From Ignavibacteriaceae bacterium (GTDB lineage: Bacteria > Bacteroidota > Ignavibacteria > Ignavibacteriales > Ignavibacteriaceae), in the NCBI GenBank assembly GCA_014879635.1, contig JACSRR010000163.1:1-42385 (forward strand): a stretch of DNA of 42,385 bases, read 5' to 3'. Position 1 is the first letter of the stretch; the number at the start of each line of letters is the position of its first letter. The translations under genes and the position numbers were made by a program. Under the pieces are notes generated by a model. The model saw nothing but the letters and a program-made list of their open reading frames with translations. It did no database searches and was not told the origin of the DNA. Below are positions 1-42,385 of this stretch, one piece after another.

Positions 1-30
1 TGCTCGGCGGTTAAAACCTTTTTTATCATG

Positions 31-99
31 CGACCGCCTCCGGGGTCGAACAAATCTGAAATTCTTTTTTATTACAAATATGTGACATCTCCGGCGTCA
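31..99. repeat. Two REP-like palindromic elements sharing a TCCGG core
   Basis: Element 1 (31-48) has arms CGACC and GGTCG around a loop containing CTCCGG. Element 2 (83-99) has arms TGAC and GTCA around a loop containing TCTCCGG. Both follow the pattern GAC, a pyrimidine-rich stretch, TCCGG, then GTC, so they look like two diverged copies of one small imperfect palindrome. Whether they recur in the genome cannot be judged from this window. Confidence 0.45.
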
Positions 100-186
100 A
101 AAACCATTTTGTTATTTCTAACTATTATTTTATTAACTAAAGAGTAATCAGAGATAAAAGTTCACTCCCAACCTCGTGTCAGGATA

Positions 187-230
187 ACTGATTACTGTCA
201 ACTGTCAGCGCTAGCGAACTGTCAACTGCG
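187..230. repeat. Interrupted heptamer repeat based on ACTGTCA
   Basis: Three consecutive heptamers (ACTGATT, then ACTGTCA twice) occupy 187-207. They are followed by a 10-bp insert containing the palindrome CGCTAGCG, then another ACTGTCA (218-224) and a partial copy ACTGCG. A 7-bp period in non-coding DNA is typical of short tandemly repeated intergenic sequences. The insert and the following TTCGCT form a possible small stem. Confidence 0.55.
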
Positions 231-263
231 TTTCGCTAAACTCTTCACTCTTTTTAAAACAAA

Positions 264-291
264 AAAGCCGTCCTTTTTCAAGGACGGCTTT
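264..291 (-). terminator. Rho-independent terminator of the 313-1623 gene
   Basis: Arms AAGCCGTCCTT and AAGGACGGCTT form an 11-bp, GC-cored stem with a very short loop. On the minus strand the stem is followed by a T-run (the A-run at 261-266 on the plus strand). It lies about 20 bp past the stop codon of the minus-strand T9SS-sorted gene, as expected for its terminator. Confidence 0.85.
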
Positions 292-312
292 CTTATAAAA
301 GTCAGTTAAATA

Positions 313-1623
313 TTACTTTAAGAGCAACATTTTGTTAACTAATCTCTGACCGCCTGAAACGAGTTCATAGATGTAAGTACCTGAAGCTAACTCTTTTGCA
401 TCAAAAGTGAAAGCATAAGGACCTGCTGCTAATTCTCTGTTAACTAAAACGGCAACTTCTCTACCTAAAACATCGTACACTCTCAAGGTTGTTAAACCTG
501 ATTGAGCAATGTTAAATTTAATTTCGGTAGATGGGTTAAAAGGATTAGGATAGTTCTGATATAATGAATAGTCAGTAACCACGCCTTCAACTTCTCTTAA
601 GCTGCTTGGATTAGGGTTAACAAATTTTTGAACTGCGTTAAATGTGCTAGCACTGAAGCAACCAACATAAGCTGTGTCGCCTGAAGGAGTGAAAGCAATA
701 CCTCTTGGTCTTTGAGCTGCAGAATCTGCACCGGCTTGGAATACCCATTTTAATGAATCTGTTAACTCATCATTTTCAGTATCGTAAGCATACCAGGTAG
801 CAACATCATAATAAGTTGTAACATCAGGATATCTGTTAGGTCTGTCATTTAAGGAACCTGAGGCAACCCAAAGTCTGTTGTACTTAAAATTCCATCCAAA
901 TGATTCACTGTCAAAACCTTTTAAGATAGTATCAGTTAAAACAAATGGTGAAAATTCGTCAGCTCTGGTATATTTATAAATAGCGTGGTTTGTGTAACCT
1001 GCCCAGAAAATTGTATTACCGTCTCTTGATACTTGGAAAGATCTTGAGAAACCTTCGGTAGCATCTAAAGCATTACCTAATGCAGAGAAAGTGTTATCAA
1101 ACATTTTTAATGGACCTGCACCCGCAACAACATGTGCCGTGAATAGATTACCGTTCTCATCAATTGCTGAAGAAGTTAAAGCTGCATTAGCAGTAGGGAT
1201 AACTTTGCCTAAAACTGCTCCTGTTTTATAGTCAATTCTATAAACTCTGTCAAAAAAGGAGGCGATAATATTACCGTCATTGTCTGTGGTTAAACCTCTA
1301 CCTGACATATCAAATAGATTGTCATTAACTCCTGCACCAACTAATCTTTTAAGAGGTGAAAACGGAGCTTCTGTTCCGTCAGGATTATAAATATAAAGTA
1401 CTCTAACATTAAGAATACTGTCCGGTGTTACATGAAGAGTGTCAGTAGCGCCAAACAATTGTACCCATACTCTGCCGTAAGGATCAACTGCTATACCATG
1501 AAGGCCTGAGCCTTTTTTCAAAATTGTATCATTAGGGAAATTGCCTAATGCCGACCAACCTTGAGCGAGTGCCGGAACAGAAAGTAGTACTAAAAGTACT
1601 AATGTCGTTAAGATTTTTTTCAT
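313..1623 (-). CDS. T9SS-sorted secreted propeller-like protein
   Basis: A 436-residue secreted protein. Residues 1-20 form a signal peptide ending ALAQ. The body has several segments of the form 'D-x-x-G-x-(I/V/L)-(W/Y/F)', for example DPYGRVWVQ, DNDGNIIA and DENGNLFTA. These resemble NHL/SMP-30-type beta-propeller blades. From about residue 350 there is a canonical type IX sorting domain: YQNYPNPFNPSTEIKF, then VYDVLGREVAVLV, SGTYIYEL and a final KMLLLK. In T9SS bacteria such tails direct outer-membrane export and surface attachment, so a surface location is likely. Start: ATG with GGAG 8 nt upstream. It is the last gene of the envelope locus, separated from the lipoprotein gene by 83 bp that hold a possible promoter. 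The ligand or enzymatic role is unknown; the neighbouring lipoprotein has a similar propeller-like body. Confidence 0.85.
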   Translation of the reverse strand: MKKILTTLVLLVLLSVPALAQGWSALGNFPNDTILKKGSGLHGIAVDPYGRVWVQLFGATDTLHVTPDSILNVRVLYIYNPDGTEAPFSPLKRLVGAGVNDNLFDMSGRGLTTDNDGNIIASFFDRVYRIDYKTGAVLGKVIPTANAALTSSAIDENGNLFTAHVVAGAGPLKMFDNTFSALGNALDATEGFSRSFQVSRDGNTIFWAGYTNHAIYKYTRADEFSPFVLTDTILKGFDSESFGWNFKYNRLWVASGSLNDRPNRYPDVTTYYDVATWYAYDTENDELTDSLKWVFQAGADSAAQRPRGIAFTPSGDTAYVGCFSASTFNAVQKFVNPNPSSLREVEGVVTDYSLYQNYPNPFNPSTEIKFNIAQSGLTTLRVYDVLGREVAVLVNRELAAGPYAFTFDAKELASGTYIYELVSGGQRLVNKMLLLK

Positions 1624-1653
1624 TTGATTACTCCAATAATTTATTGTTAAGTC

Positions 1654-1684
1654 GAAAATTAATGATTTTTTGAATCATATACAA
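1654..1684 (-). promoter_or_regulatory. Candidate Bacteroidota-type promoter for the 313-1623 gene
   Basis: Read on the minus strand: TTG (1682-1684), 20 nt, then TAATTTTC (1654-1661), one base off the TAnnTTTG -7 element. A small palindrome ATGATT/AATCAT lies in the spacer. The site is about 30 nt upstream of the ATG at 1623 and would allow transcription independent of the operon to the right. It is a near match only. Confidence 0.4.
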
Positions 1685-1706
1685 TAATTCAATACTTTAC
1701 AATCGT

Positions 1707-2975
1707 TTATCTACCGTAATATGGAGCACCTGATTTCATAACCCTAATGGCAAATGCATTTTGAGGAATGATTGTGGTACCCTGTACAACAGTTGACCGA
1801 ACATAGTAAAGATTCTGCCCGTTATCCCAAGAGAAAAATAGAGCCGGATATGGCTCAAATACGCCTGGATACAAAGCTTCTGCCTGACCCGATTGCGTAA
1901 TTTTTATTATTGGGTCAGGTAAATTTGTTGCAGCGTACAAAACACCGTCTGCATCAAAAGTTATGTTGTTTATTTGTACATTAAAACCGTATGTAGCGGT
2001 AAAATCGAAGAATAATTCTTCGGTTCCTAAATTGTTAGACGCATCAATTGCCATTTTGTATATTCTTGCCGAAGAATCTACGGAAACACCAATGTAGAGA
2101 TTATTATTATAAACTCTCATTGCTCTAACGCTGTACGGAAAAGGAAATGTGGCAACTGCTTTGTTGCTCATTTCAACTCTATAAATAAAGTTTGCACCTG
2201 TACCGTTATTACCGGCTGCATACATAAATCCGTTTTGATTGAAATCCATGTCAATTATACGGGTAGAACCGGTACCGAGTGCTAAAAAGTTAGCTGCAGC
2301 AACACCTTCGGTAATTTCCCATATAGCTCTTTGTTGATTTCTGAAACCGTACAATTTACCGTTAAAAAATCTCAAAACAGAATATCTAAGACCACCGCCA
2401 ATATCGGGAGTATATTTTGTCATAACTCCTTGAGGGGTGAGTTTCATAATATTATTTGTAGCCTGATTTGCTAACAATGAGATATACAAGTTGCCTTGAT
2501 TATCAAATTCCATTGCAGATGGCTCTTCAAAATCTTTAAAAGGGAAAACGGGTAAATATGCTTGTTGAAGTATATATTTAGCCGTATCGCTGAATTCTAA
2601 AGCACCAAGAACACGAACTTTTATATTAGCGGTATCACTACCCGGTGCAATATTAGCCGCTTTTACAACCAATCTGGTAGGCGAGGCTTCTAAAATTGTG
2701 CCGGGATTAGAATTAAACAATACTGTGTTCTCTTCTAATACGGATGAAAAATTCTGACCGTTTATTGTAATAACGGTAACTCCGCTAATTCCGCCGGCTG
2801 CCGGTTCAATTGCACTTATCACCGGTTTTGGTTTACCTGTGGCGTTCGGATCAAATAAACTCGGGATTTCCTTTTCGGCACAACCCGTAGTTAATACAAT
2901 CTGAACGGAAAAAATTAAAAGTAGAAGCTTAATAAAGCCTCTACTTTTAGTGTATTTTGATATTAATTCTTTCAT
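1707..2975 (-). CDS. IPT/TIG-domain lipoprotein with propeller-like repeats
   Basis: A 422-residue predicted lipoprotein. A hydrophobic N-terminal segment ends in the lipobox LTTGC, giving acylated Cys32. Residues ~50-135 match an IPT/TIG immunoglobulin-like domain (PVISAIEPAAGG, VITINGQNFS, VLFNSNPGTI). The rest has recurring 'D-x-x-G-x-(L/M)-Y-x-(A/S)' segments (FDNQGNLYISL, FNQNGFMYAAG, FDADGVLYAAT), suggesting an NHL/SMP-30-like propeller. TIG domains followed by NHL-type repeats are common in Bacteroidota surface lipoproteins, often next to TonB receptors, where they can act as glycan- or ligand-binding partners. The gene is 29 bp downstream of the PorV/PorQ-like gene in the same operon. 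No enzymatic motif was seen, so a binding role is inferred from architecture and context. Confidence 0.8.
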   Translation of the reverse strand: MKELISKYTKSRGFIKLLLLIFSVQIVLTTGCAEKEIPSLFDPNATGKPKPVISAIEPAAGGISGVTVITINGQNFSSVLEENTVLFNSNPGTILEASPTRLVVKAANIAPGSDTANIKVRVLGALEFSDTAKYILQQAYLPVFPFKDFEEPSAMEFDNQGNLYISLLANQATNNIMKLTPQGVMTKYTPDIGGGLRYSVLRFFNGKLYGFRNQQRAIWEITEGVAAANFLALGTGSTRIIDMDFNQNGFMYAAGNNGTGANFIYRVEMSNKAVATFPFPYSVRAMRVYNNNLYIGVSVDSSARIYKMAIDASNNLGTEELFFDFTATYGFNVQINNITFDADGVLYAATNLPDPIIKITQSGQAEALYPGVFEPYPALFFSWDNGQNLYYVRSTVVQGTTIIPQNAFAIRVMKSGAPYYGR

Positions 2976-3004
2976 TTCTAACCTGCTTTAATTTAAGGTT
3001 TATC

Positions 3005-4024
3005 TTAGTAAATGAATTTTACTGAAAAATTGTGAACATCACTAAATATGCCGAACGGCGTATAAGCGTAGTCAATACCCAAAGTTACTCCTGACAAAGA
3101 TTGTTTCAATCCAACACCTGCACTGAAATTTCTCTCATCATTAGGGAAAGAATAACCGGCTCTAAGTGACAAAGTGTTATAGAAGGTGTATTCGCCGCCT
3201 ATAAAAATTTGTTCAGGAAAATCTCTCGGGTGAGCTGCGTCAACAGAAATCAATAATGAGTGAATTGAACGGTCAACATCAAAGAAATCCATTGCATCGG
3301 CAGATAACCCTAACTTGAAAGTAAGTGGTAGTTGAAATCCGTCATTCTTATATTTTAATTCGGTAGAGAAGTTACGAACTGACATACCAAATTTCAAGCT
3401 TTTAAAGCCTGTGTAATAAAGAATTCCAAAATCAAATGCAATAGCGTCAAGTTTGTTTTCTTCATACATAAAAGCACCGGCATCATCTATATTAAAAGGA
3501 GCCGAACCTAAATCTTGACGAACATACTTAACATTACCGCCAACTGAGAATTTATCCGAAAGTGCGTTTGCATATCCGATACCTATTGAAAAGGCTTTGG
3601 GCGAGTAGGTACCCCACTCACGATAACCTTTATCAACGCTACCATCAACAACTGTTCCGATAAATTCACCGTAATCTACAGAAACAAAAGTGAAACCAAT
3701 TTTGCCGTATCTACCGTCTGCAGGGCTGTAAGCAGCACTTGCATACATATAATTAATATCGGCAATCCATTTATTCACCCCAAAACTTGCGTCAGCCGTT
3801 CTATCCATAAACCCTAAATTTGCAGGGTTATAAAAGAGGGATGAAGAAAAGGATGAAATAGAAGTATAAGATTCTCCCATAGCAGTAGCACGGGCATCTG
3901 TAGGAGCACTTAAAAACTTGAAGCCTGTTTGAGCTAATTTAACTCTGTTCTGAGCAAAAGAAAGGTCTTGCGAGAACACAAACAGCAAGTTTAAGACAAT
4001 AAAGATTTTAAATATTTTATTCAT
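3005..4024 (-). CDS. PorV/PorQ-family outer-membrane protein
   Basis: A 339-residue outer-membrane protein with a signal peptide of about 25 residues. After it comes the signature of the PorV/PorQ family (FadL-like barrels): FLSAPTDARATAMGES, then SLFYNPANLGFM. The rest alternates polar and hydrophobic residues and ends in an aromatic residue (SVKFIY), as in outer-membrane beta-barrels. In Porphyromonas, PorV carries T9SS cargo from the translocon to the attachment complex and PorQ contributes to cell-surface assembly. This copy sits in an operon with proteins bearing sorting tails (4040-6109 directly upstream, 313-1623 downstream), so a dedicated shuttle or substrate-channel role is possible. 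It cannot be told from sequence whether it is the housekeeping PorV or a paralogue. Gaps to its neighbours are 15 and 29 bp. Confidence 0.85.
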   Translation of the reverse strand: MNKIFKIFIVLNLLFVFSQDLSFAQNRVKLAQTGFKFLSAPTDARATAMGESYTSISSFSSSLFYNPANLGFMDRTADASFGVNKWIADINYMYASAAYSPADGRYGKIGFTFVSVDYGEFIGTVVDGSVDKGYREWGTYSPKAFSIGIGYANALSDKFSVGGNVKYVRQDLGSAPFNIDDAGAFMYEENKLDAIAFDFGILYYTGFKSLKFGMSVRNFSTELKYKNDGFQLPLTFKLGLSADAMDFFDVDRSIHSLLISVDAAHPRDFPEQIFIGGEYTFYNTLSLRAGYSFPNDERNFSAGVGLKQSLSGVTLGIDYAYTPFGIFSDVHNFSVKFIY

Positions 4025-4039
4025 TTTACACCTGCCGTT

Positions 4040-6109
4040 CTATCTTATTATTGTAAACTTAGCAATTTGTTTTTCACCGGTATTATTATCGGTGACAACA
4101 GCGATATAAATACCGCTTACAACAATCTGCCCTGAAGATGTAACTTGATTCCAGAAAGCGTCACCGCTTCCGTCTCTATGCTGAATTTCATAAATGAGTT
4201 CGCCCATTTCTGTAAATATTTTAATATCACAGTTTCCGGGAATATCATAAAATGCAATTCTATCACCTGCTGCACCTCCGGGGAATCTAATTTTATCCGG
4301 AGCGGATGTAGAAATGTACGGATTTGGTACAATTCTAATTTGATTGATAGCAGTACCTGCAGGTCTTTTTAAGCTTGCGGGGTCATAAGTTTGAGTGTAA
4401 TACCTGCTACTTTGAAGCCTGCCTGCCGGTGTTCCTGCTCCACCTGCTTGATTTGGGCCTAATGCAGTAATATAATAATAGTAGTCAAAACCACGGGAAA
4501 GAGTAACATCATCATAAGAACGGGCACTTCCCGGGAGATCTGCAATTTTATGATAAGTACTGTCAATGTTACCTAAAGCTCTGTATATTTCAAAGCCTTC
4601 GGGGCTTTCGCCGTCAAAAAGTGACCAACTTAAAGCAACTCTATCACCGCCGCTATTTACATCAAATGTTTTTGGTGGTTTAGGGGGTTGAGGTATATTC
4701 CAACCGGAATTGAAGTTATCGGTGATTCTTTGAAAAGTTGCCATCAAAGTATCTTTACTTTTCATAACTTCACGGTTTTTAGCTACATCGTTAAGAACAC
4801 CTTCTTTAAAAAGTTTACCGACTCTTAAGCCTTCTTCATATCCAATACCTGCAGCTGCTTCTGCCATAACAATTCTAATGCTGTCACCGGGTGCAAGTGT
4901 ATATGGTCCGTACGCAATATTATGGGAATAACCACCGGTACCGCTTAATGCAGGAGCAGCGCGTTGGAGAGCAAAATCACCGCTCGGCTCAATTAGGTCA
5001 GCATGTCTTGGTGCTTTGTGTCCTGCTTCAATAAAAGTGAATAATTCTTGCATTTGGCTGACATTAAAAGCACTTTTACCTGCACCAAAATTAGTAGCGT
5101 CACTATCTTCATAAGAAGTTGTTGCCGGTTGTGAAGGATCATCCGATTTATCAGTATTTGATTTATCTGCATGAAGGGTAATATTACCAACAAATTGCCA
5201 TGCTGCTAATCTACCAACTGTATCACCTCTATCTACAAAGGCTGCAGCGGTTGAATTAACCGAAAAGATAGGTCCACCTATGTTATCATAAGGAACAGCT
5301 TTATCGGGGAAATAACCGTGCCAAGAAAATCTGGCTCTGAATTGTTCACCCGGAGGGTCAGCTTTTACACCGTCACCGCGAGTGTCATTCATTGTATTTT
5401 TACCCCAACCGGTAGCGTTTTCTATAACATACCTTGCTTGTTTATTAACAGAGTACCTGTAAGTAAAGAAAAACCAAACATCTGTTAGCGTGGTGTTAGG
5501 TAATTCAATTGTGGGGTCTGCGTTAGTGTTGCCTGTGTTTTTATAAATATATTCGTAAACAATATAGTTATCATGGAACTGTTGACTAAACTGTAAAATT
5601 CTTCTCGTCATTGTGATTCCGAGTTGGGTATTTACAACATTGTCTAACATTCTATCCCATTTCATAGTTGGGTCAACGCTGTTAATTTCGACATCTTTTT
5701 CGTAAGAAAGGTTTCCGTCAACGCTCACAAGAGGAGCTTCAAATTGCGAAACCATATCAAACTTCTGTGGATAAGCAGCCCAAAATTGTGGGGCTCTCGG
5801 ACCAAAATTGATAACTTTTACAGGGTAAAAATCACCTCTTTCATCCGTAAAGTTTTTTGCTCCAATCCACATACCTTTTGCCGCTTGCATATCCTGATAT
5901 CTGTAAATAGCGGGGTATGCTAAGCCGAACTGTTGCGTTCTGATAAAACCGGCTTCTTCTAACTCGCATCCTATTTCGGAATACCAGCTATGTAAAGAGC
6001 CTACCGACATCCATTTGTTGATGAACTGCGCATTTGCTTCAAATGAGAAGAACACAGCCATCATCAACAAGGAGACTTTAAAAGCATTTATTTTATAAAT
6101 CTGTTTCAT
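4040..6109 (-). CDS. Large secreted protein with FN3-like domain and T9SS-type tail
   Basis: A 689-residue protein with a signal peptide ending NAQ at about residue 28. The first ~460 residues are rich in aromatic residues and unrecognised (for example FWAAYPQKF and VWFFFTYRYSV). Residues ~475-560 look like a fibronectin type III domain (VALSWSLFDG, GFEIYRAL, YYYYITALG). From about residue 586 there is a divergent sorting-type tail: IRIVPNPYIS, IKIFTEMGELIYEI, SGIYIAVVTD and a final AKFTIIR. This differs from the YPNPFNPST tail of neighbouring proteins but belongs to the same broad class. The ATG follows GAGGAA and lies 14 bp after the TonB receptor gene, so the two are almost certainly co-transcribed. 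Position suggests a surface partner of the receptor, but it shows no SusD features (no lipobox, no TPR-like helices). Function unknown. Confidence 0.75.
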   Translation of the reverse strand: MKQIYKINAFKVSLLMMAVFFSFEANAQFINKWMSVGSLHSWYSEIGCELEEAGFIRTQQFGLAYPAIYRYQDMQAAKGMWIGAKNFTDERGDFYPVKVINFGPRAPQFWAAYPQKFDMVSQFEAPLVSVDGNLSYEKDVEINSVDPTMKWDRMLDNVVNTQLGITMTRRILQFSQQFHDNYIVYEYIYKNTGNTNADPTIELPNTTLTDVWFFFTYRYSVNKQARYVIENATGWGKNTMNDTRGDGVKADPPGEQFRARFSWHGYFPDKAVPYDNIGGPIFSVNSTAAAFVDRGDTVGRLAAWQFVGNITLHADKSNTDKSDDPSQPATTSYEDSDATNFGAGKSAFNVSQMQELFTFIEAGHKAPRHADLIEPSGDFALQRAAPALSGTGGYSHNIAYGPYTLAPGDSIRIVMAEAAAGIGYEEGLRVGKLFKEGVLNDVAKNREVMKSKDTLMATFQRITDNFNSGWNIPQPPKPPKTFDVNSGGDRVALSWSLFDGESPEGFEIYRALGNIDSTYHKIADLPGSARSYDDVTLSRGFDYYYYITALGPNQAGGAGTPAGRLQSSRYYTQTYDPASLKRPAGTAINQIRIVPNPYISTSAPDKIRFPGGAAGDRIAFYDIPGNCDIKIFTEMGELIYEIQHRDGSGDAFWNQVTSSGQIVVSGIYIAVVTDNNTGEKQIAKFTIIR

Positions 6110-6123
6110 TAATTCCTCGTCAA

Positions 6124-9100
6124 TTACTTCAATTCAAGAGTTAATCTTAAACCCCAATGAACATCACGGGCATTTAGGAAAGCTGTGTATGGGAGATTAG
6201 GCATATCAATATATGATTTATTTTTTCTCCACTCTTCTTTTTGAGCTTCACTGGCATTATCATCCCAAGGAATATAGGGACCTGTTCTGATATCACCCGG
6301 CTTATCGTTCCCAACTTTATTTCCGTAGTTGAACTCGTTATAGGCATCGGGTAAATGAAGTGAAGCCATGTAAGCATCATAATCTTTTCCGTCAACAAAA
6401 CCGGCTCTGTATCCAAGATATTTGAAATTAAATACATTAAAAATATCAGCAAATACTTCAAGGTTTACGGGTCCGTATTTGAATGCTTTAGAAATTCTCA
6501 TGTCAACATTCCAAAAGTCTGACCATTGAATATTGTTAGAGAACCCCGGTCTTGTTCCGCCGGGTCCTGTCCAGCTAAAATACGTGCCTGAACTCCAACT
6601 GCCAAGGAAATTGATTCTAATATCTTCGAGAATTCTGTAACCACCTATTTCCGGTCCAAATCCGTCAGGTGTAAAGATATCTAAATTTAATCTTGCGTAA
6701 GGCTGAGGAACCGGTTTTGTTTGGTCAAAAAGGGCTGTATTTCTTTCTTGTTCTCTTTGCAGAGCGGGGTTTTCGTAATAAGTAGGTAATCCAAAGAAAC
6801 CGAAAGAAGTAACCATATAAGTATAATTTACAAAGCCTGAAACCCAATCGCCTCTCATTTTACTGACAGTAATTTCAAAACCTCTTATATCTCTATATCT
6901 GTTTGGCTCCGGAATTAAATAAGAAACTGCGTTATTACGGTTTGTATATCTTACTAATCTTTGTTCTAAGGTAACATCTTTGTAATATCCAGCAACTCTT
7001 AATAAGAACATATCAACTATATTGTGTTCGTAACCTAATTCATAAGCAACCGTTTTAGGAAGCGGATTATTAGGATTAGCAATTCTCGAAATTTGATTGC
7101 TAACCTGATTTCTTTGAACCAAGAATAAATCTTCAGGTACCGGCATTGAATAGAAATGACCGTAGTTAAAATAGAGTTTACTATCAACAGTTATCGGGAA
7201 AGCAATACCTAATCTTGGTGATAAATTTAATATTTGATCTGTTGCCTTTTTAGTGAGCAATTCGTCTATTTTGTCAGAGTTTGCACCTGATAAAGCGGTA
7301 TTAAACGGGTCGAATTCATAAAAATCACCGCCTGCGTGCGAATAATCAAGTCTTAAACCTAAGTTTGCAACCATACCTTCAAATTCTAATTTAGATTGAC
7401 CGTAAATTGCACCTCTAACGGGGAAAGTATGCCATACAGAACGGCTGTTGTTTGTTGGCAAGAATGGTTCAATTAAAGCGTAATTTACATTATTATCAGT
7501 GTAAATGAACTCGGCACCTGTTTTTACATTGAGGTACTTGTTCATTTGGCTGTTATAATCAAAACGCATTGAATATGTGTAAACTTTAGAAGAATCTCTT
7601 GAGTTACTGAATCCTAAACCCATATTCATTGAAGAACCGATACCGCTCGAAAATCCGCTTAAAACACCGTAAGGTGATTCGTCAAAGTAAGAATTTCCGA
7701 ATTTGTAAACAGGTGCGGTATTTCTTGGTGTTCCGGGGTTAGTGCTATACTCTGAACCAACCATATTGAGAGCAAATTCATAAAATGTAGAGGGTGAAAG
7801 TACATGAATGAACTTACCGCCAAACATATATCTGTCAATTTTGCTCGGTGCCCAATAATCAGTCGCAAAAACTCTTGCGTCAAGATAACTTGCTCCGGCT
7901 CTAACATCCATCTCATTAACAATTCCTGAAGAACCTCTAAAAATTCCGGGACCGCCGCTTCTGCTACTTCCGGTACCTGATTGTTCACCAAGTAATCCTT
8001 CAACGGTAACTTTCATACCTTGAGCTACATCAGCTGTAATTTTTAAGTGAGTACTCCATTCTTTATAAGAATCTCTTGAGAGAGGGAAAATGTACATTTC
8101 TCTCAAATTTCTATAAGAGAATAAAAACCTTAAATCGCCTAATTGTTTGCTAATTACAGGCACAGGACCACTAATACTAAAATCCATTGTATAGTCACCG
8201 AGTGAAATACCGGTCGGTCTTCTGTGTTGCCATAAGAATAATTGTTGAGCAGCTTCCGGCGTTAAATCATTAGAAGGGTCATTATCAGAAAGTAATTCTT
8301 CCGAAACTTTGTTCCAGCCTCTAAACTCTTGATACTGGTTGCGCGTATAAAGATCCCAGGCGCCGTTACTTGTACCGGTCCATGCAACTGCATCATCCAA
8401 ATAAGGTCTTATCCAATAAGAATTGGGGTCATTAGGACTATCGCCAAAGTTTTTAGGACCTGCATCTCTGTATCTACCCAAGAAAACAACATTGTATTTA
8501 TCTCTTCTACCTTCGGTTGTTACCACATTAACAATACCGGAACGGATATTTCCGTATTCAGCATTAAAACCGCCGGTCTGAACTTGAATTTCTTCAACAG
8601 AAGTGATACTAACACCGGTATAGGGAGTATTATCTCTCTCATCTCTAAGGGTGATACCGTTTATCATAAAAGCAGTTTGGTCTGTTGTTCCGCCTCTAAC
8701 GGAAAGCCCTTGAATACCGGCTTGTAATCCAACGGCTGCAGTTACGCTTACAACAGGCAAATTTTGAATTTCCTCAAAACCGATGTTCACCGTTGAAGCG
8801 GCAACATCTTTTTGAACTATTGCTTGAGTGGCAATAACAACAACTTCTTGTGTTTGAAATGCCTCGTCCTGAAGTTGAAATTCAACATCAGTAGTTTGAT
8901 TAATATTTACCCTAACCTCAGTAACCGTTTTACTACCATAACCAATCATAGACGCTCTAACGGCATAAGTACCGGGAGAAACATTAAGAATAACAAAATA
9001 ACCTTCGATATCCGTAGCTGCGCCCATTGTTGATCCTTCGATAACAATGTTTGCGCCTATAAGAGCATCGCCGGTTTTTGAATCTTTAACGAATCCGGTA

Positions 9101-9177
9101 ATTTTACCCGTCTGTGAAAAGACTGATTGTGTGAGGAGGAGGGAAAATAAAAGAATCACATAGTATCTTAATCTCAT
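6124..9177 (-). CDS. TonB-dependent receptor with carboxypeptidase-regulatory-like domain
   Basis: A 1017-residue outer-membrane receptor. Residues 1-22 are a signal peptide. Residues ~24-108 form a carboxypeptidase D regulatory-like domain (GKITGFVKDSKTGDALIGAN, TDIEGYFVILNV, PGTYAVRASMIGYG). The plug follows at ~122-222 (LQAGIQGLSVRGG, VEEIQVQTGGFNAEYG, SGIVNVVTTEG), then a long barrel rich in amphipathic strands, with late strands AFKYGPVNLEVFADIFNVF and the terminal WGLRLTLELK. Such receptors import a bound ligand using TonB/ExbBD energy; no classical TonB box was assigned. ATG is preceded by GAGGAG. It is the first gene of a five-gene envelope locus and has a candidate promoter at 9256-9286. 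The substrate is unknown. The N-terminal domain is the one found in SusC-like receptors, but no SusD follows. Confidence 0.9.
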   Translation of the reverse strand: MRLRYYVILLFSLLLTQSVFSQTGKITGFVKDSKTGDALIGANIVIEGSTMGAATDIEGYFVILNVSPGTYAVRASMIGYGSKTVTEVRVNINQTTDVEFQLQDEAFQTQEVVVIATQAIVQKDVAASTVNIGFEEIQNLPVVSVTAAVGLQAGIQGLSVRGGTTDQTAFMINGITLRDERDNTPYTGVSITSVEEIQVQTGGFNAEYGNIRSGIVNVVTTEGRRDKYNVVFLGRYRDAGPKNFGDSPNDPNSYWIRPYLDDAVAWTGTSNGAWDLYTRNQYQEFRGWNKVSEELLSDNDPSNDLTPEAAQQLFLWQHRRPTGISLGDYTMDFSISGPVPVISKQLGDLRFLFSYRNLREMYIFPLSRDSYKEWSTHLKITADVAQGMKVTVEGLLGEQSGTGSSRSGGPGIFRGSSGIVNEMDVRAGASYLDARVFATDYWAPSKIDRYMFGGKFIHVLSPSTFYEFALNMVGSEYSTNPGTPRNTAPVYKFGNSYFDESPYGVLSGFSSGIGSSMNMGLGFSNSRDSSKVYTYSMRFDYNSQMNKYLNVKTGAEFIYTDNNVNYALIEPFLPTNNSRSVWHTFPVRGAIYGQSKLEFEGMVANLGLRLDYSHAGGDFYEFDPFNTALSGANSDKIDELLTKKATDQILNLSPRLGIAFPITVDSKLYFNYGHFYSMPVPEDLFLVQRNQVSNQISRIANPNNPLPKTVAYELGYEHNIVDMFLLRVAGYYKDVTLEQRLVRYTNRNNAVSYLIPEPNRYRDIRGFEITVSKMRGDWVSGFVNYTYMVTSFGFFGLPTYYENPALQREQERNTALFDQTKPVPQPYARLNLDIFTPDGFGPEIGGYRILEDIRINFLGSWSSGTYFSWTGPGGTRPGFSNNIQWSDFWNVDMRISKAFKYGPVNLEVFADIFNVFNFKYLGYRAGFVDGKDYDAYMASLHLPDAYNEFNYGNKVGNDKPGDIRTGPYIPWDDNASEAQKEEWRKNKSYIDMPNLPYTAFLNARDVHWGLRLTLELK

Positions 9178-9255
9178 ATTGAGACTCCTCGTTTGTTCAG
9201 ATAAGATTGTAACATTTTAACTAATTTGATTTTTCATAATTTTTGAATCAACTAT

Positions 9256-9286
9256 CAAAACTATTAACTTTTTCTATTAAAAACAA
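9256..9286 (-). promoter_or_regulatory. Candidate Bacteroidota promoter for the TonB receptor operon
   Basis: On the minus strand, TTG (9284-9286) is followed after 20 nt by TAGTTTTG (9256-9263), an exact TAnnTTTG. The predicted start of transcription is about 70 nt before the ATG at 9177. The 193-bp gap is very AT-rich, so chance matches are possible. Confidence 0.45.
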
Positions 9287-9370
9287 CCAAAATCGTAATC
9301 CATCAAAATTTTTTCGGTAAAATTTCGAAATCTTTTTAAAATTTTATATCAAAATATAAACTCAATTAAT

Positions 9371-11605
9371 TTAATCTAGCAGTTTTTTTTCAATATAATT
9401 GGTCAATGTATAAAATAAATGTTTGTATGTGCCTTTGCCTTCTCCTAAGGAGTGGCTTCTATTGGGATAAATCATTAAGTCAAACACTTTATTATTGGCA
9501 ACTAACTCATTAATCAAAACTTCAGCGTTTTGATAATGAACATTGTCATCGCCCGTTCCGTGAATTAACAATAACGAACCGGCAAGGTCTTTTGCATAAG
9601 TAACCGGCGAACATCTTTTATAAGCTTTAGGGTCATCTTGCGGTAAACCCATGTATCTTTCCATATATATTGTATCATAAAATTTTAGATCGCTAATTGA
9701 AGCAATGGCAATACCTGCTTTCAATAAACCCGGATATCTAAAAAGTGACATAAGCGTAGTTGCACCGCCGCCACTCCAACCCCACATTGCCACCTTTGTT
9801 GCATCAATGTAGCTGTTTTGTTCAATTAATGCCGTAATTGCCCCTGCCTGGTCATCAGAAGGAACAACGCCCGAGTTTTTGTAAAATGCTTTTCGCCATT
9901 CTTTACCTTTTGGTGCGGGCGTACCTCTATTGTCAAGGCTGTAAACAATTACCCCTTTTTGAGCCAACATTCTATGCCAAAAACCAAAAAAGCCGTCGTA
10001 AGAATCTAAAGCTGTTTGAGCTGCAGGTTCACCGTAAACATAGAGTAATGCGGGATATTTTTTTGTAGGGTCAAAGTTTGGAGGGAGTATTCTGTAGCCA
10101 TCCATTTTTACTCCCGATGCAGCTTCAATCTCGAAAAACTCAACTTTTGTTTCTTCAAGTTTAGAAATTCTCTCTTCTAATGCATCATTGCCAACTAAAT
10201 TTTTAATTACTGTATGCGACGGGAGTTCAATTAAATTTGTTGTTGCGGGTTTGTTTGCATTGTTAAAAGTGTGCACTGCATAACTTGCATCTGAAGAGAT
10301 ATTGTAATTATTTGTCCCTTTTAAATCTAACGGAGTTATTCTATTTGCTTTTGACTCACCGCTAACAGGTACCGAATACAAATATTTTTGAGTGGCATTA
10401 CCCGGTGAAGCAATAAAGTATAGCAGGTTGTTCTTTTTGTCATACCTTGAAACTGAAATAACATCCATATTTTCAGAGTAGAGTTGCGTCATTTTTCCGG
10501 AATTTCCGTCAGCTAAATACGGTTTTTTCCAACCGTCTTTTTCGCTCAACCAAATAAAATTGTCACTACCCGAAAGCCAAATTATTTCGTCGTTAATTTC
10601 AATCCAAACCGTATCTGCCTCTTTATATAAAACAGAAATATCGCCCGAAGAAGCGTTCATTTTTCTGAGTTCTAAAACATCTTGATTTCTGTTCAAATAT
10701 TGGAATAAAACTGAATTTCCTGACGGAAACCAGTCAACTCTGGCAATATAGCTGTTTTTAGGGTCTTCGGTGTTTTTTGCCCAAATAGTTTTACCCGTTT
10801 CAATATCTACTACTCCAAGCGAGCAAGCTGAATTTTCCTGCCCGGCTTTTGGGTACTCTACAGGAATAGTGAACGGATAGAGACTGTCTGTATTGTTGAT
10901 CATCAAAAAGTTTTTAATGTTTGTTGCGTCAAGTCGCCAAAAAGCGATTTTCTTCCCGTCTGGGCTCCATCTAAAACCGTCTTGAATTGAAAATTCTTCT
11001 TCATACACCCAATCAAAAGTACCGTTAATAATTCTATCTGTTCCGTCTGAAGTAAGTTGGGTAATTTTTCCGGTTTGCAAGTCTTCAACATAAATATTGT
11101 GTTTTTTAACAAAAGCAACTTTGTCTGAATTTGGTGAAATTTTGGCAAACATCAAAGTTGAGGGCTCTGCATCTCCGCCTAATTTTTTTACTTCACCCGA
11201 ATTTAAATCTACAAAGTAGTAGTCTCCCCTTGTATTATAACGCCAAACTTTTTTTGAATTGTTGTAAATAAGCAACTTAGAGCAGTCATCTGACCAATAA
11301 TAGCTCTCAATCGGCAAAGGAGTATCGGTTCCGGGTAACTTTAAAAGTGAAGCATCAACTAAAATGGTTTCTTCTGAATTTTTGGGGTTAACATATACAA
11401 TATCACTTCCGGATTGAACAGATTTCGAAGGTTTGATAACTGTATATCCGCTTTCGCAAGGATACCATTTATATCCTCCGAACGGTCTGGCAAAATAACT
11501 ACCCTGCAAAATTTTATCTATTGTAATTAATTCTTTTACTGCTTCCTGAGAGAGAATCTGAAAGCTGAAAATAATTACAAATAAAAGTGATAGCCTCTTT
11601 AACAT
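9371..11605 (-). CDS. Dipeptidyl peptidase IV family serine peptidase (S9B)
   Basis: A 744-residue secreted peptidase that should remove N-terminal X-Pro/X-Ala dipeptides in the periplasm or at the surface. The signal peptide covers about 20 residues. The N-terminal half is a DPP IV propeller carrying the double-Glu substrate-anchoring motif DWVYEEEF at ~198-205. The alpha/beta-hydrolase half has VYGEP (the Tyr matching the oxyanion Tyr547 of human DPP4), nucleophile GWSGGG (Ser611), HGTGDDNVH (Asp686) and NRSH (His718), plus ERYMGLP. The usual motif is GWSYGG, so a Gly replaces the Tyr after the catalytic Ser. Start: ATG at 11605 has AAAGGAG 7 nt upstream. A TTG two codons earlier is too close to that site to be used. 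It follows pyrE by 2 bp, so translation is probably coupled. Confidence 0.92.
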   Translation of the reverse strand: MLKRLSLLFVIIFSFQILSQEAVKELITIDKILQGSYFARPFGGYKWYPCESGYTVIKPSKSVQSGSDIVYVNPKNSEETILVDASLLKLPGTDTPLPIESYYWSDDCSKLLIYNNSKKVWRYNTRGDYYFVDLNSGEVKKLGGDAEPSTLMFAKISPNSDKVAFVKKHNIYVEDLQTGKITQLTSDGTDRIINGTFDWVYEEEFSIQDGFRWSPDGKKIAFWRLDATNIKNFLMINNTDSLYPFTIPVEYPKAGQENSACSLGVVDIETGKTIWAKNTEDPKNSYIARVDWFPSGNSVLFQYLNRNQDVLELRKMNASSGDISVLYKEADTVWIEINDEIIWLSGSDNFIWLSEKDGWKKPYLADGNSGKMTQLYSENMDVISVSRYDKKNNLLYFIASPGNATQKYLYSVPVSGESKANRITPLDLKGTNNYNISSDASYAVHTFNNANKPATTNLIELPSHTVIKNLVGNDALEERISKLEETKVEFFEIEAASGVKMDGYRILPPNFDPTKKYPALLYVYGEPAAQTALDSYDGFFGFWHRMLAQKGVIVYSLDNRGTPAPKGKEWRKAFYKNSGVVPSDDQAGAITALIEQNSYIDATKVAMWGWSGGGATTLMSLFRYPGLLKAGIAIASISDLKFYDTIYMERYMGLPQDDPKAYKRCSPVTYAKDLAGSLLLIHGTGDDNVHYQNAEVLINELVANNKVFDLMIYPNRSHSLGEGKGTYKHLFYTLTNYIEKKLLD

Positions 11606-11607
11606 TA

Positions 11608-12138
11608 TCAAACTCCTTTAATTTCTTTAATTTCTTTCATTGTGAAAAGTGGGTGTAATTTTAATCCCACATTAGCAAGATAATCAAAAGCTGAATCTTC
11701 TCTAACAATAACACAAATTACATGTTCAACAATTGCCCCTTCTTTTCTCAGGTCTTCGGCACTCCAAATTATTTGCCCACCGGTTGTAACAACATCTTCA
11801 ACAATACATACTTTTTGTCCGGCAAACGCAGTACCTTCTGCAATTTTTCTTGTTCCGTAATCTTTAGCCTTCTTTCTTACAAAAATGGAATGTAATCCGG
11901 TTTTTAAAGAGATTGCCGCGGCAAGAGGAATACCTCCCATTTCTAAACCGGCAAGTTTTTCGGTTCCTTCGGGAATAAGCGACTGCATTGCCCCTGATAT
12001 GCTATCTAATAAAACCGGGTCTGCTTCAAACCTGTACTTATCAAAATATTCGTTCGAGGTTTTACCTGAACGCAGTGTAAATTCACCCGTAATGTGGGCT
12101 GTATCATAAATTTTTATTGCTAAATCATTTCTGTTCAT
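11608..12138 (-). CDS. pyrE: Orotate phosphoribosyltransferase
   Basis: A 176-residue cytosolic enzyme that makes orotidine 5'-monophosphate from orotate and PRPP in de novo pyrimidine synthesis. The PRPP-binding signature CIVEDVVTTGG is at 111-121. The flexible catalytic loop KKAKDYGTRKIAEG (89-102) carries the Lys residues typical of the family, and the N-terminal part has TLRSGKTSNEYFDKY. Length is on the short side of the usual 180-215. ATG at 12138 is preceded by AAGGAA. It is the middle gene of yidD-pyrE-DPP IV, 11 bp after yidD and 2 bp before the peptidase. No other pyrimidine gene is in the window. Ends with TGA immediately before the next start. Confidence 0.95.
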   Translation of the reverse strand: MNRNDLAIKIYDTAHITGEFTLRSGKTSNEYFDKYRFEADPVLLDSISGAMQSLIPEGTEKLAGLEMGGIPLAAAISLKTGLHSIFVRKKAKDYGTRKIAEGTAFAGQKVCIVEDVVTTGGQIIWSAEDLRKEGAIVEHVICVIVREDSAFDYLANVGLKLHPLFTMKEIKEIKGV

Positions 12139-12149
12139 ATATTTCCTTT

Positions 12150-12380
12150 TTATGGTACCGGGTCATATCCGCTGCCGCCCCACGGATGACACCTTGAAAT
12201 TCTTTTTACAGATAGCCAAAATCCTTTAAATAGACCATATTTTTTAAACGCTTCAAGAGAGTAATGAGAGCAAGTAGGCATGTATCTGCATGAGGGCGGA
12301 AACAAAGGAGAAATCAATAGTTGGTATATTCTAATTATTAGAATAAACGGGTAAGACAATATCACTAAAAACTTTTTCAC
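12150..12380 (-). CDS. yidD: Membrane protein insertion efficiency factor YidD
   Basis: A 76-residue protein of the YidD (haemolytic-domain, DUF37) family, a small inner-membrane-associated protein that assists YidC-dependent membrane insertion. Visible family marks are an N-terminal amphipathic/hydrophobic helix, [17 protein letters not shown] with Cys31 and Cys37, and [14 protein letters not shown] with Cys64. The length is typical. The start is GTG at 12380. In most bacteria yidD lies between rnpA and yidC; here it leads a pyrE-peptidase operon, which is an unusual neighbourhood. A weak -7-like element is at 12404-12411. Confidence 0.95.
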
Positions 12381-12403
12381 TGTAGATTATTTTATTACTA
12401 TCC

Positions 12404-12411
12404 CAAAAATA
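12404..12411 (-). promoter_or_regulatory. Possible -7 element for the yidD-pyrE-peptidase operon
   Basis: TATTTTTG on the minus strand fits TAnnTTTG and lies about 24 nt before the yidD GTG, between that start and the terminator of the preceding gene. No TTG is present at the expected -33 distance, so this is a weak call based on position. Confidence 0.3.
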
Positions 12412-12426
12412 GTACTTCTATTTAAA

Positions 12427-12459
12427 ATAAAAAAAGAGACCCGCATTTTAGTGCGGGTC
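12427..12459 (-). terminator. Rho-independent terminator of the TonB receptor/T9SS protein operon
   Basis: Arms GACCCGCA (12438-12445) and TGCGGGTC (12452-12459) give an 8-bp GC-rich stem with a 6-nt loop. On the minus strand a T-rich tract follows (A-run at about 12427-12435 on the plus strand). It lies ~30 bp past the stop at 12490 and separates this operon from yidD. Confidence 0.9.
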
Positions 12460-12489
12460 CCCGTCGAAGTACGAGTATGAGGAGGAAAC

Positions 12490-14118
12490 TTATTTAAGTA
12501 AACTCATCTTTTTCGTAATATTTAAAGAACCTGAGGTAAGTTTATAAACATAAACACCGCTCGGTAAATTAGAAGCGTCAAAAGCAACTTCAAAAGTACC
12601 TGCGTTAACAAATTCATTAACTAAAGTTTCAATTTCTTCGCCTAAAGTGTTAAAAACTGCTAATCTAACATTTCCGGCTTCCGGAATCGAAAATCTAATT
12701 GTTGTTGACGGGTTAAAAGGATTCGGATAATTTTGTAATAAAGCAAAATTTGAAGGAGTATTAGAATCTAATTCTCTAACAGAAGTGGTATAATCTGTAT
12801 TTTGCGGATTGTAATTTGCCCAGCCGGCATCCCATCTTGGTCCGTTAGGGTCAAAAGCACCTACATAAGTTGTTTGCATGAAAAAGTTATCTAAAAGTCT
12901 TCCTGCAAACGAAGCACCGGATGCAGCAGGTGAACCAGCCATAGGTACTAAATTAGGATTGTCAAAATTAAAAGGATCGGTTAACATTACTTGTGAAGGT
13001 TGAACATAAGTTCTGTTACCATACGCAGGAGTATTCAACCAAGTATTGATATTAAAACCTGAAGCATTTGTGGTTATTCCGTTAAATTTGAGACCTGCAT
13101 AAATAGTATTTCTAATTTGAAGAGTATCGCCTGAAGCTGAATTACCTGAACCTGAGCCGTCAATAAATAAAGCGGTTGGCCAGCCCATGATAATTGAATT
13201 ATATGTTGAAGTTTGTGTTGATCTTCTTAAATGTTGACCTCTTCTGAATAGAGGATTGAAATCTGTGGCTGAAGTATCGGGCATAGGTCCTACAACAGTA
13301 ACATTAGAAAACCAAGGCTGAGTTCTGGGCGCATTAAACGAACCGCCACCGTCATTATCAGACTCAAAGCCGTTTGAAGAAGAAATATCTGCAATGTTTT
13401 TATTTCTAATTATTGCACCAAACTGAACTTTACCGTTGAAACCTAAGTCGGTATCAAAATCATCATCAACTGTACCGAACGAAATTAAGTACTTACCGTT
13501 AACATTACCGCCGAACCATTCAAAAGAATCATCACCGTTAAAACTTACCTGAATATATTCTAATGTGGTACCTCTACCTACACCGCCCATTGTTAATCCG
13601 TTAATTTCATTATCCGGAGATAAAGCAATACCTGAAAATTCGAGTCTTAAATAACGGATAACACCGCTATTGTCATCATCGTTAGGAGTAGCACCGCCGC
13701 CATAAATGGTTCCTGTGCCACCTTCAATTACTGCAGTACCTGCGGGTACATTAATTCTTGCATTACCGGCAATGATTATTCCACCCCAGTCGCCTGCTTG
13801 TCTTTGACCGGCAGGTTGCTGACTTGTGAAAACTATAGGTGCATTAGCAGTACCGTTAGCATTAATTTTAGCACCTCTATTAATGATAAGTGTTCCTTTA
13901 GAATCTTTTTCACCATAAATTACTGTACCGGCTTCAATATGTAAAGTAGCAGGGGCATTTACATTAACGAAACCTCTAAGTAAGTATCTTTTACTTTTGC
14001 TTAAGAATGCGTCTGAATTAATATTTCCTTCAATAACGCTATCCGCCGGAGATAATTGAGCTAATCCGGGTATAGCAAATATTACAAGAAATAAAAGAGT
14101 AATTAAGGATTTTTTCAT
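12490..14118 (-). CDS. T9SS-sorted beta-helix-like surface protein, partner of the upstream receptor
   Basis: A 542-residue secreted protein. Residues 1-21 are a signal peptide ending GLAQ. The body is rich in Gly, Asn and short strands, in the style of right-handed parallel beta-helix proteins (TLHIEAGTVIYGEKDSKGTL, GDWGGIIIAGNARINV, LEYIQVSFNGDDSFEWFGG, DDDFDTDLGFNGKVQFG). The acidic DDDFDTD stretch could bind metal. From about residue 455 there is a canonical sorting tail: LLQNYPNPFNPSTTIRF, VFNTLGEEIETLV, SGVYVYKL and a final KKMSLLK, so T9SS export and surface anchoring are expected. The gene lies 30 bp behind the second TonB receptor and ends at a strong terminator, so the two form a closed pair. 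A capture or processing role for that receptor's ligand is inferred from context only. Confidence 0.8.
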   Translation of the reverse strand: MKKSLITLLFLVIFAIPGLAQLSPADSVIEGNINSDAFLSKSKRYLLRGFVNVNAPATLHIEAGTVIYGEKDSKGTLIINRGAKINANGTANAPIVFTSQQPAGQRQAGDWGGIIIAGNARINVPAGTAVIEGGTGTIYGGGATPNDDDNSGVIRYLRLEFSGIALSPDNEINGLTMGGVGRGTTLEYIQVSFNGDDSFEWFGGNVNGKYLISFGTVDDDFDTDLGFNGKVQFGAIIRNKNIADISSSNGFESDNDGGGSFNAPRTQPWFSNVTVVGPMPDTSATDFNPLFRRGQHLRRSTQTSTYNSIIMGWPTALFIDGSGSGNSASGDTLQIRNTIYAGLKFNGITTNASGFNINTWLNTPAYGNRTYVQPSQVMLTDPFNFDNPNLVPMAGSPAASGASFAGRLLDNFFMQTTYVGAFDPNGPRWDAGWANYNPQNTDYTTSVRELDSNTPSNFALLQNYPNPFNPSTTIRFSIPEAGNVRLAVFNTLGEEIETLVNEFVNAGTFEVAFDASNLPSGVYVYKLTSGSLNITKKMSLLK

Positions 14119-14148
14119 TTTTTCCTCTATTTAAGTTATTAGTTTTGT

Positions 14149-16896
14149 TTAAAACCTGTATCCAAAACTTAGTGAGTAGCTTGTACCCTTTTGATTTACT
14201 CTCGAACGGTTATCACCCTGCGTAAAAACTTGTTCTTGATTGAGTAAATCTCTAATTGTAAACTTTAATTCGAAATTTTGATAGAACATCTGAGTAATTG
14301 CGAAATCAATCAGATCTCTAGATTGTTCAATAATATCATCTTCGTACAATGTAGCCACATCCATAATTCTTTTTCCGAATGTGTTATAGAGTAAGTTAAC
14401 TTCTGTACCGGTATTGAAGTTAGAATAACCAAGACTGAAGTTAAATGTATAAGGAGATTGCCCCTGAAGAGCTCTATCTGATCTACCAATTGTAGTTTCT
14501 GTTTCTTTAATATCAACACTTGATTTGATAAGCGTGTAATTTCCTGTTACAAAAAAGTTGTCAATTGCTTCAGATATAAAACCGAGTGATTTTCTGGCTT
14601 CAATTTCAAAACCGTAGTTAACAGCTCTTTCAGAATTCATAAATGTTCTTTCTGCATTGAGTGCCACACCGGGAACAACCACTTTTTCTATAGCATTTGA
14701 AATTTGTTTGTAAAAAGCGCTAACTGAAAAGAGTTCACCTGGTGCAGGATAAAGTTCGTACCTTAAATCAAAATTGTTTACTAATGCTCTGTCTAAATTA
14801 GGATTACCGGATACTGTAGTTTGTGTCTGGAAATCATAATATGAAAACGGAGCTAATTCTCTTAATTCAGGTCTATTTATAGTTTGACTGAAAGCAAATC
14901 TGAGGTTTGATAGTTCGTCAAGTGAGTAAATAAAATTTAACGACGGGAAGAAATCAGTTCTATCCAATTTAATTTGGAGTTCGTTCTGTCTTGATAAGTC
15001 CATAGAATTAACTTCTTGGAGGGCACTTTCAACTCTAACTCCGGCAATCATTCTTAATCTATTGCTTATAAAATCGAGCTGGGAATCAAACATAGCGTAA
15101 GCTGAAGCTGTTCTTTGAGCTGCGGTGTAATTATTAGTACCGTTAATATATTCACCGATTGAAAATCCGTTTCTTCTAAAGTTTGAAGAATCAAATATTT
15201 CTTCAAGAGGCAGGTATAATAAACTAAAATCAGTAAATCCATTTCCTGCGGCGTTAGTAATAACACTAATTAGTCTTGAGTTAAAGCCACGCTTTTTGTC
15301 ATCGTAAAGAAGTCCGGTTTTAATCTTAACTTCACCTAAGTTAAATGACAAATCAGTACCGAAACCTTTTGTATCTTCGTTCAAATCAGAGAAAAATCTA
15401 CCGCCGTTCTTTAAATTTGGTTGAAAACCTAAAGTTGCAGAGAATCTTTCGGCATCAAAAGCCTTTTGATATATAATTCTTCTATAATCAGGCTCATTTC
15501 TCTTTGATGATGAGTAATAAGCTCTCCAACCTAATAGGAGTTTTGATTCGGGAGAGAGGCTATGCTCACCGGTTAACTGACCGGTGTAAACATTTCTTGA
15601 AACAAACCTTAATGCGGTTTGCTGTTGATATGCGGCGGCGTCAGAATAATTTGCACCGTCAAGTAAAAATACATCATCATCAGCTGAATTTGTGTAAGTA
15701 TTTTTGAAACTGATTTTGTGCAAGTTTGAAAGTTTGTATGTTAGGTTAACCAAACCGCCCCATAAAACATTGTAGTTTGATTGAGTTCCCGTAAATTCAA
15801 ATCTTGGGTCACCGGATGCTTCATACTCGTTTCTTTCTAATTTTTCGGTTGAAAACGAATTTTTATAGGTTAAAGCAACTATATATCCTAAATCACTTCC
15901 GAATAACTCTGAAACATCACCGTAAGAAAGCCCGAGGCTTAAACCGGGGGCAGCTGTTTTAGTTGAGGATGCCCATGTATTATTTAAAGTTTTAGCGAGT
16001 TCTGTGATTTCGCCCGGTTTAAATAATTGAGAAGATATTTCAGACGGGAAATTATCGGGTAGTTTTCTGCTATTGTCAATACCTAAAAAATCGAGATTTC
16101 CGCCCTTGTAAGTCTGAAAATCTTTGAATGTTGAAAATGAATTGTAAGAAGTACCGATATTTAACCTGAGTGTTTGTGTGGCGGGAAAATCAACAGTGTT
16201 TAATTCAACTAATCCGCCGGAAAAATCACCGGGTAAATCAGGAGTAAAAGTTTTTCTGATTATTGTATTTTCAAGAAGGTTAGCAGGAAAGATATCGAAA
16301 GCGAAAGACTTTCTATCAGGTTCGGTGGATGACATTGAAGTATTATTTATCATCGCATTACTGTATCTTTCTGAAGTACCACGAACATAAACATATTTTC
16401 CTTCAACAATTGTAACTCCAGTTACGCGTTTTAATGCGTCACTTGAAGTAGCATCAGGACTCTTTTTAATTTGTTCGCCGCTTACGCCGTCACTAACTTG
16501 TGCGGCCTTTTTTTGTTGATTTAAAACTGCTGCAGTATATGAATTATCAGCCTTTGCGGTTACAACAACCTCTTCGGTTTCAATTACAGCTTCAGATAAA
16601 GCTACATCTATTACAACTGTTTGTCCGGATACAACTACAACTCCGGTTATTTTTTTTGTGTTATGTGTGATATAAGAAACAACTAAAGTGTAGGTACCAG
16701 CAGGAACGGCATTAATTCTAAAATCGCCTTGTAAATCGGTTGCGGCACCTAAATTTGTTCCTTCAATAAGCACATTAGCACCAATTATGGCTTCTGCGTT
16801 TTGTGCGTCAATTATTCTACCCGTAATTTTTCCCGGTTCTTGGGCAAAAAGAGTAGTACTCAAAAGTACCAGAAGGTACATTAAGAATTTGGTCAT
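14149..16896 (-). CDS. TonB-dependent receptor, possibly phosphate-regulated
   Basis: A 915-residue outer-membrane receptor. Residues 1-19 are a signal peptide. Residues ~22-105 form a carboxypeptidase-regulatory-like domain (GKITGRIIDAQNAEAIIGAN, PAGTYTLVVSYITH). The plug is at ~130-235 and contains SSDALKRVTGVTIVEGKYVY, EPDRKSFAFDIFPANLLENT and PGDFSGGLVELNT. The 'PDR..F.FDIFP' pattern recalls the large TonB-receptor group typified by TIGR01782. The barrel ends in the strand SYSLSFGYRF with a terminal Phe. ATG at 16896 follows AAGGAA. The upstream region has a -7 element without a -33 box but with four 11-bp-spaced TTAA boxes, suggesting activator-dependent, perhaps phosphate-starvation, control. 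Co-transcribed with the T9SS-sorted gene 30 bp downstream. Substrate unknown; if the operator reading is right, a phosphorus compound is plausible. Confidence 0.88.
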   Translation of the reverse strand: MTKFLMYLLVLLSTTLFAQEPGKITGRIIDAQNAEAIIGANVLIEGTNLGAATDLQGDFRINAVPAGTYTLVVSYITHNTKKITGVVVVSGQTVVIDVALSEAVIETEEVVVTAKADNSYTAAVLNQQKKAAQVSDGVSGEQIKKSPDATSSDALKRVTGVTIVEGKYVYVRGTSERYSNAMINNTSMSSTEPDRKSFAFDIFPANLLENTIIRKTFTPDLPGDFSGGLVELNTVDFPATQTLRLNIGTSYNSFSTFKDFQTYKGGNLDFLGIDNSRKLPDNFPSEISSQLFKPGEITELAKTLNNTWASSTKTAAPGLSLGLSYGDVSELFGSDLGYIVALTYKNSFSTEKLERNEYEASGDPRFEFTGTQSNYNVLWGGLVNLTYKLSNLHKISFKNTYTNSADDDVFLLDGANYSDAAAYQQQTALRFVSRNVYTGQLTGEHSLSPESKLLLGWRAYYSSSKRNEPDYRRIIYQKAFDAERFSATLGFQPNLKNGGRFFSDLNEDTKGFGTDLSFNLGEVKIKTGLLYDDKKRGFNSRLISVITNAAGNGFTDFSLLYLPLEEIFDSSNFRRNGFSIGEYINGTNNYTAAQRTASAYAMFDSQLDFISNRLRMIAGVRVESALQEVNSMDLSRQNELQIKLDRTDFFPSLNFIYSLDELSNLRFAFSQTINRPELRELAPFSYYDFQTQTTVSGNPNLDRALVNNFDLRYELYPAPGELFSVSAFYKQISNAIEKVVVPGVALNAERTFMNSERAVNYGFEIEARKSLGFISEAIDNFFVTGNYTLIKSSVDIKETETTIGRSDRALQGQSPYTFNFSLGYSNFNTGTEVNLLYNTFGKRIMDVATLYEDDIIEQSRDLIDFAITQMFYQNFELKFTIRDLLNQEQVFTQGDNRSRVNQKGTSYSLSFGYRF

Positions 16897-16930
16897 AAAA
16901 TTTCCTTTTTATTTTTTAACTTCGACGGTG

Positions 16931-16938
16931 CAAACTTA
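16931..16938 (-). promoter_or_regulatory. -7 element of the second TonB receptor operon
   Basis: TAAGTTTG on the minus strand fits TAnnTTTG exactly, 34 nt before the ATG at 16896. No TTG occurs at the -33 position. The nearest of the 11-bp-spaced TTAA boxes starts 11 bp upstream, so bound activator would occupy the -33 region. Confidence 0.5.
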
Positions 16939-16947
16939 CTCTCCGTA

Positions 16948-16988
16948 TGTTAAGTAAATGTTAAGGCAACATTAACAGTTTGTTAAGG
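16948..16988 (-). promoter_or_regulatory. Pho-box-like operator: four TTAA boxes at exact 11-bp spacing
   Basis: TTAA cores start at 16950, 16961, 16972 and 16983, exactly one helical turn apart. Read on the minus strand the units are CTTAACA, GTTAATG, CTTAACA and CTTAACA. An 11-bp direct repeat of this kind is the hallmark of PhoB/PhoP operators; the B. subtilis PhoP box (TTAACA-like repeats) and the cyanobacterial box (CTTAACCT repeats) have a similar core and the same spacing. The array sits just upstream of the -7 element at 16931-16938, the right place for activation of the TonB receptor operon. It could also affect the divergent gene at 17090. The regulator identity is inferred. Confidence 0.6.
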
Positions 16989-16998
16989 ATTCTTTTTG

Positions 16999-17043
16999 CT
17001 GCTTAAATCTGCTGTTAAATAAATGTTTTTTAAACTGCTTAAA
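16999..17043 (+). repeat. Three CTG(C/T)TTAAA repeats between divergent genes
   Basis: CTGCTTAAA at 16999-17007, CTGTTAAA at 17012-17019 and CTGCTTAAA at 17035-17043, all in plus-strand orientation, lie between the 11-bp array and the inositol-monophosphatase-family gene. Spacing is irregular (about 13 and 23 bp). They may be a second regulator's sites for the rightward gene or low-complexity AT-rich sequence. Confidence 0.35.
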
Positions 17044-17089
17044 ATTTTTCGTTAATTTTGATTTTCGAATAATTAATTTGATTAGGTAT

Positions 17090-17884
17090 ATGATAAAGCA
17101 ACTTGAAGAAGTTTTAAATGGTGCGTCTGAGATAGTAAAAGAGGGATTTTTAAGTAATTTTGAGCTTGAATTTAAATCCGGGAAATCAAATTTAGTAACC
17201 TCAATAGATAAAAAATCGGAGCAGTTTATATTTAACTACATCTCAAAAAATTTTCCTTCACACGGAATTTTAGCGGAAGAGGGTTCAAATAAAGTGAGTT
17301 CATCTGAATATACTTGGGTGGTTGACCCTATAGACGGTACAACAAATTTTGCCCACGGTCTCCCCTTATTTTCTGTTTCTATCGGAATTTTAAGAAATAA
17401 TGAAATTGTTGCAGGAGGTATCTCCGATGTAATGACTAATACCTTATATATTTCTGAAGCCGGTTCAGGGAGTACCGGAAACGGCGTTAAAATCAAAGTG
17501 AGTGAGAGAAAAACTATTGATGAAAGCTTATTAGTTACAGGTTTCCCGTATAATGTGAAAGAAAATCCCGGTAATGCATTTGAAATTTTCTCTCTTATTA
17601 CTAAGAAAGCGAGGGCAGTGAGAAGATTGGGCTCAGCCGCATTAGATTTTTGTTATGTTGCAAACGGCGTATTTGATGCATTTTGGGAAATTAATCTTCA
17701 ACCTTGGGATGTCTGTGCCGGTATTTTGTTAGTCAAAGAAGCAGGAGGCAAAATTTCGGATTATTCAAACAATAACACAACAATTTATGGGAAGCAAGTA
17801 ATAGCCTCAAACGGTTTAATTCACAATGAGCTTCAAAAATTGATATTTCAAAAATTTGAAGAACCTGTAAGCAAAAACTTATGA
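17090..17884 (+). CDS. Inositol monophosphatase family protein
   Basis: A 264-residue cytosolic, Mg2+-dependent phosphatase of the inositol monophosphatase/SuhB fold. Metal and active-site motifs are all present: LAEEGSN (Glu63/Glu64), WVVDPIDGTTNFAHG (Asp79, Asp82, with Gly83-Thr84 for phosphate binding) and PWDVCAGILLVKEAGG (Asp207). Length is normal for the family. Substrates may include inositol-1-phosphate, histidinol phosphate, 3'-phosphoadenosine phosphate or fructose-1,6-bisphosphate; the sequence alone does not decide. ATG at 17090 is preferred; a TTG four codons upstream would add residues outside the conserved domain, and neither has a strong ribosome site. A TAATTTTG -7-like element at 17053-17060 would give a short leader. 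It is divergent from the TonB receptor operon. Confidence 0.92.
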   Translation: MIKQLEEVLNGASEIVKEGFLSNFELEFKSGKSNLVTSIDKKSEQFIFNYISKNFPSHGILAEEGSNKVSSSEYTWVVDPIDGTTNFAHGLPLFSVSIGILRNNEIVAGGISDVMTNTLYISEAGSGSTGNGVKIKVSERKTIDESLLVTGFPYNVKENPGNAFEIFSLITKKARAVRRLGSAALDFCYVANGVFDAFWEINLQPWDVCAGILLVKEAGGKISDYSNNNTTIYGKQVIASNGLIHNELQKLIFQKFEEPVSKNL

Positions 17885-17964
17885 ACCACTAATCATTAAA
17901 AATTACCGTTTATAAGAAATTTTTAACGATTATTTAACATTCGACCGCTTAATGGAATTGATAT

Positions 17965-17995
17965 TTGTTTATCTTCCAAAGATTTTCTAATTTTG
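17965..17995 (+). promoter_or_regulatory. Bacteroidota promoter of the 18061 outer-membrane protein gene
   Basis: TTG (17965-17967), 20 nt, then TAATTTTG (17988-17995), an exact TAnnTTTG. Predicted leader of about 58 nt, ending in the ribosome site AAAGGAG at about 18046-18052. Upstream at 17923 and 17934 lie two TTTAAC elements 11 bp apart. Confidence 0.6.
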
Positions 17996-18060
17996 AACGG
18001 CAAAAATTAAGATTTTAGCCTTTAATTAACATATTAATTAACCGGAAAGGAGTAAACTTT

Positions 18061-19305
18061 ATGAAAAGGTTTTTCGGATTATTTTTATTGGTTGCATTTT
18101 TAACAACTGCAGCTAATGCTCAATTAATGAAAATGGGTGTTAAACCCGATGAAAGATCAGGCGGCATGGCAAGAGTTGAAGCAATGGGCGGCGGTAATAA
18201 CTTTTTAGTAGATCCTACTAACATGTTAACAAACCCTGCTTATGCAGCAGCATACTACAATTTCTTATGGGGTGATGTTGGCAGCCAAGCCGGTAGCCCT
18301 TCAGATGGCAATGGTCAATTCGCCGGTTTTAACTTTTGGATGAGTAAACAACTTACATTAGGTGTTGTTCTTTCAAGAAATGATTATGCAGGTCCCGGAA
18401 TCTCTAATGTTTCTTTAGGCAATACTTTAGTATCAGCTCTTAATAACGCAGGTGCACCATTAAATGCAATTGCTTTAGACAATAACTTTCAAGTTTTAGC
18501 AGCGTTCTCACCTTCATCAACTACTACTCTCGGCTTAGGTTTAGCTTTTGCTTCATCTAAACACGAAAATGTAACAGCTGCAGGTACAGATAAAGCTTCA
18601 GCTTCACAGTTAGGTGTAAATCTTGGTGTGTTACACAATTTCTCAACTGAAATGGCTTTAGATTTAGGTGTTGCTTTTGTTATGGGTAGTGCTACCTCAG
18701 AAAGCGGCGCAACTAAAAATGAAGAAACCGGTACAGCTATTGCTGCAAAAGCAAGAATGTTCTTCGGTTTAAACAATAACTTAACATTTGTTCCTGTTGC
18801 AATGTTTGAAACCGTTAGCGGTACTTCAAAACAAGGTGCAACCAGCAGAGATAGAAATTCACACATGAATTTTGGTGTTGGTGCAGGATTAAATTATTTA
18901 GCAGGAAAATCAATTCTCTTAACCGGTGGTATTGAATTAATGATGACGTCAGAAAAACAAGCTGCCGTTGCCGGTACAAGCCCTGAATTAACTGACTCTA
19001 GATTTATCTTCCCGGCATGGGTATTAGGTGCTGAATGGTATGTTTTAGATTGGTTGAAAGCCAGAATTGGTTATAGAGCCGCTTCATATTCAAACACAAT
19101 GGAATCAGCCGCTACAGCTACTACCAAAAATGAAATGACCATGACAGGTTATGACAGAACCGGTATGACCTTAGGCGTTGGTTTCAAATTTGGAAGCTTT
19201 AACTTAGATGCTACCATCAATGACGAAATCTTAAGAGAAGGTTTCAACCTCATTGGCGGCGGAAAGCAAACTTTTGCTCACATCTCTGCTAGCTACGCTT
19301 TCTAA
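18061..19305 (+). CDS. Outer-membrane beta-barrel protein, probably abundant
   Basis: A 414-residue predicted porin-like protein. Residues 1-21 are a signal peptide ending NAQ. The mature N-terminus has VEAMGGGNNFLVDPTNML and TNPAYAAAYY, a pattern shared with FadL/PorV/PorQ-type barrels (a Gly-rich turn, Asp, then Asn-Pro-Ala). The rest alternates strands with Gly/Ser/Thr-rich turns (LGLGLAFASS, DLGVAFVMGS, FGVGAGLNYL, LKARIGYRA, MTLGVGFKFG) and ends in SASYAF with the terminal Phe of outer-membrane barrels. The gene stands alone with its own consensus-like promoter, a strong AAAGGAG site 8-9 nt before the ATG and a strong terminator, which suggests high expression. The transported solute is unknown. 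Confidence 0.8.
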   Translation: MKRFFGLFLLVAFLTTAANAQLMKMGVKPDERSGGMARVEAMGGGNNFLVDPTNMLTNPAYAAAYYNFLWGDVGSQAGSPSDGNGQFAGFNFWMSKQLTLGVVLSRNDYAGPGISNVSLGNTLVSALNNAGAPLNAIALDNNFQVLAAFSPSSTTTLGLGLAFASSKHENVTAAGTDKASASQLGVNLGVLHNFSTEMALDLGVAFVMGSATSESGATKNEETGTAIAAKARMFFGLNNNLTFVPVAMFETVSGTSKQGATSRDRNSHMNFGVGAGLNYLAGKSILLTGGIELMMTSEKQAAVAGTSPELTDSRFIFPAWVLGAEWYVLDWLKARIGYRAASYSNTMESAATATTKNEMTMTGYDRTGMTLGVGFKFGSFNLDATINDEILREGFNLIGGGKQTFAHISASYAF

Positions 19306-19322
19306 TTTGTAGTTTTCTACAT

Positions 19323-19355
19323 AAAAAAGCGTTCCCGAAACGGAACGCTTTTTTT
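19323..19355 (+). terminator. Rho-independent terminator of the 18061-19305 gene
   Basis: GCGTTCC (19329-19335) pairs with GGAACGC (19342-19348) around a 6-nt loop, extended by an A-run on the left and a T-run of at least seven on the right. It lies about 20 bp after the stop. The symmetrical A/T flanks would let it work in both directions. Confidence 0.9.
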
Positions 19356-19359
19356 ATTT

Positions 19360-19367
19360 TAAATTTG
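19360..19367 (+). promoter_or_regulatory. Possible -7 element immediately before truA
   Basis: TAAATTTG fits TAnnTTTG and ends only 5 nt before the truA ATG at 19373. If used, the transcript would be leaderless or nearly so. There is no TTG at the -33 distance because the preceding terminator occupies that space, so the call is weak. Confidence 0.3.
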
Positions 19368-19372
19368 TTATT

Positions 19373-20113
19373 ATGATTAATTATAGATTGAAACTTCAAT
19401 ATGACGGTACCCGGTATAACGGGTGGCAAATTCAAAAAAACGGAACTACCGTTCAAGGAGTAGTTACAAATGCAATTAATACTATTTTACGGGTTGAGAA
19501 TGTTAAACTGACCGGCTCGGGCAGAACTGATACAGGTGTACATGCTCTTGATCAACCTGCTAATTTCTATTCTTCCAAAATAGATGACTTAGATAAGTTT
19601 CTCTTTTCGTTAAACGCCGTGCTTCCAATAGATATTTCCTGTAATGCTATTGATGAAGTATCACCTTCCTTTCATGCCAGATTTGACGCTGTTAGTAGAA
19701 CTTACTTATTTTTATTTCATCACTCTAAAAATCCTTTTTGGAATAATTATTCTCATTTGCTCTTTAAAATTCCTGAAATTAAGGAACTTAATAAAATCTC
19801 AGAAGCATTTATCAGAAAAGAAGATTTTTCTTCCTTCGCTAAAAAAATTGACCCTAAGATTAATCCTGTTTGTGATGTAAAATATGCCCGTTGGATGAGA
19901 ATTTCCGGTAAAACGCTTTTTATAATTGAAGCCGACAGGTTTTTACACAGTATGGTTAGAACTATAACAGGCACTATTTTAGATTTTTATTTTCAAAATA
20001 AAAACTTGAACGAACTTGAAGAAATTTTTAAATTAAAAGATAGAAGTTTGGCTGCAAAGGCATTACCAGCTAAGGCACTCTTTTTATATAAGGTTAAATA
20101 TCCCGGTGAATAA
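19373..20113 (+). CDS. truA: tRNA pseudouridine(38-40) synthase TruA
   Basis: A 246-residue cytosolic enzyme that converts uridines 38-40 of the tRNA anticodon stem-loop to pseudouridine. The start YRLKLQYDGTRYNGWQIQ and the catalytic motif GSGRTDTGVHALDQ, with nucleophilic Asp53 (Asp60 in E. coli), are diagnostic. Later family marks are FHARFDAVSRTYLF and RFLHSMVRTITGTIL. Length is normal. ATG at 19373 fits the family N-terminus; no Shine-Dalgarno is seen. It is the first gene of a packed plus-strand run and overlaps the next gene by 8 bp. Confidence 0.96.
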   Translation: MINYRLKLQYDGTRYNGWQIQKNGTTVQGVVTNAINTILRVENVKLTGSGRTDTGVHALDQPANFYSSKIDDLDKFLFSLNAVLPIDISCNAIDEVSPSFHARFDAVSRTYLFLFHHSKNPFWNNYSHLLFKIPEIKELNKISEAFIRKEDFSSFAKKIDPKINPVCDVKYARWMRISGKTLFIIEADRFLHSMVRTITGTILDFYFQNKNLNELEEIFKLKDRSLAAKALPAKALFLYKVKYPGE

Positions 20114-20564
20114 AACTTTCAAATTCAAAAAATCAGTTCTTATAAATTGTAATATCTACGAGATTTTTAATTTCCACCTCAATACAAACAATCTACCCAT
20201 AGTTTCTCCGCCTTTCCCGATTGTTGAGAATATTGAAATCAGTGATATTCCGTTAAAATTGGACTCAAAAGTTAAATTGACTTTGAATTTTTTCCTTTTC
20301 AAATCTGATTGGCAGTTAAAAGTTGAAGAGTTAGTAACTCCAAGTTTAATTGCCGATTTACAATTAAAGGGTCTCTTTAAATACTACATTCACCGTCACA
20401 AATTTTCAGGAGTAAAAGAGGGAGTAATAATGACAGATGAAATTGAATTCACTCCCCCTTTCGGATTTGCAGGTTTGATTGGTTTACCTTTTATTTATAT
20501 TCAATTTTTATTTATGTTTCTAATTAGACACCGAAAAACAAAGAGATATTTCGAGAAAAACTGA
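20106..20564 (+). CDS. SRPBCC-fold (START-like) protein
   Basis: A 152-residue protein of the SRPBCC ligand-binding superfamily. Typical features are the start FKFKKSVLINCNIYEIFNFH, a central LKVEELVTPSLIADLQLKG strand region, and HRHKFSGVKEGVIMTDEIEF followed by TPPFG. These match the 'cell division inhibitor/cyclase-dehydrase-like' subgroup, which has no agreed biochemical role. The hydrophobic stretch at ~120-140 (GLIGLPFIYIQFLFMFLI) may be the terminal helix of the fold or a membrane contact. The start is GTG, overlapping the truA stop by 8 bp; the next Met is at residue ~109, inside the conserved domain, so no alternative is reasonable. The stop overlaps the following ATG by one base. 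Confidence 0.75.
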   Translation: MNKTFKFKKSVLINCNIYEIFNFHLNTNNLPIVSPPFPIVENIEISDIPLKLDSKVKLTLNFFLFKSDWQLKVEELVTPSLIADLQLKGLFKYYIHRHKFSGVKEGVIMTDEIEFTPPFGFAGLIGLPFIYIQFLFMFLIRHRKTKRYFEKN

Positions 20565-21052
20565 TGGAATTTTTAGCCTCAATCCACCCTAAAGTGATTC
20601 ATTTCCCCATCGCACTTTTAGTACTATATTCTTTTCTTGAACTAACCGGCGTTTTAGGTAGAAAAGAATTTTTTACTAAGGCAGCTTTTTTAATATTTGT
20701 TATAGCCTTTGCCTCAACTTTGCTCTCTCTTTTAACAGGTAATATGGCACTTCAACAATATATTGAAATGAATAAAAATTTAATCAATGTTGATTTGATA
20801 CAAAATTCAATTGATAATATTAAAAGACACGAGGAATATGCTACTTGGTGTATCTGGTATTTTGGATTACTATTAGTTTGGAGAATAAACCTCCATATCA
20901 AAATTTACATTAAAAAATTAGAGGCTTACAGGAAACAGCTGTTATTTTTAGCAATTCTCACACTTCCCGGATTATTATTAGTGTATTATGTAGCACAATC
21001 AGGCGGATATTTAGTATATGAATTAGGAATAGGTACCATTTTTAATCGCTAA
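20564..21052 (+). CDS. DUF2231 integral membrane protein
   Basis: A 162-residue inner-membrane protein with four hydrophobic segments (about residues 12-30, 38-58, 92-106 and 124-146). It carries the DUF2231 marks: an N-terminal HPKVIHFPIALL (histidines at positions 8 and 13), TGNMALQQ after helix 2, a conserved His before helix 3 (RHEEYATW) and the terminal SGGYLVYELGIG. DUF2231 proteins often occur with haem or cytochrome genes, but no such gene is nearby. ATG overlaps the previous stop (TGATG), implying translational coupling. Function unknown. Confidence 0.8.
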   Translation: MEFLASIHPKVIHFPIALLVLYSFLELTGVLGRKEFFTKAAFLIFVIAFASTLLSLLTGNMALQQYIEMNKNLINVDLIQNSIDNIKRHEEYATWCIWYFGLLLVWRINLHIKIYIKKLEAYRKQLLFLAILTLPGLLLVYYVAQSGGYLVYELGIGTIFNR

Positions 21053-21095
21053 TTCGGTAAAGTTTTTTATCTTTTAACTTTCAATATTTCAGATT

Positions 21096-21686
21096 ATGAA
21101 AAGTCTTCTTCTATTTTCGATAATACTATTAAACACTTTTGTTTTGGCGAAAGACCCTCCTAGTTCAAGGGCAATCGGTTATTTTTTCGCTATTAGCGTT
21201 GGTCCAAGAATGCCTATTTTCGATTTTTCAAACCGCTCTATGCTCGGCTACGGAGTTTCGGCAGAAATTTCGTACACAGATAATAAATTAATCCCTTTCT
21301 TTGTTTTTGCGAAACTCGGATTTGAACAATTTCCCGGAAGTCAAGAATTTTACCGTAATAGTGATTACACTAACTTCTCTGTAAACTATCTCCCGATGAG
21401 CCTGGGTATAAGGGATTATTTACCGCCGGTTCTAAAAAATATTGTTACAATTATACCTGTCATAGAAGTTTCGGCAAGTATGTTGATTTATCAGGAAGTA
21501 CATGACTTTAAATCAGGTACCGGAAAGTCTGACTTTCTTCAAGACGGAGTATCTTTTGGCGGAAGTGTAGGGGCAGGGGTATCGATGTTCTTGCTCGAAT
21601 TTATGGTTTATTACAATTATTTCAGAGATTCACAATTTCTCTCGGCTGATCTGAGGCTTCGATTACCGCTTTATGTAAGTTTATAA
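21096..21686 (+). CDS. Small envelope protein, probable outer-membrane barrel
   Basis: A 196-residue protein not assigned to a known family. Residues 1-18 are a signal peptide. The mature part alternates short amphipathic strands with turns (GYFFAISVGPRM, GYGVSAEISYTD, LIPFFVFAKLGF, GGSVGAGVSMFLLEFMVYY, LSADLRLRLPLY), which suggests an 8-stranded OmpA/OmpW-like barrel. It lies 43 bp after the DUF2231 gene and 25 bp before the enoyl-CoA hydratase gene. ATG at 21096; no clear ribosome site. Confidence 0.65.
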   Translation: MKSLLLFSIILLNTFVLAKDPPSSRAIGYFFAISVGPRMPIFDFSNRSMLGYGVSAEISYTDNKLIPFFVFAKLGFEQFPGSQEFYRNSDYTNFSVNYLPMSLGIRDYLPPVLKNIVTIIPVIEVSASMLIYQEVHDFKSGTGKSDFLQDGVSFGGSVGAGVSMFLLEFMVYYNYFRDSQFLSADLRLRLPLYVSL

Positions 21687-21711
21687 ATTTGTAAAATTAA
21701 AGGAATTATTT

Positions 21712-22494
21712 ATGGAATTCACCTCTTTACTACTAAACATTGAAAATTCTGTGGCTACTCTAACTATTAATCGCCCCGATAAATTAAATGCACTAAATTC
21801 GGTAATATTCTCAGAGTTAGACTCGGTATTCAAATTCTTTAAGAATAGTGATGAGGTTAAAGTAATTATTATAACCGGAGCGGGTGAAAAAGCATTTGTT
21901 GCAGGTGCCGATATTAAAGAACTCAACACTTTAAATGCTGTACAGGCAAAAACACTTAGCGAAAACGGACAAAGAGTTTTCGATTTAATTGAAGGATCAG
22001 AAAAACCGGTTATTGCAGCCGTAAACGGTTTTGCTTTAGGTGGCGGTTGTGAGCTTGCACTTGCTTGTCATATAAGATATTGTTCCTCAAATGCAAAGTT
22101 TGGTCAGCCTGAGATTAATCTCGGCTTAATTCCCGGTTATGGCGGAACTCAAAGACTTCCTAGATTGATCAACACGGGCAGAGCTTTAGAGTTTATTTTG
22201 AGCGGCGACATTTTTGATGCAAACGAAGCTTTTAGATTAGGTGTAGTGAGTAGAGTTTTCGAGCCTTCTGAATTGATGACAAAAACAAAAGAGTTTGCAT
22301 TAAAACTTGCTTCTAAACCACTCCATGCACTCCGTTTTAATGTTAAAACAGCTAACTCTATCAATAATTTACATCTGACCCAAGGGCTACAATACGAAGC
22401 AGTTACTTTTGGGATGTGCTTTGAAACCGAAGACTTTAAGGAGGGTACAACAGCCTTTCTTGAAAAAAGAAAACCGGTGTTTAAAGATAAATAG
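21712..22494 (+). CDS. Enoyl-CoA hydratase/isomerase family protein
   Basis: A 260-residue cytosolic crotonase that should hydrate trans-2-enoyl-CoA to 3-hydroxyacyl-CoA in fatty-acid or amino-acid degradation, or in acyl-CoA synthesis pathways. CoA-binding and oxyanion-hole segments GAGEKAFVAGADIKEL and VNGFALGGGCELALACHIRY are present. Both catalytic glutamates of true hydratases are found: Glu114 (GGGCEL) and Glu134 (FGQPEINLGLIPGYGGTQRL). Length is typical. ATG follows AAAGGAA by 6 nt. No acyl-CoA dehydrogenase or thiolase gene is adjacent, so the pathway cannot be set from context; crotonase-type 3-hydroxybutyryl-CoA dehydratase is an alternative reading. Its TAG stop overlaps the ribosome site of the next gene. 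Confidence 0.92.
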   Translation: MEFTSLLLNIENSVATLTINRPDKLNALNSVIFSELDSVFKFFKNSDEVKVIIITGAGEKAFVAGADIKELNTLNAVQAKTLSENGQRVFDLIEGSEKPVIAAVNGFALGGGCELALACHIRYCSSNAKFGQPEINLGLIPGYGGTQRLPRLINTGRALEFILSGDIFDANEAFRLGVVSRVFEPSELMTKTKEFALKLASKPLHALRFNVKTANSINNLHLTQGLQYEAVTFGMCFETEDFKEGTTAFLEKRKPVFKDK

Positions 22495-22506
22495 GAGCCT
22501 ACTATT
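22493..22506 (+). promoter_or_regulatory. Ribosome binding site that points to an ATT start codon
   Basis: GGAG (22494-22497) overlaps the TAG stop of the enoyl-CoA hydratase gene and is followed after 6 nt by ATT (22504-22506). The in-frame stop at 22492 leaves no ATG, GTG or TTG before 22729, yet the region between encodes a well-formed membrane anchor. The spacing is ideal for initiation at ATT. Confidence 0.6.
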
Positions 22507-23511
22507 AATACGGTTAAACTTAAATTTTACTTTGAAGTAGCAGTTATTGTTGCAACCGTTTTACTGTTAATTAATGTTTTTTTAGGCAACTTTGATAGTA
22601 AAAGCTTTATTAGCGAGAGAAGTTCTTTATCATCCATTAAACAAAATCTAAATTCAAACCATTCTGCTAATTTATTAAAATCTATTCTTGGGGCTTATAA
22701 TATTCCCGACACCCTTCCAAAAGTTAGAGTGAATAAAATCACTCAACGATTTAATTTTAACATTCCCCCTGAAACACCCATTCATTCTATCGTTAAAGAC
22801 CTCTCAGATTCTCTACTTCACTATTCGGGGATTCTTAGCATTAAAGAGGTATCCGGTAATAATTCATTTACCCTGTCATTTGAGAGTAACGATTCATTCT
22901 ATGTTTTTGTTGTTTCACCGTCTGACAAAATTAAAAGAAATCTTCCCGGTATTTCTATCTGTATAATAGATGCTTTTTCAGAGAAGAACGGTTTTGAAAG
23001 AAACTTGGTTGAAAGTCCGGATAAATTAACTTTTATAACTCAGCCTTCACAATCAATCAGCCTTTACTCAAGCTCACTGCCGGTTGGCGAAAAAGAATAT
23101 GCGATGTTAATTTCAGATAAAACAGGCGAAATAAATTATAAGATTGAACCGGCAATTTCAGAACTTAGACTCAGAACAGTTGTTAGAGATTTAATTAATA
23201 TAGACCCGAAAAAAGAATATTTTTTAATTGACAGCGAAAGTAATGTTTATTTGTCAAATGCGTTTAGAAATCTTAAAGATGCTTTGATTAACAATAATAA
23301 GAAACTCTTCTCAACTTCCGAATTTATCAACTACTCAAAATCTGATATAGTTAACTTTGAAAGAGAAATTACAAGCATTTTGAAAAACAGTTCGAGAAAG
23401 ACTGATTTGGTCATCTTTTTGACTTCTAACCAATATAAAGCCATATTTAACACTCTAACAAGCCTCCGAAAACAAGGATACTCGTTTAAATTGCTTTCTG
23501 AGGTTATCTGA
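22504..23511 (+). CDS. Unrecognised membrane-anchored protein with ATT start
   Basis: Predicted 335 residues when started at ATT 22504. The first conventional start (GTG at 22729) gives only 260 residues and discards a transmembrane segment. The extra N-terminus reads NTVKLKFYFEVAVIVATVLL and continues with LINVFLGNF, i.e. a single hydrophobic anchor at ~10-30 after a short basic tail. The remainder is probably periplasmic. No family is certain. Residues ~160-335 loosely recall divergent polysaccharide deacetylases (YibQ type): a strand ISICIID, a 'TFITQPSQSISLY' step and a C-terminal GYSFKLLSEVI. The paired metal-binding Asp residues of active deacetylases are not seen. It is tightly linked to the enoyl-CoA hydratase gene and precedes a TPR gene by 32 bp. 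Confidence 0.65.
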   Translation: MNTVKLKFYFEVAVIVATVLLLINVFLGNFDSKSFISERSSLSSIKQNLNSNHSANLLKSILGAYNIPDTLPKVRVNKITQRFNFNIPPETPIHSIVKDLSDSLLHYSGILSIKEVSGNNSFTLSFESNDSFYVFVVSPSDKIKRNLPGISICIIDAFSEKNGFERNLVESPDKLTFITQPSQSISLYSSSLPVGEKEYAMLISDKTGEINYKIEPAISELRLRTVVRDLINIDPKKEYFLIDSESNVYLSNAFRNLKDALINNNKKLFSTSEFINYSKSDIVNFEREITSILKNSSRKTDLVIFLTSNQYKAIFNTLTSLRKQGYSFKLLSEVI

Positions 23512-23543
23512 GGATTAATTAAAATTTTCACAATCGTTATAAG

Positions 23544-25538
23544 ATGCTTAAAAAACTCTTTTACTTCTTTTTATTTACTCCAATTATCTTTGGGCAAAAT
23601 TACGAACTTCAAATTGCCATTGATAACTATAACAACGGGAAATTTTCGGAAGCAGTCTCTGTTTTCCAAAAATATATTGATTCAGGCTCTAAAGAGAAAG
23701 ACATTTTTTTAGCAGCTTCTGACTGCTATATTAAGCTTAATAATTATCCTAAAGCTATTTCAATTCTAGAAAAATATAGAACAGTTTTCGGTGATGAGTT
23801 CAACATTAATTTTCTACTTGCACAACTTTACGCGCAAACAGGAAATTATTTACCCGCAACTAATATTTTATCGGTACTGATAAGAAACTATCCTGATTCT
23901 AATTCTGCTAAAATCTACCTATCTGATGTGTTCTTAACTGTTGGCGTAACTCAATATGGGAGTAAAGACACTATAAATGCCGAAATTAATTTTAAAAATT
24001 CGCTAATTTACAATCCTTTTAATAAACAGGCACGGGTAAACTTATTAATTTTATTCCTTGAGTCAAAACGGTATAATGATGCACTCAAATTTGCCGAAGA
24101 AGGTTACAGGTTCTTTAACAACGATAATAATATCGCCTTAATATATTTTGAAGTTTTAATAGGGTTAGAAAATTTTACGGACGCACTGCCCGTATTAGAG
24201 GTTATTGCTAAAAGATTGCCGGATGATATTCAAATTCAGCTAAACCTTGCTATGCTTTACAGGTATAATAATTCTCCCGAAAAAGCTGTGCAGGTTTATG
24301 AAAATTTACGGAAGAATTTTCCGGGTAATAAAGATGTTTTTGAAGCCGAAATTAAATATTATGAGCTTTTTTCCGACGATGAAAAAATTATATCTTTATA
24401 TTTAGAATACTTGATTTATAAACCCGATGATAAAGAAATGAAGCTCAGACTTGCAAAGAAGTATGAATATACCGGAAATTTTGACAAAGCTCGAGAAATT
24501 TATTTGACATTAAACCCAAATCAAGAAGACCAATCAATAAATGTGTTAATTGCCGAAAACTACTCGGCTGCGGGTGATTTGGAGTCAGCTATTAGTCAAC
24601 TTCTAAGTATAATTGAAGATAAAAAAGCGGATCCATTTATTTATTCTAAATTATTCGAATTATTTCAAAAGTCAGGAAAGATAGAGAATGCTAAAGGTAT
24701 CTTACTTGCCGGATTAAAAAACTTCCCGTTTTCACTTGAATTAAATCTCGAATTGGTAAAAGTATATTATAACGAGCAAAAATTTGATAGTGCATTTATT
24801 GTATTAGAAACAATTTCCGGATATTCAAGAGAAGTACCCGAAATCCCCTATTATTTTGCTTTGATTTACAAAATCAATAATGAAAAAACTGCAGCAATTA
24901 GAAATTATTCAAGAGCAATAAGAGTTTCGCTTAAAGAAACAGGCAGAATTCAGACCTCTATTTCCGGTTCATTTAATAATGAGGCTATTACAAATCCCGA
25001 TAGTGCAAAAATTATTCAAGATGAAGCAGAAAAATTAAGAGTTTTTATATATATCATTAATTCAAGTTTTGCAGATTTGTCAACAATCTGTAATAATGAG
25101 GAATTTCTTGAAGTAATAGATAATTTATTAAGTGAACTACCTCAAGCAGCACTTATTTATGTTGAAAAAGGCAAGTTTTTACTTAAAACAGGTAAAACTG
25201 CTGAGGCAAGACAGGAGCTTGAAAAAGCTCAAATACTTTCTCCTTCAACAGTTGAGGTTCAAGAGGCTCTCGGTGAGTATTACGAGAAAACCGGTGATTT
25301 TGAAAATGCACTACTCTCTTTTAGAAGGGCTAACTCGCTTGACAAAGAAAATCAAAAATATTATAGAAAAATTATTGACTTAGCGGTAAAGTCAAACAAA
25401 TTAGACGAAATTTGCGATTATTGGCTTCAAGTGTACAAAACTTCAAAAAGCAATATTTTATTAAAAGAATTTCTTATTGAAGCCTTACACAAAGCAAACA
25501 GAACTAAAGAAGCAATTGAAATCATAAAAAGCAATTGA
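23544..25538 (+). CDS. Secreted or periplasmic TPR-repeat protein
   Basis: A 664-residue protein with an 18-residue signal peptide ending IFGQ, followed almost entirely by TPR-like helix pairs of ~34 residues. Examples are AVSVFQKYIDSGSKEKDIFL, GNYLPATNILSVLIRNYPDS, AVQVYENLRKNFPGNKDVFE, KAREIYLTLNP and ARQELEKAQILSPSTVEVQE, with the small-residue/aromatic spacing typical of the motif. At least ten repeats can be made out; the final ones (about 535-660) are the most canonical. TPR superhelices bind peptides or partner proteins, often in envelope assembly. ATG at 23544, 32 bp after the anchored protein gene. It is the last gene of the plus-strand run and converges with the giant-protein operon, with 14 bp between stops and no terminator visible. 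Confidence 0.85.
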   Translation: MLKKLFYFFLFTPIIFGQNYELQIAIDNYNNGKFSEAVSVFQKYIDSGSKEKDIFLAASDCYIKLNNYPKAISILEKYRTVFGDEFNINFLLAQLYAQTGNYLPATNILSVLIRNYPDSNSAKIYLSDVFLTVGVTQYGSKDTINAEINFKNSLIYNPFNKQARVNLLILFLESKRYNDALKFAEEGYRFFNNDNNIALIYFEVLIGLENFTDALPVLEVIAKRLPDDIQIQLNLAMLYRYNNSPEKAVQVYENLRKNFPGNKDVFEAEIKYYELFSDDEKIISLYLEYLIYKPDDKEMKLRLAKKYEYTGNFDKAREIYLTLNPNQEDQSINVLIAENYSAAGDLESAISQLLSIIEDKKADPFIYSKLFELFQKSGKIENAKGILLAGLKNFPFSLELNLELVKVYYNEQKFDSAFIVLETISGYSREVPEIPYYFALIYKINNEKTAAIRNYSRAIRVSLKETGRIQTSISGSFNNEAITNPDSAKIIQDEAEKLRVFIYIINSSFADLSTICNNEEFLEVIDNLLSELPQAALIYVEKGKFLLKTGKTAEARQELEKAQILSPSTVEVQEALGEYYEKTGDFENALLSFRRANSLDKENQKYYRKIIDLAVKSNKLDEICDYWLQVYKTSKSNILLKEFLIEALHKANRTKEAIEIIKSN

Positions 25539-25552
25539 CGATCACAAATTAC

Positions 25553-27322
25553 TTAAAACCTGTAGCTCCAAGTTAAACTGCCGGTAAACTCGTTAAAACT
25601 GATTGTATTCTTGTCTTTACCCGAAAAAAACGAACCTCTAAACATCACTCCTATATTACTACCATCAAAAACGGGATAATTTGATTGAATTACTAACACG
25701 CTTGTGCCGCTTACATCCGAATTTGTGAAAGAATATGAAAGAGAATTGTTTAATTTATCGTCTAACATTTTATAATTCACTCTAGCGTTTACTGTCTCAG
25801 AATTGTTGTTTCCCCTCGGTCCCAGATCTACAACATTAAAACTTACCGTTAAATTTGTACTTAATTGCTTATTAAAGTTTGAAGTAATTCCAAAATTATA
25901 CCCCTGCGAATTAACTTCATTATCGCCCCTGATTTTGTTCTTTGTGGCAAAATTTTGAGTCGTAAAATTTGTACTTAATGTGTGCGCATATCCGAATGCT
26001 TCCATTTGATAATTGATATTTGCCCCTATGTTATAGCCACCGTTATCTACTTTAATTGTATCATTTTTTGCGTTATTAGCCATTGAATTGAAATTTGTAT
26101 TTAATGTTACGCTCAGCTCATTTAAAGGTCTTATAGCTAATACAACTCCGTAATTATCTCTAAATGTAGTATATAGCTTCTGATCTATTACATTATCGTT
26201 CTGCCTTTGATAGTTTGTTTGAATTGCAATCATTCCCCCCAATAAATTGAAACTTACAGCTCCGTTTATTATTTGACGGTCATTGATTATTGAAGCAATG
26301 CCTAACGACGCATAACCCGGACCAACTAAAGTATATGCAAATCTCGCATTCCCCAATGTAGAATTATATCCTAACTCTGAATGGAGTGCATAATCCGCAT
26401 TTGTCGTAATTCTTGGTGTATAATAATCACGCATAAACTCCGGTACATCTTTTGAGTCTATTTCATCACTGTAAGTATCTTTCGTAAAAAGACTAACGGA
26501 GAACTCGCTTTTTATTTTTAAGGAGTTCTCAAATAGATTTAATCCCCAATTTACCCCAACTATCATATTTTCTTCAGGCGTTACGCCTACATAAGAGGTA
26601 TCTGCTTGAAGCAAACCTCCTCCTGATGGTATAGAGTCAATTTGTTGAAATATATTTCTACTTAGCGAGTTTAAGTCGTCTTTGCTTCTAAGGAAATTTA
26701 TGTCAAAATGGTCTCCGCTACCATCTCCTATTCCTAACTTGGCTGCTATAACATATCTTGAATAAGTTGAATTAAAAGCTCCTTGTTCGGTAGCTCTTTG
26801 AGTTTGACCGCCTACAATTTGAAAACGGAGTAAACCGGGATATAATTCTAACCCCGCACCCCTTACCATTACATCGGCTAATGTAAAACGCGACATTTGA
26901 TGGCTAAAATCTCCTAAGTGGGCTACGCCCCATCCCCAATCGGGGTGAAGAGCAATCGTATTAATATTTTGCCTTGCAGCACTCCCTTCGGTTGATAGAA
27001 ATAGATCAAAATTTACACTGAAATTGTCAAAAAGCGAGATAGTTGGTCTGAAGTAAATTCTTCCCGATTCTCCGGGTCTTCTGCTATCTCTTCCCGTAAT
27101 TCCGTACAACTCACCAAATAAACCAAACTCTCCGGATATCCTTACTTGTTTTAACGCTTCATCCCAAAATGTGCTCTCTTCAGTAACTTCACCTCCAAAC
27201 ATCTTCATAAATTGAACAGAATCAATCTTCGGAATTGCAGGCGGAAGATCTAAATCTTGTGATTTCATAAAAAATGAAGGGAAAAAAGATAATACTAAAA
27301 AATAAAGTAAAAATTTATTCAA
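25553..27322 (-). CDS. Predicted outer-membrane barrel protein of the giant-protein operon
   Basis: A 589-residue envelope protein with a signal peptide of about 22 residues. After a short helical linker (VTEESTFWDEALKQVRISG) come dense amphipathic strands (GRIYFRPTISLFDNFSVNFD, ARFAYTLVGPGYASLGIA, AVSFNLLGGMIAIQTNY, LSVTLNTNFNSMANN), ending in GSLTWSYRF with a terminal Phe: an outer-membrane beta-barrel of roughly 20 or more strands. No POTRA, plug or OmpA domain was seen, and no family is assigned. The start is TTG at 27322, 1 bp after the previous stop, with a G-run 8 nt upstream; the next Met (residue 19) would remove the signal peptide. As last gene of the operon it could anchor or export the two large secreted proteins encoded before it, which is inference. 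Confidence 0.7.
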   Translation of the reverse strand: MNKFLLYFLVLSFFPSFFMKSQDLDLPPAIPKIDSVQFMKMFGGEVTEESTFWDEALKQVRISGEFGLFGELYGITGRDSRRPGESGRIYFRPTISLFDNFSVNFDLFLSTEGSAARQNINTIALHPDWGWGVAHLGDFSHQMSRFTLADVMVRGAGLELYPGLLRFQIVGGQTQRATEQGAFNSTYSRYVIAAKLGIGDGSGDHFDINFLRSKDDLNSLSRNIFQQIDSIPSGGGLLQADTSYVGVTPEENMIVGVNWGLNLFENSLKIKSEFSVSLFTKDTYSDEIDSKDVPEFMRDYYTPRITTNADYALHSELGYNSTLGNARFAYTLVGPGYASLGIASIINDRQIINGAVSFNLLGGMIAIQTNYQRQNDNVIDQKLYTTFRDNYGVVLAIRPLNELSVTLNTNFNSMANNAKNDTIKVDNGGYNIGANINYQMEAFGYAHTLSTNFTTQNFATKNKIRGDNEVNSQGYNFGITSNFNKQLSTNLTVSFNVVDLGPRGNNNSETVNARVNYKMLDDKLNNSLSYSFTNSDVSGTSVLVIQSNYPVFDGSNIGVMFRGSFFSGKDKNTISFNEFTGSLTWSYRF

Positions 27323-27323
27323 T

Positions 27324-29282
27324 TTAAATGCCCCCCGTTACATTTGCATATTTACTCCATTCACTCTCATTTCCGGATGTATCAACTGCCCTAACCTTGT
27401 AGAAATTCTTAACGGTGCCTTGTGTATCTGTATAAGAAGTCTCGGTAACAAGGTTTGAGTTCAATTTAACATAAACGCCGTTTGGAATTTCAGATCTATA
27501 CAGATTATAGCCGGCTAAGTCATTATCGCCTACTCTTACCCAGGTTATTTTAACAGAGTTATCCTCTAATGACGCAGTTACATAACGCACTTGAGAAGGA
27601 GGCGTCTTGTCTAAAATTTTTACCGGCTCGGTTGCTGAAAAATCACTTTTATTTCCTGCAGTATCAATAGCTTGTACTAAATAGATGTAACTTTCTAACA
27701 ACTTGACTGTATTGTCTATATAAACTGCAGGGAATTTAGTAACCGTGGTTAAAAGAGCCGGAGTTTCATTTTCTCTCTGTCTAAAAATTTTAATTTCCTT
27801 TACATCACCCGAGGAAGATGAACCCGTAATAATTTCAACTCCTCTGCCTTGTTTAAATGTGGCAGAAACCGGAGAAGGGGGAGCAGGCGCTTCATTATCG
27901 GGCACAATTATTTCAAAAATAGGGCTAACGGTGCTTTCATTTTCCGCTCTATCAAGTACGCTAACCGAATAGTATATTTTTCTACCCGCAGGCAACCCGG
28001 TGCCTCCGTAACCGCTATCAATAAATATCGTTGAAGATGTAACCCCTGCGGCTGCCAAAACATCTCTTCTTTCGCCCCTAAATATTTTATATAGATAAGC
28101 ATCATCTGATTTTGATTTTTCAATTTCTAATCTAACAAAACGATTTTCTACGCTTCCTGTTTTTATTACCACCGGTTCCGGAGCAATCAAATCTTCTAAA
28201 TAAACGCTAGCAACTTGACTTAAAATACTTTCAAGGTTCTCTGAAGAAACGGATGTTACAAAATAAAAATATCTTTTGCCGTAAGATGCGGTACTATCTG
28301 TAAAAACGGGTTTCGAATATTCAATTAATTTTGAGTTTAATTTTAAGGAATCAGAGCCTAAACTTTCTTTTCTGTAAATATTGTAACCGGTGATATTACT
28401 CTCAGAGGCAACATTCCAAGAAAGAAAAATAAAATAATCCGAACCGGCAGCCGTAAGCCCTGAAGGAGCGGAAGGGGGCATTTTCTGGTCACTCTCTACT
28501 CTAACTATTTCTGAACTTCCGCTTTCTCTGCCTGAAGGGTCAACTGCGGTGATATAATATTCGTAAACTGACCTTGAATCAGGTTTAATATCGGTAAATA
28601 TATTTTCCGAATCATCATCTCTTAAATTAAATCCGTTATTTACAACCCTAAATTCACCACTATTCTCTTTTCTATAAATATTAAAGCGAACTGCAAGATT
28701 ATTCCTGTCCTCTGCCCACTTTGGATAATCCCAGCTTAGGGTTACAATTCCTTTAACCGATTTTGCCTTCAAATTAACAGGCTTTGATGGTTTTACTACC
28801 GATGCATTTACAGTTTTTGTAAATTGAGATGTACTTGAACCGGTTCTCCCAAAATATTCAATTTTATACTCATAGCTGTTACCTTCACTCACTTCTAAAT
28901 CGTAATAGACTCTTCCGGCAACTTCGGCTGCTGAAAGAAACATCAAAGATAGCAAAGCGGATTTAAAGCTATTTCCTTTTACCCGCCTTATAACTTCAAT
29001 TTCACTATCGGCGTCCAAAATTCTGCTTAACTGTTTATAATCATTAGCAAGAATATTCATTGCATCCGTAAATTCGGATATAGATTTAACAGGGTTATCA
29101 GAATTCAGTTTGACAAACTCACCGCCTGCCGATCTTCTTGAAACTAAAACATATTCATCAACAGCGGGTGCTTTTGTTAAAAATATTACTGCTTTTTCTC
29201 CGTTATACATATAAAGAAGGTCGGCGTCTTGAGGTAAAACCACCGTATAAATCAACAAAACAAATAATAATATCTTTACCAT
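27324..29282 (-). CDS. Secreted multi-FN3-domain protein
   Basis: A 652-residue secreted protein. Residues 1-18 are a signal peptide (MVKILLFVLLIYTVVLPQ). About 140 residues of unknown fold follow, then about five consecutive fibronectin type III domains at ~160-652. Each shows the 'P-x-x-P-x-x-L', 'V-x-L-x-W', 'Y-x-(I/V)-Y-R' and 'Y-Y-(V/I)-x-A-V-D' pattern, e.g. VTLSWDYPKWAED, FNIYRKEN, YYITAVDPSGRES and FYKVRAVDTSGNES. No T9SS sorting tail is present. ATG at 29282 is preferred over a TTG five codons upstream, because GGAGAG lies 7-9 nt before the ATG and overlaps that TTG. The ATG overlaps the end of the giant gene by 7 bp, so translation is probably coupled. Likely an extracellular structural or adhesive partner of the giant. 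Confidence 0.8.
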   Translation of the reverse strand: MVKILLFVLLIYTVVLPQDADLLYMYNGEKAVIFLTKAPAVDEYVLVSRRSAGGEFVKLNSDNPVKSISEFTDAMNILANDYKQLSRILDADSEIEVIRRVKGNSFKSALLSLMFLSAAEVAGRVYYDLEVSEGNSYEYKIEYFGRTGSSTSQFTKTVNASVVKPSKPVNLKAKSVKGIVTLSWDYPKWAEDRNNLAVRFNIYRKENSGEFRVVNNGFNLRDDDSENIFTDIKPDSRSVYEYYITAVDPSGRESGSSEIVRVESDQKMPPSAPSGLTAAGSDYFIFLSWNVASESNITGYNIYRKESLGSDSLKLNSKLIEYSKPVFTDSTASYGKRYFYFVTSVSSENLESILSQVASVYLEDLIAPEPVVIKTGSVENRFVRLEIEKSKSDDAYLYKIFRGERRDVLAAAGVTSSTIFIDSGYGGTGLPAGRKIYYSVSVLDRAENESTVSPIFEIIVPDNEAPAPPSPVSATFKQGRGVEIITGSSSSGDVKEIKIFRQRENETPALLTTVTKFPAVYIDNTVKLLESYIYLVQAIDTAGNKSDFSATEPVKILDKTPPSQVRYVTASLEDNSVKITWVRVGDNDLAGYNLYRSEIPNGVYVKLNSNLVTETSYTDTQGTVKNFYKVRAVDTSGNESEWSKYANVTGGI

Positions 29283-32200
29283 GTAAACTCTCTCCAAATT
29301 ACGGGGCTTCCATAGTTACCAAATTCAGCGTAAGTCCCTATAAAAAACCGCCGCCCGGGCCACATTTGAAGCCCTGTTGAAGTATCCAAAAAAATGTTAC
29401 CTTGTCCTGTTGTCCATTGCAAAATATCTGTATTACCCTCGCCGGATCCTATAGCGTACCACCAAGTGGCATCATAAGGCAAATAGGTTGCCGAATATAA
29501 ATTTAGGACATATTTTCGCATTGCCCACCCAAGATGCGTAAGTGAAATTATTGGTTGCGGCTCAGGTAGTGTAAATGTAAACGGGAAATACTCTCTATCT
29601 ATTTGTTTTACTTCATAAACATTACTTACGGTTCCCTGTGATGATACACTCCTAACACCTACATAGTAATTAGTACCGATGTTAAGATTGTTAAAGTCAT
29701 AATTAAAAGGTATTTCTTGATTTTCAGGAAATCCCGGCGGAATATTTAAATCTACCCAACCGGTCAAACTTGTATCTGTATATGAACTTCTACCTATGTT
29801 ATATTGATATTTTGCTATTGCCGGTGAGTGTGTATATTCTTGAGTGTCAAACTTTAAAGTTCTAAAAGCTGCATAATCATAATACTTTGCCACCGGAACC
29901 GGGGGGATAAAAGGAGCTGAAACCGGACCAACAGAAATAAAATTACCTGCTTTATTACCTCCGTTTATTGCTCTAATATTTAAGTATTTACCGTCTAAAA
30001 GAGTCAAGATATCTGCCGGTATAGCAACAATTCTATCTTGAGGGATATTCCTAAACGAGTCATGAACAGTCCAACCTAAATTACCGGTTGCGCCCGGTGA
30101 TGCGCCTATTGAAATCTGATAATACTTTACTCCTGATTCTTGATCTGAACTTAACTTCTCAAAGAATAGTTTGCTTCCGTTATTAAAGAACCATTTAACC
30201 ACAGGTTCGGAGGGTTTAGTATTGTCATTTATATTAAATTCTCTCATATAAAGTATATCACTTTTTGAACCGGTATTCTTAATGCTTCTAATTTCACCAA
30301 TCAGATTATCAGGCGAATAACTACCTGTCAAAGATATATTTGCGGATAACCCGTTTGTAAAGACCCAGCCCGGTGTTAAATCTGTATTTGTATCAAAAGT
30401 TCTTAATTTGTATTCATATCCAATTACGCCGGTAGTGTCTGTCATCAACCAGTTAAGATTTATTTGATTAATTAATGAGGGATCGTCATTTATTATTTCA
30501 GGTAATGGTTGAGGTGCCTCCCCATAAGTTGCTCCCTGTGTTGATTGTGAAGCATCAATTTGTGCCGGTAAACCGGAGGGAGTTGGCGGCTTAGAAAAAT
30601 CAAAGTTTATGATAATTGACTTTGAGGAATGTCCAAAAATACCCGAACCGTTATAAGTATTTAAAGTTAGTGTTAACGGAGCATCATAAATATAATTAAT
30701 GGAGTTTTGTAAACCCGTTTCAAGTGTGGCGGTATAGTCAATGCCCGAACTACTAAATAAATAATCGCCGAAAGAAAAATAACCGGCATTTAAACTCACC
30801 GAAGTAATACCTGAATTAGGATCTGATGTTCTCACTTTTATAGAAAATTGATCAGCCCCAATTGTATATACGGTATTATTACCCGAAACGGAAACTAATG
30901 CTCCCGGAATACTAAATTCTTCTATAACCGGAGGTGTATCGTCAACTAAAAGAAATTGCTCGCTACTAACAATATCACCCGCAATACCTGCGTTATTTAC
31001 GGCTCTTACATGCATATAATAGTACCCGTAGTCCAAGTTTTGGATCAAATCTGCCGGTACTCTAACTATTCCGTTAGGCGGAATATTTTTAAATGCAGGG
31101 TGTTCAACCCACTGAATAGCTTGATAATTCCACGGGAAATCTTGAGTGATCGCAAATTGATACCTGTCTATGCCTGATTCAGGATCGGCAGCCTGTTTTA
31201 AGAAAAACAGATTTAGATTAGACTTTGGCATATTTCCTGATGCACCTTGAGGAACTCCAAAGAAATACCTTAGAGTTGGGTTACCCGGTTTGCTATTATC
31301 TGCTAAGCTATAATATGTTGAAGTTTGAACATCACTTTTTACACCGGTGTATCTTACGCTTCTAAGTTCAATCTTTACGCTTGAAAAATTGGATGTAACA
31401 GGGAAAGTAAAATTAACAACATTAGATTTACCCGTACTATCCCATCCGTTTGTTCTTACGGAGTCACCGGGAAGAGTAATTACTCTATATTCATAGTGAG
31501 TAATATCATCATCATTTTCTATTGTCCAGTTAAATTTAATTGAAACAGTACCTTGAACAACAACCGGTTCAGGCGCCGGAAGTGGTTGAAAGATATTTCC
31601 GAAACGCCCTTGAGCCGGAACTGAAAAAGAAGTGTTAAATGTAACAGGTTGTTGTTGAGTCATTACCGGTTGCGCCGGCTTTTTTCTATCAATAAAAATT
31701 CTTGCAGATGAACCGACGGCACTGAATAAACCGTCTTGATTTTTTGCCCTCACATTTACGAAATAATTATTGTCACCTTCTAAATTGAGCCCCTGTATTT
31801 GCATATTTGAAATTGTACCTACACTTTCCCAGTTTCTAATATTTGTTGAACCGGGTGCGGTACCAATTGAATATTCGTAACCGGTAACCCCTGATTGAGG
31901 ATCAGATGCTAACCACTTAGCAGTAATTGAATTTGTTAATGCCGTAACATAATGAAAGTTTGTACCTTGACCACGCTCTAACATATTTAATATTGTTACT
32001 ACAGGTGTAGTAGGCGGAGTATTATCAGGCGGGGCACTTGTTGAAACAGGATCTGAATTTGCAAAAACACCTACGGGACCTGTAACAATATTTGAAGTTA
32101 GTGTTCTATAACTAACAAAACCGGCTTTATTTCTTGCTCTCAACTGAAATTTACTAACTACCGTATTTTCTTCTACTGAAACCGGGAAATGATGTACATC

Positions 32201-35200
32201 TATAGAGTTTAATAAACCTATACTCATAAATCCCGTATCAGAAGGTGAAGAAATACCCTCGTTAAACTTTATTGCATATTCAATAACATTATTGCTTGAA
32301 GTTGACCAGTAAATATTTTGGTTATTAATATACCTTAGATTCTGGTTAGTTTGGCTTAAATTACTAATAACAGGTAAAGTTAAATCATTTACAACCGCAT
32401 CTCTTTTTGCCGTTAGTGTTGTTAAAGATGGTACCGCATTTTTTACTGTATCGTGCTGTTCGGCTTTCCAGTAAACATATCTATCAAGTACCTCAAATAA
32501 ATTTTGCGCCATCATTTGCCTTTTGACAAAAACAGAGTCAAGTAGCTTTGTATATAATACTTGGTTAGGATAGAAAGCATCTAACCGCTGTTGGGCAAGA
32601 TTCTTTAATCCTACTATTTTGGTTATTGCATCATTACTTACTTTAAATAAAGCTTCTCTGGGTATCTCATTGTAAAGTTGCTTAAGTACAGAATAAGCAG
32701 ATTCTCTCTTCTGATCAAGTGTATAACCTGAAAATATACTATTGAAGGTACCTAAAGAATTGTCTTCTCCCGCTAAACTTTTAATTCTCTGCCATCTGTT
32801 GAGTGCTCTTCTTGTGATTTCCAATTCACCAAAATACATTGGGATATTAAATGCATTTTTTAACTCTATATCTTGATAAAAGAATGCGGTTGAAACTTGC
32901 GGATTGAAAATCAAACTAGGCAACGAAGTATTAATAAAATACTGCCTTTCACGGTATTTGAACATTCCCATCATCATATAAAGAGACTCAACCGAAAATC
33001 TTATATTATTAAACCTATTTCCAAAATTTAGAAACTCACTATTTGTTGAAAATAGATTATCAAAATTTGAGATCATCTCCTCAATACCGGAAAGATTTGC
33101 TTTCATCAAATTATCATATTCAATTGTTTTAGCTTGATAAAGATTTATATTCTCAAGATTGTTTAAAACCAAACTTTCATTTAGATTAAATGAAGGTCCT
33201 GCAATAACTGTAGCAATAGTATTTTCGCCTTGCATACTATATGATACTTGTGGTGAGATAAAGGAAACGGATTGAAGCGGGTTAGAAATATTTATTTCGG
33301 GCGTTTCACCGGGTAGCACAATATTTGAAGTTATCGAATTTAAACTCGCACTTAAATTACTAAATGTGGCGTTAAAGTTAGTTATTTCCTCATTAACAGT
33401 CTGTATTGCTTGAATAATAGATTGCCTTAAATTTTCATTTGACACATTCAATAATGCAGCTCTTAGCGATTCCAAATACCAAGCCATACTTTGCCTGAAA
33501 TAACTTACACTCGGGTTAGGATTCCAAGTTACATTATTTTCTTCAATAATCATCATTGAATCTAACCAGTTTCTCCAGCTGTTTGCTACATTAGGGTCAA
33601 AAGCTCTTGCCCGGGTAATTGTTTGATACATTCCGTCAATAGCAGCGAAAATCGTTTCTTGAGTAATACCTAAAGTAGCGGGAATGTTAGCCATTTGAGT
33701 TCTGGCATTTTCAGCTGCAGTGTTAAAAGCATCTCCGATATTTTTAGCTTCTTCAATCAATGCATCCATTGACCGGTCTCTTCCAAAACCGGCACTAAAA
33801 CCACCGGGTGCAACTTTCAACCAAATATCACCGTCCCAGCTTACAAAAAGTAGAGTAATTGAAAGTGAGGCACCACCGTAAAAATAAAAATTTGGTGAAC
33901 CGATTAGAACACCTTTCACACTACCTCTTGCCGAAGCAATTCCTCCTAAAACCGAAGCATTTATATATACTTCAAGATAAGCACCCCAATCTATATTTGG
34001 CCTGTACCATACTCTTAGCTCTAAACCGCTCTCAACACTTACAATCCAGACATTAAATCCTTGACTCATTGATGCGGAGGCATAAAAACCAAGATTACCG
34101 ACATAAAATTCTCCGCTTCCGGAAATAACACTGATAATATTAAAATTTGTGTTACCAATGATACCCCAAGTATTGTTGTCATAAATATAAAAAGTAAGAT
34201 TAGCATCTGCAGTAATCAAAGATTTCATATTAAGAATGACATTTAGTGTACCTTCTGCGTATGCATTAGTAAACCCAACAGTTAAATTAAATGTACCATA
34301 AATACTTTGAGTTTGATTTAACAAAACGGCTTTACCGGTTAGATTAAATGATTGGTCAGATAAAGTTAACAATACTTTTGCATTTATTGCATCGCTTGTA
34401 CCAAAAACAAAAGAACCATAAACTAAAACCGCAAAAGAACCTGCGGGGGCGCTAATACTCCCTTTTGTTTCATCATCAAGACCGCAATTAGCTTTAACTA
34501 AATTAATATCTTCAGTTCTTGGGTTAAGAAAGAACCCCCCTCCTATTCCGGTTAAGAAAATGCCGGGACCAATTGCTACCGGTGGCATATTTAACGCCGC
34601 TAAAAATATTCCCGCCCTTGTAGTACCGCCGTCTCTCTCAAATTTTCCTATAACTGCTATATCATAAGCCCTGTTAAGTTTCCCTCTTCCGGCAAATAAC
34701 AAAAAGAAATTCTCCCCTTCAGAACGGTAAGAGATATCAACGGCAAATCTAACCATCCCGCTCTTTAAGCTGAAATTGGCGTTTTTAATTGTTAAACTAA
34801 CGCTATTATCGGTTTTAGTATAAAGAAGAAATTCATCAATGCCTCCTCCTCCAAAATTCTGAATATTAATAGTACCGCCAAATTTTATGAAATTTTTAAC
34901 GGTTATTTCGGTTGAATCAATTGCACCGTTGCTACCTCCTGTTACCATGATTTGTGTTTCATCAAAACTCATGGCAAACTCACTCACACTCAAACTTATA
35001 ATATTTTGTAAATCGAGTGAGCCTCCCGTTATCATTCCGTTTACATTTTCTAATGTTCCGTTAGAATGAATTTTTAGGTTGCTAAAATCTAAAGAACCGC
35101 TAATTTTACTAAAATTGGCAGCCGCGGCACCGCTTACCGTAAGTTTAAAGTTACCGTTACTCAAAGATTCAATATTATGGCTAGTGATGTTTAATTTGAG

Positions 35201-38200
35201 GTTTCCGAACTCTATATCGGTAAGTCCGTTTGCAGTAATCGGTCCCCAAGTATAATCTCCGTTAAAGGAAACCTGTAACCCCGGTGAAATCGTATTACCC
35301 GATCTGCTTCCAAATCTTATATACTTCTCAGTGCTGTTTCTGAAATAAAAACTTGAAACAATTTCTAAATTTGAGTTAAGGTAATCATCTAAATCAATGT
35401 TTAATGCTATATATTCAGGATCAAATTTACCCACCCACAAATTAAATTCTGTTTGGTCATTGCCTCCTAAACCGGGTTCTTCATTAAGTATTACAACTCT
35501 TGCCCCGCCGGATATTGTTCCGTCTGTACCAACCTTCAAGTTAAACATTTGCCTACCGGTATCTGCCGGTTGAGGTAGTTTTACAAATCCGTGTACATCA
35601 AAAAAGTAAACATTGTTTTCAGATGTTACCGCAAGTTTTGAAAGTGCAATCCTGTCTTGTACTACATAAGTCTCTTGAGTTAATAGATTAGCGCCCGACA
35701 TACTAATGCTACCGTCAGTTCCAACTTTAAATCCATAAAATTGGCTCGTTTTATCCATAAATGTAATTTCGCCGCTCATTGACATATAAAAAACATCGTT
35801 ATTGTAACTAAACGAGATAGCTTTGTAAGAATCAATGTTTTTGAGACTAAACTCTGCTTTAAATAACTTGAACGACTGTATTGAAGAAGGGAGTGTTATA
35901 TCAACCTCGGGCACAGAAACCGAGTTTTTGGAGATTCTTAAACCCGCAAAAGATACTTCAAATTCGGGAGACAGTGTGGGCGCACTTAGAGTACCGCTCA
36001 ATAGTAATTCAAAGTCATCTTGGCTAAAAGTAATAGAAATTGCCGGTTGTTCGCCAATACTTTCAGGTTTGAATCTCGCAATAGCGATAGGAATTTCAGC
36101 TCCGGGTATATGAGAGAAATCGAATGTGAAGTTGAAAATTCCGTTTTGATACAATGCAGTGAAATGTAGATCCGTTGTATCTTGGCCTGATTTAAAGAAC
36201 TTTGATGCAATATCGCCGGAGAGTTTAAAGCTTTTTTCCGCACCAAAGTTGAAACTTAACCCTTGAAGTTTAAACTCGGCAAATGAGCCCATTCTAAAAG
36301 TTTTAATGTAATTTGAATTTTGAATGTAAGTTTGCGAATAATTACCGAGAGTAACAGTGCCTGACAATCCTTCGTTATTTATGATCACAGGATCAACAAC
36401 AACCTCTAAACCGCCTAAAGATTGGGGTAGAGTAATAGAACCTCCCGTAGTTAGTTCATAATTTGAGCCTGAAGCTGCAAAACCTAAACGGGTTAACCTG
36501 AGCAGAATACCCTTAGAACTTAAATCTATAAGCGGGGCATTTGCACCTTCTAATAAAATGGATCCGCTTACAGGTTCAAATGTTGTTGCATTAACTGTTA
36601 AGTCAAATGAAATATTAAAAACGGGGGCTTCCGTATCACCATATTTTAATGCCGGAACAACTAATTGAATCATTTGGCCTTCACGGCTACCGATTCTCAA
36701 ACCGTTCTCTGTGTTTTCGGTCTTTATTAATACATCACCGTTCTCATTTTTTAATACTAAATATGCTCTCTCTAAAGAACCGAGAGGCATTTTTTCCGGA
36801 ATATCAATTGCTGCTAAAATATTATCGAGAACAAATCCCGTAGTATCTATAAACGCTAATCTTTCGGCGCCTCTATAAAAAGACATTCTTCCGTTTGATA
36901 CTCTAAAATCAACGAATGAAATTTCACAGTTATCTTCAAATGAAAGCCTTAGAGCATTATACACCTGATTGTTATAAACAAAAGAAACGGCGCTTTCACC
37001 CGATAGAGCCAACTTATTGTTCGAAATTGTTATCCCTGAAGGCATCGTTAAAAGCATTGAATTATTCTGGGTTAATTCATAATCCCCTCTAACCGCCTTC
37101 CATTTTAACCCGCCGGTTTCAATAGATACCAATAATCCGAATGAACTATTAATCGATACCGACCCCCCTTGATAAGATAAATCTTCTAAGGATAAAAGAA
37201 AATCATCAAAATTAACTTCAATATTAGCCCCTCCGTCAAAACTTAGAGCACTTGAACCTGCAAATTTTAAACCCTCTTTGCTAACAGAAGCTTGATTTAT
37301 GGTAAAGTTAAAAACCGGATTATTTTTGGGAAGTGAAATAGTGAAAGGTTCATTAATACCAATTGCACCGTCAAGTATTCTACCGCTTATAAGATCAAGC
37401 GAAATATTACCGGAACCTGATGCCGTATTATTTTCATCAATTGGAACGGTAAGATTTGCTGCTAAATCTAGCTTTACATATTGAGTATCTTCTAAATTTG
37501 AGAAAAACAAATCTGAAGTAGTTACATTTAGGGTGGCGCTGCCTATTTTGAAGTCACAATCAGGTACAAAACCGGTTATGCTTCCGGATATTTTACCCAA
37601 ACTGTTAATTCTTAACTCATTATTACCTAAAGCTGTTGTACCGTTACTATTTTCACACCTTAGATTTTCGGGAAGAACAAAATTTCCTTTAATTTTTACA
37701 TCGATAATCTGTTCACCGTCATCTCCCTCAGATAAAGAACCTCCTAATCCTTTAATTACATATCCCGCACCGTTAGAACCGAAAGGAATAAAGAAATTAT
37801 CCCCCGAATAAGTAATATCTTCAATGCTGCCGGTTATTCTGCTTCCGTTAAATCCCGCATCAACTACATAAATAGTAATATTCTTTAGTTGTTGAGGTAT
37901 TTTAGGAAGATCCGGAAATTTTAACTCAAAATCAGTTGAGAATGCTAAATCATCTAAACTAATAGAAAACGGATCAAAAATATTTATTGTGAAGTTTGGC
38001 ATGCTGAATCTTAGCGGCAGGAACGAAAATCCTTTTATGTCAAATGCAGGAATGTTGAGATTTGGTATTGATAGCTCGGGTAGCGTTAAACCTAATTTAC
38101 TTATTCTTATATCGCTAAGATTTGGAATAGAAAAATTTAATTCGGGGAAATTGAGATTAATATCCAAATCAATATCAAAATCCCACCCAAATTCAGGTGA

Positions 38201-41200
38201 AAATGATAAACGAGGCAGTCTAAAATCGAGTAAATCTAAGTTAATTTTACCAAATGCAAGTTTTGGAAGAGAATCAGGCAAGTCAACGCTAAAATTAAGA
38301 ATTTCAAATAAACTATTTGTTACTCTAATTGTAGTAGAAGCACCGTAAGATTTTGATTCCGTAAGTTTAAGCCTAATTCCGCCGGTTAAAGCAATGTCAA
38401 AATCAGGAACGCTAAAATTAACCAGATCGGTATTTATAGAGCCTGCAACATTAGTGAGTTCTAAAGCGAGACGGTCAGAATCCTCAATTAAAAATATTTT
38501 GTTATTAGTATTAAAATCAAACTGTGCAGCCAGATAACCGGATTGATCAATCTGAAGTACCAAGTTATCGTTTCCGATTTCTGTTTCAAATAATGTAAGT
38601 ACTCCGCCAAATTTGAGCTTGGTGATACCGTTTTCGTTTTTGTACTCAAACCGTTTTAATTTGTAAGGTATTCCTGCTTTTGTTAAATCAAACAAACTTA
38701 ATTTTTCATCAGGTATTGCTACCTCAATTCTACCTAACTGCAATGAAAAATCAGTTTTATCAACGGTTATGTCAAATTCAATCAGAAAACCGGGATCTGC
38801 GGGGTTATTAAATTTTAACCCGGGGAAAGAGGCAAGAACGGGTACTCCTTCCTTAGTTCTAATTCTAACATTCTCACCCGCCTCTTCAAAATTTACTAAT
38901 AATGAATCATTTTGGTCTCTTAATTGAATAAAGGCTATATCACTTCTCGGCAGGGGTAATTTAGCCGGTAAAACAGTTGTCAACAAATTAATGGCATATA
39001 AAGTAAAGCCTGATTGTGATAATGATGCAACTATAACATCATTTAATAGTAAATCAACCTTACCCGCCGTAATCTCTTTATTGTTCAGCCCAATCTTAAA
39101 GCCGTTCGTAAAATTTGCGGCCAAATCATAGGTTCTACCCTCGTATCTAAGATGGGCACTACCAAAACCTGCAATACCTAAACCATCTTTTGTTATTTCT
39201 AATGTATCGGGCATATTTATCATAACGCCCGTACTCTGAGGTGCAGTATTATTTTTTTCCGTAAAGGTTAACACTGGACTTCCGCTTTCTAATGCGGCAT
39301 TTATTCCGAAGCCGTTATCAAAGATTATTCTACCGCCCTGTATTTCGTTATTTGAATAGTCAAACGCTAATTCGTCAAATGTTACGCCGATATTTGCGCC
39401 TGAGCCTATATTAGCACTACTTCTTCCGTTAATTTTAATACCGCTTTTAGTTATGTTCATTGAGCTCAGATTAAAACTCAATACGGGATTCTCTAAAGGA
39501 TAGCTGAGCGTATAAGGTGTTGAAATATCTCCGGTAAATTCAGTGAGAGAATTGTTTAGAACATCGTAAACAAAAGCTACATCCGCCTCAAGCTCGCCTC
39601 CTGCAATATTGCTTAAGTTTAGCCTTGCTTGACCACCTAGAATAACTTTTTGACCATCGTTTCCGGCACTAAATTGAAGACTTGAATTAACTATATTTAA
39701 TCCGTAATTTCCTACTTTCAAACTGCATGCAGGAACAATATTTTGCACTTCTCCCGAAATATTGCCGTTACCGCTTAGTAAAAGATATGACGACATTAAT
39801 TCTAACTCGGGAACTGCGCCCTCACATCCAAATGCCCCTTCGGGTAACTTCAAGCCTCCTTTTAGCCTTAACTCCGGATTAAATGAAAATCCTCCCGAAC
39901 TAAACGGTGCATCTATTAATCCTGAGAACTCTTTAACATTAAATTTCACCCCTCCCGCTATCGGAATTTCTAATCCTTGAAATGTAACCGGAGGTATTGT
40001 TATACTTAATCCGTTAAAACTCAAATTTGCATTTAAGTTAATATCGGGGTTTATCAGCTCTATCGGGGTACCTACAGGCAAGTTAGGAAGGCTTATCTTT
40101 GCACCAAAATTTAAGTTAAGATTTCCGCCTATTAGATTGTTAACTATATCTGTCAGGGAAATTGAAGATCCGGTTGAATTTCCGTTGAAGAACTCTAATT
40201 TTATTCCTTGAAACTCGAAGAATCTGCTTCCGCCACCTGTACCTGTGCCTAAATTCAATCCGCTAAAAGAAGGAAGGTTAAATCCCGATGAAGTTAGTGT
40301 TAATCCGTCAAATGGTCCAAGAGTAAAACCGCCTAAATCGGGGAAAATATAAGACATATTAAAATCTATACCGAAATCCCACTGACCGTTCTGATAACTG
40401 AGATTGTTAAAATTTAAACCGCTTAGGTCTATTTTCATAAATCCCAAATTTATGTTTGGCGAACTTCCCGTGTTCATTGAAGAGAAATTTTGCACGCTAA
40501 ACATACCGTTCCCAATAGCTGCCGAAAGATTAACCTTATAATTGATAAAATCAGGAAGATTAACTCCAAATTCGGAGTTTATACTCAGGTCAATACTTGA
40601 TGCTCCCGAGAGAGGGCTATAGCTAAAATTACCGGAAACATTTCTAAGTTTAAGAGAAATGTAATCTGTGGCTGAAGGAAAAGGGAAAATATCTACCGGA
40701 ACATTACAGCTTATCAATCCGGAAATATCTCCGTTTGACGAAAGACTCACTCCGTTTATCTCACAAAGCGTGTAATTGTTAAAGACTACTAATTCTCCGT
40801 TGAGTCTTAAAGAAGCGTTAGGATATGAAAGGGTAAACCTTGTTAAGTTCAGCTTTGCAGTTTCATTACCGAAAGAGTAAACGGGAAGAGCGGAAGATCC
40901 TTCAAACTCTAGATTGCCCGTTATTGCTCCCGTTGAGCTTACGGTTAACTCGCCTATAGGATTTATGGGCGTAGATAAGCCCGGTAGCTCTATTCTTCCT
41001 CTAATCGATAATCCGTTAAACGGAGTAAACTCTATGTACTCAGGCTTTAAGTATTCTGATACTATACTCGAGGGAATTATATCCGGTTGAATGTTTGCAT
41101 ATACTCTACCCGCAGTAAAAGTAAAATTTGTGTAGCTTCCTTTTACAAATGTTAGATTTTCAACTGTTACATTTATTATCCTTTGTTGACCGTCTGCTAA

Positions 41201-42148
41201 GCGAAGTTTTAAATCAGTTACCCCGCTCATAATAAAGTTTTCGGTATCTTGCGAAATTTGAAGTAAATCATAACTATCAAACCACGCTGTATTTCTAATT
41301 AAATTTACAGCTAAAAATGGAAGAAGGTTCGGGTTTTGTTCGCCGTAATCATAGATAAAGCTCCACAGCTCGCTACTGCCGTTGTTTGCCGTTAGAGGAT
41401 TTCCCAAATCGTCGGTTACTCTTATTCTCCATGCATACTCTTTTCCTTTTTCTAAGGTAAGAGCATCTTGAGGATATTGATAAAATGTTGTACCCGTTAG
41501 GTTTACTTGATGATGAGGAGGATTTGCCGAAAGTGCCTGGTTAAGAGTTTGCCCCTGCAACCTTTCTACTATTAATAAATTATAATTTGCGTTTATCGTT
41601 GTAGGTAGATTTACGGGTGCCCATTGAAATATCGGGAATTGCTGATTAAATGCCGATGCGTTTGAAGGTGCAAATAATACCGGTGCATCCGGATATATTA
41701 TATTAATCATCCCGCTCGATTCTGTTAAAATTTGATTATTACTTCCTAATACTTTAATAATAACATCAAAAGTACCCTCGGGAAACCGGTTCGTTCTTAA
41801 TACTTGCTGATAGGTAGTATTATCAAAATTAACATCACGCCAATCTATTACTTTAGTGCCCGCATATACATTGCTAGTTGGGCCTGAAGGAAAACTCTCT
41901 ACGCTGCTTCTTGCTCTTACAAGTTCCCTGTTTTGTGAGTCCTTAATTATCAATTGAAGACGGAAATCTACCGCTGCTGTACCTAAGTAGTTAACTGTTA
42001 AAAGAGATGACTCGGGGTTTCTTGTCCACTCAGATAAAAAGGATGTTGGTGAAGGATCTAATACTAAAAATGAATTCCACAAATTCGATTGTGAATATGT
42101 ATTGGATATTATAAATACAAATAAAAAAAGTGTAAAAACTCTTCTCAT
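29276..42148 (-). CDS. Giant secreted beta-rich protein with internal duplication and C-terminal FN3 domains
   Basis: A 4290-residue protein with an intact frame. Residues 1-20 are a signal peptide. Residues ~150-265 hold an FN3-like domain (FPIFQWAPVN, YAWRIRVTDDLG). Residues ~527-1209 and ~1242-1933 are colinear duplicates of a beta-rich module; a degenerate third region runs to ~2500 and the motif 'G-x-I-S-G' recurs throughout. At ~2520-2545, MPPVAIGPGIFLTGIGGGFF loosely recalls DUF6603 proteins. Residues ~2790-3260 are mainly helical (MDALIEEAKNIGDAFNTAAE). Residues ~3270-4290 are FN3-like, with a duplicated two-domain module. No sorting tail, RTX repeat or catalytic motif was seen. First gene of a three-gene operon with a near-ideal promoter. 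Size and architecture suggest a surface fibre, adhesin or extended beta-structure; function is unknown. Confidence 0.85.
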   Translation of the reverse strand: MRRVFTLFLFVFIISNTYSQSNLWNSFLVLDPSPTSFLSEWTRNPESSLLTVNYLGTAAVDFRLQLIIKDSQNRELVRARSSVESFPSGPTSNVYAGTKVIDWRDVNFDNTTYQQVLRTNRFPEGTFDVIIKVLGSNNQILTESSGMINIIYPDAPVLFAPSNASAFNQQFPIFQWAPVNLPTTINANYNLLIVERLQGQTLNQALSANPPHHQVNLTGTTFYQYPQDALTLEKGKEYAWRIRVTDDLGNPLTANNGSSELWSFIYDYGEQNPNLLPFLAVNLIRNTAWFDSYDLLQISQDTENFIMSGVTDLKLRLADGQQRIINVTVENLTFVKGSYTNFTFTAGRVYANIQPDIIPSSIVSEYLKPEYIEFTPFNGLSIRGRIELPGLSTPINPIGELTVSSTGAITGNLEFEGSSALPVYSFGNETAKLNLTRFTLSYPNASLRLNGELVVFNNYTLCEINGVSLSSNGDISGLISCNVPVDIFPFPSATDYISLKLRNVSGNFSYSPLSGASSIDLSINSEFGVNLPDFINYKVNLSAAIGNGMFSVQNFSSMNTGSSPNINLGFMKIDLSGLNFNNLSYQNGQWDFGIDFNMSYIFPDLGGFTLGPFDGLTLTSSGFNLPSFSGLNLGTGTGGGSRFFEFQGIKLEFFNGNSTGSSISLTDIVNNLIGGNLNLNFGAKISLPNLPVGTPIELINPDINLNANLSFNGLSITIPPVTFQGLEIPIAGGVKFNVKEFSGLIDAPFSSGGFSFNPELRLKGGLKLPEGAFGCEGAVPELELMSSYLLLSGNGNISGEVQNIVPACSLKVGNYGLNIVNSSLQFSAGNDGQKVILGGQARLNLSNIAGGELEADVAFVYDVLNNSLTEFTGDISTPYTLSYPLENPVLSFNLSSMNITKSGIKINGRSSANIGSGANIGVTFDELAFDYSNNEIQGGRIIFDNGFGINAALESGSPVLTFTEKNNTAPQSTGVMINMPDTLEITKDGLGIAGFGSAHLRYEGRTYDLAANFTNGFKIGLNNKEITAGKVDLLLNDVIVASLSQSGFTLYAINLLTTVLPAKLPLPRSDIAFIQLRDQNDSLLVNFEEAGENVRIRTKEGVPVLASFPGLKFNNPADPGFLIEFDITVDKTDFSLQLGRIEVAIPDEKLSLFDLTKAGIPYKLKRFEYKNENGITKLKFGGVLTLFETEIGNDNLVLQIDQSGYLAAQFDFNTNNKIFLIEDSDRLALELTNVAGSINTDLVNFSVPDFDIALTGGIRLKLTESKSYGASTTIRVTNSLFEILNFSVDLPDSLPKLAFGKINLDLLDFRLPRLSFSPEFGWDFDIDLDINLNFPELNFSIPNLSDIRISKLGLTLPELSIPNLNIPAFDIKGFSFLPLRFSMPNFTINIFDPFSISLDDLAFSTDFELKFPDLPKIPQQLKNITIYVVDAGFNGSRITGSIEDITYSGDNFFIPFGSNGAGYVIKGLGGSLSEGDDGEQIIDVKIKGNFVLPENLRCENSNGTTALGNNELRINSLGKISGSITGFVPDCDFKIGSATLNVTTSDLFFSNLEDTQYVKLDLAANLTVPIDENNTASGSGNISLDLISGRILDGAIGINEPFTISLPKNNPVFNFTINQASVSKEGLKFAGSSALSFDGGANIEVNFDDFLLSLEDLSYQGGSVSINSSFGLLVSIETGGLKWKAVRGDYELTQNNSMLLTMPSGITISNNKLALSGESAVSFVYNNQVYNALRLSFEDNCEISFVDFRVSNGRMSFYRGAERLAFIDTTGFVLDNILAAIDIPEKMPLGSLERAYLVLKNENGDVLIKTENTENGLRIGSREGQMIQLVVPALKYGDTEAPVFNISFDLTVNATTFEPVSGSILLEGANAPLIDLSSKGILLRLTRLGFAASGSNYELTTGGSITLPQSLGGLEVVVDPVIINNEGLSGTVTLGNYSQTYIQNSNYIKTFRMGSFAEFKLQGLSFNFGAEKSFKLSGDIASKFFKSGQDTTDLHFTALYQNGIFNFTFDFSHIPGAEIPIAIARFKPESIGEQPAISITFSQDDFELLLSGTLSAPTLSPEFEVSFAGLRISKNSVSVPEVDITLPSSIQSFKLFKAEFSLKNIDSYKAISFSYNNDVFYMSMSGEITFMDKTSQFYGFKVGTDGSISMSGANLLTQETYVVQDRIALSKLAVTSENNVYFFDVHGFVKLPQPADTGRQMFNLKVGTDGTISGGARVVILNEEPGLGGNDQTEFNLWVGKFDPEYIALNIDLDDYLNSNLEIVSSFYFRNSTEKYIRFGSRSGNTISPGLQVSFNGDYTWGPITANGLTDIEFGNLKLNITSHNIESLSNGNFKLTVSGAAAANFSKISGSLDFSNLKIHSNGTLENVNGMITGGSLDLQNIISLSVSEFAMSFDETQIMVTGGSNGAIDSTEITVKNFIKFGGTINIQNFGGGGIDEFLLYTKTDNSVSLTIKNANFSLKSGMVRFAVDISYRSEGENFFLLFAGRGKLNRAYDIAVIGKFERDGGTTRAGIFLAALNMPPVAIGPGIFLTGIGGGFFLNPRTEDINLVKANCGLDDETKGSISAPAGSFAVLVYGSFVFGTSDAINAKVLLTLSDQSFNLTGKAVLLNQTQSIYGTFNLTVGFTNAYAEGTLNVILNMKSLITADANLTFYIYDNNTWGIIGNTNFNIISVISGSGEFYVGNLGFYASASMSQGFNVWIVSVESGLELRVWYRPNIDWGAYLEVYINASVLGGIASARGSVKGVLIGSPNFYFYGGASLSITLLFVSWDGDIWLKVAPGGFSAGFGRDRSMDALIEEAKNIGDAFNTAAENARTQMANIPATLGITQETIFAAIDGMYQTITRARAFDPNVANSWRNWLDSMMIIEENNVTWNPNPSVSYFRQSMAWYLESLRAALLNVSNENLRQSIIQAIQTVNEEITNFNATFSNLSASLNSITSNIVLPGETPEINISNPLQSVSFISPQVSYSMQGENTIATVIAGPSFNLNESLVLNNLENINLYQAKTIEYDNLMKANLSGIEEMISNFDNLFSTNSEFLNFGNRFNNIRFSVESLYMMMGMFKYRERQYFINTSLPSLIFNPQVSTAFFYQDIELKNAFNIPMYFGELEITRRALNRWQRIKSLAGEDNSLGTFNSIFSGYTLDQKRESAYSVLKQLYNEIPREALFKVSNDAITKIVGLKNLAQQRLDAFYPNQVLYTKLLDSVFVKRQMMAQNLFEVLDRYVYWKAEQHDTVKNAVPSLTTLTAKRDAVVNDLTLPVISNLSQTNQNLRYINNQNIYWSTSSNNVIEYAIKFNEGISSPSDTGFMSIGLLNSIDVHHFPVSVEENTVVSKFQLRARNKAGFVSYRTLTSNIVTGPVGVFANSDPVSTSAPPDNTPPTTPVVTILNMLERGQGTNFHYVTALTNSITAKWLASDPQSGVTGYEYSIGTAPGSTNIRNWESVGTISNMQIQGLNLEGDNNYFVNVRAKNQDGLFSAVGSSARIFIDRKKPAQPVMTQQQPVTFNTSFSVPAQGRFGNIFQPLPAPEPVVVQGTVSIKFNWTIENDDDITHYEYRVITLPGDSVRTNGWDSTGKSNVVNFTFPVTSNFSSVKIELRSVRYTGVKSDVQTSTYYSLADNSKPGNPTLRYFFGVPQGASGNMPKSNLNLFFLKQAADPESGIDRYQFAITQDFPWNYQAIQWVEHPAFKNIPPNGIVRVPADLIQNLDYGYYYMHVRAVNNAGIAGDIVSSEQFLLVDDTPPVIEEFSIPGALVSVSGNNTVYTIGADQFSIKVRTSDPNSGITSVSLNAGYFSFGDYLFSSSGIDYTATLETGLQNSINYIYDAPLTLTLNTYNGSGIFGHSSKSIIINFDFSKPPTPSGLPAQIDASQSTQGATYGEAPQPLPEIINDDPSLINQINLNWLMTDTTGVIGYEYKLRTFDTNTDLTPGWVFTNGLSANISLTGSYSPDNLIGEIRSIKNTGSKSDILYMREFNINDNTKPSEPVVKWFFNNGSKLFFEKLSSDQESGVKYYQISIGASPGATGNLGWTVHDSFRNIPQDRIVAIPADILTLLDGKYLNIRAINGGNKAGNFISVGPVSAPFIPPVPVAKYYDYAAFRTLKFDTQEYTHSPAIAKYQYNIGRSSYTDTSLTGWVDLNIPPGFPENQEIPFNYDFNNLNIGTNYYVGVRSVSSQGTVSNVYEVKQIDREYFPFTFTLPEPQPIISLTHLGWAMRKYVLNLYSATYLPYDATWWYAIGSGEGNTDILQWTTGQGNIFLDTSTGLQMWPGRRFFIGTYAEFGNYGSPVIWREFTW
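36348..38423 (-). repeat. Second copy of the ~690-residue module in the giant protein
   Basis: Encodes residues ~1242-1933. Colinear landmarks shared with the first copy: a PDF start, WDFDIDL with FPEL and GLTLPEL, LPENLRCEN, SLGKISGSITGFVPDCDFKIG (split here by family gaps), EPFTISLPKNNPVFNF, ANIEVNFDDF, LVLKNENGDVLI, VFNISFDLTVN and GGSITL. Divergence is high, so the duplication is old. Confidence 0.75.
38520..40567 (-). repeat. First copy of the ~690-residue module in the giant protein
   Basis: Encodes residues ~527-1209. Landmarks that align in order with the second copy: PDFINYK, WDFGIDF with FPDL and GFNLPSF, LPEGAFGCEG, GNGNISGEVQ then VPACSLKVG, TPYTLSYPLENPVLSF, ANIGVTFDEL, IQLRDQNDSLLV, GFLIEFDITVD and GGVLTL. 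Confidence 0.75.
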
Positions 42149-42194
42149 GGCTCTCGTAATTTTGTTGCAGCGTGTTAAAAAAAATGTGGGTAGT

Positions 42195-42224
42195 CAAAAA
42201 TAATAATTTTTGCTTCTTTGTCAA
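42195..42224 (-). promoter_or_regulatory. Strong Bacteroidota-type promoter of the giant-protein operon
   Basis: On the minus strand TTGACA (42219-42224) is followed, 19 nt after its TTG, by TATTTTTG (42195-42202), an exact TAnnTTTG. T-rich tracts just upstream (42228-42262) could act as an UP-like element. The predicted leader is about 40 nt to the ATG at 42148. No competing site is visible in the 237-bp upstream region. Confidence 0.7.
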
Positions 42225-42385
42225 GAGGGAGAATACAAAAAAAACAAAAAAAATGCATTTTTTATTAACTTAATCGTTATTAAACAATCAGTTAGAAAAA
42301 ATATTTTAGTTTGACAATGTTGGGTAGAGGGAGAAACCGTGTTACAGAAACTTACCGGCAATAAAATTAAATGAATATTTTATCT

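Follow-up and report, generated by a model that had tools for sequence, protein, structure and literature searches.

Introduction

PhoP boxes of Bacillus read TT(A/C/T)ACA. The PHO boxes of E. coli (CTGTCAT) and Streptomyces (GTTCACC) are 11-nt direct repeat units, and PhoB is described as binding such repeats in tandem and head to tail while contacting the sigma subunit of the polymerase (PMC4415409). The Pho box as a kind of element is already known. Binding of PhoB to the pstC promoter has been shown in B. fragilis, and a box consensus was not seen in the accessible part of that report (PMC3547664). Likewise, no Pho-box consensus for Bacteroidota or Ignavibacteria was found in the accessible parts of the open-access literature; subscription journals lay outside the search and an earlier description is possible.

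Two receptor systems of the phosphate response have been described that resemble the genes analysed here. Fjoh_0545 (TBDT) and Fjoh_0546 (lipoprotein FII) of Flavobacterium johnsoniae are reported among the genes strongly induced by Pi depletion, and FI and FII are reported to share 31 to 36% identity with Caulobacter ElpS (PMC8115612). ElpS of Caulobacter crescentus is a phosphate-starvation-induced extracellular lipoprotein whose gene is next to that of the TonB receptor Cc0171. This receptor, which is paired with Pi-induced ElpS, is reported to be constitutive, showing that a receptor of this sort is not always co-regulated (PMC2996285).

Here we analysed a stretch of 42,385 nucleotides from an Ignavibacteriaceae bacterium (contig JACSRR010000163.1; referred to as the window), in which an array of 11-bp repeats precedes the genes of a TonB-dependent receptor and its secreted partner. 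The array resembles the PHO boxes in its organization (seven conserved and four less conserved bases per 11-nt tandem direct repeat) and in its location immediately 5' of the core promoters of phosphate genes, pst among them (PMC4415409). It differs from the known PHO boxes in the heptamer, which is CTTAACA here and usually occurs as four half-sites in a row, and in the fixed distance of 9 nt to a Bacteroidota -7 element (TAnnTTTG) without a -33 box. We consider it very probable that the array is a Pho-box operator and that it provides PhoB-type activation of the receptor and partner unit at low phosphate, likely for phosphorus import.

Array and promoter

The minus strand is the coding strand of the receptor gene, and the array on this strand is CTTAACA-AACT-GTTAATG-TTGC-CTTAACA-TTTA-CTTAACA. 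The four TTAA cores were read directly at +16950-16953, 16961-16964, 16972-16975 and 16983-16986 with a spacing of exactly 11 bp, which bears out the positions and the period given in the earlier note. The most distal half-site is CTTAACA at 16981..16987 (all half-sites on the minus strand), followed by GTTAATG at 16970..16976, the weakest among the four, CTTAACA at 16959..16965 and CTTAACA at 16948..16954, which is closest to the promoter. After this last half-site there is a 9-nt spacer, TACGGAGAG (16939..16947, minus strand), of conserved length and variable sequence, and then the -7 promoter element TAAGTTTG (16931..16938, minus strand, read directly), which is of the Bacteroidota type TAnnTTTG. 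The boxes had been said to be directly followed by this element; the element is present, but the 9 nt lie in between. The promoter had also been described as lacking a -33 box, and we saw no TTTG at the -33 position, the boxes being found in this region instead. A Pho box has at least two 7-nt direct repeats at an 11-bp period, and there are four here and in most orthologs. It takes the position of the -35 or -33 box, immediately before the core promoter, and the same location was found here, with a conserved distance of 9 nt to the predicted TAnnTTTG.

Of 59 genomes from the family and order (own genome included), 34 contain a receptor ortholog, and the upstream regions of 30 loci were analysed. 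The same array is present upstream of nearly all of them. At least three of the four boxes match CTTAACA in at least 6 of 7 positions at period 11 in 24 of the 30 promoters, and none of the 30 has at least three near-perfect boxes at periods of 7 to 10 or 12 to 16. The period-11 pattern was obtained 0 times in 200 rounds of mononucleotide shuffles. TAnnTTTG occurs at the same register in 16 of the 30 upstream regions. When these 16 loci were aligned with TAnnTTTG as the sole anchor, the mean match to CTTAACA peaked at -16, -27, -38 and -49 (6.0, 6.1, 5.75 and 6.1 of 7, respectively, with a background median of 1.85 of 7), and the TTAA core was nearly invariant. The orthologs are just 34 to 55% identical in protein sequence to the window receptor, and because the array is conserved despite this divergence it is a strong functional footprint. 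Distant Bacteroidota receptor-partner pairs show a weaker array in the same register (11 TAnnTTTG anchors).

Distribution of the array

In the own genome, a phnD-phnC-phnE-pstS-pstC cluster on contig C11 is preceded by an array of the same register, which lies 68 bp before phnD. A search for the same 11-bp array near pst or pho genes of this genome had been proposed as a check, with its absence to count as refutation, and the phnDCE-pstSC array shows that it is present. This array and those at the phnD, pstS, porin, phoB-like and receptor promoters of relatives support the earlier note in its reading of the array as a phosphate-regulation element. As is typical of a Pho box, the element is found before phosphate-uptake genes both in the own genome and in relatives. 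On C11, a penicillin-binding-protein-like ORF (C11:863-3223, L078, named by eye) abuts pstC, and pstA, pstB and phoU are missing from the cluster; G+C climbs from about 0.36 to 0.5 towards the contig end. The gene set and the G+C shift may be due to an assembly misjoin or to real loss. PhoU (TIGR02135) was not found in the own genome (94% complete), and OlsF was not found there in a search run without a positive control. The M28-pstS2 operon on contig C164 has no evident array. The same M28 peptidase-pstS2 pair (C164:1969-4427, L079) flanks the receptor and array in several relatives, and in the own genome the pair and the window locus seem to have come apart.

The exact pattern of three TTAAC at period 11 was found at 47 places in the 59 genomes (own included), compared to 3 in the reversed control. 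Reading of the neighbourhoods by eye indicated that about half of the distinct exact sites are located before the receptor, that most others precede operons of the pst, phn or porin-pst type or a metallophosphoesterase gene, and that approximately four lack an evident phosphate gene on the same strand. Looser arrays in relatives precede an olsF-like gene and a phoB-like gene (L125). In two relatives pstS terminates immediately 5' of the array and receptor. The strict motif TTAAC-N6-TTAAC-N10-TANNTTTG has one match in the own genome, the array before the receptor, and 15 matches in 198 genomes across the phylum (2 in the control). Six of the 15 sites precede PhoU-like genes, and in five of these cases a PitA-type transporter can be seen to follow (these calls were checked on one site with Pfam PF01865 (PhoU_div) and PF01384 (PHO4) and made by eye for the rest). 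Four precede TonB receptors, the window's included, one a phoBR pair, one an outer-membrane protein gene heading a pstS operon, and three other genes.

In some relatives (L113:16973-16999, L116:12688-12714 and L134:6531-6568) the array is found before an OlsF-like acyltransferase gene (PF19576 and PF13444) and a metallophosphoesterase gene. This suggests membrane-lipid remodelling as part of the array's regulon. A family with weak similarity to CDP-glycerol glycerophosphotransferases (c20) occurs repeatedly behind the array (L117:1785-2840, L134:5410-6444 and L238:1-388), once as the second gene after an LPG_synthase_TM gene (by eye). In the own genome, the only other perfect 4xTTAA 11-bp array (C363:3636-3672, L001:1501-1537) is situated between a serine-palmitoyltransferase-like gene and a divergent NAD-epimerase-like gene (both named by eye), a placement that would fit sphingolipids replacing phospholipids at low phosphate.

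Regulator and alternative readings

A PhoB-like response regulator gene with an overlapping histidine kinase gene is found on contig C63 of the own genome, not adjacent to the pst genes. The best NCBIfam model of the regulator is the Bacteroidota PhoB (PhoB_Bctds, NF053854) with a score of 214.6, which is below the curated cut-off of 270, and its best PDB match is RegX3. This PhoB-like protein is the likely regulator of the array. A different OmpR/PhoB-family regulator could bind the array in response to another signal, and its link to phosphate genes would then be indirect. Binding to direct repeats of near 11 bp is common among OmpR-family regulators, several OmpR-type regulators are encoded in the genome, and the PhoB-like protein does not reach the PhoB equivalog cut-off. 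We consider this improbable, given that phosphate transport and phoBR genes are where the sites cluster, in the order as in the wider phylum, and that in one relative (L125) even the phoB-like gene has an array in front of it.

It is less probable still that the divergent gene at 17078 is an additional target of the array, or its main one. The two genes have a 181-bp intergenic region in common, and to this extent the earlier note was right that a divergent phosphatase-family gene shares the region. The way the half-sites are oriented and their constant distance of 9 nt to a -7 element point to the receptor, however, and the array tracks the receptor in its orthologs. The divergent gene encodes an ordinary inositol-monophosphatase-family protein, and its position looks coincidental because no homologue was found near the receptor in 55 related neighbourhoods.

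The two perfect 4xTTAA arrays are the only ones in the whole AT-rich genome of 3.75 Mb. When the 181-bp intergenic region was put through 5000 dinucleotide shuffles, none had four TTAA at period 11 and two had four TTAA at some period of 8 to 14. TTAA alone is a weak signal across this AT-rich genome; what makes the array strong is the more complete CTTAACA heptamer, its register with the -7 element and the conservation. That the four TTAA are a chance pattern of AT-rich DNA can practically be dismissed: the looser genome-wide 4xTTAA matches show no excess over the reversed control and are mostly chance, and a second perfect match does exist at C363, but the local shuffles failed to give the array, and orthologs this divergent keep the box sequence, the period and the distance to the -7 element, which in our view already refutes this reading. 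Three candidate arrays in the own genome were rejected, C408:40726 inside a kinase ORF, C92:24545 inside an ORF, and C216:13558 with no downstream gene on its strand.

If the array is a Pho-box operator, phosphate limitation would lead to a phosphorylated PhoB-type regulator, presumably from the C63 PhoB/PhoR-like pair, which would bind the four CTTAACA-type half-sites head to tail with one subunit per 11 bp on a single helix face. The bound regulator would replace the absent -33 contact and recruit RNA polymerase to TAAGTTTG 9 nt downstream, and would thus activate rather than repress. The two-gene unit of TonB-dependent receptor and T9SS-exported surface protein would be switched on and would likely capture a phosphorus source and import it over the outer membrane. 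The captured phosphorus may then feed inner-membrane uptake by phnDCE/pst, predicted to be under the same operator.

Receptor and partner

The TonB-dependent receptor (915 aa; 14149..16896, minus strand) has an N-terminal carboxypeptidase-regulatory-like domain (Pfam PF13715, PF07715 and PF00593). Its best NCBIfam match is TIGR01782, below the cut-off of that model. The T9SS-sorted partner (542 aa; 12490..14118, minus strand) is encoded 30 bp 3' of the receptor and carries a Por_Secre_tail (PF18962/TIGR04183). A terminator-like hairpin with a T run directly after the partner gene (12435..12462, minus strand) is predicted to close the two-gene unit. Between this terminator and a phosphoribosyltransferase gene, a short ORF at 12150-12380 (minus strand), below the 90-aa ORF cut-off, reads as YidD by eye.

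Alignments and gene neighbourhoods showed that relatives of the partner are paired with the receptor across Bacteroidota. The partner gene is directly 3' of a homologous TonB receptor gene in most relatives, and the pair is also found in Chitinophaga, Flavobacterium, Spirosoma, Dyadobacter, Prevotella and Acanthopleuribacter. The AlphaFold2 model of the partner is confident (pLDDT 86) and mostly beta. Its structural matches in the PDB are partial, with PL3 pectate lyases at a target TM of about 0.5 to 0.6 and phage tailspikes at low TM. Sequence searches of the PDB with the partner and with the receptor gave no matches.

A pair homologous to the window pair was found in Flavobacterium fontis (31% identity for the receptor and 39% for the partner). 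It adjoins PhoR-PhoB and a PF04101 glycosyltransferase, and this neighbourhood matches the PhoBR region Fjoh_0541-0546 reported for F. johnsoniae (PMC8115612). As in the window, the order of Fjoh_0545/Fjoh_0546 is TonB receptor then secreted partner (PMC8115612); the likeness of the window pair to the Fjoh pair was drawn via the F. fontis counterpart sequences. The window partner is T9SS-sorted whereas the Fjoh partner is a lipoprotein, and the window pair is not beside phoBR. ElpS/Cc0171 is similar in that a phosphate-starvation-induced extracellular protein is encoded beside a TonB receptor, a likeness by description; ElpS is reported to be exported by T2SS and its receptor to be constitutive, in contrast to the T9SS-sorted partner here (PMC2996285). 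Phosphorus scavenging is the best guess for the window pair because it is homologous to low-Pi-induced pairs. The predicted regulation and these homologous pairs point to uptake of a phosphorus compound by receptor and partner. Of the proposals in the earlier note, the PhoB/PhoP-type promoter layout agrees with the array, register and conservation; the uptake of a phosphorus compound, which we infer, is one of its weaker parts, and the divergent gene is the other.

We lean towards the view that the array exemplifies a Pho box shared throughout the Bacteroidota/Ignavibacteria phylum (CTTAACA/11 bp, 9 nt, TAnnTTTG), for which we found no described consensus, and that the receptor and partner form an ancient outer-membrane phosphorus-scavenging machine that extends across Bacteroidota and to Acanthopleuribacter. 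The array defines, at the level of sequence, the probable phosphate-starvation operator of Ignavibacteria, and this definition probably holds for much of Bacteroidota too. Given the CTTAACA box, the sequences of genomes and MAGs alone may suffice to read phosphate regulons, with no need for culture. The receptor-partner pair is marked as probably phosphate-responsive across the phylum, which opens the question of the imported substrate to bench work. In an Ignavibacterium MAG, a second partner-like gene (L152:2-1405) is found 5' of the array and receptor, besides the downstream one.
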